Program-made: the position numbers and the translations under genes
Shown here: positions 1 to 34,643 of the stretch, piece by piece
How the letters are laid out: each line of letters opens with the position of its first letter
Position numbering within the stretch: the stretch's first letter is position 1
Source of the DNA: Bdellovibrionota bacterium
Lineage (GTDB): Bacteria; Bdellovibrionota; Bacteriovoracia; Bacteriovoracales; Bacteriovoracaceae
DNA: 34,643 nt
Assembly (NCBI GenBank): GCA_030828105.1
Contig: JAURDE010000007.1
Location: forward strand, 1 to 34,643
Direction: 5' to 3'
The notes under the pieces: model-generated
Told to the model about the DNA's origin: nothing
Seen by the model: the letters and a program-made list of their open reading frames with translations, nothing else
Databases searched by the model: none

Positions 1-249
1 AACTCCCTTGTGCAAATTAACGGTGTTAGAGCAAACCTGGGAGCTGTACAAAATAGGTTGTCGTCAATTATCAACAACCTTGGAATCAGTGATGAGAACC
101 TCAGTGCTGCAAACTCTCGAGTTAGGGACGTTGATGTCGCTAATGAGACAGCAGAGCTCACTAGGAACAACATCTTGGTTCAGGCAGGCGTAAGTGTTTT
201 GGCCCAAGCCAATCAGTACCCAAGTTCTGCACTAAAACTGATAGGATAG
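1..249 (+). CDS. fliC: Flagellin, C-terminal 82 residues (5' end outside window)
   Basis: The reading frame is open from base 1, so only the 3' end of the gene is seen. The encoded tail has the flagellin C-terminal domain: a heptad-like helix with the motif GAVQNRL, then 'SRVRDVD-AxETAxLTRxxILxQAxxSxLAQANQ' in pieces, ending within a few residues of the stop as flagellins do. This domain packs with the N-terminal helices to form the D0/D1 core of the filament. The gene is followed at once by a strong terminator, so it is the last or only gene of its transcript. The organism may carry several flagellin genes, so the exact paralogue is unknown. Confidence 0.95.
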   Translation, partial: NSLVQINGVRANLGAVQNRLSSIINNLGISDENLSAANSRVRDVDVANETAELTRNNILVQAGVSVLAQANQYPSSALKLIG

Positions 250-270
250 ATTAGGTTTAAACTCATAATT

Positions 271-306
271 GCCCTTAGCTCTAAATTGAGCAAGGGCATT
301 TTTTTG
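271..306 (+). terminator. Rho-independent terminator after flagellin
   Basis: The arms GCCCTTAGCTC and GAGCAAGGGC pair with one mismatched A on each side, around the loop TAAATT, and are followed by a run of seven or more T. It starts 21 bases after the flagellin stop. Confidence 0.9.
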
Positions 307-328
307 CTTATAGTTAGAACAAACCTGA

Positions 329-334
329 TATAAT
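329..334 (+). promoter_or_regulatory. -10 box (TATAAT) just before the reductase-like gene
   Basis: A perfect TATAAT ends 11 bases before the ATG at 346. The -35 region is weak (TTGCTT at 304-309, spacer 19). A start site about 7 bases downstream would leave a leader of only about 5 bases. Confidence 0.45.
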
Positions 335-345
335 CAAACTTAATT

Positions 346-1320
346 ATGACTGAGTTAAAAGAAAAAAAGACGATTCTAATTTTTGGTATATCTTCATTTA
401 TTGGATCTAATTTGGCAGTATTTTTAAAAAAGGATTTTAAGGTCGTTGGTACCTATTATAAAACGCCTGTGGTAATACCTGGTGTTCTTTGTATACCTTG
501 TGATGTTTTAAATAAAGAATCAGTCCAGCTTACTTTATATACTTCTAAGGCAGATTACTCGATCTATTGTGTGGGAGTTAATTCAATAATCTCTTGTTCT
601 GAAGCTGAGGGGTTAGCCGATGCTCTTAATGCCTCGGGATTATTCAATGTTGCTGAAATGTGCCAGCGATACAAATCTCAAATTTGTTATATATCACAAG
701 ACTTCGTCTTTTTAGGGGAAGATAAAGATTATTTGGAGATGGATATTCCAGATTCTGCAACTGTACTTGGTAAAACAAAATCTTCTGGAGAGTTTTATAT
801 TCAAAAGAATTCTCTGAATTATATGATTTTTAGAACTTGTCATCTTTATGGAAGACATATCAACCCTACAAAAAGAACATTTTTTGAAAACTTACAATAT
901 AACATTAAATCATCATCACCACAGTCCTTTGATTGCTATGTTAAACAAGGCTTTTTGGATGTTTACTATCTATGTCTTATCATAAAGCTGAGTATTGAAA
1001 GAAGGGCCCAGAATAGACTCATACATTTATGTAGTAGTGATATAATGACTCGTTATGAGTTTGCAAAATTGTATTGTAAAATTTTTCAAGAAAACGCGAG
1101 TCAAGTAAATAAGGGAAGATGGCCTTATCCTTTACTAAAGCTTAGGGAAGGTACTGAGGAGCTTTGGTATTATAAGCTCAATAGCAATAACCTAGAAGCT
1201 TTTCTTAATATCTATATGCCCTCTATAGAAGAGTCTCTTAATTTAAGTTTAAAGAGATATAATGGTTCTCAATCGGCTCAACATAAGAAGGCACAAGGTG
1301 GAAATATTTCATTTATCTAG
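346..1320 (+). CDS. RmlD-like (dTDP-4-dehydrorhamnose reductase family) SDR protein with altered active site
   Basis: This 324-residue protein has the extended short-chain dehydrogenase fold. A Rossmann glycine motif G-x5-G lies at residues 14-20 (GISSFIG), and the region at 115-145 matches the RmlD family (ISQDFVF, GKTKSSGE). RmlD enzymes reduce dTDP-4-keto sugars with NAD(P)H using a Thr-Tyr-Lys triad. Here the family STD becomes SQD (Gln118) and the YGRTK Tyr becomes Leu141, while Lys145 remains, so normal reductase chemistry is doubtful. It stands alone, not in a sugar operon, after the flagellin terminator. No Shine-Dalgarno site is visible before the ATG. Its 3' end overlaps the convergent minus gene by 8 bases. 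A sugar-nucleotide binding or regulatory role is possible but not shown. Confidence 0.8.
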   Translation: MTELKEKKTILIFGISSFIGSNLAVFLKKDFKVVGTYYKTPVVIPGVLCIPCDVLNKESVQLTLYTSKADYSIYCVGVNSIISCSEAEGLADALNASGLFNVAEMCQRYKSQICYISQDFVFLGEDKDYLEMDIPDSATVLGKTKSSGEFYIQKNSLNYMIFRTCHLYGRHINPTKRTFFENLQYNIKSSSPQSFDCYVKQGFLDVYYLCLIIKLSIERRAQNRLIHLCSSDIMTRYEFAKLYCKIFQENASQVNKGRWPYPLLKLREGTEELWYYKLNSNNLEAFLNIYMPSIEESLNLSLKRYNGSQSAQHKKAQGGNISFI

Positions 1321-1849
1321 AGGAAAGTCGGATAAATTCACTTAAATAGTGTCTGACCAGAGCATCGACTTCAAACTCTTCTCCTCTGAATCTCCAAGTA
1401 ATATCATTAAATGGGCCTATATGGGCCTTAACTTCATGTGATTCATTTTGGATTGAATCTTCATTTCGTAATCGAGGAGAAAAAATTTCTTTGCCGTTAG
1501 AAAGAAAAGAAATGGATATTAAGTCTGTAGACTTTCTAGAAAATACAAGACGAAGTGAGTTTCTAAAAAGCATAAAGTCGTTAACAGTATTAGCAATTTT
1601 AAAGATCTTGATTTGGCCTAAACCTTTTGCTGATGTTCTGTATTGATTAAATCTTGTGACATAAACCTCAAAACGATCTCGAAGATTATTCATAAAATTA
1701 ATGGAGGATTCCTCAAGAAAAAGTCTAGGATCAAGATGTTCATTTAGGGAAATGACACCTGATTCCTCCATGTTGAGCTCTTCAAGAGCAAGCTTTTCTA
1801 TCCAAGCAGTATTAATGTATTCTTCAGAAGTGTTTTGAATATTTTCCAT
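1313..1849 (-). CDS. Hypothetical cytoplasmic protein, 178 aa
   Basis: I do not recognise a family. The protein is acidic at the N-terminus, with no signal peptide or membrane segment. The middle is basic and hydrophobic (about residues 55-110, with FEVYVTRFNQYRTSAKG and a following helix-like stretch), and a C-terminal part contains DITWRFRGEEFEVDALVRHYL. It lies 48 bases downstream of the 6S RNA on the same strand, with no terminator or clear promoter between, so it may be co-transcribed with it, as ygfA is with ssrS in E. coli; it does not resemble YgfA. No Shine-Dalgarno site is visible. Confidence 0.75.
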   Translation of the reverse strand: MENIQNTSEEYINTAWIEKLALEELNMEESGVISLNEHLDPRLFLEESSINFMNNLRDRFEVYVTRFNQYRTSAKGLGQIKIFKIANTVNDFMLFRNSLRLVFSRKSTDLISISFLSNGKEIFSPRLRNEDSIQNESHEVKAHIGPFNDITWRFRGEEFEVDALVRHYLSEFIRLSSR

Positions 1850-1897
1850 AACTAAATTGTGAGTAATATAAGTGAGGCTGTCAATGGAACTTAGGTT

Positions 1898-2079
1898 AAA
1901 GGGGTCTAGGTATGAGGCTTGTATGTTCCGCCCGTCGTTTGACAGGTGGACGCAGTAGGTAATTACTTTAGGCTTCTCACTTCTGATTTCTCAGTGTGAG
2001 CTTGCTCACCATAATCAGGGACCGCTTCCGAGAGTTAAATTGTAGGGCGAAAACCATAAATTGCTCACCCTAAACCCCA
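1898..2079 (-). ncRNA. ssrS: 6S RNA
   Basis: 6S RNA binds sigma70-RNA polymerase as a promoter mimic. On the minus strand, an RNA starting near 2079 folds as one long interrupted rod. The ends pair (GGGGTTTAGG at 2078-2069 with CCTAGACCCC at 1910-1901). An inner stem pairs GTTTTCGCCC (2054-2045) with GGGCGGAAC (1933-1925) with one bulge. After a central open region, CTGATT (2018-2013) pairs with AATCAG (1988-1983), and a tip hairpin GTGAGC/GCTCAC lies at 2009-1996. The block GAGAAGCCTAAA (1977-1966) resembles the E. coli 6S segment GAGAAGCCTTAAA. Length of about 182 nt and the -10 box at the 5' end both fit. The exact ends are estimates. Confidence 0.85.
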
Positions 2080-2085
2080 AGAACT

Positions 2086-2091
2086 ATTATA
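2086..2091 (-). promoter_or_regulatory. -10 box of the 6S RNA promoter
   Basis: TATAAT on the minus strand ends 7 bases before the G run that begins the terminal 6S stem. No good -35 hexamer is seen at spacing 16-18. Confidence 0.6.
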
Positions 2092-2171
2092 GCAAAGCCT
2101 GTCGAGCTTGTACCCTAGATTTTTATTAGTTTTACAAGTGAAAAAGTCAATTATTTCAAGCCTTTACAATA

Positions 2172-2200
2172 TTGCGTTGCATTATAAATTATTGTATAAT
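2172..2200 (+). promoter_or_regulatory. Sigma70-type promoter upstream of the tad operon
   Basis: TTGCGT (2172-2177), a 17-base spacer and TATAAT (2195-2200). The predicted start near 2207 gives a leader of about 98 bases. It lies upstream of, and would read through, the FliA-type promoter. Confidence 0.6.
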
Positions 2201-2232
2201 TAAGTTGAGGGAGAGTGTCTGGGAATGTGGCT

Positions 2233-2259
2233 TAAAGTCTCGGAAAGATTTCCCGAATA
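2233..2259 (+). promoter_or_regulatory. FliA (sigma-28) type promoter of the tad operon
   Basis: TAAAGTCT (2233-2240), exactly 11 bases, then CCCGAATA (2252-2259), compared with the FliA consensus TAAAGTTT-N11-GCCGATAA (7/8 and 5/8 matches). It lies 45 bases before the first pilin ATG. FliA control of the tad operon has been reported for Bdellovibrio-type predators, which supports the call. Confidence 0.6.
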
Positions 2260-2304
2260 GAAACCTATAAAAATAGGGCTTTAAATTAAAAGGGGTAAAG
2301 GGGT

Positions 2305-2493
2305 ATGAAAAAGCAAATCCTTTCATTCTTAAAAGAAGAAGACGGGCAAACTTCGACCGAGTATATTTTGTTGGTTGCTGTTGTTGCCTTAATTGTGTTC
2401 AAATTTAAGGATGTGGCAAGTGCCAAACTAAATTCGATTACTCAATCTGTATTTGGTAATGCTGAGAGCTTCGTAAATGAAATGGGTAACTAA
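2305..2493 (+). CDS. flp: Flp-type (IVb) major prepilin, 62 aa
   Basis: This is a short class-IVb prepilin. A charged leader of 14 residues ends in DG, cleavage is expected between Gly14 and Gln15, Glu19 is the conserved +5 Glu, and EY is followed by a hydrophobic helix (YILLVAVVALIVFKF) that would form the pilus core. Length and composition fit Flp pilins. The subunits are cut by the peptidase at 2786 and assembled by the TadZ-TadA/TadB motor through the CpaC secretin. A strong AGGGG ribosome-binding site precedes the ATG. It is first in the operon and followed by a hairpin, the usual arrangement for an abundant pilin. Confidence 0.92.
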   Translation: MKKQILSFLKEEDGQTSTEYILLVAVVALIVFKFKDVASAKLNSITQSVFGNAESFVNEMGN

Positions 2494-2523
2494 GCTAAAC
2501 CAAATTATTTCTGTATCTTAAAT

Positions 2524-2548
2524 AAGGGGGCATTTATTGCCCTCCCTT
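2524..2548 (+). terminator. Intercistronic hairpin after the first pilin gene (possible partial terminator)
   Basis: GGGCA (2528-2532) and TGCCC (2538-2542) pair around TTTAT, and the stem extends outward with AAGG/CCTT and a small bulge. The following bases contain only scattered T, so termination would be partial, or the hairpin may protect the pilin mRNA 3' end. Confidence 0.5.
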
Positions 2549-2582
2549 GTTCTTGCTTCTAAATAATATCAATATCTTATGT

Positions 2583-2789
2583 ATGAGGTCTAAAGAAGGT
2601 CAGGCACTTTTAGAGTACTTATTGGTTTTTGGTATGATGGCCGGTATCTCGACTGCGATGGTTAAACTCATTAGTGGGTATACAAATAGTTCAATGGCCT
2701 CACTTGGCTATGCTCTATCAAATGCCCTTTCATCTGGAGTCTGTAAGTCCTTATGCTTTTATGGGAATTTTGGGAATGGTATTCCATGA
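2583..2789 (+). CDS. Second Flp-like prepilin, 68 aa
   Basis: From the ATG at 2583 the leader is MRSKEG, cut before Gln7; Glu11 and Tyr12 give the GQ-x3-EY processing motif, followed by a hydrophobic helix (LLVFGMMAGISTAMVKL). The C-terminal part is Ser/Gly rich with two Cys that could form a disulfide. I preferred this start over an in-frame TTG at 2547 because that codon lies inside the intercistronic hairpin and would give an unusually long leader; neither has a clear ribosome-binding site. The stop overlaps the ATG of the peptidase gene (ATGA), so the two are translationally coupled. Confidence 0.75.
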   Translation: MRSKEGQALLEYLLVFGMMAGISTAMVKLISGYTNSSMASLGYALSNALSSGVCKSLCFYGNFGNGIP

Positions 2790-3292
2790 TACCTCAATCA
2801 GTTTATATATTCCTTCTAATAGAGCTTGTTGCTGTATCTTATTTGGATATTTTGCATAGGAAAGTCTCGAATCTATGGCCTATTTTAAATCTTTTGATTT
2901 TCGTTATTGTTGTGACCATAGTTCCAGATGTTTATAAATTTGAATTAAAGCAATTTTTTTATTCTATTGCCTTTCTAATAGTCGGGTTTAGTTTATTCTT
3001 ATTAAAGGTTATGGGACCAGGTGATACTAAATTTTTATTTTCATTTTTTATATTAATACCAGTCTCACAACATGAAACGGCCTTTCTAGGTTTGTTATAT
3101 TTAACAATATTAATGGGTAGTTCCTTGTTTTTATATAACTCTTATCAAAATAGAAAAAAGATTTCTGAGGCTATAAAACAAAGTGATATTAGTGCAATTA
3201 AGGAGATCTATGGAACAAAATTTCCTTACGCTCCGGTTATTTTACTTTCATGGATATGGTTTGGATGGGTAAACAGAGTAGCTCTATTTTAA
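2786..3292 (+). CDS. tadV: Type IVb prepilin peptidase (TadV/CpaA)
   Basis: This 168-residue integral membrane aspartic protease of family A24 removes the leaders of the Flp-type prepilins. Both catalytic aspartates are visible: Asp21 in SYLDILHRKV and Asp80 in MGPGDTKFL (the GxGD motif). The length matches the short TadV class, which lacks the N-terminal methylase domain of PilD. About five or six hydrophobic segments are present. The start is the ATG overlapping the previous stop; an in-frame ATG at 2753 lies deep inside the pilin gene and is less likely. Its 3' end overlaps the next gene. Confidence 0.9.
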   Translation: MIPQSVYIFLLIELVAVSYLDILHRKVSNLWPILNLLIFVIVVTIVPDVYKFELKQFFYSIAFLIVGFSLFLLKVMGPGDTKFLFSFFILIPVSQHETAFLGLLYLTILMGSSLFLYNSYQNRKKISEAIKQSDISAIKEIYGTKFPYAPVILLSWIWFGWVNRVALF

Positions 3293-3576
3293 ATGAAAAG
3301 GGACAGTCAGCAGTAGAATATATTCTTTTACTTGCTGTAGTTATGTCTTTGGTAATGGTTGTCTTTAGAAATAAGACATTTCAATATTATATGGGACCTG
3401 ATTCACCTTACTTTGAAACTCTCAGAAAATATATTGAACATTCTTATCGTTATGGATCACCAATTGTAACAGGGTTAACACCCCCAGATAGTAACAGTTA
3501 TAGTGATCAGCATACTAGTTATCAATCGGAGACAGGGCAATCGAGGTTCTTTACTCCAGTGGAGCCAACACAATGA
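3265..3576 (+). CDS. Prepilin-like protein with polar tail, 103 aa
   Basis: The N-terminal leader ends in EKG, then Gln14-x3-Glu-Tyr and a hydrophobic helix (YILLLAVVMSLVMVVF), so it should be a peptidase substrate like the pilins. After the helix comes about 65 residues rich in Tyr, Ser and Pro with no known domain. It is longer than a Flp pilin and may be a TadE/F-class minor pilin. In-frame ATGs at 3250 and 3256 are alternatives; 3265 gives a leader like its paralogues. It overlaps the peptidase gene upstream and the next gene by ATGA. Confidence 0.7.
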   Translation: MGKQSSSILNEKGQSAVEYILLLAVVMSLVMVVFRNKTFQYYMGPDSPYFETLRKYIEHSYRYGSPIVTGLTPPDSNSYSDQHTSYQSETGQSRFFTPVEPTQ

Positions 3577-4106
3577 TAAAGAAAATAAAAAAAAACCAAG
3601 ACGGTCAATCGACAACAGAGTTCTTGTCTTCATTTATCTTTGCCATAGTTATTGTTTTGGTATTTTTGAAAATATCTTTTGTTATTGCTGATGGTTTTTT
3701 AGTCCACTATGCCACTTATATGGCCTCTAGGACATATCTCGTAGTTGATATTAATGCTAACTCGCCGGGGGGCTCTGATGCAGCTTCATTTCAAAGAAGT
3801 GCTCAGACTTTTTTATCATTTTTGGTACCGCGATTAGTCCCGAATTGGACGGCAAACTTACAAGTCAATAGTCCACGAAATGTAGATAATAAAGTGTTTG
3901 TGGGCAATTGGATTGAGTTTAGAAATCAGTTTGGAGTTTCAGATATAGTTGGTGGTAGAAAGCCTGTATATTTACGATCAGAATCATTCTTAGGAAAAGA
4001 ACCTACAGTAGGAGAGTGTATTGAAAGAGTTTGTGCAGCTATGAATACAGTCTCTGGAGGGGCCGATTGTTCTAAGTATACTACTTTGTTTGATAATGGA
4101 TGTTGA
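3573..4106 (+). CDS. TadE/TadG-like minor pseudopilin, 177 aa
   Basis: A basic leader ends in DG11, then Gln-x3-Glu-Phe and a hydrophobic helix, followed by an exported domain of about 135 residues with four or five Cys (in GECIERVCAAM, GADCSKY and the last residue). TadE-like proteins prime or cap Flp pili after processing by the same peptidase. The position between two other pilin-like genes, with an ATGA overlap upstream and a TGATG overlap downstream, supports this. The C-terminal domain is not one I recognise. Confidence 0.75.
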   Translation: MIKKIKKNQDGQSTTEFLSSFIFAIVIVLVFLKISFVIADGFLVHYATYMASRTYLVVDINANSPGGSDAASFQRSAQTFLSFLVPRLVPNWTANLQVNSPRNVDNKVFVGNWIEFRNQFGVSDIVGGRKPVYLRSESFLGKEPTVGECIERVCAAMNTVSGGADCSKYTTLFDNGC

Positions 4107-4618
4107 TGAAAAAGAGAAAAATAGATTTAAGTGATGAGTCTGGACAGGCAATTTTTGAGTTTATTGTCTTTATACCATTTTACTTGGTGTTTCTTGTTGT
4201 GTTTTTAACTGTTGCTGGTGCAGTAAATGGTTCAATAAATCAGCAAAAATCTACAAGAGGCTATTTCTTTTATTCAGTAAAAAATGATTCTACTGTTCCA
4301 TTCAAAAAAGACCTTGAGGAGTTAGGAAAAAATGGGATTTCCATGGTTGGGAGCTATTCATTTGGTTGGCAAAGAAGCGCAAGAGGGGCAACACCAATAG
4401 CTCCATGCTATAAAATCCCAAGTATTTTGGGCGATTCAGTTGAAGAAGAGTGTGAGGATCCAATGAATAGTGGAACAAGAGAGGCCAAATATGTAAGAGT
4501 TTTTACTACCTTTGGAGTATGCTCAAGTTCTTATACATTAAACCAAGCTGATGGAAGTTTCTTATGGGATTCCTTGGCGGGAAATTCAAGAATTTCAAGT
4601 AGTTGTACACTAAGATAA
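4106..4618 (+). CDS. TadE-like minor pseudopilin, 170 aa
   Basis: The leader ends in ESG13, followed by Gln-x3-Glu-Phe and a hydrophobic segment (VFIPFYLVFLVVFLTVAG). The remaining 130 residues are exported, with Cys in three places, suggesting disulfides. The IPFYLVFL stretch resembles TadE family members. Its ATG overlaps the previous stop by one base; an in-frame ATG at 4100 would add two residues. It is the last of five tandem prepilin-like genes and is followed by an 81-base gap with a possible internal promoter. Confidence 0.72.
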   Translation: MKKRKIDLSDESGQAIFEFIVFIPFYLVFLVVFLTVAGAVNGSINQQKSTRGYFFYSVKNDSTVPFKKDLEELGKNGISMVGSYSFGWQRSARGATPIAPCYKIPSILGDSVEEECEDPMNSGTREAKYVRVFTTFGVCSSSYTLNQADGSFLWDSLAGNSRISSSCTLR

Positions 4619-4669
4619 AGCGGAACCTTTTTGCCGGTTTATTAATCCATAACGTTCCTAGATGTAAAA

Positions 4670-4675
4670 TATAAT
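4670..4675 (+). promoter_or_regulatory. Possible internal -10 box before cpaB
   Basis: TATAAT 24 bases before the cpaB ATG, in the only sizeable gap of the tad operon after the first pilins. No convincing -35 box is seen. Confidence 0.3.
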
Positions 4676-4699
4676 TAATCTAATATTAAGGGGATAAGT

Positions 4700-5506
4700 A
4701 TGAACACTCGGGCCTTTACGTTGGCATTAGTTATAGCAGGTGTCGCCATGTTTATGGTTTATACTTATATTGAAGATCAGAAAAGTGGAATCATAAAAAG
4801 GTTTGGTACAGAAAGTTCGGTAGTAGTTGCCAAAGTCGACATTAAAGAGCTTGAGCTGATTGATGACTCTAAAGTAATGGTTAAATCAGTTCCACAAAGT
4901 TTTTTATCTCCAGGTCATTTTAAATCAGTTCGTGAGCTTGATAATACAGTTGCCACAGTCCCTATATTAAAAGGGGAACAAATAACAAAACCTAGAGTGA
5001 CTTATCCTGGTGCAAGTACAGGTCTAGCAAGACAAGTTAGTGTGGGGAAAAGGGCCATAGCAGTTTCAGTTAATGAAAAAATTGCCGTTTCAAAACTACT
5101 TAAGCCAGGAGATAGGGTGGATGTCTTGGCAGCTATTGATTATGCTGCTGGCGATAAGGCCAGACAAAAGATTAAAACCGTTCTTCAAGACGTACTTGTG
5201 TTATCAACAGGTCTAAGCATGACTAATTCTATTCCCTTAATTGGTATTAAAACGCCGAGAGAAATTAAGGCAATGAATTTAAGTACATATAGCCAGTACA
5301 ATACAGTAACTTTGGAGCTAGATCCTTTTGAAGCACAAAAGCTTGCTTTCATTATGACGTTTACTGGTAGAGACTTAAATTTAGTACTAAGAAATAATAA
5401 TGATAAAAAGTTAGTTAGAATTCAAGGTACTGGATTTTACGATATCCTGGGAAGTGATGCTGCTGCGGCAAAACAATATTTTCAAGAACAGAATAAGAAG
5501 AATTAA
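4700..5506 (+). CDS. cpaB: Flp pilus assembly protein CpaB/RcpC
   Basis: CpaB proteins are periplasmic and inner-membrane anchored, and are thought to link the Flp secretin to the cell wall and support its assembly. One N-terminal membrane segment (about residues 5-23) is followed by an SAF domain (about 38-100, with VVVAKVDIKELELID and VPILKGEQITKP) and the CpaB core (RAIAVSV, LLKPGDRVDVLA). The 268-residue length is normal. A strong AAGGGGA ribosome-binding site precedes the ATG, and the secretin gene follows after 3 bases. Confidence 0.92.
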   Translation: MNTRAFTLALVIAGVAMFMVYTYIEDQKSGIIKRFGTESSVVVAKVDIKELELIDDSKVMVKSVPQSFLSPGHFKSVRELDNTVATVPILKGEQITKPRVTYPGASTGLARQVSVGKRAIAVSVNEKIAVSKLLKPGDRVDVLAAIDYAAGDKARQKIKTVLQDVLVLSTGLSMTNSIPLIGIKTPREIKAMNLSTYSQYNTVTLELDPFEAQKLAFIMTFTGRDLNLVLRNNNDKKLVRIQGTGFYDILGSDAAAAKQYFQEQNKKN

Positions 5507-5509
5507 AAT

Positions 5510-6994
5510 ATGAAGATCATTCTTATTTTTATATTATTGTTTTACTGGTCATTGGGATTCACACAAAGTGATGAAAAAGTCGATGAAAGACAAGTGGATG
5601 TGATTTTAGGGATTGATAAAATAATTCGCTTTGATTACGTAGCCTCACCAAAAGTGCAGGTTGGTAACCCCTCAATAGTTGCATTTGAGATATTTCCTAG
5701 GAAAAAAGAAGTTACTTTTAAAGGCTTAAAGGTAGGTAAAACTTCTATCACACTTAGAAATCCAGTTGGGGATATAAGAGGTCGGTATTTGGTAAATGTG
5801 ACTGCAAATGATCAATCTGAACTCATACAAAAATTAAAAGAATTTTTAGGGCATATAGAAGGGCTTGAAATTGGTGTTAAGGGTGGAACTGTTTACTTAG
5901 GTGGTAAACTTGTGGTTCCCTCAGATATGGGCCTTATAAATTTAGTTCTTAAAAAATTTCCAGATGTAATGGAGATGGTTGAGTTATCTCCTATGGCACA
6001 AGTGTTAGTTGGTCAAAAAATGCAGAATGAAATACAAAGAGCAGGTCTACGTGATGTAACAGTAAGAGTCGTTAATAAGGCCTATTGGTTAGAAGGTGTT
6101 GTAGGATCGGCCGGTCAAAAAACTAAAGCTTTTAGTATAGCAAAGGCATATTTACCTGAATCACTTGCCTCAATTGCAGAAAGGGAACAAGCAGTACAGA
6201 AAGCTGGTCAAAAGTCTATAATTCAAAATTTTATAAATGTTAATGCCAAAAAGACACCACCAGCAATCCCAAAATTGATAAGGATTGCAGCTCACTTTGT
6301 AGAATTATCGAAAGATTATAATAGAGTTTTTGGGTTTAAGTGGAGTCCTCTCATGTCTACAACAGGAGCTTCTATACAATTTGGTAAACAAGCTTCTGAT
6401 GGATTATCTACTCAGTCGCAAGGTACTTTAGCAGGAACAATTTCTAACTTGCTTCCCAAATTAGCGTCAGCTAAGAGTGCAGGTCAAGCAAGAGTTATAC
6501 AATCTGGAATGGTTATTGTTAAAGATGGTACTCAAGCAAAGCTTGCTAAAAAGTCATCAAAGCCTTTTGCGATTGGAACCGGTGAATTTGTAAAAGCAGA
6601 AAAAGCAGAGTCAGGGTTTGATCTAGGTGTCACACCGAAAGTTCTTAGTCAGGAAAAGATCGAGCTTGCTATGGGAATAAGTGTTTCGGCAAGTATTGGA
6701 GATCCACCAGAAGTTCAATCTAATACCATCTCAACTTCAATGGTTGTAAAGTCAAAGGATAGCGCTGTAGTAGGTGGGGTAGTAATTAATCGAGACTCTA
6801 CAGAGTATGACAGAAACCCTCCCTTTGGGAATAATCCAAATCAAGGGGGAACTCCACTATTTTCTTTTTTGAGATCGAAGTCTATTACGAAAGGGAAAAG
6901 TCAATTTGTAATTTTTGTAACACCTGAAATTATAGCTAATGCAGCTTCGGGAACCGATGATATTTTGAAAAAATTTAAAAGAGGAAGAAATTAA
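5510..6994 (+). CDS. cpaC: Flp pilus secretin CpaC/RcpA
   Basis: This is the outer-membrane secretin channel through which the Flp pilus passes. A signal peptide (to about residue 19) is followed by the pilus-type N-terminal domain (DVILGIDKIIRFDYV, VGNPSIVAFEI, KVGKTSITLRN) and a BON-like region. The secretin domain covers about 255-480, including VIQSGMVIVKDGTQAKL, LGVTPKVLSQEKIELAM and FVIFVTPEII near the C-terminus. The 494-residue length is normal. It sits between CpaB and the motor ATPase gene, one base from the next ATG. Confidence 0.93.
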   Translation: MKIILIFILLFYWSLGFTQSDEKVDERQVDVILGIDKIIRFDYVASPKVQVGNPSIVAFEIFPRKKEVTFKGLKVGKTSITLRNPVGDIRGRYLVNVTANDQSELIQKLKEFLGHIEGLEIGVKGGTVYLGGKLVVPSDMGLINLVLKKFPDVMEMVELSPMAQVLVGQKMQNEIQRAGLRDVTVRVVNKAYWLEGVVGSAGQKTKAFSIAKAYLPESLASIAEREQAVQKAGQKSIIQNFINVNAKKTPPAIPKLIRIAAHFVELSKDYNRVFGFKWSPLMSTTGASIQFGKQASDGLSTQSQGTLAGTISNLLPKLASAKSAGQARVIQSGMVIVKDGTQAKLAKKSSKPFAIGTGEFVKAEKAESGFDLGVTPKVLSQEKIELAMGISVSASIGDPPEVQSNTISTSMVVKSKDSAVVGGVVINRDSTEYDRNPPFGNNPNQGGTPLFSFLRSKSITKGKSQFVIFVTPEIIANAASGTDDILKKFKRGRN

Positions 6995-6995
6995 G

Positions 6996-9098
6996 ATGGC
7001 CAAAGGTTATATTGCCTGTTTTTTAGGTGGTAAAGGTGGTGTTGGTAAATCAATGTTAGCTGCTAATTTTGCTTTTGCTTTTGCTGCAGAATCAAGAAGT
7101 AAAACACTTTTACTAGATTTCGACTCTAAAGCTGGAGGAGATCAAAATATCATTACTGGTATGACCTCTAAAAAAAATATAAAAGAATTGGGTGATTTTC
7201 CTGGTGCTATTGATGTTAGAGCTCTACAACAGTTTGTAATCTCTCATCCCGCAGGCGTCTCTTATATAGGTATGCCTAATGACCCAATGGCAGCAGCAGC
7301 GGTAAATGCAGATGGACTTGGTAAGACATTAAAGGCCGTAACAGAAATGTTTCCATTGATCGTTATAGATTGTGGAAGTGAATTAAACGATCTTTCCTTA
7401 AAGGCACTGGAGTTTGCAACGGCCATCTTTTTAGTCTGTTCTGCAGATGTTTTAGCATTAAATCAATCAAAGAGGATTTATTCGGAACTAGTAACAATGC
7501 TCTTTCCGAAGGATATGATCCAGGTTTTAGTAAATCAAGCAGTTCAAGGTCATCCCGTATCACCAGATGTTGTAGGAAAAACAATTGGAAAACCAGTTTT
7601 TTCAACCATTCTAAAAGATGACCAAACTTGTGTTCAGGCACTAAATGCAAAGAAGCCAATTGTTACGGTGGCAAAAAATAGTCCTTTTGCAAAAGGTGTT
7701 TTTGAAACTGTAAGAAAAGTTATTCAGAAAAATGTTTTTCAATCTTTAGCAAAACTTCAGAAATCTCCCGATGCAGGAAAACAAAAGAAAGGTTCAGTAG
7801 GAGATGAAAAGAAGGCCAAAAATGCCTGGATAGATCTAAAAATTAGAATACATAAATCACTCGTTGAAGAAATGGACCTTTCTAAAGATGATGATAAAGA
7901 TCCTAAGGCAAAAATAATTCTTAAGGAACAAACAAAAAAGTTAGTCGTTGATCTTTTAGGCAAAGAAGATACTAGCGGTGTTATTAATACTCGTGATGAT
8001 ATGAACCAAATGGTTAAAGAGATTCTCGATGAAGCACTTGGATTAGGCCCTTTAGAAGATATGCTCAGTAACAAAAGTATTTCTGAGATTATGGTTGTCG
8101 GTCCTGAAAAGATTTTTTACGAAGAAGGTGGAAAGATAAAAAAATCTGAAGTTATCTTTAGCTCAGATAGACAAGTTCTTAATGTTATAGAAAGAATTGT
8201 AGCACCCATCGGACGAAGAATTGACGAAAAAACACCCTATGTGGATGCGAGACTTTCAGATGGTTCAAGAGTCCATGCTATTATACCTCCCTGCGCACTT
8301 AATGGAGGTACAATTACAATAAGAAAATTTCCTGAAAATAGACTCACCTATAAAGACCTCGTTAAATTTGGATCAGTTACTCAAAATATGGCCGATTTCC
8401 TACGTATATCAGTAGAGGCACATAGAAATATTGTTGTTAGTGGAGGTACAGGCTCTGGAAAGACTTCATTAATAAATATCCTAGGAAGTTTCATTCAGGC
8501 AAATGAAAGGGTTATTACCTGTGAAGACTCAGCAGAACTTGATTTTCCTCAGGACCACGTTGTTAGTCTCGAGACAAAGCCGGCATCTCTTGAGGGAGAA
8601 GGTGGTGTTGATATTAGGTGTCTAGTTAAGCAAACACTAAGGATGAGGCCTGATAGAATTGTTATTGGAGAGTGCCGGGGTGGTGAAACATTAGATATGT
8701 TACAGGCCATGGGTACAGGTCATGATGGCTCAATGACAACAGTCCACTCCAATAACCCTAGAGAGTGTATAGGGCGTCTTACAGTTTTAGTTCAATATGC
8801 AGGAGCAGGACTTGAGCCTAAGGCCATAAAAGAAATGATCTCTAAGGCCGTTCACTTAATAATTCAACAAACAAGATTAGATGACGGATCTCGAAAGCTA
8901 ATTTTTATTACAGAAATTGGTGGTATGCAAGGGGACGTGGTCACTCTTCAGGATATATTTGCCTTTAAACAAGAAGGTATAGATAAGAATGGAAAAATAA
9001 TAGGAAAATTTCAGGCAAGCGGATTTATACCTAATTTCATAGAGAAGCTTGAAGCTAAAGGGTACAACATACCTCGGGGTTTATTTAGAAACGAATAA
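6996..9098 (+). CDS. Fused TadZ (MinD-like) - TadA (CpaF) ATPase
   Basis: Two tad proteins are fused in one 700-residue chain. Residues 1 to about 250 are a ParA/MinD-type ATPase with the deviant Walker A GGKGGVGKS (11-19) and LLLDFD, equivalent to TadZ/CpaE, which sets pilus position; the receiver-like N-terminal domain of CpaE is missing. A charged linker follows (about 255-310). The rest is a full secretion ATPase TadA/CpaF: Walker A GGTGSGKT (about 483-490), Asp box ITCEDSAELDF, Walker B RIVIGECRGGE and the His box TTVHSNNP. TadA powers pilus extension from the cytoplasmic face. The frame is continuous, with a good GAGGAAG site only before the first ATG. TadB follows 2 bases later. Confidence 0.93.
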   Translation: MAKGYIACFLGGKGGVGKSMLAANFAFAFAAESRSKTLLLDFDSKAGGDQNIITGMTSKKNIKELGDFPGAIDVRALQQFVISHPAGVSYIGMPNDPMAAAAVNADGLGKTLKAVTEMFPLIVIDCGSELNDLSLKALEFATAIFLVCSADVLALNQSKRIYSELVTMLFPKDMIQVLVNQAVQGHPVSPDVVGKTIGKPVFSTILKDDQTCVQALNAKKPIVTVAKNSPFAKGVFETVRKVIQKNVFQSLAKLQKSPDAGKQKKGSVGDEKKAKNAWIDLKIRIHKSLVEEMDLSKDDDKDPKAKIILKEQTKKLVVDLLGKEDTSGVINTRDDMNQMVKEILDEALGLGPLEDMLSNKSISEIMVVGPEKIFYEEGGKIKKSEVIFSSDRQVLNVIERIVAPIGRRIDEKTPYVDARLSDGSRVHAIIPPCALNGGTITIRKFPENRLTYKDLVKFGSVTQNMADFLRISVEAHRNIVVSGGTGSGKTSLINILGSFIQANERVITCEDSAELDFPQDHVVSLETKPASLEGEGGVDIRCLVKQTLRMRPDRIVIGECRGGETLDMLQAMGTGHDGSMTTVHSNNPRECIGRLTVLVQYAGAGLEPKAIKEMISKAVHLIIQQTRLDDGSRKLIFITEIGGMQGDVVTLQDIFAFKQEGIDKNGKIIGKFQASGFIPNFIEKLEAKGYNIPRGLFRNE

Positions 9099-9100
9099 TT

Positions 9101-9994
9101 ATGGATGCTATAGTAAGACTATTAGGACAAAATGGAATTGTAATAATTATCGGCTTGATGGTTTTTATACCCGTTTTTAGAAAGGCGAATAAATTATTTA
9201 CTTGGATTGAAGACCAAACGTTCGGAACGCGAAACTTTATAATAGAAAAACTTAATCTTCTTTTTATCGATATTAAGGAAGAAAAAGTAACATACGGATT
9301 AATAGGTTTATCTTTTGGAGGAGGATCTTTAGTCATTATTTCAATTGGCTTTTTGACAAGCAACTGGATAGTTGCTTTAGTTATCGGTCTTATATTCTTC
9401 TTTATAGCTTTTAAGATACCTAAGCCTATTATTAATCAAATGATTAAGAAAAGGCATCAGATGTATGCAAGTCAAATGGTAGATGCATTAACACTACTCT
9501 CAAATGGGATAAGAGCAGGGTTATCTGTTCCCCAATCATTAGGAATGGTTGTCGATGAAATGCCAGGGCCAGTTTCACAAGAATTTGGGCTGATGTTACA
9601 ACAAAATAAAATTGGTGTTCCACTAGAGGAATGCTTCGAAAATTTAGCTGTAAGAGTTCCTCTTGAAGATAATGATATGTTTGTTTCGGGGGTGAATATT
9701 CTAAGAGAAACGGGTGGAAACTTGGCTGAAACGTTCGATACTATTGTTGATGTTATACGGGAAAGAGTACGCTTAAAACAAAAAGTAGAGCAATTTGTTG
9801 CCCAAGGTATGTTTCAGGGGATTGTTATTGCGGGGATGCCATTTGGTATAGGAGCGATATACTTTTTCACTGACCCGGATTCTATGATAAAACTATTTAC
9901 TCATCCCCTTGGAATTGCAATGTGTGTGGTAGCTTTTCTCTTTGATGCAGTCGGGTTTTTCGTCATTTTAAAGATAGTTGACATTAAAACTTAG
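9101..9994 (+). CDS. tadB: TadB, type II secretion F-domain platform protein
   Basis: This inner-membrane platform protein works with TadA in Flp pilus assembly. A transmembrane helix near the start, two more near residues 66-105, a cytoplasmic F domain (QMVDALTLLSNGIRAGLSVPQSL ... ETGGNLAETFDTI, split here) and two C-terminal membrane helices follow TadB topology. The 297-residue length is normal. Most tad loci have a paralogous tadC next to tadB; here the next gene is the YD-repeat gene and no TadC is found in the window. Confidence 0.9.
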   Translation: MDAIVRLLGQNGIVIIIGLMVFIPVFRKANKLFTWIEDQTFGTRNFIIEKLNLLFIDIKEEKVTYGLIGLSFGGGSLVIISIGFLTSNWIVALVIGLIFFFIAFKIPKPIINQMIKKRHQMYASQMVDALTLLSNGIRAGLSVPQSLGMVVDEMPGPVSQEFGLMLQQNKIGVPLEECFENLAVRVPLEDNDMFVSGVNILRETGGNLAETFDTIVDVIRERVRLKQKVEQFVAQGMFQGIVIAGMPFGIGAIYFFTDPDSMIKLFTHPLGIAMCVVAFLFDAVGFFVILKIVDIKT

Positions 9995-10008
9995 GACTTT
10001 TTCCTAAG
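9990..10008 (+). other. Perfect 7-bp inverted repeat overlapping the tadB stop
   Basis: CTTAGGA and TCCTAAG flank CTTTT. There is no T run on either strand, so it is not a standard terminator. It overlaps the weak -35 part of the FliA-like promoter that follows. Confidence 0.4.
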
Positions 10009-10032
10009 GCCTATTCTGGGCGCTTCCGATAA
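10005..10032 (+). promoter_or_regulatory. Candidate FliA-type promoter before the YD-repeat gene
   Basis: TCCGATAA (10025-10032) matches the FliA -10 consensus at 7 of 8 bases. Upstream at 12 bases lies TAAGGCCT, 5 of 8 with the -35. The ATG of the next gene is 40 bases downstream. Confidence 0.35.
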
Positions 10033-10072
10033 ATAAACTAGATAGAATTACAAACTAAATAAGGAATGTTTA

Positions 10073-11692
10073 ATGAAGCTTCTCTTAATTATTATAGGAC
10101 TTTACTCAATTTCAAGTTATGGTGGAGTGAATCTCAAAAATGGTAACTTCTATATAAATTATACTGACGTTATTGTTTCAGGAAGTGGACCTGAACTTTC
10201 AGTTGTCAGAACCTATAATTCAAAATCTACACACAAGGGTTGGTTTGGCTTCGGTTGGGGAAGCGATTTTGAAACAAAACTTGAGGTTTCACCAGATGGT
10301 TCTGTGACAATATTTGAAAATGGCTCTGGTGCTAGAACGAGGTTTACTCCTAAGGGCTCGAATGATCCATCTCAAGGAGTTGATAAAATAATTTCTAAAA
10401 TGAAAAGTAGGGCCAATATAAGTGATGTAGTCGCTGAAAATTTAAGAGAAAGATTATTAGGGGACTCTGAGTTAAGACTTGCCTACGCTAGAAAATTTAA
10501 GGTAGTTGCTGATATTAAAACAGGAGATGTCCTATATAGTTCTCTAAGAGGAAGTCAAAAATTAATGAAAACTTCTAGAGGATATAAAAGATTCTATGAA
10601 AGTGGGAAGTTTGAAGAATTTGATTTAGAGGGTTATTTAAAATTGGTTCAACAAAAAGATGGTCATAAAGTATTTTTGAACTATAAGGACAATCGCTTGA
10701 CTTCTATAAAAGATACAAAGTCAAAGCAACTTTTCTTTGAATGGTATGAATCTGGTAGAGTTAAGAGTATTTCAACGGGTTCAAAAACTAAGTCTTCTTA
10801 TGAGTATGATAGTGATAATCTTATTTCATCTACTGATATGGCGGGTAATACTTATAAATTTGAATATGATTCCTATCATAATATGAAAAAAGTAAAATAC
10901 GCTGATGGTAAGGAAATGACAATTGCTTATGAGCCACAGACACAATTCGTAACCAATATTGTTGATAAAGCTGGTTTAGAAACAAAGTACGAATACGGTA
11001 AGAACTCTAAAAATCCTGAGTTACATTATTGGACTATAGTCAAAAAGAAAACAAAAAGTGGAAAAGAGTTTTCAAGCAAGTATGAATATGAAATGAAGAA
11101 AAGACCTGATGGTTCTCAATACACTTATAGAATTTTAACAGATATTAGTGGATTTGTTACTGAAACTACTTACTCTGAATGTTGTGGGCTTCCTCTAAAG
11201 ATTGTGAAAGGAGAGGATGTTACAACTTTTGAATATAACAAAAGAGGATTATTGACCAAAAGAAAGTCTTCTGATGGAGACTTTGTAGAATTAGATTATC
11301 ATCCTACTTTAAATAAAGTGACTAAGGTAGTTAACCCTAATGGATGGACTAAATTTAACTACGATAAGAAAGGTAATTTATATAAGGCCATGAACAACGT
11401 GGGTAAAGCTGTTTTATTAAAATATGATAGAAATGGCCGGATTACGGATATGGTTGATTATGATAAAAAGAAAGACGTGAGAAGAACGTTGGCTTTTAAA
11501 TATAATGCTCTTGGAAAGCCAACTGAAATAGACCTAAAAAAAGTAGGAAAGATAAAAGTTGATTATGACGGCTTTGGCGAGATTAAAAATGTTTCTTCTA
11601 ATTCTGGAAAACAAATGGCGGTTCAAGTAACTCAGGCGTTTCAGTCCTTACTGGAAATTGTTAGACCTGCTGGAGTTAATTTAAGCTTATAG
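10073..11692 (+). CDS. Secreted YD-repeat (RHS-like) protein, Bd0109-like by position
   Basis: The 539-residue protein begins with a short signal peptide (cleavage near residue 16, SSYGG) and the N-terminal RHS opening (VVRTYNSKS, then GWFGFGWGSDFE). From about residue 200 to 500 it has YD repeats of the type xxYDxxGxxxxxxxxxG, such as FEYDSYHNMKKVKYADGKE and FNYDKKGNLYKAMNNVGK. It lacks the Rhs core boundary motif and any toxin tip, so it is not a polymorphic toxin. In Bdellovibrio, Bd0109 is a periplasmic YD-repeat protein next to the Flp genes that binds the small secreted Bd0108 and is tied to pilus control; this gene has the same neighbours. Equivalence is inferred from layout and domain, not from alignment. 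Confidence 0.85.
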   Translation: MKLLLIIIGLYSISSYGGVNLKNGNFYINYTDVIVSGSGPELSVVRTYNSKSTHKGWFGFGWGSDFETKLEVSPDGSVTIFENGSGARTRFTPKGSNDPSQGVDKIISKMKSRANISDVVAENLRERLLGDSELRLAYARKFKVVADIKTGDVLYSSLRGSQKLMKTSRGYKRFYESGKFEEFDLEGYLKLVQQKDGHKVFLNYKDNRLTSIKDTKSKQLFFEWYESGRVKSISTGSKTKSSYEYDSDNLISSTDMAGNTYKFEYDSYHNMKKVKYADGKEMTIAYEPQTQFVTNIVDKAGLETKYEYGKNSKNPELHYWTIVKKKTKSGKEFSSKYEYEMKKRPDGSQYTYRILTDISGFVTETTYSECCGLPLKIVKGEDVTTFEYNKRGLLTKRKSSDGDFVELDYHPTLNKVTKVVNPNGWTKFNYDKKGNLYKAMNNVGKAVLLKYDRNGRITDMVDYDKKKDVRRTLAFKYNALGKPTEIDLKKVGKIKVDYDGFGEIKNVSSNSGKQMAVQVTQAFQSLLEIVRPAGVNLSL

Positions 11693-11702
11693 GAGCTAAT
11701 AG

Positions 11703-11927
11703 ATGAAAAAAAATATGATGTTGTTAATAAGTATTTTTCTATTTGCGAATTTAGCATTTGCAATTGAAGACTCCGAAGCCGATCGTTTGGGAGAAAATTT
11801 GGAAGATTGTCCTAAGGGTTGTGAGTGTATCATTGATACTGCACGAGGAAAGAGTGATAAGTCATCGATAATAAGGGTGGATGATACTCCTATGGAAAAA
11901 GAAGATAGCGAAACAATTAGCAAGTAG
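11703..11927 (+). CDS. Small secreted acidic protein, 74 aa (member A of a three-gene family; Bd0108-like by position)
   Basis: A signal peptide (MKKNMMLLIS... cut after FAFA-like AFA, about residue 20) is followed by an acidic mature chain of about 54 residues. It has LGEN, three Cys (CPKGCEC), the pattern C-x3-I-x3-R and the terminal tail TISK. The same pattern recurs in the proteins at 15986 and 16258. It lies 10 bases after the YD-repeat gene with an AGGAG site, so they are co-transcribed. This is the position of Bd0108 in the hit locus, also a small secreted protein next to the YD-repeat protein. No known domain is recognised, and it differs from its paralogues by an extra Cys-rich insertion. 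Confidence 0.8.
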   Translation: MKKNMMLLISIFLFANLAFAIEDSEADRLGENLEDCPKGCECIIDTARGKSDKSSIIRVDDTPMEKEDSETISK

Positions 11928-11956
11928 TTGCCATACTGCTTCCTTAAAAATATAAT
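11928..11956 (+). promoter_or_regulatory. Sigma70-type promoter of the aldehyde dehydrogenase gene
   Basis: TTGCCA (11928-11933), a spacer of exactly 17, and TATAAT (11951-11956). It starts directly after the stop codon of the small secreted protein. An interrupted palindrome, TCCCC-GTGT ... ACAC-GACA-GGGGA (11956-11990), lies between the -10 box and the ATG. Confidence 0.75.
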
Positions 11957-11993
11957 CCCCGTGTTAAGTTACTTTTGACACGACAGGGGAAGC

Positions 11994-13367
11994 ATGAATA
12001 TCCAAGAAGTAGTTTTGGCCCAAAAAGAGTTTTTCAACTCAGGTGAAACCTTATCTCTAGAATATAGAATAGATAGATTAAAAAAATTAAGAGATGTTAT
12101 AGAGAATAATATAGATCTCATTCATGAAGCACTTAAAGCGGATCTTAAAAAACCTCTTTTTGAAGCATTTACTGCTGAAACAATGTTTGTAATTAATGAA
12201 ATAAATAAGGTTCTAAAAAACTTAAAAAGGTGGATGAAACCTAAAAAAGTATCACCTCCAAAAGTTCATTTACCTGTGGAATGCTTAATTAGACCAGAGC
12301 CATATGGTACTATATTTATAATTTCACCATGGAACTACCCATTTCAATTATTAATATCTCCTCTTGTGGGGGCCCTTGCTGCAGGAAATACTGTAATCCT
12401 TAAGCCAAGTGAGTTAGCACCAAATGTTTCTAAAGTAGTTAATAAGTTAATCTCTGATAACTTTCCTAAAGAAGAAATCGCTGTAATTGAGGGGGGACCG
12501 GATGAGACAAATGCGGTAATTGATTCAAATGTTGATTATATTTTTTATACAGGATCGACTAGTGTTGGAAGAATAATCTACCAGAGGGCCGCAAAGTTTT
12601 TAACCCCTGTAACACTTGAGTTAGGTGGTAAATCACCTTGTGTTATTCAAGACGTAAAAAGTTTGAAGTTAATTACAAAAAGGATCGTCTGGGGAAAGTT
12701 TATGAATGCTGGTCAGACTTGCATAGCACCTGACTATATTCTAATGCCAGAGAAATATAAAGACGATTTTATAAAATATTTCAAAAAACATGTGGAGTCC
12801 TTTTATGGAGAGAATCCCCATCTAAGTAAAGACTATTCTAGAATTATTAGCCGTAGACACTATGAAAGATTAAAAGGATTTTTGGGGGATGTTAAAGTTC
12901 ATTCAGGTGGTAATGTAAATGATGATGACCTTTATATTGAACCAACGCTAGTAGAATGTGAAGATTCATCACCTCTTTTACAAGAAGAGATTTTTGGGCC
13001 CATTCTTCCTATTGTAAAATCTGAAAGTCTCGATCACTCCATCCAATATATCAAAGCGAGACCTAAGCCTTTGGCCTTGTATAACTTTAGTAATTTAAAA
13101 TCTAATCATGATAAAATCATAGCGCATACGAGTTCAGGGGGAGTTTGTCTTAATGATACTCTTCTTCAAATCACAGCTGATCACTTACCCTTTGGCGGTG
13201 TTGGTGATAGTGGGCTAGGTGCATATCATGGGAAATTTTCTTTTAATACTTTCTCTCATCAAAAGTCGATAATGAAGAGATCTTTTAAATTTGATGTTCC
13301 GCTAAGATATCCTCCATTTCCAAAAAACCTTAAATTGATTAAATTACTTTTAAAAAAATTAGGTTAG
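11994..13367 (+). CDS. Aldehyde dehydrogenase, class 3 type
   Basis: The 457-residue enzyme oxidises an aldehyde to a carboxylate with NAD(P). The ALDH3 signature is clear: ISPWNYPFQL and AAGNTVILKPSE near residues 103-138, the FYTGSTSVG cofactor loop, the general base Glu near 209 in LELGGKSP, and the catalytic Cys near 243 in NAGQTC. Those two positions are the same as in animal ALDH3 enzymes. A hydrophobic/basic C-terminal stretch (about 430-457) could associate with membranes as in fatty-aldehyde dehydrogenases; the substrate cannot be told. It has its own promoter and a GGGGA ribosome-binding site, and so is a separate unit among the secreted-protein genes. Confidence 0.93.
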   Translation: MNIQEVVLAQKEFFNSGETLSLEYRIDRLKKLRDVIENNIDLIHEALKADLKKPLFEAFTAETMFVINEINKVLKNLKRWMKPKKVSPPKVHLPVECLIRPEPYGTIFIISPWNYPFQLLISPLVGALAAGNTVILKPSELAPNVSKVVNKLISDNFPKEEIAVIEGGPDETNAVIDSNVDYIFYTGSTSVGRIIYQRAAKFLTPVTLELGGKSPCVIQDVKSLKLITKRIVWGKFMNAGQTCIAPDYILMPEKYKDDFIKYFKKHVESFYGENPHLSKDYSRIISRRHYERLKGFLGDVKVHSGGNVNDDDLYIEPTLVECEDSSPLLQEEIFGPILPIVKSESLDHSIQYIKARPKPLALYNFSNLKSNHDKIIAHTSSGGVCLNDTLLQITADHLPFGGVGDSGLGAYHGKFSFNTFSHQKSIMKRSFKFDVPLRYPPFPKNLKLIKLLLKKLG

Positions 13368-13806
13368 TTTTTCGTCTAACTTAGAGCATGGGTAGATTTT
13401 AAAAGAGAGTATTTTTGAGGCTTCCAAGTTTGATTGGGTTCAACTCTGCGCATTAATTACCTTACCTTTTATTCAAGAGGTTTCTATCAAAATTTTTTTA
13501 AAGTTGTAGATAAGGTCATTGATTAGCTTGTTATAAGGCTCCGCGTCTAAAGAATAAGGTCCAAAAGAAGACTCTTTTTATAGGGCCAATATATAGCGTT
13601 TTCAGCGGGTTAACTATCAACAACTCTCTTTGTCAGAGTTCTGTTAAGAATGACCTATTTGTTAAATAGAAACAAAATATTCCAATTATCACCTAACTTG
13701 AATAAGGCCTTTATCAGAAATAGATTGCATTTATAGAAAAAATATAGTTTTTTTCACGAAACAAAAGTTTGAATAGCTAAACCATAATTCTTGTAAGGAG
13801 GAATTG
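13368..13806 (+). other. 439-base non-coding region before the secreted-module operon
   Basis: No reading frame with a ribosome-binding site is seen on the plus strand. It holds three small hairpins: GTTAG/CTAAC at the dehydrogenase stop (13363-13380), AAAAGA/TCTTTT (13563-13578, followed by T) and AACTCT/AGAGTT (13622-13640). The promoter of the next operon must lie here but no clear -35/-10 pair could be fixed; TTGCAT at 13725 lacks a partner at normal spacing. A long leader or small RNA is possible. Confidence 0.5.
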
Positions 13807-14148
13807 ATGAAAGTTTTTAAGAAGGCCCTTATGGTTTCTCTAATTGCTAGTGCAGTAAGTGGAAATGTAATGGCAGGTGATGAGGACATAACTCTTTTAG
13901 GTCTAGATAATAATGGTAACGAAATTGAGATGCCAGTAAAGTCTAAAAGATTTAAAAAAAGAGTAAATAAAATCCTAAAGGCTTATTTAGGTGAGGCCAT
14001 CCCAGCTCTAGATAGAGCAATTAGAAGTGATTCAAAACTTAAACTACGAGAAGTTGATCTTGGTGTAAGTGTGAAAATGGGATTTGAAGTTCCAGAAGTT
14101 TTTGATGCATCTGTTGAGCCTGGCATTTATGTTAAGCTTGGTAATTAA
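13807..14148 (+). CDS. Small secreted protein with C-terminal copy of the recurring module, 113 aa
   Basis: The protein has a typical signal peptide ending in VMAG (residues 20-24), a mature acidic segment, a basic amphipathic helix (about 45-70) and a C-terminal stretch of alternating polar and hydrophobic residues (about 78-112, LREVDLGVSVKMGFEV to GIYVKLG). That last part resembles the module repeated in the next two genes. The ATG at 13807 follows a strong AAGGAGG site; an in-frame TTG one codon earlier is ignored. It is the first gene of a three-gene operon (20-base gap to the next). Codon use is biased to CTT, GTT, GTA and GGT. No known family is recognised. Confidence 0.8.
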   Translation: MKVFKKALMVSLIASAVSGNVMAGDEDITLLGLDNNGNEIEMPVKSKRFKKRVNKILKAYLGEAIPALDRAIRSDSKLKLREVDLGVSVKMGFEVPEVFDASVEPGIYVKLGN

Positions 14149-14168
14149 TTATTAGGGAGATACAAGAA

Positions 14169-15461
14169 ATGAAACTAAAAAATATTTTAGCAATTGGTAC
14201 ACTTAATTTATCACTTATTGGAAGTGTTTTTGCTGGTACTCTGAACCCAGCTTGGCATTTACTTCCAGAAGACAAAGGTTACACAGCTTCTATTGAAAAA
14301 GCAGCTAGCAGTGATAATCTTGAATCTATTGAATCCTTTCTAGATATTTATACTGGAACTCACCATGATATTCTTGAGGAGCAAGCATCTTACTCAACTG
14401 ATAAAGGTGATGGTTGGAAAGTTAAAAGAGTAAGAACTTGGTTAGGCCTTGGTGCTTCTGGAAAAATTGGTGTTGTTGGTTTTGGCGGTGGAAAAACTGT
14501 TAAAGTTGATTGGGAGCCAAAGAAAACTGCAAAGTCTAATGAAATTGTTGAAGAGGATACTGCAGACGTAGTACTTAATGAGTATACTGAGAAGTCTGAT
14601 CTTGATGCTCAAATTGAGCCAATCATCAAAAATCTTGTTAAGTCTGGAAAAGTAAAAAATGAAGCTGAGCTTAGAAAAAATCTTAAAGCTAAAGCTGTTG
14701 AATTCCATGAGTATACAAAGGGTATGTACTCTGTTGGTGACTCTGTATGGTATGCTAAAAAACTTAGACTTGACCTTACAATCAGTGCTTCTGGTAAAAT
14801 TAAGACTTTCGTAGTTAAAGTTGGTGGAGATGTAAGAGTAAGACTTGAATGGGTAAGACTTGCTTCAAAATCAAAAGATAAAGCTAGAGCTGATAAGAAA
14901 AGTATTATCGCAAGGTCTACTTCAAAACTTATCACTAAGCTTTCTCAAGATCTAACTGCTGCGACTTCTTCAGTTTCTGGTAAGTACGGGTTTGACCTAA
15001 GTGAAGTAAAGCTTTGTCTTGGAATGACTGCAGAAGGTAAAGTAGTAGTTGCTTCTGTTAAAGGTGGAATCAATCCATGTGTATACTTTGGTAGACAAAG
15101 AATCACTAAGTCTGACAAAGCTTCTTATGCAATTGGAAATGATGATACTTTCCCAATGGCAAAAGAAAATAGTGAAGGTCTGTTCGAGTACGCATCAAAG
15201 AACAAAATTGCTTATGAAAAAGGTTCTAAAGAGTCTATCTTCAAAGTTGATAGAAAGAAATTTAGAAGAGGGATCCAAAAAGCTTATAAGTTTGGTATGA
15301 AGTTCGCTAAAAAAGTAACTAAAAAACGCTATGCTAAGAAGAAGTGGGGAATTAAGGTAGTTAAGCCATCTTATTCTCTTTCAGTTTCTGGAAGTGTGGG
15401 AGTTGCTAAGCTTTCTGGTAAAGCAGAGCTTGAATTAGTATTTAAAAACCTAGCGATGTAA
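14169..15461 (+). CDS. Secreted protein with four related beta-type modules, 430 aa
   Basis: A signal peptide (cut after SVFA, residue 22) precedes a lysine-rich mature protein with no domain I know. Four stretches of about 35 residues resemble each other: 83-117, 194-230, 273-309 and 393-426. Their shared pattern is an aromatic/basic entry (GWKVKRVR, VWYAKKLR), then alternating strands around ASGKI or AEGKV, a Gly-Gly turn and a strand ending in an aromatic (VDWE, LEWV, VYFG, LVFK). This fits repeated amphipathic hairpins, as in surface or outer-membrane beta structures. Helical or charged linkers separate them. All roughly 25 Ile codons are ATT or ATC, none ATA, unlike the neighbouring genes, which suggests very high expression. 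Confidence 0.82.
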   Translation: MKLKNILAIGTLNLSLIGSVFAGTLNPAWHLLPEDKGYTASIEKAASSDNLESIESFLDIYTGTHHDILEEQASYSTDKGDGWKVKRVRTWLGLGASGKIGVVGFGGGKTVKVDWEPKKTAKSNEIVEEDTADVVLNEYTEKSDLDAQIEPIIKNLVKSGKVKNEAELRKNLKAKAVEFHEYTKGMYSVGDSVWYAKKLRLDLTISASGKIKTFVVKVGGDVRVRLEWVRLASKSKDKARADKKSIIARSTSKLITKLSQDLTAATSSVSGKYGFDLSEVKLCLGMTAEGKVVVASVKGGINPCVYFGRQRITKSDKASYAIGNDDTFPMAKENSEGLFEYASKNKIAYEKGSKESIFKVDRKKFRRGIQKAYKFGMKFAKKVTKKRYAKKKWGIKVVKPSYSLSVSGSVGVAKLSGKAELELVFKNLAM

Positions 15462-15489
15462 AAAACATTAGAATTAAAAGGATATAAAA

Positions 15490-15789
15490 ATGAAATATTT
15501 AATGACGTTGGCCCTTGCCCTTTCTTTTTCAACCGGTTTTGCTGCTGATAAGCCAAGCCTAGGAGAGTGGATTACAAATGAAGTTGATTCTCAGGTTGAA
15601 GAATTCAATAAAATGGAAGAAGCCGAAGCGACTATGGTTCAAGGTTGGTACTTTAATAAGGTTAGAGTAAGACTTAAAGCAACTGTAGGTCTTGATCTTC
15701 TTGCTAAATTTGAAGTTAAGCCATATATCGAGCTTCATTTCAAAAGAGGGAATCCAGAAGGATATAGTAGCTACAAGCCACAAATGTAA
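15490..15789 (+). CDS. Small secreted protein with one copy of the recurring module, 99 aa
   Basis: A signal peptide ends in GFAA (about residue 19). An acidic helix (22-47) is followed by one module at 52-86, starting GWYFNKVRVR and ending IELHFKR, very like modules 1 and 2 of the 430-residue protein upstream (GWKVKRVR, VWYAKKLR). The C-terminus is short and polar. An AAAAGGA site precedes the ATG, 28 bases after the previous stop, and a strong terminator follows, so this is the last gene of the operon. No known family is recognised; a partner or assembly subunit of the larger protein is a reasonable guess. Confidence 0.8.
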   Translation: MKYLMTLALALSFSTGFAADKPSLGEWITNEVDSQVEEFNKMEEAEATMVQGWYFNKVRVRLKATVGLDLLAKFEVKPYIELHFKRGNPEGYSSYKPQM

Positions 15790-15817
15790 TAAAGGCTAAA
15801 ATTTTCTAAGATAATGA

Positions 15818-15845
15818 GGGCCATCGAGAGATGGCCCTTTTTTTT
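15818..15845 (+). terminator. Strong rho-independent terminator after the secreted-module operon
   Basis: GGGCCATC and GATGGCCC pair perfectly around GAGA and are followed by eight T. Confidence 0.97.
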
Positions 15846-15985
15846 AAATAAAATTTATTTAATACCGACTAAATTTTAGGCAATGATTCAAAGATCAACA
15901 TTAACTCATAAAAAAAATCAGTAGGTTAGACCATCATTTTTGGCATATTAAATGCATATTTAAGAGTAAGTATAAGGGAGGAATT

Positions 15986-16183
15986 ATGAAACTAATACTT
16001 AGCTTAATTGTCTTAATGTCAGTATCATCTGGGTTTACTCAAGAAATGGGGGAGTCTCAAGCAGCAAGCTGTGATCAATCCATTCACCTTGGTAGATTTC
16101 AAACAGAAAAAGTTAGAGATATCTCTTCTGAGGAAGTTCAGGATGAAGTCGTTGTTGAAGAAGCTAAAACTATTTCTAAATAA
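15986..16183 (+). CDS. Small secreted acidic protein, 65 aa (family member B)
   Basis: The signal peptide is cut near residue 18 (SSGFT/Q). The mature part of about 47 residues holds MGES, a single Cys in C-DQSIHLGR, an acidic stretch (EEVQDEVVVEE) and the tail KTISK at the very end. Spacing and motifs align without gaps to the core of the proteins at 11703 and 16258. A strong GGGAGG site precedes the ATG. It stands 140 bases after a terminator, so it has its own promoter, which could not be fixed. The single Cys could allow a disulfide-linked dimer or a mixed disulfide with its neighbour. Confidence 0.78.
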   Translation: MKLILSLIVLMSVSSGFTQEMGESQAASCDQSIHLGRFQTEKVRDISSEEVQDEVVVEEAKTISK

Positions 16184-16200
16184 GATTTATTTCTTAGGAC

Positions 16201-16227
16201 TGAATATTTAGATTAAAGAACCGATAA
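16201..16227 (+). promoter_or_regulatory. Candidate FliA-type promoter between family members B and C
   Basis: ACCGATAA (16220-16227) matches the FliA -10 at 7 of 8 bases. At the canonical 11-base spacing lies TGAATATT, 5 of 8 with the -35. The next gene starts 30 bases downstream. A TATAAT at 16233-16238 is an alternative sigma70 -10 without a good -35. Confidence 0.4.
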
Positions 16228-16257
16228 GGAGGTATAATTCTACCTTTGAGGTCCTTT

Positions 16258-16458
16258 ATGAAGTGGATATTAATTCTTTTATTTGTAGCTTTTCCGGCTT
16301 TCTCCGCAGAGCTTGGAGAGGATGTGAGTAATATTGAATGCACAAAGAGCATTCATAGACCTCGCCCCACTATATCTCAAGTTAAAACGAATATTGAGTT
16401 TTCAGAAGATTTTCCTGATGAGGAGGCCACTCAGGAAGCATCTACTATCCAGAAATAA
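16258..16458 (+). CDS. Small secreted acidic protein, 66 aa (family member C)
   Basis: The ATG at 16258 has a GAGGT site 6 bases upstream and gives a classic signal peptide ending in AFSA; an in-frame TTG at 16246 is the alternative. The mature chain has LGED, a single Cys in C-TKSIHRPR, an acidic part (EDFPDEEATQE) and the end STIQK. It is most like member B (C-x2-SIH-x2-R in both). A small inverted repeat AGGTA/TACCT lies just before the start. Its stop abuts the stop of the convergent minus gene. Function is unknown. Confidence 0.78.
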   Translation: MKWILILLFVAFPAFSAELGEDVSNIECTKSIHRPRPTISQVKTNIEFSEDFPDEEATQEASTIQK

Positions 16459-16809
16459 TTAGTCTTTACGAGGCTCTTCAAGGATTTTTTTGAGTATCTC
16501 TTTTTCTTCAGCAGTATATTCTTCCATTGGTTCCATTTCAGAGTTCAGATAAGTTTGAGGGGCCGCATGGCTATTTGATACAGAATCTTCTATTTGTGCA
16601 GGCTCAACATTAAGTAGGTACTTTTTCCCAAGCTTTTTTCCGATTCGAATATTTTCAAGAGCATCCTTTTTAAATGACTTAATTATCTTTTTAGCTTTTG
16701 GAACCGCAAAATCGTAAATCAGGTCAAATGTCCTTTGTTTTTCTATTGGAATACAAAGAATTGCGAAACTTAATATAAAATAGCTTAAGAATTTAAGCAG
16801 AAAGCTCAT
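16459..16809 (-). CDS. Hypothetical protein with N-terminal membrane anchor or signal, 116 aa
   Basis: The first 20 residues are hydrophobic (FLLKFLSYFILSFAILCI), followed by a basic middle (KAKKIIKSFKK, GKKLGKKYL) and an acidic C-terminal helix (EYTAEEKEILKKILEE). No family is recognised. Its start overlaps the 3' end of the response-regulator gene by 17 bases, so the two are made from one message and probably coupled. Confidence 0.7.
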   Translation of the reverse strand: MSFLLKFLSYFILSFAILCIPIEKQRTFDLIYDFAVPKAKKIIKSFKKDALENIRIGKKLGKKYLLNVEPAQIEDSVSNSHAAPQTYLNSEMEPMEEYTAEEKEILKKILEEPRKD

Positions 16810-17209
16810 CTACGTTCTCCAGCTCGTGCTTAACTTTCATTACAGTGTCATAGAGTTCTTGTTTGCTAAATGGCTTTTGAAGAAAGTCACAAGCACCATT
16901 AGTAATGGCCTCAATAATGATATTTTCTGTTTTAAGTGAAGACATCAAAATAATAAAATGATCTTTATTTTCTTCATTTATTATTTTTGCTAATTCAAAC
17001 CCTGAAGTCTCAGGCATCACGATATCTATAATATAGCAATTTCCAGAGGTCGTTCTTAGAAGTTTGGCAGCAGTCTCCGCAGAATTTGCCTCACCGACTA
17101 CCGCTATTCCTTGTTCTTCCAGCGCGTCAACAATAGACTTTCTTGTAAACTCACTATCGTCAACGACGACGACTTGGAGGGACTTTTTGTGTTCTTCATC
17201 TTTTGTCAT
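16793..17209 (-). CDS. Single-domain (CheY-like) response regulator, 138 aa
   Basis: The whole protein is one receiver domain: acidic pair Asp17-Asp18 in VVVVDDSE, phosphorylation site Asp62 in IDIVMPE, Ser90-Ser91 as the switch hydroxyl and Lys112 in QKPF. There is no output domain, so it must act by protein contact, as CheY or Spo0F do. The start at 17209 places the domain at the N-terminus as usual and has AAGGA about 11 bases upstream; an in-frame ATG at 17257 would add 16 residues without a ribosome-binding site. No kinase gene is nearby; the only partner in the operon is the small membrane protein downstream. Confidence 0.88.
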   Translation of the reverse strand: MTKDEEHKKSLQVVVVDDSEFTRKSIVDALEEQGIAVVGEANSAETAAKLLRTTSGNCYIIDIVMPETSGFELAKIINEENKDHFIILMSSLKTENIIIEAITNGACDFLQKPFSKQELYDTVMKVKHELENVDELSA

Positions 17210-17313
17210 TTTATGCACTATCCTTTGCCATCTTTGGTAGCATTGAGTTATTTCCATTTTAACGGAAAAAAAGAATTACCAAAAGACTTATAAAAGAGGA
17301 TTAAATTAGTCAG

Positions 17314-17763
17314 ATGAAAAGAATTAGTTTTGAGCAGGTTTACATGAGACTCGCATTTGATTTAGCTGCTAGGTCAACATGTGTGCGATTACAAGTGGGT
17401 TGCGTGATTGTTTCATGTGATTATTCCAGAGTTTACGGGATTGGATATAATGGTAATGCTGCCGGAAGACCGAACGAATGTGATAGTCCTACCCCCGGTA
17501 ATTGTGGGTGTCTTCATGCCGAAGATAATGCTCTTTTAAAAACTAATGGTGGTCCAGAAGTTTCGAAAATTGTTTTCGTAACCCATCAACCTTGTGCGTA
17601 TTGTGCAAAGAGAATGGTTAACAAAGGAGGAATAAAAAAAGTATATTTTTCCGAGCCTTACCGCTTAACTCAAGGATTAGAAATTTTAAAAGATGCAAAT
17701 ATTGAGGTTATTCAAATTAAGCCGCAATTTCTTGATCGCGCGCCTCTCCCTTCATTACCTTAG
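17314..17763 (+). CDS. dCMP/cytidine deaminase family protein (probable deoxycytidylate deaminase)
   Basis: This zinc deaminase converts dCMP to dUMP, feeding thymidylate synthesis. His68-Ala-Glu70 (zinc ligand and proton shuttle) and Pro93-Cys94-x2-Cys97 (zinc ligands) are in place, as is the N-terminal LAARSTCVRLQVGCVIV typical of the dCMP deaminase/ComEB group. The 149-residue length is normal. A Cys/His-rich insert (NECDSPTPGNCGCLHAE) may bind a second zinc as in T4-type enzymes. Its last 47 bases overlap the 3' end of lon on the other strand. Confidence 0.9.
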   Translation: MKRISFEQVYMRLAFDLAARSTCVRLQVGCVIVSCDYSRVYGIGYNGNAAGRPNECDSPTPGNCGCLHAEDNALLKTNGGPEVSKIVFVTHQPCAYCAKRMVNKGGIKKVYFSEPYRLTQGLEILKDANIEVIQIKPQFLDRAPLPSLP

Positions 17764-20152
17764 CTTGACTATTTTTCCACTCTAGTTTCATGTGAGACCA
17801 CCCAACAAGTGCAATCTCAAGAACTTCAGCAAAGCTTTTTACGGGAACAAAGTTTAACTTTTCTCTATACTCTTCAGGTATTTCAACAAGGTCCTTTTTG
17901 TTTTTCCACGGGATGATGATTGTTTTAATATCCATCCTCATAGCTGCTAATGCTTTTTCTTTTAGGCCACCTATTGGAAGGACTTTTCCAGTCAAGGTTA
18001 TTTCACCAGTCATGGCAACATCTTTGTTTACTGGGCAACCAGTTAAAAGCGAAACAATTGATGTAGCAAGAGTGATTCCAGCGCTTGGGCCATCTTTGGG
18101 AGTTGCCCCAGCGGGAAGATGAACATGTATTTCATAGTTTTCAAAAAGATTAATATCAAGACAATAATGATCTGAATAACTCTTTATATGACCTAGAGCA
18201 GTTTGTGCTGACTCTTTCATTACATCACCTAATTGTCCTGTTAAAGTTAACCCTTTCCCTTTAATTTTAGTCGTTTCAATATAAAGGATTTGTCCTCCTA
18301 CTGAAGTCCAAGCTAGACCAGTGGCGACACCAACCTCATGGTCATTACTTCTATCTTCGTCTGTATAGAGGTGCGGTCCTAAAAATTCCTCGACGATTTT
18401 GGCATTGACTGTTAATTTTTGAAAATCTCCCTGAGCAACCTTCATCGCTACTTTTCGGCAAACCGAACCAATTTTACGTTCAAGATTCCTTAGTCCGGCC
18501 TCTGCAGTGAAGTTTTTAATTAATGATCTAAGTCCGTCCTCAGTAATTTCTATATTACTTTCAGTTACGCCGTTTTCTTCAATTTGTTTTGGGATTAGAA
18601 ACCGTCGGCTAATGGCCATTTTTTCTTCTAGAGTATATCCACTAAGACTAAGAACTTCCATTCGGTCTCTAAGAGGAGAGGGAATATCCTCAAGTACATT
18701 AGCTGTTCCGATAAACATTACATTGCTTAAATCAAATGGAAGGTTTAGATAATGATCTCTAAAAGCGTTATTTTGTTCAGGGTCAAGAACTTCAAGCAAT
18801 GCACTTGAAGGATCACCTTTGAAATCGCCCCCAAGTTTATCAACTTCATCAAGGAGAATAACTGGATTATTTGTTTGAGCTTGCTTCAAGGCCTGTATAA
18901 AACGACCAGGTAAGGATCCTACGTATGTTCTTCTATGACCTCTTATTTCGGCCTCATCTTTAACTCCACCAAGAGAAATTCTGACAAACTCTCTACCTGT
19001 TGCTTTGGCTATAGATTTACCAAGAGATGTTTTTCCTACACCAGGAGGACCAGAAAAGCAGAGTATAGGACCTTTTGTCTTAGAACCTTTTAGCTGTCTC
19101 ACAGCTAAAAACTCTAATATACGTTCTTTGATCTTTGTGAGGTCGAAATGATCTTCGTCAAGAACTTCCTTAGCATATTTTAGATCGATGACTTCTTTAG
19201 AAGTTTTAGACCAAGGAAGATCGAGAAGCCACTCAAGATAGTTTCTTACGATTGTTGATTCCGAGGAATCTGGATGCATTTTTTCAAGCCTTTGAACTTG
19301 TTTTTTTGCTTCGGTATCTACCTCAGCCGGCATCGCCGCATTTTTAATTTTTTCTCTTAATTCACCAAACTCATCGTCAATATAATCTGGTATATCGTCA
19401 TTAAGTTCGTTTTTTATGGCCTTAATTTGCTCTCTTAAAAAATATTCTTTTTGAGATTTATTAACATCTTCTATAGAGTTATTTCTAATTTTAGTTTGCA
19501 TTGATAAGATCTCGAGCTCTCTAGAAATAATATCATTAATTTTATGAAGTCTTTCTATAGGATCGAGAACTTCCAGGATCATCTGCCCTTCAGCTACATG
19601 AAGACTAAGATTACTGGCAACAAGATCAGCTAAACGACCTGGGTCTGTAATATCCTCAAGAACCATAAGAATATCAGGAGATAAGTTTTTTCCTAATGTA
19701 ATAACTCTTTCTAATTGTTCTCTTATATTTCTCATAAGAGCATTAACTGTAATATCATCTTCTGGTGCAGAGAGATCTTCTACTTTGTTTAATTTAACTC
19801 CAAAAAATGGTTCAGTTTGATCAAAGTCAATAATTCTGGCCTTAGATAGACCTTGAACAAGTATCTTAATTCTACCATCCGGTAGCTTTCTCATTCTCAT
19901 AATCATGGCCACTGTACCTAATTCATATATTTCAGAAGGTGCAGGAGACTCTGCTGTAATATCTTTTTGAGATGCTAGAAAAATAAGTCTTTCATGTTGT
20001 GCTAATGCAGCTTCAACTGCCTCAATTGACTTTTCTCGACCAACAAAGAGTGGAAGTATCATGAAGGGGTAGACGACTAGGTCTCTAACTGGGAGTAATG
20101 GCAGGTTATCCTTAAAATCCGTATCATTGTTCCCTTCAAAATCAGCTGTCAT
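17717..20152 (-). CDS. lon: ATP-dependent protease Lon (LonA)
   Basis: This 811-residue AAA+ serine protease degrades misfolded and regulatory proteins. It has the N-terminal LON substrate domain (NLPLLPVRDLVVYPFMILPL), a coiled-coil region, the AAA+ module with Walker A GPPGVGKTSLG and Walker B VILLDEVDKLG, and the C-terminal peptidase with catalytic Ser in PKDGPSAG and Lys in GGLKEKALAA. The length fits LonA. An AGGAG site lies before the ATG. The C-terminus has a short extra tail after VGWSHMKLEW, and its coding end overlaps the deaminase gene, suggesting recent 3' extension of one of them. A heat-shock-like promoter is proposed upstream. Confidence 0.98.
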   Translation of the reverse strand: MTADFEGNNDTDFKDNLPLLPVRDLVVYPFMILPLFVGREKSIEAVEAALAQHERLIFLASQKDITAESPAPSEIYELGTVAMIMRMRKLPDGRIKILVQGLSKARIIDFDQTEPFFGVKLNKVEDLSAPEDDITVNALMRNIREQLERVITLGKNLSPDILMVLEDITDPGRLADLVASNLSLHVAEGQMILEVLDPIERLHKINDIISRELEILSMQTKIRNNSIEDVNKSQKEYFLREQIKAIKNELNDDIPDYIDDEFGELREKIKNAAMPAEVDTEAKKQVQRLEKMHPDSSESTIVRNYLEWLLDLPWSKTSKEVIDLKYAKEVLDEDHFDLTKIKERILEFLAVRQLKGSKTKGPILCFSGPPGVGKTSLGKSIAKATGREFVRISLGGVKDEAEIRGHRRTYVGSLPGRFIQALKQAQTNNPVILLDEVDKLGGDFKGDPSSALLEVLDPEQNNAFRDHYLNLPFDLSNVMFIGTANVLEDIPSPLRDRMEVLSLSGYTLEEKMAISRRFLIPKQIEENGVTESNIEITEDGLRSLIKNFTAEAGLRNLERKIGSVCRKVAMKVAQGDFQKLTVNAKIVEEFLGPHLYTDEDRSNDHEVGVATGLAWTSVGGQILYIETTKIKGKGLTLTGQLGDVMKESAQTALGHIKSYSDHYCLDINLFENYEIHVHLPAGATPKDGPSAGITLATSIVSLLTGCPVNKDVAMTGEITLTGKVLPIGGLKEKALAAMRMDIKTIIIPWKNKKDLVEIPEEYREKLNFVPVKSFAEVLEIALVGWSHMKLEWKNSQAKVMKGEARDQEIAA

Positions 20153-20197
20153 TTATCATCTCCTAAATTGATTGAGTGCCAATCCTGCACAAATAGA

Positions 20198-20227
20198 AGA
20201 TCGGGAAATTTTGCCTAGGGCCTTAAG
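20198..20227 (-). promoter_or_regulatory. Weak candidate heat-shock promoter of lon
   Basis: On the minus strand CTTAAGG (20227-20221) and CCCGATCT (20205-20198) are 15 bases apart and resemble the sigma32 boxes CTTGAAA and CCCCATNT. It lies 46 bases before the lon ATG. Confidence 0.25.
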
Positions 20228-20412
20228 CATTTTGTAAAAATTTGCCGGTTTTTATTCCAGATTTCAATACAATATCCGCTATTTAGTAAATACGATTTAA
20301 TTAAAGTAAGGGAACTTATTAATTTTAAAAGAGTTTAAAAGCTGATATGAATACTTTAGTATAAGGTAGATACTTGAGTTTAAAGGTTTGTTAACCCAAG
20401 GGAAGTTGCTTA

Positions 20413-21801
20413 ATGGATATAGTAGTTTTGGCGGCCGGAAAAGGGACAAGAATGAAAAGTCCTCACCCTAAGGCCCTTGTTCCTCTTTTAGGTGTACCTA
20501 TGCTTCATATTGTACTTAAAAGAGTGTTAGAGCTTTTTGAGAGCTCTTCTAGAGGACGTATAACTGTTGTTGTTGGACACCGTAAAGAGGAAATCGTTAG
20601 CTCACTAGAAAACTACAAAACTTTAACTGGTCAGCATGTTGAAACGTGTGTGCAAGAAAATGCCTTAGGAACAGCAGACGCACTTAAGTCATATTTTCAA
20701 TCTATAAATGGCTCAGAGAAAGCAACTCACACTATGGTGCTTTGTTGTGATACTCCTCTACTAGAGACCAAAGATCTTAGATCTATGTATGAGCTTAGTA
20801 ATAAAGAAGACCTTGATGCTGTTGTAGCATCTTTTAATATCCAAGAACCAAAAGGTTATGGGAGAGTTTTAAACTTCTCTAAGGGTTTAAAAATTATAGA
20901 AGAAAAAGAGGCCTCAAGCGAACAAAAACAAATTACTGAGGTTAACTCCGGTCTTTATATATTTAAAACGGAATTGATTGAGAAGTTCCTTGACGAAGTC
21001 AATAATCAAAATAATTCTGGTGAATTCTATCTCACTGATGTTTTTCAAGAAGGTCGTAAGGTAAAGTCATTAAACTTTGGTGAAACTAACAATTTTTTAG
21101 GAGTAAATGATCTAGTTCAGTTGGAATCAGTTGAGAAAGAGCATGTTTTAAGAAATATTAGAAGAGCTCAACATGAAGGTGTTCGTTTTTTAGATAGCTC
21201 TAATACCTATATTAGTGAAAATACTGTTATCGGAGAGTCTAGTGTTGTTTATCCCAATGTTGTCATGGAAGGAAATAATCACTTAGGTGTTGGAGTAACT
21301 GTTGGCCCAAGCTCGCACTTAAAAAATTGTAAAGTTGGTGCAGAATCAGAAATACTTACAGGCAGTGTTTTAGAGGACTGCCAGGTTTCTCGTTCATGTT
21401 CTATTGGGCCTTACGCTAGATTAAGGCCAAACGCCATCATTGGAGAGGGCTCGAAAATTGGTAACTTCGTAGAAATAAAGAAATCGACTCTTCATCGAGG
21501 AGTTAAGGTAAGTCATTTGAGCTATGTAGGGGATGCAGAAATCGGTGATGATACCAATATTGGTTGTGGTTTTATAACTTGTAACTATGATGGTGCTCAA
21601 AAGCATAAGACAACTATAGGAAAAGGGTGTTTCATTGGTAGTGATAGTCAAACTGTGGCCCCAGTAAATATAGGGGATGAGTGCTTCGTTGCGAGTGGTT
21701 CAACGATTAACCAGAATATGCCGAGTGGCTCATTTGCTATTTCAAGGGGTAAACAAGTAACTAAAAATGGTGCTGCCGCGCGTTTTATAAAAAAGAAATG
21801 A
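20413..21801 (+). CDS. glmU: Bifunctional GlmU: GlcNAc-1-P uridyltransferase / GlcN-1-P acetyltransferase
   Basis: GlmU makes UDP-GlcNAc for peptidoglycan and lipopolysaccharide. The nucleotidyltransferase domain opens with VVLAAGKGTRMKS (residues 4-16) and runs to about 230, with NSGLYIF and LTDVF. A linker helix is followed by a left-handed beta-helix of hexapeptide repeats (about 255-450), with the acetyltransferase motifs RLRPNAIIGEGSKIGNFVE and the His/Asn pair near HLSYVGDAEIG and CNYDG. The 462-residue length is normal. The next enzyme-coding gene, glmS, makes the upstream intermediate, so two of the three GlmS-GlmM-GlmU steps are adjacent. Confidence 0.97.
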   Translation: MDIVVLAAGKGTRMKSPHPKALVPLLGVPMLHIVLKRVLELFESSSRGRITVVVGHRKEEIVSSLENYKTLTGQHVETCVQENALGTADALKSYFQSINGSEKATHTMVLCCDTPLLETKDLRSMYELSNKEDLDAVVASFNIQEPKGYGRVLNFSKGLKIIEEKEASSEQKQITEVNSGLYIFKTELIEKFLDEVNNQNNSGEFYLTDVFQEGRKVKSLNFGETNNFLGVNDLVQLESVEKEHVLRNIRRAQHEGVRFLDSSNTYISENTVIGESSVVYPNVVMEGNNHLGVGVTVGPSSHLKNCKVGAESEILTGSVLEDCQVSRSCSIGPYARLRPNAIIGEGSKIGNFVEIKKSTLHRGVKVSHLSYVGDAEIGDDTNIGCGFITCNYDGAQKHKTTIGKGCFIGSDSQTVAPVNIGDECFVASGSTINQNMPSGSFAISRGKQVTKNGAAARFIKKK

Positions 21802-21815
21802 CTTATTGCGTTCTC

Positions 21816-21843
21816 TTGATAATCAGCTAAAGAGGGTGATAAT
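21816..21843 (+). promoter_or_regulatory. Sigma70-type promoter of glmS
   Basis: TTGATA (21816-21821), a 16-base spacer and GATAAT (21838-21843), with the ATG 47 bases downstream. Confidence 0.55.
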
Positions 21844-21890
21844 CTGCCCCCATAGTACCCATGACTTAAATTAAGGAGAAAGGGCAACTT

Positions 21891-23702
21891 ATGTGTGGAA
21901 TCGTTGGCCATTCCGGCCCAGGAAATTCTGTTGAAAAGGTTTTAGAAGGCTTAAAGCGTTTGGAATACAGAGGTTACGACTCTGCCGGCGTATGCTTTAA
22001 AAATACTCATGATGAATTAGTCTTGATTAAAAAGGCAGGAAAACTAGAAAACCTTGAAAAAGCGTTAGTAGATGTCCCCCTTAACTCAAAAATCTGCGTC
22101 GGTCACACTAGATGGGCCACACATGGGGTAGTTAATGAGGCCAATTCCCATCCCCATCTTAGTGAAAAAGTAGCAATCGTTCATAACGGAATAATAGAAA
22201 ATTCCAGTGAGTTGAGAAAAGAGTTAATAGATCAAGGTGAATCTTTTCAATCAGAAACTGACTCTGAAGTTTTTTTGATTTTAATCTCCAAAGGATTAAG
22301 GGAAGGTAAAGATTTAAATGAGGCCATAAGAGAAGCTTTTTTTAGGATTGAGGGTAATTCTGCTTTTGTTATCCAACATAGAGATAAAGGAGAGATCCTA
22401 ACTATTAAAAAAGGTGCTCCAATAGTTTGTGGTATTAATGAACAAACTAAAGAAGTTATGGTTTCTTCGGACCCTTATGCTTTAGCAGGGTTTGTAACAA
22501 AGATTTTCTTTCCAGAAGACTCAGTCCTTTGCCGCCTTAATCCAGATCGTAATGAATTAATCACTTTTAATGAGCTTGATGGCTCATTAAGCTCAAGATA
22601 TACGACCAAAGATTTAGATCAATCTTTTGAAGTTGCGACAAAAGGACAGTTTCCTCACTATATGTTAAAGGAAATTTATGAACAGCCAGTTTTAGTTAGA
22701 GGACTACTCCAATACTATGCTGAAGGAGAAGGGGCAGAGACACTAAAAAGGCTTAGATCTTTTAAGCCAAAGAAAATACATATAGTTGGTTGTGGAACTG
22801 CTTATTATGCCGGTATGGTTATTCAAGGCTTTATTGAAAGAATCCTTAGAATCCCATCAAGCGTCTCTTTCGCATCCGAATTTCGTTATAGCTCTCCAAT
22901 TTTGGATCATGGAGACCTAGGTATCTTTATCAGTCAGTCAGGTGAAACGGCCGATACTCTAGCGGCCCAAAAACTATGCAAAGATGCGGGTGTAAAAACC
23001 CTTTCAATTGTTAATGTAGAGGGCTCAACTCTCTTTAGACAATGTGATGAAAATCTTCTTATTAATGCAGGTGTAGAAATAGGGGTGGCTTCAACAAAAG
23101 CATTTACCCAACAATGTTTAACTGGCCGAATACTAGCTAGTGCTTGGAAAAAAGATAACGAAAGTGATGATATTGAAAGAAAGTTTTCTATTTTTTCCCA
23201 TAGACTTGAGGCACTTCTTGATCAAGTTCCTATAATTGAAGCAATTGCTCACGAGATTCATAACTTTAAAGGGTTTTTATATACAGGAAGAGGTAAGTAT
23301 TTTCCCGTAGCTTTAGAAGGGGCCTTAAAGTTAAAAGAGATTGCTTATGTTCATGCTGAAGGCTATGCCTCAGGTGAGTTAAAGCACGGCCCTATAGCTT
23401 TGATCGATGAGGAGATTGTTAATATTGCTATCGTTGGCCCAGAGCTTTACGAAAAAACTATATCCAATATTGAGGAAATTAGGGCGAGAAAAGGAAAGAT
23501 AGTTTCAATTGGCCCTAAGGATGATGAAGGATTAAAACAAATTTCTCATTTCTATATACCCCTTAATTTTGTCGGACTAGGGGAGCTATCCCCCTTGTAT
23601 GTTAACGTGGTTAACCAATTGTTGGCTTACTATGTTGCAAAAAGTAAAGGGACAGATATAGATAAACCGAGAAATCTTGCTAAATCTGTTACAGTAGAAT
23701 GA
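21891..23702 (+). CDS. glmS: Glutamine-fructose-6-phosphate aminotransferase GlmS
   Basis: GlmS converts fructose-6-phosphate and glutamine to glucosamine-6-phosphate, the first step to UDP-GlcNAc. The N-terminal nucleophile Cys2 (MCGIVG) and the glutaminase signatures GYDSAG, HTRWATHG, NSHPH and HNGIIEN are present. Two SIS sugar-isomerase domains follow (about 290-420 with SQSGETADTL, and 450-600 with EGALKLKEIAY, ASGELKHGPIAL). It ends in DKPRNLAKSVTVE as the family does. The 603-residue length is normal. An AAGGAGA site precedes the ATG. Its stop overlaps the start of the helicase gene (ATGA). Confidence 0.98.
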   Translation: MCGIVGHSGPGNSVEKVLEGLKRLEYRGYDSAGVCFKNTHDELVLIKKAGKLENLEKALVDVPLNSKICVGHTRWATHGVVNEANSHPHLSEKVAIVHNGIIENSSELRKELIDQGESFQSETDSEVFLILISKGLREGKDLNEAIREAFFRIEGNSAFVIQHRDKGEILTIKKGAPIVCGINEQTKEVMVSSDPYALAGFVTKIFFPEDSVLCRLNPDRNELITFNELDGSLSSRYTTKDLDQSFEVATKGQFPHYMLKEIYEQPVLVRGLLQYYAEGEGAETLKRLRSFKPKKIHIVGCGTAYYAGMVIQGFIERILRIPSSVSFASEFRYSSPILDHGDLGIFISQSGETADTLAAQKLCKDAGVKTLSIVNVEGSTLFRQCDENLLINAGVEIGVASTKAFTQQCLTGRILASAWKKDNESDDIERKFSIFSHRLEALLDQVPIIEAIAHEIHNFKGFLYTGRGKYFPVALEGALKLKEIAYVHAEGYASGELKHGPIALIDEEIVNIAIVGPELYEKTISNIEEIRARKGKIVSIGPKDDEGLKQISHFYIPLNFVGLGELSPLYVNVVNQLLAYYVAKSKGTDIDKPRNLAKSVTVE

Positions 23703-25933
23703 CCTATTTAAATAACCTAAACAGTGGACAAAAAGAGGCCGTACTAGCAACTGATGGGCCTGTGATGATTCTAGCAGGTGCAGGGTCAGGTAAAACTCGT
23801 ACCTTGGTATCAAGGATTTCTTATTTACTTGATAAGATACAGGTAAGTTCTCATCAGCTCTTAGCACTCACTTTTTCTAATAAAGCTGCGAAAGAAATGA
23901 GGGAAAGAATCTCTAGAGAACTTCAGCTAGATCTTGGAAGTTTACAGGTGACTACTTTCCATTCATTTTGTGCAAAGTTGTTAAGAAGCGAAGCTAATTA
24001 TCTTGGTCTTTCTAAAAATTTCACTATTTATGATACCTCTGAAACAAAAGCAGTTATTAAATCTATTTTAGCAAAAAGAGGAATTAGCTCCAAAGAATTG
24101 CCTCCATCAGAGGTCCTCTATTACATAGATGATTTAAAAAATAATGGTTACTACAAAGATACCAAGATGGATCTTGATTACGATATTGATGCTGAAGATG
24201 AATATTATGAGTATTATCTAGAGTATGAACAAGAGTTAAGAAGGGCCAATGCAGTCGACTTTGGAGGTCTTATTACTGGAGTTCTTGAGCTTTTTGAGAA
24301 GTTTCCAAAAGTAATGAATCATTATCAGGAAAGGTTTAAATATATTCTTGTTGATGAGTATCAAGACACTAACCGGTGTCAATTTCATTTGCTAAAACAT
24401 TTAAGTGATAAGAATAAAAATATATGTGTAGTTGGGGATGAGGATCAGTCGATTTACTCATGGAGAGGCGCAGACATTAGAAATATTCTTGATTTTGAAG
24501 AAACCTATCCCCATGCAAAAATATTGAAGCTTGAACAAAATTATCGTTCATCTAAGACAATTATCGAAGCCGCTAGCTGTGTTATTGAAAGAAATAGTCA
24601 CAGAAAAGGCAAAAAGATGTGGACTCAAAACTCAGAAGGGAACTCCATTTCAATTGTGGAATGTCCTAATGAGCAAGGGGAAGCACAATTTGTAACGACA
24701 AAAATAATTGAGCAAGCCGAAAAAGGAACAGACCTTTCAGATGTGGCCATTTTTTATAGAACCAATTCTCAGTCCAGAGTAATTGAAGATGCGCTTCGAA
24801 AAAATAATATTCCTTACAGAGTTGTTGGGGGAATGCGCTTTTATGAAAGAAAGGAAATCAAGGATCTTCTGTGTTATTTACGCATTTTGGTAAATGAAAA
24901 AGATTCACTTGCTTTGGCCAGAATCATTAATGTGCCAACAAGAGGAATAGGTGCAACCAGTCTTAGGAAAATTGAGGAAAAGGCCGTTGAGGAAAATGTC
25001 TCATTATGGGAGATGGTTGAGCTTATTGTGGAAAAACCAGAAAATTATTCTTATTTAAGGTTGAGTTCAAAAATACGCAGCTCATTGTCTGAATTTGTTA
25101 ATTTGGTGTGGGAGTGTAAGACCCTCGATAAAAATAAAGAGAAACCATCAATAATTTTTGAAAAGCTTCTTTATGAAAGTGGGTATATTGAAAGTTTAAG
25201 GGTCACAAAAAACTATGAAGACCAAGCTCGTATAGAGAATTTAGAGGAACTAGGCTCTGCTATAAAACAATTTGAAGAAAGTAGTACTCAACCTAATATC
25301 CTTAGCTTTTTAGAGTCCGTTACGCTTGATACAAATATTGAGAGTGATGATGAAAGATCACAAGATATGAGGGGTGAGGTTTCTTTAATGACAATTCATG
25401 GAGCTAAAGGTTTAGAGTTTCCATTAGTATTCATTACTGGAGCCGAAGAAAATATTTTTCCTTCTTTTAGAAGTTTGGAAGAAGGAGAAATGGCCAGTGA
25501 AGAAGAAAGAAGACTTTTTTATGTTGCCATGACAAGGGCCATGAAAGAGCTCTATATTGTATTCGCTCAAGGAAGAATGCTTTACGGTCAATTAAAATTC
25601 AATGGGCCAAGTCGATTCATTTATGAAATACCTGATAAGTTTTATGAATGGATAAAAACAGGGAAGTTTGGTCAATCCTACACTAATGATTTTGAAGAAT
25701 CTCAAGAGCTTTATGACCCTGATGAGGTCGTTTATCAAGTAGGAGAAGAAAGACAGATAGAAAAAACCAAATCAAAGTTTCCTAAAGGCAAAAGAGTCCT
25801 TCATGCATTATATGGGGAAGGAAAAATAGTATCTAATAATGGTCTAGGAAATGAAGAGAAAGTTGTAATTAAATTTAAAGATGGTGCTACAAAGAAGTTC
25901 ATGGTTAAGTTCGCACCATTAACTTTATTGTAA
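23699..25933 (+). CDS. pcrA: UvrD/PcrA-type DNA helicase
   Basis: This is a superfamily-1 3'-5' helicase for repair and replication-fork upkeep. Motifs in order are: Q motif NSGQKEAV, Walker A GAGSGKT (27-33), Ia TFSNKAAKEM, II VDEYQDTN, III GDEDQSIYSWRGA, IV LEQNYRSSKTI, V TIHGAKGLEFP and VI VAMTRAMKELY. The C-terminal 45 residues (GKRVLHALYGEGKIVS, FKDGATKKFM) are the Tudor-like domain of PcrA/UvrD that binds RNA polymerase, which favours PcrA/UvrD over Rep. The 744-residue length is normal. It is translationally coupled to glmS and immediately followed by the editing-protein gene. Confidence 0.96.
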   Translation: MTYLNNLNSGQKEAVLATDGPVMILAGAGSGKTRTLVSRISYLLDKIQVSSHQLLALTFSNKAAKEMRERISRELQLDLGSLQVTTFHSFCAKLLRSEANYLGLSKNFTIYDTSETKAVIKSILAKRGISSKELPPSEVLYYIDDLKNNGYYKDTKMDLDYDIDAEDEYYEYYLEYEQELRRANAVDFGGLITGVLELFEKFPKVMNHYQERFKYILVDEYQDTNRCQFHLLKHLSDKNKNICVVGDEDQSIYSWRGADIRNILDFEETYPHAKILKLEQNYRSSKTIIEAASCVIERNSHRKGKKMWTQNSEGNSISIVECPNEQGEAQFVTTKIIEQAEKGTDLSDVAIFYRTNSQSRVIEDALRKNNIPYRVVGGMRFYERKEIKDLLCYLRILVNEKDSLALARIINVPTRGIGATSLRKIEEKAVEENVSLWEMVELIVEKPENYSYLRLSSKIRSSLSEFVNLVWECKTLDKNKEKPSIIFEKLLYESGYIESLRVTKNYEDQARIENLEELGSAIKQFEESSTQPNILSFLESVTLDTNIESDDERSQDMRGEVSLMTIHGAKGLEFPLVFITGAEENIFPSFRSLEEGEMASEEERRLFYVAMTRAMKELYIVFAQGRMLYGQLKFNGPSRFIYEIPDKFYEWIKTGKFGQSYTNDFEESQELYDPDEVVYQVGEERQIEKTKSKFPKGKRVLHALYGEGKIVSNNGLGNEEKVVIKFKDGATKKFMVKFAPLTLL

Positions 25934-26404
25934 ATGGAACTTCATCACAAACTTAATCAATTATTGAATTCGCATAAAATATCTTATCAAAGTATGGAGC
26001 ATCCTCCAGGACAAACATGTGAGTTAGCTGCCCAGATGCGTGGTTCTGAATTGAAAATCGGAGGAAAATCCCTATTGCTTAAATCCAAGAGGGGTTTTCA
26101 TATATTTACTCTCTCAGCTGCTTTTGAGGCAGATTCTACTAGAATGAGAAAGATCTTAAGGTCTCAAAAACTACGCTTTGCTAAGGATGAAGAATTCACT
26201 TCAATAACGGGAGTTCCAAAGGGAGCATTACCACCCTTTGGAAGAGAATTACACAACCTAGATCTTTATTTGGATTTAAGTATTCTAGAAAATGACAGTA
26301 TAGCTTTCAATGCGGGTTTATTAACTCAATCGTATATTCTATCAACCAATGATTATTTAAAAATAAGTTCACCCTTTATCTGTTCTTTTTCAAAAGTAAA
26401 ATAG
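25934..26404 (+). CDS. YbaK/prolyl-tRNA-synthetase editing-domain protein
   Basis: Free-standing editing proteins of this family hydrolyse mischarged aminoacyl-tRNAs such as Cys- or Ala-tRNA(Pro). The conserved Lys lies at 45 in GGKSLLLK, and the family signature TGVPKGALPPFG at about 92-103; the full 156 residues match one domain. The ATG follows the helicase stop with no gap and no separate ribosome-binding site, so it is probably coupled. Whether it is YbaK-, ProX- or Ybak-like in specificity cannot be told. Confidence 0.88.
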   Translation: MELHHKLNQLLNSHKISYQSMEHPPGQTCELAAQMRGSELKIGGKSLLLKSKRGFHIFTLSAAFEADSTRMRKILRSQKLRFAKDEEFTSITGVPKGALPPFGRELHNLDLYLDLSILENDSIAFNAGLLTQSYILSTNDYLKISSPFICSFSKVK

Positions 26405-26424
26405 TCAAATAAGAAGACTCTTTA

Positions 26425-26450
26425 TATAGCATTTTTTATTTTGCTATAAT
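26425..26450 (+). promoter_or_regulatory. Inverted repeat and -10 box before the AsmA-like gene
   Basis: TATAGCA (26425-26431) and TGCTATA (26442-26448) form a 7-bp inverted repeat with a T-rich loop. The right arm overlaps TATAAT (26445-26450), 28 bases before the ATG. It may be a promoter with overlapping operator, or a weak terminator of the upstream operon; no good -35 is seen. Confidence 0.4.
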
Positions 26451-26478
26451 TGGAAGATAACTCTTAATAGGAGATTCC

Positions 26479-28716
26479 ATGAAGGGATCAAAGTTTAAAT
26501 TAATCTTGATAGTTTTAGTTTTAATCGCAACTGGTTTTGGGGCCGTATACTATTATGCTGCCACCAAAATATCACCAGAGGAAATTAGAAAAAGAGCGCT
26601 GGTAGAAATACAGAAAGTGTTTCCTAATGCAGAAGTAACGTTAGGAAAAATAGATTTTAAACTTGGAACGTCCATTAATTTTGAGGTTGAAAAACTTAAT
26701 ATAAAACATTCAACAGGGGATTTATTAGACTTACAGTCATTCCTGGTTAAAATCCCTGTTTTTTCTGTTTTAACAGGACATGGAAGCGTTGATTTTAAAA
26801 TCCAAAAACCAAAATTAAGCTATAAGGAATTCAAAAAGAAAAATAATTGGCAGATGGCCATGGGTGAAAATAAACAAAAAGCCGAAAAAACTGATTCTGA
26901 GCTCAGTCTAGTCATTCCAGCTTTTCTATCGAATATAAGAATTAATTTTGATATGGGCCAAACAAATCTAGATTATTATCTCCAGTCAGGAGAGAAAGGA
27001 ACTTTGGCGATTACAACCTTTCTTATAAAAAACTTGAATTTAAAAGAACCAACGGCCTTTGAAGTCAGATCTAACTACTCTCAAGATAAAACAAAGCTGT
27101 CTTTTCTTGCGATTGGGGAGGTTCATCTTAACAAATTACTAAAGGGAGAAGACTTATTTGCGAATATTTTAATCAATTTAAATGATATCCATGGAGCAGC
27201 TTTAAAGAAACCAATTCAGGAGGTAAAAGCAAATATAAAAATAACACAGAAGCCTAAAGGAGATTTACTTGGTCAATGGGATCTCCAGTTTGGTGATAGT
27301 GGAAAAGCAAAAGCAGATTTTAGTTATAAGAATAAAAATTTAGAGTTATCTAAGATAGAAAGTGATATTTCATTGGCCAATCTAGTTAAGGATTTAGGCT
27401 TAAAAGGTCTTGAAGATTTTAAGTTAGGAAAAACTTCATTTAAATTAAATGGTCAAATTAAATTATTAAGTAATAATAAAATTTTACCAGATCTATCATT
27501 TAGTATTAGTCCAAATTTAGGCTTTAGTATTAATAACATAAAAGGTGATTATGGTTTAGAAGGAACTTTCAGGAATAAAAAGTTAATTCTTAACGGAAAG
27601 GGGGAGGTCTTAGATGGTCAAATTAAGACGTCCTTAAATGGAGACCTAAATTTGATGCAACTTAAAGATGGTTTTGAAGGACTTTCACCAATGTCTCTCA
27701 ATATTTGGGCCAAAGGTATTAAATTCACAAAACAAATGATTAGAGATAGCCTATATAAAAAAGAGCCTTCTGTCTCAACAATTACAACAATAAAAAACAA
27801 TGGAGTAAATAAGGATGTAGTACCATTGTTACTTCCAAAATTACGGTTAGACATGTTTTTAGATCAAATAAAGATTGATGATAGAGATTTTTCTGGAAAA
27901 TTAAGGGCCATTACTTCATTAAATAAGCTTGTCTTAAGAGACTTTGACTTTAATTATTCTAAAGGTCGAGGCGTCTTGGGCTTGGTTTCTGAAATAGATA
28001 ATAAAGGTATTTCTAATCAGATAAATTTTAAATTAACAGATTTGGACTTAAAAGGTTTGGGAGTTTTTCTACCTGAAGTTTTTCAAGGTTTAGAGGGAAA
28101 GTTTAATGGTGTAGTGAAAGGTAATGTCTCAAAGAAAAGTGATAAAATTAACCACGATATAACGGTAAATGTGAAGGCCTATAACGGTAAAATTAAAGGA
28201 CTTAACATTAAAGAGAGACTTGACTCTATAATAGATAATATGAGCTTTTTGAAAAATAAAAATATAAAATTACCAGAAAAAATAGATGGTGAATTTAAAA
28301 AGCTTTTATTGGATGGGCGGTTTAAAACAAATAATTATGATCTTAAGTCATTTTCATTTGATGGCCCAGATAAAACAATAATGTTTACTGGTAATGGTAA
28401 ACTTTTTCCTAACTCTAAATCTCAAATCGGAAAAATTGATGTTAATCTAACAGATAAGACAGGAAAAATAACTACCAGTCTAAAACGTTATGCGGGGGTA
28501 GAGGTTTTACCTCTTAGATTTGAGGGAACTCAATTAAATATGTCTCCCAATTATGAGTACACTTTGACTCGTTTAGCGAAAAAAGCCTTGCAAAAAAAAA
28601 CGAGTTTAGCAAAATCAAAGGCCAAAGAAAAGATGAAAAAAACTATTGAGAAAAAAGCCGGAGATCTTCTAAAGAGTAAGGATGTAAAAAAATTATTAAA
28701 AGGTTTTTTTGACTAA
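26479..28716 (+). CDS. AsmA-family envelope protein, 745 aa
   Basis: AsmA-like proteins are anchored in the inner membrane and span the periplasm; members are implicated in phospholipid transport to the outer membrane. One N-terminal helix (about residues 7-27) is followed by the AsmA opening (ISPEEIRKRALVEIQKVFPNAEVTLGKIDF) and long stretches of beta-type repeats typical of the family, such as GLSPMSLNIWAKGIKF and GLEGKFNGVVKGNVSKK. The C-terminal 40 residues form a strongly basic helix. An AGGAGA site precedes the ATG. The stop overlaps the start of the phosphatase gene (TAATG), so the genes are coupled. Confidence 0.85.
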   Translation: MKGSKFKLILIVLVLIATGFGAVYYYAATKISPEEIRKRALVEIQKVFPNAEVTLGKIDFKLGTSINFEVEKLNIKHSTGDLLDLQSFLVKIPVFSVLTGHGSVDFKIQKPKLSYKEFKKKNNWQMAMGENKQKAEKTDSELSLVIPAFLSNIRINFDMGQTNLDYYLQSGEKGTLAITTFLIKNLNLKEPTAFEVRSNYSQDKTKLSFLAIGEVHLNKLLKGEDLFANILINLNDIHGAALKKPIQEVKANIKITQKPKGDLLGQWDLQFGDSGKAKADFSYKNKNLELSKIESDISLANLVKDLGLKGLEDFKLGKTSFKLNGQIKLLSNNKILPDLSFSISPNLGFSINNIKGDYGLEGTFRNKKLILNGKGEVLDGQIKTSLNGDLNLMQLKDGFEGLSPMSLNIWAKGIKFTKQMIRDSLYKKEPSVSTITTIKNNGVNKDVVPLLLPKLRLDMFLDQIKIDDRDFSGKLRAITSLNKLVLRDFDFNYSKGRGVLGLVSEIDNKGISNQINFKLTDLDLKGLGVFLPEVFQGLEGKFNGVVKGNVSKKSDKINHDITVNVKAYNGKIKGLNIKERLDSIIDNMSFLKNKNIKLPEKIDGEFKKLLLDGRFKTNNYDLKSFSFDGPDKTIMFTGNGKLFPNSKSQIGKIDVNLTDKTGKITTSLKRYAGVEVLPLRFEGTQLNMSPNYEYTLTRLAKKALQKKTSLAKSKAKEKMKKTIEKKAGDLLKSKDVKKLLKGFFD

Positions 28717-29606
28717 TGAAGAAATCAAGTATTGATATAGGTTCAAATAGTATATTGCTTCTCTATGGTGAGTTGAATAAATCCTTCAACGAGATGGGAA
28801 ATGAAGCAGAAGTAGTAGGGCTTGGCAAAGGCGTAGATGAAACAGGTAATTTTTTAAATGAAAAAATGGATCATGCCTTTAAAGTTCTTCAGAGGTTCAG
28901 AGAAGTATTAGTAAGTAACGGTTTTGACCCCCTAGAAACAATCGTAACAGCTACAGAAGCTTCAAGAAATGCCAAAAATAGTAAAAGCTTTTTTCTTAAA
29001 GTAAAAAATGATTTAGGGTTTAATGTTCAAATAATTTCGCCTCTTGGAGAAGCTTATTATACTAGTTTAGGCATTATTAATTTAAAGAAAGAACTTTCAT
29101 CTAATGAATGCCTCCTTATTGATTTGGGGGGAGCTTCTACTGAAGTTATACATTTGCAGAAAAAACCATTTCTTATTAAAAAGATGCAAAGTTTAAAATG
29201 CGGTAGTGTAAGGGCCACAGAGTGGATAGAAAAAAATAAGTATAAAAAAAACCTTGATCATATTTTTGATTCTTTAGATTTTAATGGGCCATTTGATGAA
29301 GCTATATGTATTGCTGGAACTTTCACAACGTTGGCCTCAATGTATCTAAAACAGAAGTCATTTAATCCTAAGGAAATTGAGGCCCTTAACATTGAGTTGG
29401 ACGATTTTTCTCAATTTGTTAAGTCCATCAAAGATCTTGATGCCTATCCCACTGCTATTTCAAGAAAAGAAACCATAAAAAATGGTGGGGTTTGGGCACT
29501 CGACTTACTAACAAGATTAAACGTTAAAAATATTTCATTTTCAACTTTTGGTTTACGCTATGGTGTTATTTTTGAAGGTGAGATTAGGCAGGAGCATATT
29601 ATATAA
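28716..29606 (+). CDS. Ppx/GppA-type phosphatase
   Basis: The 296-residue protein belongs to the exopolyphosphatase / pppGpp phosphatase family, with an ASKHA fold. It shows the first phosphate loop SIDIGSNSILLL (4-15), the TEASRNAKNS segment and the second loop LIDLGGASTEV (about 132-142). Short forms of about 300 residues without the C-terminal HD domain are common. It may act on polyphosphate or pppGpp; the substrate is not evident. It is coupled on both sides, to the AsmA-like gene and to the cyclic-nucleotide-binding gene, suggesting an envelope or stress-signalling unit. Confidence 0.9.
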   Translation: MKKSSIDIGSNSILLLYGELNKSFNEMGNEAEVVGLGKGVDETGNFLNEKMDHAFKVLQRFREVLVSNGFDPLETIVTATEASRNAKNSKSFFLKVKNDLGFNVQIISPLGEAYYTSLGIINLKKELSSNECLLIDLGGASTEVIHLQKKPFLIKKMQSLKCGSVRATEWIEKNKYKKNLDHIFDSLDFNGPFDEAICIAGTFTTLASMYLKQKSFNPKEIEALNIELDDFSQFVKSIKDLDAYPTAISRKETIKNGGVWALDLLTRLNVKNISFSTFGLRYGVIFEGEIRQEHII

Positions 29607-30061
29607 TGGACGCTTACAATATTGAGGCAGTAGATGAAAACTCTGTGCTTTTTTCAAAAGGTGAAGTTTCAAAAGAACTATTTTTGATAAAAAAAGGTAG
29701 TTTTAGGGTGTTTAAGGAAGAAGAAGGGGTAATATATTTAATAGGGATTAGAAAATCAGGCTCTTATTTAGGAGAACATAGTATTTTAAAGAAAGAGGCA
29801 TTAAGAAAATACTCTGCTGTGGCCGCCGAAAGCAGTGAGATAATCAGAATTCCTTATGAAGATATTGATAAGATCCTTAGAGAGGGCCCTATCTGGTTAA
29901 GACAAGTTTTTGGGACAATTTTATCTAGGTCACAAACTCTCAATGAATTTTTACTAACACATAGATTATATGATGATATAGAAATTTTAGAGGGAAATGC
30001 ATTGAAAGTGATTCACAATAGCATATTAGAATACAGAAAATCCAAAGGACTCAAAGTCTAA
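29606..30061 (+). CDS. Stand-alone cyclic-nucleotide-binding domain protein, 151 aa
   Basis: The N-terminal 110 residues are a cNMP-binding beta-roll (LFSKGEVSKELFLIKKGSFRVFK, GSYLGEHSIL in place of the usual GExFGExxLL). The phosphate-binding cassette is incomplete: GEHS is followed by KKEALRKYSA, without the clear R-(S/T)-A of true cAMP binders, though RKYSA is close. A helical C-terminus follows with no DNA-binding or kinase domain, so it must act by contact with a partner. The start overlaps the stop of the phosphatase gene (TAATG). It converges with a 4-base overlap on the FliG-like gene. Confidence 0.85.
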   Translation: MDAYNIEAVDENSVLFSKGEVSKELFLIKKGSFRVFKEEEGVIYLIGIRKSGSYLGEHSILKKEALRKYSAVAAESSEIIRIPYEDIDKILREGPIWLRQVFGTILSRSQTLNEFLLTHRLYDDIEILEGNALKVIHNSILEYRKSKGLKV

Positions 30062-30486
30062 ATACCTAGTAACCTTTTCTTATTTAATACCATAATAGTA
30101 TCAATTACTTTTGTTCTTGCCCTTTCCATATGAATCTTTTCATCCCTTATATTTGAGATAAGGGTTTCGTAGGCCCTTTCAGCATAGCTTCTTTCTGCTA
30201 GCGATAGAATTCTTTTTTGGAGGGCCAATGTCGAGTCTTTTAGGGCCAGGCCAAGAATTTGTGCATCGATATGATCGAATATAACTTTTATATTTTCATC
30301 ACTTAGTCTATTTAAATCTTCAAAGGTGTAGCTTTCTTGAAGAAGCTCATTTGCTAGAGATGGGTTTTTTACTCTTATTTTTGTGATTAACATTTCCTTT
30401 TCTCTATCACTTAGGAGTTGGAACATCTTAATTACTTGTGCCTTTCCATTAATAAAAATTCCTTGAGATGCTGGTTTATTTTCCAT
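30058..30486 (-). CDS. FliG middle/C-terminal-like protein without FliG N-domain, 142 aa
   Basis: Residues 51-136 match the FliG C-terminal domain pattern (YTFEDLNRLSDENIKVIF, then DAQILGLALKDST, KRILSLAERSYAERAYETL and a final VIDTIMVLNKKRL), and 16-47 resemble part of the middle domain. In the motor, FliG-C binds the stators and its charged helix generates torque. Here the usual 'QRAADxLRDDL' helix reads ERSYAERAYETL, so the paired acids are not kept. The N-domain that joins FliF is absent, so it cannot replace FliG. A GGAG site precedes the ATG, 14 bases after a coiled-coil gene on the same strand. A role as FliG paralogue in another rotary or gliding device, or as motor regulator, is inference. 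Confidence 0.7.
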   Translation of the reverse strand: MENKPASQGIFINGKAQVIKMFQLLSDREKEMLITKIRVKNPSLANELLQESYTFEDLNRLSDENIKVIFDHIDAQILGLALKDSTLALQKRILSLAERSYAERAYETLISNIRDEKIHMERARTKVIDTIMVLNKKRLLGI

Positions 30487-30500
30487 TCGTTAACTCCTAC

Positions 30501-30923
30501 CTATTCCGCTTGCCACTTTATTTTTTCGCGAACATAGTTTTTTCTTGCATTATCAATAACTTCTTTCTGCTCGTTAATAATTTTGTCTAATTCTGATTTC
30601 TGAGACTTTTTTAATTCTACTACCTTACTATCATGATTTAACTTAAGGTTTTCTAACTCTTCATTAAGACGCTTTGATTCTTCTTTGAATTGAGTCGTAT
30701 GTTTGTTTCTTAATTCCGTTAACTTTCTTGATTGTTCAACGGTTTCATTCTCTATTGCAACTTCGCTATCTTTTTTTATTCTTTCTAACTCTACTTCTCT
30801 TCTTTTAGCGACTTTATCGAACTCCATTCTATTTTTTTGCTGTAATTTTTGTAAATTACGCATATGTTTCTTAACTTCTGCTTCTTTAAATCTTTGGGCT
30901 TTTATAAGTGATATATCGGCCAT
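30501..30923 (-). CDS. Highly charged coiled-coil protein, 140 aa
   Basis: Almost the whole protein is a predicted long coiled coil of Lys, Glu, Arg and Asn with regular heptads (from about residue 12 to 130) and no signal peptide or membrane segment. I recognise no family; FliJ- or FliH-like export proteins are also long coiled coils but no specific match is visible. It precedes the FliG-like gene in the same operon, so they are likely partners. A GAGGT site lies before the ATG. Confidence 0.72.
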   Translation of the reverse strand: MADISLIKAQRFKEAEVKKHMRNLQKLQQKNRMEFDKVAKRREVELERIKKDSEVAIENETVEQSRKLTELRNKHTTQFKEESKRLNEELENLKLNHDSKVVELKKSQKSELDKIINEQKEVIDNARKNYVREKIKWQAE

Positions 30924-31003
30924 ATTACCTCAAAATGTTCATGCCATTTGGAGCATGTTCTTATATGATATGAAGAATCAACTTTTGGTTAAAGGAGGAA
31001 AAT

Positions 31004-32176
31004 ATGGCTTTGGGAAAAGTTTTCCTATTAGGGGGGAAAAGAACACCCTTTGGGGCCTTTGGAGGTTCATTGAAGGACATCAAACCGGTTGATTTAGCGG
31101 TATTTTCTTCCAAAATGGCTTTAGAATCAGCAGGCGTCTCACCTCAAGATATAGATCATACTTTAATGGCCAATGTAATACCTTCTACCTCAGACACGCT
31201 CTATGGAGGTCGTCATCTAGGGCTTAAATTAGGAGTACCCACAGAAAAAGGTGGTTATAATATTAATAGATTATGTGGGTCTGGAATAGAGGCCATACTA
31301 TCTGCTAAGAGACTTATTCAAAGCGGAGAAGCTAATCTCGTCTTAGTTAGTGGTACAGAAAATATGTCTATGGTTCCTCATCTTACTTATGGAGCTAGAT
31401 TTGGGACTAAGTATGGCCCCTTAAAATCTAAAGACCTACTATTAGACTCACTCACAGATGAATTTTGTAATACTCCTATGGGAATCACTGCCGAAAACTT
31501 GGCCCAAAAATATGAGATATCTCGACAAGATTGTGAGGACTATTCTTTTAATTCTCATAAGAGAGCAAATGACGCCTACGAAAAAGGTTATTTGAAAGAT
31601 GAAGTGATAAGTGTTGAGCTTAAAAACCGAACTTTTAATAAAGATGAACATTTACGTGGAGATATTTCCATTGAAGACATGAAAAAATTAAAACCATCAT
31701 TTCAACAAAATGGAGTTGTTACACCTGCAACTGCTTCAGGAATTGTTGATGGTGCCGCTAGTGTTTTAATTGCATCTGAAGCTTACATTAACAAAGCAGG
31801 GCTTAAACCATTATGTGAGGTTGTAGATGGTGCGGTTGTGGGAGTTGACCCTACCTTAATGGGGATTGGCCCTTGCCCGGCCATTAAATCAATTCTAAAT
31901 AAGCACAACTTGAAAGTTGATAATATAGATCTTTACGAAATTAACGAAGCTTTCGCTTCGCAGCTATTGGCTTGCAAAAAGGAGCTTTCCATTACTGATG
32001 AAAAATTAAACATTTTTGGAGGAAGTATTGCGGTTGGTCATCCTCTTGGAGCAACAGGAGTAAGAATTTCTCTAACATTGGCCCGTCAACTTCATATATT
32101 TAATGCTAAGATGGGCATCGCCTCTGCTTGTATTGGTGGAGGACAAGGAATTGCTTTACTATTAAAGAGCTGTTGA
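31004..32176 (+). CDS. Thiolase (acetyl-CoA acyltransferase)
   Basis: Thiolases join or cleave acyl-CoA units. The nucleophile is Cys91 in NRLCGSGIEA, the His is in VGHPLGATG and the second Cys near 376 in ACIGGGQG; NEAFA is also present. The 390-residue length is normal. Whether it works in beta-oxidation or in acetoacetyl-CoA formation cannot be told, as no partner genes are here. A strong AAAGGAGG site precedes the ATG. The next gene starts 2 bases after its stop. Confidence 0.95.
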   Translation: MALGKVFLLGGKRTPFGAFGGSLKDIKPVDLAVFSSKMALESAGVSPQDIDHTLMANVIPSTSDTLYGGRHLGLKLGVPTEKGGYNINRLCGSGIEAILSAKRLIQSGEANLVLVSGTENMSMVPHLTYGARFGTKYGPLKSKDLLLDSLTDEFCNTPMGITAENLAQKYEISRQDCEDYSFNSHKRANDAYEKGYLKDEVISVELKNRTFNKDEHLRGDISIEDMKKLKPSFQQNGVVTPATASGIVDGAASVLIASEAYINKAGLKPLCEVVDGAVVGVDPTLMGIGPCPAIKSILNKHNLKVDNIDLYEINEAFASQLLACKKELSITDEKLNIFGGSIAVGHPLGATGVRISLTLARQLHIFNAKMGIASACIGGGQGIALLLKSC

Positions 32177-32178
32177 AA

Positions 32179-33468
32179 ATGACAGATTTAAAATTTACAA
32201 AATTTGATTTTTTAGAATTTCAGAGATGGATTGAGCTCGATCTAAATGCAATTACTTGGCAAGGACGTTATGCGAAGGATTTTAATGAATTCTGGGATTG
32301 TTTCTTTATTGAAGGAAGCGATTTTAAGTCATTAATGTTTAAATTCAAGTTCGCGGAAAAGAATATAAAAATTGGGCCTTTAGCTTCTTGGTTTAATTGG
32401 CTAAAAGAAAAATTTATTTGCTTTGTTTTCATTCATAAAAATATTTCTTTGAAAGAACTAAGCCATCAAACTGAAATATCTCTTCCACATTTGGGTAGAT
32501 TAATAAGAGACTATTTTTTAGATTTTTATCCTCAGTTTGAAGAGCAGTTGAATACTTACCTTCAGATAGGAAGTATGGCCCATAAAAACTCTTATCTGAC
32601 TTTTTCCCATATTAACAAAGAATTAGATTTTTCTTCTAAGTTACGAGGTATACATGCGGAAGAAATTTTAAATTCTTTAGAAGTTACTCTATATGCCGAA
32701 CTTCAAGACTTTACTAAAAAACTAAAAAAAATTAAAAATGTATCTCTTTCAAAAAAAATATTACTGCCCATTAAGAATTTTAGATTACAAATAAAGTACG
32801 TCAGAGATTTAACAGCTTTATTTGTGATAGGACTTTTATCTGTTTGGGGAATTAAAAGCTTTAATCTTTGGTATGAAAAGTACTTAGAACAAAAAATTGC
32901 CGTTTATGAGCCTCAATTTAAATGGTCAAATAAGGGGATAAGTTTTTTTACCAAAAATGAAGGCCCTGATGAAAATTTTAAACTTGATATAGATGATTTT
33001 GATGAGGCCTCTGTAAAAAGAGAGCCTGTAAGTATTGAAGCAGATGAAATCTACCAAGAAGAAACAGATGTTTCTCTTATGTCTATTGATAGTTTACCTA
33101 AAGATTTTGATACAGCCGATTTAGAACGTTCAGAGTATGAAGAAATGAATAAAAGGGGTACTCGAGACAATCGATATGGAAATAGAATGGTCTATCGAGT
33201 AATAATGAAGTCCGTTGATCCTCTTGAATCTAAACAAACGTTAAATGAGCTTATTAATAAGTATAAAGTTACACAGGTTGATAATGTAAGACCTGGAACC
33301 TTAGTTCCGGGAGGTGTTTACTATAATGTTTTTGTTCCTCGGCCTAATTTAAAGGATTTCTTGGCCAATATAATGAAGATGGACGATGTCACACTTTATG
33401 AAACAAGGACGAGAAGAAATAATCCCCCTGGGAAACATAGGGTTTTTATATGGATAAAGACTTTTTAG
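32179..33468 (+). CDS. Membrane protein with N-terminal cytoplasmic domain and possible HTH, 429 aa
   Basis: The ATG at 32179 directly follows the thiolase stop; an upstream in-frame ATG at 32128 would overlap the thiolase active-site coding region and is less likely. Residues 1-200 are cytoplasmic and include a helix-turn-helix-like stretch at about 88-112 (ISLKELSHQTEISLPHLGRLI). One membrane helix at 211-226 follows, then an acidic spacer (about 255-330) and a C-terminal domain of about 85 residues (VIMKSVDPLESKQTLNELI to HRVFIWIKTF). A one-pass layout with cytoplasmic HTH and outer sensory domain recalls RodZ- or CadC-type proteins, but no family is certain. Confidence 0.72.
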   Translation: MTDLKFTKFDFLEFQRWIELDLNAITWQGRYAKDFNEFWDCFFIEGSDFKSLMFKFKFAEKNIKIGPLASWFNWLKEKFICFVFIHKNISLKELSHQTEISLPHLGRLIRDYFLDFYPQFEEQLNTYLQIGSMAHKNSYLTFSHINKELDFSSKLRGIHAEEILNSLEVTLYAELQDFTKKLKKIKNVSLSKKILLPIKNFRLQIKYVRDLTALFVIGLLSVWGIKSFNLWYEKYLEQKIAVYEPQFKWSNKGISFFTKNEGPDENFKLDIDDFDEASVKREPVSIEADEIYQEETDVSLMSIDSLPKDFDTADLERSEYEEMNKRGTRDNRYGNRMVYRVIMKSVDPLESKQTLNELINKYKVTQVDNVRPGTLVPGGVYYNVFVPRPNLKDFLANIMKMDDVTLYETRTRRNNPPGKHRVFIWIKTF

Positions 33469-33599
33469 GCTTCTTCTTTGAATTTCGGATTATCGACAAC
33501 GGAATCACCATTAAACTCCCAGTTGGCAATTATCATAGTGAGAGGCAATAGGAACCACATTGAAAACAAAAGAAACCCAACCCAAATTTGATCACTCAT
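33465..33599 (-). CDS. Small single-pass membrane protein, 44 aa
   Basis: A short frame starts at an ATG with an AGGAAAG site 5 bases upstream and a TATAAT box 28 bases before it. It has one hydrophobic helix (IWVGFLLFSMWFLLPLTMII) and a polar acidic tail ending in KEEA. Its stop overlaps the convergent stop by 4 bases. The layout is that of small accessory subunits of membrane complexes such as respiratory oxidases, but nothing more specific can be said. Confidence 0.55.
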   Translation of the reverse strand: MSDQIWVGFLLFSMWFLLPLTMIIANWEFNGDSVVDNPKFKEEA

Positions 33600-33627
33600 A
33601 AACTTTCCTGAAATTAACTATATGCGC

Positions 33628-33633
33628 ATTATA
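33628..33633 (-). promoter_or_regulatory. -10 box before the 44-aa membrane protein gene
   Basis: TATAAT on the minus strand, in the 59-base gap between two minus-strand genes. The -35 region is weak. Confidence 0.4.
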
Positions 33634-33658
33634 CAATATTTTGATGGAATAAACCAGT

Positions 33659-34204
33659 TTACATCTGGCCATCAGGTATCTGAAATAAGGTCTTTAGTTT
33701 GCGCAGTAATATATGACCTTTTTTAAGATAGTACCATTGTCTTATGAATCCAATAAACATGGCCGCAAAAAAGCCATACACAACGCCAGAGTGTATGTGC
33801 TTTTGAACAAGCCCAGTGTCATGAGCACCTCCCAATAAAAAGGCAATCATTCCAAGGACAAGCATAAGCATGGTCCAGGGTATTGTTTGTCTTTTTGCTA
33901 GTTCAGAGTCTTGGACAAACTTTTCTACTTTTTTAGAGTATGGTGTTAGATCTTCTGGAGGATTATCAAAAAGCTCTTTAAGGTTCGTACCAGAATTTAA
34001 AATAAGCTGAACATTTTTAGTAAGCCTAGCAATTCCAATAAAATAGAACATCACAAAGGCCTGAGCAAATATGGTGTATATAAAGGATGGTATTGCAAGT
34101 TGAATGTGACCTAAGGAAAGGTGTATCCAACCTTTTGCAGACATAAGCGTTGTGGACATTGCAAAAACCATCAATAAAATTAATGCGCGAAGTAAATATG
34201 CCAT
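33659..34204 (-). CDS. Four-helix integral membrane protein, unknown, 181 aa
   Basis: The ATG at 34204 has an AAAGGA site 8 bases upstream and is preferred to an in-frame TTG at 34225. Four hydrophobic segments are seen, near residues 4-22, 38-58, 109-128 and 139-156, with several His at the membrane borders (GWIHLSLGHIQ, GGAHDTGLVQKHIHSG). The pattern of His in and near helices could indicate haem or metal, but no family is recognised. A terminator separates it from the gene upstream, and the 44-aa membrane protein gene lies downstream. Confidence 0.72.
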   Translation of the reverse strand: MAYLLRALILLMVFAMSTTLMSAKGWIHLSLGHIQLAIPSFIYTIFAQAFVMFYFIGIARLTKNVQLILNSGTNLKELFDNPPEDLTPYSKKVEKFVQDSELAKRQTIPWTMLMLVLGMIAFLLGGAHDTGLVQKHIHSGVVYGFFAAMFIGFIRQWYYLKKGHILLRKLKTLFQIPDGQM

Positions 34205-34243
34205 GGGGGTATCCTTTTGCGCCAAGATAAATGAAATGAAAGG

Positions 34244-34276
34244 AAATTAAAAGGGCATAGCTTGGAAGCTATGCCC
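34244..34276 (-). terminator. Rho-independent terminator of the minus-strand gene at 34284
   Basis: GGGCATAGCTT and AAGCTATGCCC form an 11-bp perfect stem, followed on the minus strand by TTTTAATTT. It starts 7 bases after the stop codon. Confidence 0.9.
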
Positions 34277-34283
34277 AATTCGG

Positions 34284-34643
34284 TTATTCAATAATGTCTT
34301 TAAACTCGCTACCATACAAGATTTCGGATACCTGTGGTATTTCACTACTTTGAAGAGTGAATTTAATGAGATATGGAACTCTAAGCTCTTTTTCACGGCC
34401 AAGAATAGTAACCTTGATTCTTCTTTCAGGGCACTTAAGGCTGGCCTCCTCTTGAGTGTCGCCCCCTTTCAAAAATTTATTATAGATGTATGGAGGGCAC
34501 TTGTAGCGAAGTAGCCTCAGGAAAGTCTTCAAAGTAAACCTATTATATGAAATCGAATCACCTAAATCAGCGAGATGTTTGGTAAATATGGCGAGCTTAT
34601 CTTTTGAGTGGTCGCTATTTTTATTTTGAGTTTCATTTTTATC
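34284..34643 (-). CDS. Hypothetical protein, C-terminal 119 residues (5' end outside window)
   Basis: The frame stays open to the right edge, so the start is not seen; an in-frame TTG at 34532 is not needed. The visible part opens with a polar Asp/Lys/Asn-rich stretch, then a basic segment (LKTFLRLLRYKCPPYIYNKFL), and a beta-type C-terminal part (IKVTILGREKELRVPYLIKFTL). Two Cys are present. No signal peptide can be judged. I do not recognise a family. A strong terminator follows the stop. Confidence 0.7.
   Translation of the reverse strand, partial: DKNETQNKNSDHSKDKLAIFTKHLADLGDSISYNRFTLKTFLRLLRYKCPPYIYNKFLKGGDTQEEASLKCPERRIKVTILGREKELRVPYLIKFTLQSSEIPQVSEILYGSEFKDIIE

Follow-up and report, generated by a model that had tools for sequence, protein, structure and literature searches.

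The window analyzed here, a 34,643-nt stretch of DNA from a Bdellovibrionota bacterium of the family Bacteriovoracaceae (contig JAURDE010000007.1), carries a complete tad cluster on the plus strand whose end is formed by tadB, a YD/Rhs-repeat gene and a gene for a small protein with a predicted export signal. An earlier note on this DNA had placed these three genes here and compared them with the hit locus of Bdellovibrio bacteriovorus; both the open reading frames (ORFs) and the Pfam domains agree with that placement. The features of the locus are:

2305..4618, + strand: flp, a second flp-like gene, a cpaA-like gene and three TadE-like genes (ORFs; order as in most loci of the family)
4700-5506, + strand: cpaB (TIGR03177, 151.7 bits; synteny)
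5510-6994, + strand: cpaC/rcpA-like secretin gene (synteny)
6996..9098, + strand: tadZ-tadA fusion, 700 aa (Pfam T2SSE, 194 bits; N-terminal ParA-type domain, CbiA/AAA_31)
9101-9994, + strand: tadB, 297 aa (Pfam T2SSF, 61.6 bits)
10073-11692, + strand: YD/Rhs-repeat protein, 539 aa (RHS_repeat 73.9 bits, DUF6531 55.4 bits)
11703-11927, + strand: type-1 small exported protein, 74 aa, with CPKGCECI (ORF, signal-peptide-like start, Shine-Dalgarno)
15866..15882, + strand: degenerate palindrome of activator type, CGACTAAATTTTAGGCA, scoring 9/12 and lying 75 bp ahead of the sigma-54-type site
15941..15956, + strand: predicted sigma-54-type promoter TGGCATATTAAATGCA, 9/12 with GG-N10-GC kept, 45 bp before the type-2 start
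15986-16183, + strand: type-2 small exported protein, 65 aa with one cysteine, GESQAASCDQSIHLGR (ORF, type-2 profile)
16258-16458, + strand: second type-2 small exported protein, 66 aa from ATG (ORF, type-2 profile)
16459..17257, - strand: convergent neighbors closing the locus, a 116-aa protein and a CheY-like receiver (ORFs; conserved position)

An alternative TTG start at 16246 would extend the second type-2 ORF to 70 aa. The CheY-like receiver gene was found downstream in 72 of the 96 loci with more than 4 kb of downstream sequence, HD100 included. Between the type-1 and type-2 genes (13804-15789) lie exported-looking ORFs of 114, 430 and 99 aa with a common recurring beta-type motif, and the 430-aa ORF has a Pfam Pepco match slightly below the cut-off. 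A 6S RNA (Rfam RF00013, 62 bits, gathering threshold 46.4) was detected at 1899-2079 on the minus strand, just upstream of the tad cluster. The tadZ-tadA fusion apparently also occurs in distant families of the phylum.

Orthology and Synteny of the YD Gene

When Bd0109 was used as a query against the genome containing the window (2.78 Mb), the sole match was the window YD protein (E = 1.2e-83, 33% along its entire length); the top-scoring Rhs protein of solved structure, by comparison, reached 49 bits over ~110 residues. Judged by these matches, the window YD protein is the reciprocal ortholog of Bd0109, as the earlier note had anticipated. It also matches a YD profile (A1 model) at E = 1.3e-222, and a profile search recovered a YD member at E ≤ 1e-30 in 343 of 368 phylum genomes and in 227 of the 234 good ones. 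Among 20 genomes without a YD match that were examined for tad, three, all from one genus, lacked both, and in several others tadZA lies near a contig start. The genome used here as B. bacteriovorus HD100 appears to be that strain, as indicated by exact matches to the bd0108/bd0109 primers and agreement with the published coordinates.

The gene order of HD100, cpaB-cpaC-tadZA-tadB-YD-bd0108, is collinear with the window. Of 157 distinct loci, at least 145 have tadB immediately before YD under a strict rule, although the loci are related to one another and these counts do not equal independent events; five further loci also show tadB, and the remainder comprise six paralogous YD genes without tadB and one locus cut by a contig edge. 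In the window, tadA-tadB-YD stand beside Tad (type IVb) pilus genes, and directly after YD, 11 nt past its stop, begins the small gene whose export is predicted from sequence. The order tadZA-tadB-YD followed by a predicted small exported protein recurs in HD100 and in most of the phylum, and the agreement of gene order with HD100 and many relatives bears out this part of the earlier note. The hit-locus comparison therefore holds at the two points where it might have failed, since the YD protein is closer to Bd0109 than to unrelated Rhs proteins and synteny is present in other predators.

The arrangement itself is not new, because the bd0109-bd0113 region has been described as syntenous in predators (Avidan et al., PMC5430801) and the Bd0109 homolog of B. 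marinus SJ as having two small signal-peptide neighbors (Prehna et al., PMC4267844). The latter locus, BMS_0182-0184 of B. (Halobacteriovorax) marinus SJ, belongs to the same family as the window and resembles it in its YD gene and two small neighbors, but that study described it only as lacking Bd0108 homology and did not go on to a second class, a promoter type or a survey of the phylum. What is new is a further family of small exported proteins that have exactly one cysteine and are preceded by a sigma-54-type site and often by a palindrome. In a B. exovorus-like genome (G041, locus L064), the tad-linked YD gene is also accompanied by two small exported ORFs, of 124 and 67 aa, whereas an earlier study considered a distant pair, A11Q_2207/2208, to be the stronger hit-locus equivalent (PMC4267844).

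Predicted Structure of the YD Protein

The structural model of the window YD protein (pLDDT 87, pTM 0.74) consists of a DUF6531-type domain with a helical insert, continuous YD beta-hairpins and a terminal helix. Residues 17-444 superimpose on the T6SS Rhs core 8qjb_A (Z 25.1, 3.6 Å over 350 residues), and YD is predicted to form an open Rhs half-shell. This predicted fold is shared with T6SS Rhs effector cores and teneurin YD shells; however, YD is approximately half their size, has no toxin domain, ends in a strongly conserved C-terminal helix (VTQAFQSLLxIVxPAGVNL) and is Tad-linked, and the DPxG core motif, sought in both the window YD protein and Bd0109, was absent. A half-shell around a disordered ligand would suit the measured interaction of Bd0108 with Bd0109 (PMC4267844), and we infer that the YD and small proteins of the window may interact likewise.

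The Type-1 Small Protein

In 127 of 151 non-redundant loci, the first 150 nt after the YD stop contain the start of a small ORF with a signal peptide, compared with 16 of 642 ends of other long ORFs that served as controls in the same loci (signal peptides being called by a simple self-made rule, not a dedicated predictor), and its presence after YD is thus not due to chance. The 74-aa protein of the window fits the type-1 profile at 14.6 bits, a score reached by none of 300 shuffled sequences.

The earlier note had paired this protein with Bd0108, but no sequence homology between the two was detected. The NCBIfam model NF053838 (hit_Bd0108), which gives 102 bits with Bd0108 itself, had no match to the 74-aa protein at E ≤ 0.1, and homology between the mature small proteins of Bacteriovoracaceae and Bdellovibrionaceae was detected in none of the tests made, with a profile-profile probability of ~1%. 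With profile searches, hhalign and NCBIfam all empty, homology to Bd0108 was rejected, and the claim is therefore reduced to positional equivalence: the 74-aa protein matches Bd0108 in position, predicted export signal, cysteines and composition. Bd0108 has itself been described as Bdellovibrio-specific (PMC3818213). Type-1 proteins always contain cysteine, usually several, in Bacteriovoracaceae, and a CxxC motif is present in 28 of 34 members in Bdellovibrionaceae (1.1 expected after shuffling); in the small proteins of all groups ~80% of the residues are disorder-promoting. The window type-1 gene has no sigma-54-type site of its own and is presumably read through from the tad operon. At locus L110, the bd0108 equivalent (+15 to +212 after YD) looks frameshifted before the CxxC motif, and the type-2 gene and its sigma-54-type site are intact.

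Type-2 Small Proteins and Their Promoter-Type Sites

The earlier note had also suggested that the small protein belongs to a family with extra copies nearby. Small exported ORFs are indeed present at 15986-16183 and 16258-16458, but they have one cysteine each and represent a distinct type with its own promoter-type site. A type-2 profile built without the window gave 18.8 bits with the first and 6.4 bits with the second (0/300 and 2/300 shuffles as high, respectively), and no further copies were found in the 2.78-Mb genome. The first combines a predicted export signal, a single cysteine and a sigma-54-type site at 9/12; the second comes after it without a site of its own. The mature type-2 protein has exactly one cysteine in 139 of 140 cases (Bacteriovoracaceae, 102 of 103; Bdellovibrionaceae, 37 of 37). 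In each of these two families, the type-1 and type-2 proteins are weakly similar to one another (hhalign E 0.001-0.005, probability 8-18%), which would fit old paralogs.

Sigma-54-type sites (GG-N10-GC with TGGCA(C/T) and TGC(A/T)) were sought in the 2.5 kb downstream of YD and scored by their agreement with 12 positions of the consensus, GG and GC being obligatory. At a score of at least 10/12, there were 149 sites in 358 kb downstream of YD, whereas the opposite strand had 2, the 571 kb upstream had 11 and simulated sequence had 2-11; at 11/12 or better, the numbers were 51 downstream and 0 on the other strand and upstream. Most of the 149 (117) stand 41-86 bp before a small exported ORF, with site-to-ATG distances of 41-92 bp for the sigma-54-type sites, and the small ORF concerned is rarely the first after YD (14/141 preceded by a site) but commonly the second (94/117) or third (33/38). 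The palindrome TGTCTnA-N3-TnAGACA was found at 10/12 or better upstream of 80 of 146 promoters versus ~1% of controls, mostly at a distance of ~60-90 bp in Bacteriovoracaceae and 24 bp in Bdellovibrio.

The gene rpoN was detected in 56 of 59 genomes, including that of the window (E = 2.6e-65), and the predicted window site conforms to the pattern. This site and its palindrome are both weak, each scoring 9/12 and falling near the bottom of the range observed, and three plus-strand sites of that strength occur in the window; the case for a sigma-54-type promoter here rests on position and on relatives. Four sites in the window's genome match TGGCAC-N6-TGCW exactly, none of them clearly ahead of a type-2-like gene.

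A Published Small RNA of HD100

A small non-coding RNA at 96455-96716 of HD100 has been reported to be raised in bd0108 mutants (Capeness et al., PMC3818213). By coordinates, this 261-bp RNA contains the type-2 ORF of HD100 (96483-96683, 66 aa), which has a signal peptide and a strong Shine-Dalgarno sequence, and both published RT-PCR primers fall inside the ORF. The ORF is intact in 21 of 22 Bdellovibrio loci, with none reported by the ORF search in the other (L119). Divergence at the HD100 type-2 gene is largely synonymous (pS 0.281 and pN 0.006 vs. G157; pS 0.352 and pN 0.019 vs. a second relative), and in a second close group pS was 0.30-0.32 and pN 0. As its gene evolves as a protein-coding sequence (pS 0.28, pN 0.006), the published RNA is probably the mRNA of the type-2 gene.

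The synonymous rate also bears on whether the RNA itself is constrained. In the two HD100 pairs (with G157 and G160), type-2 pS was no lower than that of bd0109 and bd0108 (0.28-0.35 vs. 0.18-0.27), such that no extra RNA-level constraint is visible there. In four other close pairs (L092/L094/L113 and L093/L095), however, type-2 pS was 0.06-0.32, below the 0.24-0.56 of YD, and a partial role at the RNA level is therefore possible. No NCBIfam model matched the HD100 type-2 protein and no Rfam family matched the locus. The literature searched held no text that calls the HD100 sRNA coding and none that links it to sigma-54.

A Proposed Two-Tier Switch and Its Alternatives

The HD100 hit locus (PMC3818213, PMC4267844) resembles the window in its tadA-tadB-YD-small exported gene order and orthologous YD; it also has a further small exported gene preceded by a sigma-54-type site, and a convergent receiver gene downstream. 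It differs in that its small proteins have no detectable homology to those of the window, and in that the HD100 small genes are in direct succession, whereas the type-2 pair of the window lies 4 kb further on, past an aldehyde dehydrogenase gene and three ORFs. We consider it reasonably likely that the window holds the Bacteriovoracaceae copy of the hit locus, a phylum-wide Tad pilus module with two tiers of ligands and sigma-54 feedback. The broader proposal, in which the two-tier Tad switch is ancestral to the phylum and the HD100 sRNA is a type-2 mRNA induced on loss of the first ligand, we rate as only a little better than even.

Under this model, the tad operon would produce the pilus, the YD shell and the type-1 ligand together. 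The YD protein would be exported and form its open half-shell, and the disordered, cysteine-bearing type-1 protein would bind it in the periplasm and set pilus extrusion, a step known from HD100 only, where Bd0108 binds Bd0109 and bd0108 mutations alter piliation and release host-independent growth (PMC3818213, PMC4267844). Loss of type 1 would raise the transcript over the type-2 gene, likewise known from HD100 only. A disturbed type-1/YD complex or pilus may then cause an activator, reading the state of the envelope or pilus and acting through the palindrome, to turn on the type-2 gene from its sigma-54-type promoter, and the type-2 product could take the place of type 1 on YD or counteract it there, as an alternative or feedback ligand. 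Sigma-54 use, the activator, type-2 binding to YD and the feedback are parts of the model that we infer.

It is conceivable, although unlikely, that the small proteins instead serve the Tad pilus or its secretin as a structural or surface substance, disordered and linked through cysteines (a cap, lubricant or matrix), with YD as an export chaperone or shell. Tad-linked YD genes adjoin pilus genes throughout, the one fixed cysteine of type 2 suits a covalent link and the small proteins diverge as fast as surface proteins, all in keeping with such a role; yet mutations of bd0108 in HD100 shift the mode of growth and the number of pili in either direction (PMC3818213), an effect more in keeping with a switch than with a structural part, and the type-2 genes have promoter-type sites of their own and are not merely the tail of the tad operon. 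That the HD100 transcript is a true regulatory RNA, with the ORF incidental or of minor second function, seems to us distinctly improbable. Its publication as an sRNA tied to bd0108 genotype (PMC3818213) speaks for this, but the near-universal intactness of the ORF, strong codon-level purifying selection, synonymous sites that change as fast as those of bd0109/bd0108 in the HD100 pairs and the lack of an Rfam family speak against it, as do the positional equivalents in distant families, likewise ORFs with signal peptides that follow a promoter-type site of this kind.

We give hardly any credence to the idea that YD is an Rhs polymorphic toxin and the next small gene its immunity protein, even though the fold is that of T6SS Rhs cores and a small gene follows, as in toxin-immunity pairs. 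Such an identity was rejected given the missing DPxG, a length about half that of Rhs cores and a strongly conserved C-terminus in place of a variable domain; in addition, the small protein carries an export signal, and YD is near-universal in the phylum, unlike polymorphic toxins.

If the locus is indeed phylum-wide and encodes a second exported protein under separate control, the sRNA hypothesis of the growth switch would give way to a feedback loop acting through a protein, for which a sigma factor and an activator site are candidates. The locus also suggests that Tad pili of predatory bacteria share a general accessory module, and it shows that very short disordered secreted proteins can be traced by position and promoter where sequence alignment fails. 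The Tad tip complexes of Myxococcus Kil (PMC12075869) are similar in that accessory proteins set the output of a bacterial predator's Tad pilus, but those proteins are minor pilins (TadE/F/G-like) and not YD shells with disordered ligands.

A genome-wide palindrome regulon in HD100 and its relatives was also considered and rejected, with only a few of the exact sites standing ahead of a sigma-54-type site. In HD100, most exact palindromes outside the locus have no such site downstream, and the palindrome may therefore not be specific. Exact palindromes located elsewhere at L251 and L265 do stand ahead of a sigma-54-type site and a gene for a predicted exported protein (of 326 and 102 aa, respectively), and these may be further members of a regulon.

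Follow-up and report, generated by a model that had tools for sequence, protein, structure and literature searches.

Concerted C-terminal tails of small exported proteins at the Tad/hit locus of Bdellovibrionota, a candidate species-private recognition tag

In Bdellovibrionota, the last five residues of small exported proteins encoded after a Bd0109-like gene (gene1 and gene2 types) are alike within a genome and different between genomes. On balance, this pentapeptide probably is a species-private C-terminal recognition tag that is read by one co-evolving partner. Three carriers, A, B and C (Table 1), are encoded in the window (the whole stretch of 34,643 nucleotides that was analysed), which covers the Tad/"hit" locus in a genome of Bacteriovoracaceae type. 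The switch from predatory to free growth is classically tied to the hit-locus gene bd0108, which has been described as unique to Bdellovibrio. Its product, alone among these small proteins, is known to be intrinsically disordered, to bind Bd0109 and to govern piliation and host independence (PMC4267844, PMC3818213).

Table 1. Features of the Tad/hit locus in the window.
Feature	Position	Strand	Basis
Tad (type IVb pilus) genes upstream of the YD gene	2305..9994	+	pilin-like ORFs, prepilin peptidase, RcpC/CpaB, secretin, CpaE-CpaF-like ATPase, T2SSF
Bd0109-like YD/RHS-repeat exported protein, 539 aa	10073..11692	+	Pfam RHS_repeat and DUF6531
A, small exported protein of gene1 type (74 aa)	11703..11927	+	ORF list; positional relatives in Bacteriovoracaceae and Bdellovibrio
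A, C-terminal pentapeptide E-T-I-S-K, codons GAA ACA ATT AGC AAG	11910..11924	+	codons; co-variation
Aldehyde dehydrogenase (ALDH), separating the gene1 position from that of gene3; likewise in several relatives	11994..13367	+	Pfam Aldedh
B, small exported protein of gene2/3 type (65 aa) with one Cys, beyond the signal peptide	15986..16183	+	homologous to C
B, C-terminal pentapeptide K-T-I-S-K, codons AAA ACT ATT TCT AAA	16166..16180	+	synonymous with the codons of A
C, small exported protein of gene2/3 type (66 aa, start ATG 16258)	16258..16458	+	ORF list; relative L007 gene2
C, C-terminal pentapeptide S-T-I-Q-K, codons TCT ACT ATC CAG AAA	16441..16455	+	codons

The locus and its small exported proteins

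A begins 11 nt past the YD gene, with the Tad genes upstream. This is the position of Bd0108 in Bdellovibrio, as the initial annotation had placed it. B and C do not adjoin the YD gene; both occupy the gene3 position, past the ALDH gene. In relatives, one to three genes for small exported proteins follow the Bd0109-like YD gene, in the order YD-g1-g2-ALDH-g3-(convergent 116 aa)-response regulator-Lon. The YD protein matches Pfam RHS_repeat (E=1.1e-20), and the best PDB matches of its AlphaFold2 model (pLDDT 85) in Foldseek are Rhs shells and cores (7q97 RhsA, E=7.8e-21); because the TM-scores are low (0.2-0.3), the likeness is limited to the repeat type and does not extend to the whole shell. 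A conserved CC of the YD protein was considered as a general partner of the single Cys of the small proteins and rejected, since it occurs in 54 of 83 family loci and is absent from the Bdellovibrio-type set.

An ORF check confirmed the positions and lengths first reported for A, B and C, and their ends in TISK, TISK and TIQK, respectively. Each protein has a hydrophobic N-terminal signal peptide (as called by a heuristic of our own), an [LM]GE[NSD] motif and a readable C-x3-I-x3-R; A carries its cysteines as C-x3-C-x-C, and C, like B, has one. An alternative TTG start at 16246 would extend C to 70 aa, and its relative L007 gene2 reads RELGEDPSNVECTNSIQKSRP...KTISK. The C-terminal regions of all three are acidic and polar, without the hydrophobic helix and basic residues of PEP-CTERM, GlyGly-CTERM or MYXO-CTERM. 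In agreement with the earlier remark that no described family shows this pattern, neither Pfam nor NCBIfam yielded a model that matches A, B, C or other carriers, and C had no match in a phage collection.

B and C are paralogues: their alignment scores 64, where shuffled sequences average 25 (p<0.0005), and 50 against 23 when the tails are removed (p=0.0005). The alignments of A with B and with C gave p=0.04 and 0.09 with tails and, no better than shuffled sequences, p=0.81 and 0.52 without them. The original proposal that all three form one family by descent therefore stands for the pair B-C and is not supported for A, whose body is not demonstrably related to the others beyond chance; common to the three are the tail and the general layout. 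Since the closest positional relatives of A (L007, L041) read CTCITDINR and lack C-x3-I-x3-R, the match of A to this motif probably is fortuitous. Profiles led to a similar picture: gene1-type and gene2/3-type bodies matched with a profile probability of about 1%, and no significant link was found among gene1, gene2 and the Bdellovibrio gene1 and gene2 proteins. In hold-out tests, gene2 profiles found some unseen gene2 proteins above all shuffles, and gene1 profiles found almost none. Homology of A to Bd0108, for which a profile search had been suggested, was not supported either, as the Bdellovibrio gene1 profile scored A at 10.0 bits and the best shuffled decoy at 11.1.

Tail agreement within genomes and further carriers

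Gene1 and gene2 tails of one genome resemble each other in their last four residues with z=10.9 (73 genomes, 0/2000 permutations), and this similarity exceeds that with the five nearest relatives (0/2000 sign flips). Position by position, z was 7.2 at -1, 6.0 at -2, 5.6 at -3, 6.2 at -4, 4.4 at -5 and 1.9 at -6; residues -5 to -8 agreed more weakly (z=5.0), and from eight residues upstream of the C-terminus there was no clear signal. The co-variation is confined to about -1 to -5, where the effect is about 5 BLOSUM units; at least eight residues upstream in the same proteins it is small. Other families, with 23 loci, replicated it (z=5.2, 0/5000), as did the mostly Bdellovibrio-type set on its own (19 loci, z=4.4). 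A partial Mantel test of gene1 against gene2 tails given YD identity gave r=0.20 and p=0.001, compared with p=0.34 ten residues upstream. The free C-terminus, for which a function had been suspected, is the selected part of these proteins. The rule is loose in places, for example in B. bacteriovorus HD100, where the Bd0108 tail GTGRQ and that of its neighbour, SKGWN, are barely alike.

The agreement extends beyond the locus. An unrelated exported protein of about 260 aa, encoded elsewhere in 16 genomes, bears the tail of its own genome (z=5.9), as in SNTSK matching SNTSK or ATNVSK beside ATNISK. The agreement persists when tails are permuted within clades (z=4.7, 0/10000), and there is none 5 or 10 residues farther upstream. 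In the genome of the window this protein has no match. Among 1.6 Mb scanned in another genome, G014, tail-like ends occur in 12 of 587 proteins with a signal peptide vs 6 of 900 without; two of three exported paralogues there (190-209 aa) have tails (KTIGK, QVSGK), and only one other genome has a relative of these, which ends in GAVQK. Cargo proteins of the tag are therefore few, and their set is ill-defined. Among the T-I-x-K-stop sites in the genome of the window, about half of which were checked with preference for S, Q, A or T in third place, no further exported carrier was found; other TISK-stop matches in this genome, and KERG-stop matches elsewhere in the L099 genome, are not genes. Within 10 kb of the locus, other tail carriers occur at about the same rate whether scored against their own or other genomes' tails.

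Between species the tail is not kept. All carriers of a genome, the unrelated unlinked protein among them, change their tails together. What a common tail indicates is therefore a common partner and not, as first assumed, common descent with a conserved core and end. Could lineage-specific composition or phylogenetic inertia produce the same picture without any function? Small disordered proteins evolve freely, and control C-termini of CpaB, CpaC, CpaF and TadB show slight agreement (z=0-2.4, with 2.4 for CpaF and 2.0 for CpaC, all small effects), so that part of the tail co-variation is phylogenetic. As the whole explanation, inertia is very improbable in view of the steep drop of the effect upstream of the tail, the agreement above that with the nearest relatives, and the signal that the unlinked protein retains within clades. 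Gene conversion or recent duplication, which would have copied 3' ends between neighbouring genes, would fit the tandem arrangement and the frequent close paralogy of gene2 and gene3. This explanation is already disfavoured and has equally little to recommend it, because the gene1 and gene2 bodies are unrelated although their tails agree and the unlinked protein follows the same tails. Moreover, codon identity at shared tail residues (55/107) is near the 43.5 that codon usage would predict, and Ser is encoded now by TCN, now by AGY; TISK is encoded by ACA ATT AGC AAG in A and by ACT ATT TCT AAA in B. Such different codons for shared residues indicate that selection acts on the protein and that gene conversion is not the cause.

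A proposed reader and the growth switch

The proposed tag would be borne by a few largely disordered proteins exported through Sec, comprising the one to three hit-locus proteins beside the YD shell and, in relatives, at least one unrelated exported protein encoded elsewhere. We infer one envelope or extracellular partner, none having been found, that would be common to all carriers of a genome and read their free C-termini; as it drifts, all tails of that genome would drift along. The adjacent YD protein is one candidate. If the tail docked into a Rhs-like YD shell, pocket and tails would co-evolve, in line with the adjacency of the genes, the predicted resemblance of the YD model to Rhs shells, and the finding that Bd0108 binds Bd0109, for which encapsulation was proposed (PMC4267844). 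However, NMR of Bd0108 with its native free C-terminus revealed that residues 24-66 respond to Bd0109 and residues 89-101 are unaffected (PMC4267844), and some carriers are encoded far from the YD gene. A scan of 340 YD columns for co-variation with the tails yielded nothing convincing: the best columns lie only 3.3 SD out, judged against the spread across columns only, and none stands out. Docking to the YD shell is therefore improbable. The shell probably is not the reader, and in Bdellovibrio it binds the N-terminal half of Bd0108 and leaves the tail free. Gene1 and gene2 proteins would then be two-ended adaptors, attached to the YD shell by their N-terminal half and to a second partner, for instance a factor for sorting or processing, by their tail, which might couple the state of the Tad pilus to the growth decision.

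Alternatively, the small proteins may be precursors of peptide pheromones, whose C-terminal pentapeptide is cut off and serves as a species-specific density signal from several genes, as in Phr/Rap and PapR/PlcR. Their small size, signal peptides, five C-terminal residues, fast divergence between species and agreement within genomes would all suit this function, as would the reported density dependence of host-independent growth in Bdellovibrio (PMC3818213). The same tail on exported proteins of about 190-260 aa would be unusual for pheromone precursors, though, no cleavage site was recognised before the tail and no receptor is known. Phr-type peptides are, moreover, a Gram-positive theme. Pheromone precursors are thus unlikely, if somewhat less so than docking to the YD shell.

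The genetics of Bdellovibrio also speaks for a tag read by a partner other than the YD shell. Frameshifts at about residues 70-73 of Bd0108, found in host-independent strains (PMC3818213; PMC11323537), keep the Bd0109-binding half and remove the C-terminal third, which is more than the tail. In HD100, a published "non-coding sRNA" (96455-96716) is raised in bd0108 mutants and was proposed as a regulator. Within this segment, at the place of the second gene, lies a conserved ORF (96683-96483, minus strand) for a secreted protein of 66 aa. The ORF has a Shine-Dalgarno sequence, and of its 18 substitutions 15 fall on the third base of a codon; judging from its sequence, the RNA might be recast as the mRNA for a second small secreted protein. 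Tentatively, and with more doubt than confidence, these observations may be joined in a genome-wide, species-private C-terminal address of Bdellovibrionota, borne by a small and mixed set of Sec-exported proteins, with one fast co-evolving reader linking the Tad/hit locus to the predation-growth switch and the HD100 "sRNA" as messenger of the second carrier. Through much of the phylum, one to three exported proteins with such tails are encoded at the bd0108 slot, and the most specific selection falls on the free C-terminal pentapeptide, which the cited hit-locus literature does not single out. The pentapeptide also offers a direct experiment, a five-residue swap, and tail peptides as bait for the missing partner.

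Comparison with known systems

The genomic arrangement of the small genes recurs in Bacteriovorax marinus SJ, where BMS_0183 and BMS_0184 are two small signal-peptide neighbours of the Bd0109 homologue BMS_0182; they were described only as lacking significant homology to Bd0108, with neither a family nor tail co-variation (PMC4267844). Like A, Bd0108 of HD100 is a small Sec-exported protein encoded directly after a Bd0109-type YD gene in a Tad locus, and it shares with A, B and C the presence of Cys and a GE(D) motif before it; mutants indicate that the C-terminal third is required for function. It differs in its length of 101 aa, in having no profile-level sequence similarity to them, and in its CxxC disulfide, which is central and has no counterpart in A, B or C. 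It has been described as single copy, whereas here two to three copies with agreeing tails are the rule.

Phr and PapR precursors are short and exported, and their last few residues carry species- or strain-specific information. In the hit-locus proteins, too, a short C-terminal peptide (-1 to -5) is the variable and selected part, but here one tail is found on several unrelated proteins of up to about 260 aa. C-terminal signals common to unrelated exported proteins of a genome are known from the T9SS CTD, PEP-CTERM, GlyGly-CTERM and MYXO-CTERM systems. The tag resembles these sorting signals in being C-terminal and in its occurrence on otherwise unrelated exported proteins. In contrast to them, it consists of five residues only, without a hydrophobic helix or folded domain, and it differs between species instead of being conserved. 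If confirmed, such a tag, private to each species and carried by exported proteins of unrelated sequence, would add a new pattern to the known C-terminal signals.

Gene arrangement and relatedness of the small proteins

The window is one of the 253 contigs of a 2.78-Mb genome of Bacteriovoracaceae type, whose close relatives are Bacteriovoracaceae and Halobacteriovoraceae. Its Tad/type IVb pilus cluster codes for pilin-like ORFs, a prepilin peptidase, RcpC/CpaB, a secretin, a CpaE-CpaF-like ATPase and a T2SSF protein, and the gene arrangement is that of the Bdellovibrio hit locus (Bd0109/Bd0108). An AlphaFold2 model of the YD-repeat protein (mean pLDDT 85) best matches Rhs shells (RhsA 7q97, E=7.8e-21), with TM-scores of only 0.2-0.3. 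Its residues 370-371 are a Cys-Cys pair in 54 of 83 family loci, absent from the Bdellovibrio-type set. The YD gene is present in 52/59 sampled relatives and 329/369 sampled genomes of the phylum, for the most part metagenome assemblies. In the 83 distinct loci belonging to the window's family, small exported Cys-containing ORFs follow it (three ORFs at 51 loci, two at 21, one at 8, four at 3); a home-made heuristic rule identified the signal peptides, and a few of the counted ORFs are spurious, four having been removed by hand before later tests.

Several relatives share the order YD gene, gene1, gene2, ALDH, gene3, a convergent ORF of ~116-120 aa, response regulator and Lon. In the window, A is gene1, and B and C occupy the gene3 slot, with ALDH on one side and the convergent ORF on the other. 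For the three exported proteins preceding B, comparison with the ORFs in the longer loci of relatives gave no hit at E<=1e-4; one of them, of 430 aa, has a weak, sub-threshold match to Pepco.

Features of the window and of relatives (window positions unless a locus, L, or genome, G, is named)
Feature	Position	Strand	Remark
6S RNA	1899-2079	-	upstream of Tad cluster (Rfam RF00013, 62 bits)
YD-repeat exported protein, 539 aa	10073-11692	+	last gene of Tad cluster
A, 74 aa	11703-11927		ends TISK
Exported proteins, 114, 430, 99 aa	13804-15789	+	between ALDH and B
B, 65 aa	15986-16183		ends TISK
C, 66 aa	16258-16458		ends TIQK
~260-aa exported family, N-terminal CDD motif	L220:748-1518; relatives L222-L225, L259-L274	+ (L220)	C-terminus follows own hit-locus tails
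Tandem exported paralogues, 190-209 aa, DC-x6-7-[SG]R	L353:6626-7817; L391; L389 (G014)	- (L353)	
Second small exported ORF of HD100, 66 aa	L138 (G154:C1) 96683-96483	-	enclosed by published sRNA 96455-96716
c-di-GMP-I riboswitch of HD100	G154 1073868-1073951	-	within published merRNA 1,073,741-1,074,185

The initial annotation recognized three small proteins, which are present as it described, and united them in one family. Without the last five residues B and C are still paralogues (p=0.0005), but A is like them through the tail only (A-B p=0.81, A-C p=0.52). The C-x3-I-x3-R core ascribed to A is not kept in its closest relatives by position, L007 and L041, which read CTCITDINR and where a C-like gene ending KTISK directly follows the A-like gene. 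Exactly one Cys beyond the signal peptide occurs in 127/128 gene2/3 proteins, the class of B and C, under a filter that already demanded at least one. A motif, G[EQ]-x(2-9)-C-x(5-9)-R, is found in 69 of these 128 (mean of 1 in shuffles) and in 6/73 gene1 proteins (2.2 in shuffles).

Agreement of C-terminal tails within genomes

The end residues of gene1, gene2 and gene3 proteins are alike inside one genome and differ from genome to genome (VAPR/VAPR/TVTR; SNTSK three times; SKERG twice; TIDG/SIDG; ATVR/TIVR). Across 73 genomes, the BLOSUM similarity between the last four residues of gene1 and gene2 was 5.26, versus 0.18 in permutations that do not fully model the tree (z=10.9, 0/2000), and, by a sign-flip test (0/2000), was higher than for pairings with the five nearest relatives. 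The four residues just upstream gave z=5.0, and windows still further upstream z<2 with no excess over nearest relatives; per position, the excess extends from -1 to -5 and weakens at -6. With YD identity controlled, a partial Mantel test of gene1 against gene2 tails yielded r=0.20 (p=0.001). Variants restricted to nearest relatives or to clades correct for the tree in part, and the tail length of 4-5 and the ORFs to drop were among several choices made after the data had been seen. Nearest to independent checks are a separate set of 23 loci from other families in the phylum (z=5.2, 0/5000) and an unlinked protein.

The latter emerged when the L063 genome was searched for its own tail, which returned one further protein, unlinked, exported, 256 aa long and ending SSNTSK. 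Its relatives in 16 genomes (13 in the first version of the test) agree with the tails of the genome they come from (z=5.9, 0/10000; z=4.7, 0/10000 when permutation was confined within two clades), L063, the genome of discovery, not being an independent datum. No signal was found 5 or 10 residues upstream of the end in these 16 genomes. Examples are ATNVSK beside the locus tails ATNISK and AKNVSK (L067), QTIGK versus KTISK (L065), SSNR versus SSGR (L050) and VTIER versus TIVR (L006). Nothing in Pfam or NCBIfam matched this family above cut-off. In other proteins of the locus, any C-terminal signal is small at most and phylogeny-like (CpaF z=2.4, CpaC 2.0, TadB 1.6, CpaB 0.0).

Copying of DNA is not the main cause of tail agreement, since identical tail residues use the same codon in 55/107 cases, slightly more than the 43.5 expected, and shared Ser residues switch between AGY and TCN in 4/12. 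The set of tagged proteins is small, because few exported proteins in the 1.6 Mb of G014 examined have tail-like ends. Some exported proteins at L353 give the impression of recalling gene2 proteins, with DC-x6-7-[SG]R before the tail; of the three G014 paralogues, two finish in tail-like sequences (KTIGK, QVSGK) and one in DAER. The L056 genome has a relative with the terminus GAVQK, adjoining another exported protein with the terminus DSVQK.

A probable coding RNA in the HD100 hit locus

G154 corresponds to B. bacteriovorus HD100 in published coordinates, as judged from its riboswitch, and its gene1 includes the published Bd0108 C-terminal sequence. The 'small non-coding RNA' of the hit locus, published as raised in all bd0108 mutants, encloses a second small exported ORF. 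This ORF has a Shine-Dalgarno sequence (AAGGAG) before its start and a signal peptide by the home-made rule, its position is kept among Bdellovibrio relatives, and its 18 sites differing from G160 are distributed 2/1/15 by codon position. The sRNA very probably codes for protein; a role as RNA besides coding is possible. In the public assembly of another Bdellovibrio-type genome (G155, L150), the Bd0108 relative in the gene1 slot is apparently frameshifted after ~50 residues, either a natural break of the switch gene or a sequencing error.

A possible adaptor, and what was known before

The disordered protein Bd0108 uses residues 24-66 to bind Bd0109; its residues 89-101 did not respond to Bd0109, and the construct ended in the native free C-terminus (PMC4267844). 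Bd0108 frameshifts of host-independent strains, near residues 70-73, keep the binding half and replace the C-terminal third (PMC3818213; PMC11323537). Together with tail co-variation, these NMR and frameshift data suggest a two-ended adaptor, whose N-terminal half would sit on the YD shell while its tail would engage a second, species-matched putative partner. A column scan of the YD protein revealed no convincing co-variation with the tails. Alternatively, the tails might possibly be read as pheromones.

In the open-access papers searched, no mention was found of the general gene1/gene2 tandem, the within-genome co-variation of tails, the unlinked carrier or the probable coding function of the sRNA region. 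The same arrangement had been glimpsed earlier in Bd0108 and in BMS_0183/0184.

Follow-up and report, generated by a model that had tools for sequence, protein, structure and literature searches.

The window analysed here, the whole 34,643-nucleotide stretch of DNA from a Bdellovibrionota bacterium of the Bacteriovoracaceae, carries three closely spaced genes, A, B and C, with gaps of 20 bases between A and B and 28 bases between B and C. An earlier interpretation made from this stretch without database searches (the sequence-only reading) had described them as an operon for three exported proteins, and its gene set and coordinates on the + strand are correct. The ORF list places the start of gene A at a TTG one codon before the ATG at 13807, and this ATG is preceded by AAGGAGG. 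The genes, their putative signals and the six modules that they encode are as follows.

13795..13801, + strand, Shine-Dalgarno-like AAGGAGG upstream of gene A, read from the sequence
13807..14148, + strand, gene A, 113 aa, predicted to be exported, one module and an N-terminal beta pair (ITLLGLDNNGNEIEMPV)
13936..14142, + strand, module A, residues 44-112 of A, hairpin 78-112
14169..15461, + strand, gene B, 430 aa, predicted to be exported, four modules B1-B4, Pepco-like
14301..14528, + strand, module B1, residues 45-120 of B, hairpin 83-117 at 14415-14519
14586..14867, + strand, module B2, residues 140-233 of B, with an additional helix in front, hairpin 194-230 at 14748-14858
14904..15104, + strand, module B3, residues 246-312 of B, hairpin 273-309 at 14985-15095, the Pepco-matching stretch
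15240..15452, + strand, module B4, residues 358-428 of B, hairpin 393-426 at 15345-15446, with a cationic amphipathic helix RKKFRRGIQKAYKFGMKFAKK
15490..15789, + strand, gene C, 99 aa, predicted to be exported, one module
15553..15762, + strand, module C, residues 22-91 of C, hairpin 52-86 at 15643-15747
15816..15845, + strand, intrinsic-terminator-like stem-loop (15816-15839) and T run, immediately 3′ of gene C

The N-termini of A, B and C in the window are all signal-peptide-like, and at 39 loci a simple rule for a hydrophobic N-terminus finds the same feature in 37/39 A, 38/39 B and 33/34 separate C proteins, which bears out the earlier view that the proteins are exported. Judged by these N-termini, A, B and C are predicted Sec-exported envelope proteins. 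A lipobox-like motif is also present, again by a simple rule, in 14/39 A and 5/39 B proteins. Elsewhere in the window, three small exported proteins of 65-74 aa (15986-16183, 16255-16458 and 11703-11927) are mutually related: all share a C residue and end in a TI[SQ]K tail. Two of them lie in tandem behind the operon, and a profile of the three found no other significant copy in the same genome. One of these small genes directly follows a gene for an RHS/YD-repeat protein (10073-11692; 539 aa), which has a DUF6531 start and apparently lacks a C-terminal toxin part.

Each module consists of an amphipathic helix followed by a long beta-hairpin, about 65-75 residues in all, with a 100-degree (helical) periodicity in the helix part and a 170-degree (beta) periodicity in the hairpin part. 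The recurrence described in the sequence-only reading is real, and the six stretches identified there align in register, but the unit is not the ~35-residue hairpin alone, because the preceding amphipathic helix belongs to it. The assignment of the stretches as beta-hairpins was sound, being borne out by secondary-structure prediction and by the beta periodicity; the hairpins show hydrophobic alternation and Gly/Ser-rich tips. The modules of B are separated by long, variable linkers, and B4 has a mean net charge of +9.6 over the module.

When the window sequence alone was compared by the Smith-Waterman method with 2000 shuffles, the pairs B1-B2, B1-B3 and B1-B4 exceeded all shuffles, B2-B3 and B2-B4 were reached by 7/2000 and 13/2000 shuffles, module C was marginal (B2-C, 38/2000; B4-C, 21/2000), and module A was not distinguishable from chance. 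Profiles built from about 30 relatives were then compared with hhalign: 13 of the 15 module pairs had probabilities of 81-97%, B4-C had 57% and B3-C 8%, and control segments (signal peptides, linker) gave values of ~0 against the modules. Because two amphipathic profiles can look alike, reversed and column-shuffled alignments were included as controls: 14 of the 15 pairs, with scores from 24.0 to 52.7, lie above the maxima of both the reversed (22.3) and the column-shuffled (15.8) alignments, B4-C, at 24.0, only narrowly exceeding the former. By profile-profile comparison, the six modules are homologous and distributed 1+4+1 over A, B and C, as had been proposed, and the evidence is now stronger than that first put forward.

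The modules are also related, as far as their profiles tell, to the Pepco and Trypco domains, a point missing from the sequence-only reading. The name of the Pepco domain refers to neighbouring bacterial peptidases. Protein B of the window matches Pepco (PF24393) over residues 246-294 with 26.5 bits (E 9.4e-6), 0.5 bit under the curated cut-off of 27; a Pepco match is found in 11/13 B proteins, and four orthologues of B exceed the cut-off (L029, 28.8; L030, 33.9; L031, 38.8; L033, 46.4 bits), the best of them with its match in module B1 (E 6.4e-12). In the window, neither A nor C matches Pepco. The likeness extends across the helix and hairpin of module B1 or B3, but the modules of the operon often lack the N-terminal part of the domain, and the operon differs further in having six modules on three exported chains and no peptidase neighbour that could be found. 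Trypco1 and Trypco2 (PF19493, PF19631) show weak similarity to B of the window and its exported relatives, always below cut-off (E 0.02-0.5), and no Trypco1 was found in the genome of the window at the default threshold.

Outside A, B and C, the module models match only four of the 1742 neighbourhood ORFs, namely exported stand-alone Pepco proteins, which match both Pepco and the profile of A (best about 39 bits). They are arranged in tandem, one pair in each of two genomes from the same family (L052/L093, at 8546-9337 of L093 in G023; L055/L094, at 732-1498 of L094 in G090), neither of which yielded an A-B-C operon. Like the proteins of the operon, each has a signal peptide and one module, but the pairs are two one-module genes without B or C, possibly a simpler, older arrangement. 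A search of plasmids with a stand-alone exported Pepco protein gave no match.

VMAP conflict systems contain Trypco1 and Trypco2, two uncharacterised domains, next to trypsin-like peptidases (PMC7159879). This association, together with the homology to Pepco, would suit an exported regulator of a peptidase, that is, an adaptor, inhibitor or substrate, as the names of the domains suggest. The neighbourhoods, about 8 kb on each side of the 39 loci and less at contig ends, make such a function quite improbable: a GNSGG motif of the trypsin-like kind is encoded in only 1/39, and for this motif the loci as a group lack the peptidase adjacency implied by the name Pepco, in a search that covered GNSGG-type motifs and not caspase-like peptidases. 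No family of neighbouring genes other than A, B and C themselves is shared by more than 10 loci, and no recurring neighbours of a VMAP/Trypco conflict system are present; in contrast to the VMAP ternary systems, the proteins of the operon are exported and adjoin neither a trypsin-like peptidase nor a recurring conflict-system gene. Among the PADLOC defence families there is no match for A, B or C, and the stand-alone protein of L052 gave only weak rows (E 0.02). The largest other cluster of neighbours, from 10 loci, resembles a mixed group of sensor kinases and was not convincing as a conserved partner. A second type of A-B-C operon (L057, L059, L063, L087), one of which is a second operon in the window's own genome (L057, G000:C217), adjoins a PepSY-like membrane protein and a carboxylate-amine-ligase-like gene, both named by eye.

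Proteins related to B occur in 30/129 genomes of the same family and 45/368 sampled genomes of the phylum, and 42 of the 44 genomes with a match to A also have B. A scan of named genomes, which detects close relatives only, returned two loci (one isolate; record label Epsilonproteobacteria MAG B11_G4), and no relative was found in viral contigs, in PHROGs or by sequence search of the PDB, nor any NCBIfam match above cut-off. B of the window shares at most 37% identity with B of the other 38 loci. Across the 39 loci, which represent at least seven families and nine of which were kept out of model building (L078-L081, L084, L086-L089), the module models found exactly six modules in the same order, A, B1, B2, B3, B4 and C, at every locus (39/39). 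In a second batch of 15 loci, the models found six modules in seven; one of the seven, L119, has A cut by the contig end, and the sets of L110 and L115 are incomplete at contig ends. In the most divergent loci (L105, L106, L116-L118) the models found 3-5 modules, and six were reached when the remaining ones were read by eye. The same batch includes a damaged copy, L112 (G069:C182), in which B is interrupted by several in-frame stops and its first module is shortened; it is probably a decaying extra copy.

In a tree of module sequences, some branches of which, including that of B2, are weakly supported, the modules cluster by position and not by genome: 39 B1 modules fall in a clade of 40, and the clades of B2, B3, B4 and C hold 39/39, 38/38, 39/39 and 38/38, whereas the module A sequences do not form one clade. 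This clustering indicates a single origin of the six-part set, which was already fixed when the family began to spread and has been retained since. B and C form one protein, with C at its C-terminal end, in L066, L069, L071, L089, L090, L107 and L109. In the B tree, the first five of these fusions take up three separate positions (L066/L071; L069/L090; L089); L107 and L109 are further cases, and A is fused to B in L105.

The long, variable linkers and the strongly cationic B4 would be in keeping with independent binding proteins, arranged like beads on a string and with ligands such as surface polymers or lipopolysaccharide, that have a module in common without joining into one complex. The number of free beads usually drifts, however, and the constant 1+4+1, the fixed identities of the positions and the repeated fusions would be unexpected in such proteins, for which there is only a slender chance. 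Taken together, the constant count, the fixed position identities and the fusions at both joints point instead to a single complex of fixed size. In agreement with the proposal that the proteins are parts of one assembly, which the strict gene order, the B-C and A-B fusions and the six constant modules support, we infer that A, B and C are physically present in one complex.

The operon can thus be read, with a probability of roughly one half, as encoding an exported three-subunit complex in which six Pepco/Trypco-type modules are closed into one assembly of fixed size, probably a scaffold or binding ring. A, B and C would meet in the linear order A-B1-B2-B3-B4-C, and the assembly would close at a fixed size. 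Its simplest form would be a ring of pseudo-six-fold symmetry, either periplasmic or on the cell surface, for which the part of a scaffold or binding ring is more probable than that of an enzyme. The lipobox-like motifs and the strongly cationic helix of B4 suggest contact with a membrane; the motif in A, and sometimes B, of some relatives and the amphipathic helix of B4 may hold the assembly there. An outer-membrane location, as worded in the sequence-only reading, is possible. The constant count could also reflect descent without closure, though the loci are very divergent.

It is also conceivable that, in the outer membrane or in a target membrane, the six hairpins combine as a beta-barrel or pore of twelve strands, two from each module, with the helices staying outside the membrane. 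The amphipathic hairpins are long (in module A the predicted strands span 15-16 residues), their hydrophobic alternation and Gly/Ser-rich tips would fit a barrel, and a fixed number of six hairpins would give a closed barrel of 12 strands. This arrangement is live but less likely, and indeed quite unlikely, because in every module an amphipathic helix has been retained with which the hydrophobic side of the hairpin could be shielded, as in a soluble alpha+beta domain. There is also no match to any solved barrel, and Pepco/Trypco relatives are mostly not known to be exported. The helix and the Pepco/Trypco relation, as read from the profiles, make a soluble alpha+beta domain more likely than a membrane hairpin alone.

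Structure prediction, for which the input comprised the window sequences and two named loci only, gave no confident structure of B or of module A, but is consistent with secondary-structure elements of this kind. AlphaFold2 models of B from three sequences had a pLDDT of 34 and are usable for secondary structure at most, whereas module A, modelled from 18 module sequences (pLDDT 65, pTM 0.38), was predicted at modest confidence as beta-beta-alpha-beta-beta, the first beta pair being N-terminal in protein A. Searches with the model of module A by Foldseek and VIA-align gave nothing significant, the best PDB match having E 0.24 and Z 4.2 on a helix-plus-sheet fragment; low-scoring rows, the COMMD ring among them, were disregarded.

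A broader and rather doubtful extension of the closed-assembly reading is that the Pepco/Trypco fold is itself a self-assembling former of rings or barrels, and that the operon is a hard-wired, six-part exported version of it, a pseudo-six-fold ring or 12-stranded pore built from three chains. If this were true, the structure would explain the role of Pepco and Trypco in conflict systems. All that is otherwise known of Pepco and Trypco is that they are small, uncharacterised domains and that those of the Trypco type lie next to peptidases; here, the Pepco/Trypco-type module is predicted to be exported and is locked in a six-part, three-gene set, the count and position identities of which have been kept despite great divergence. 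Module numbers as constant as this are a rare indication that an assembly is closed, and a single structure would inform the whole group of domains.
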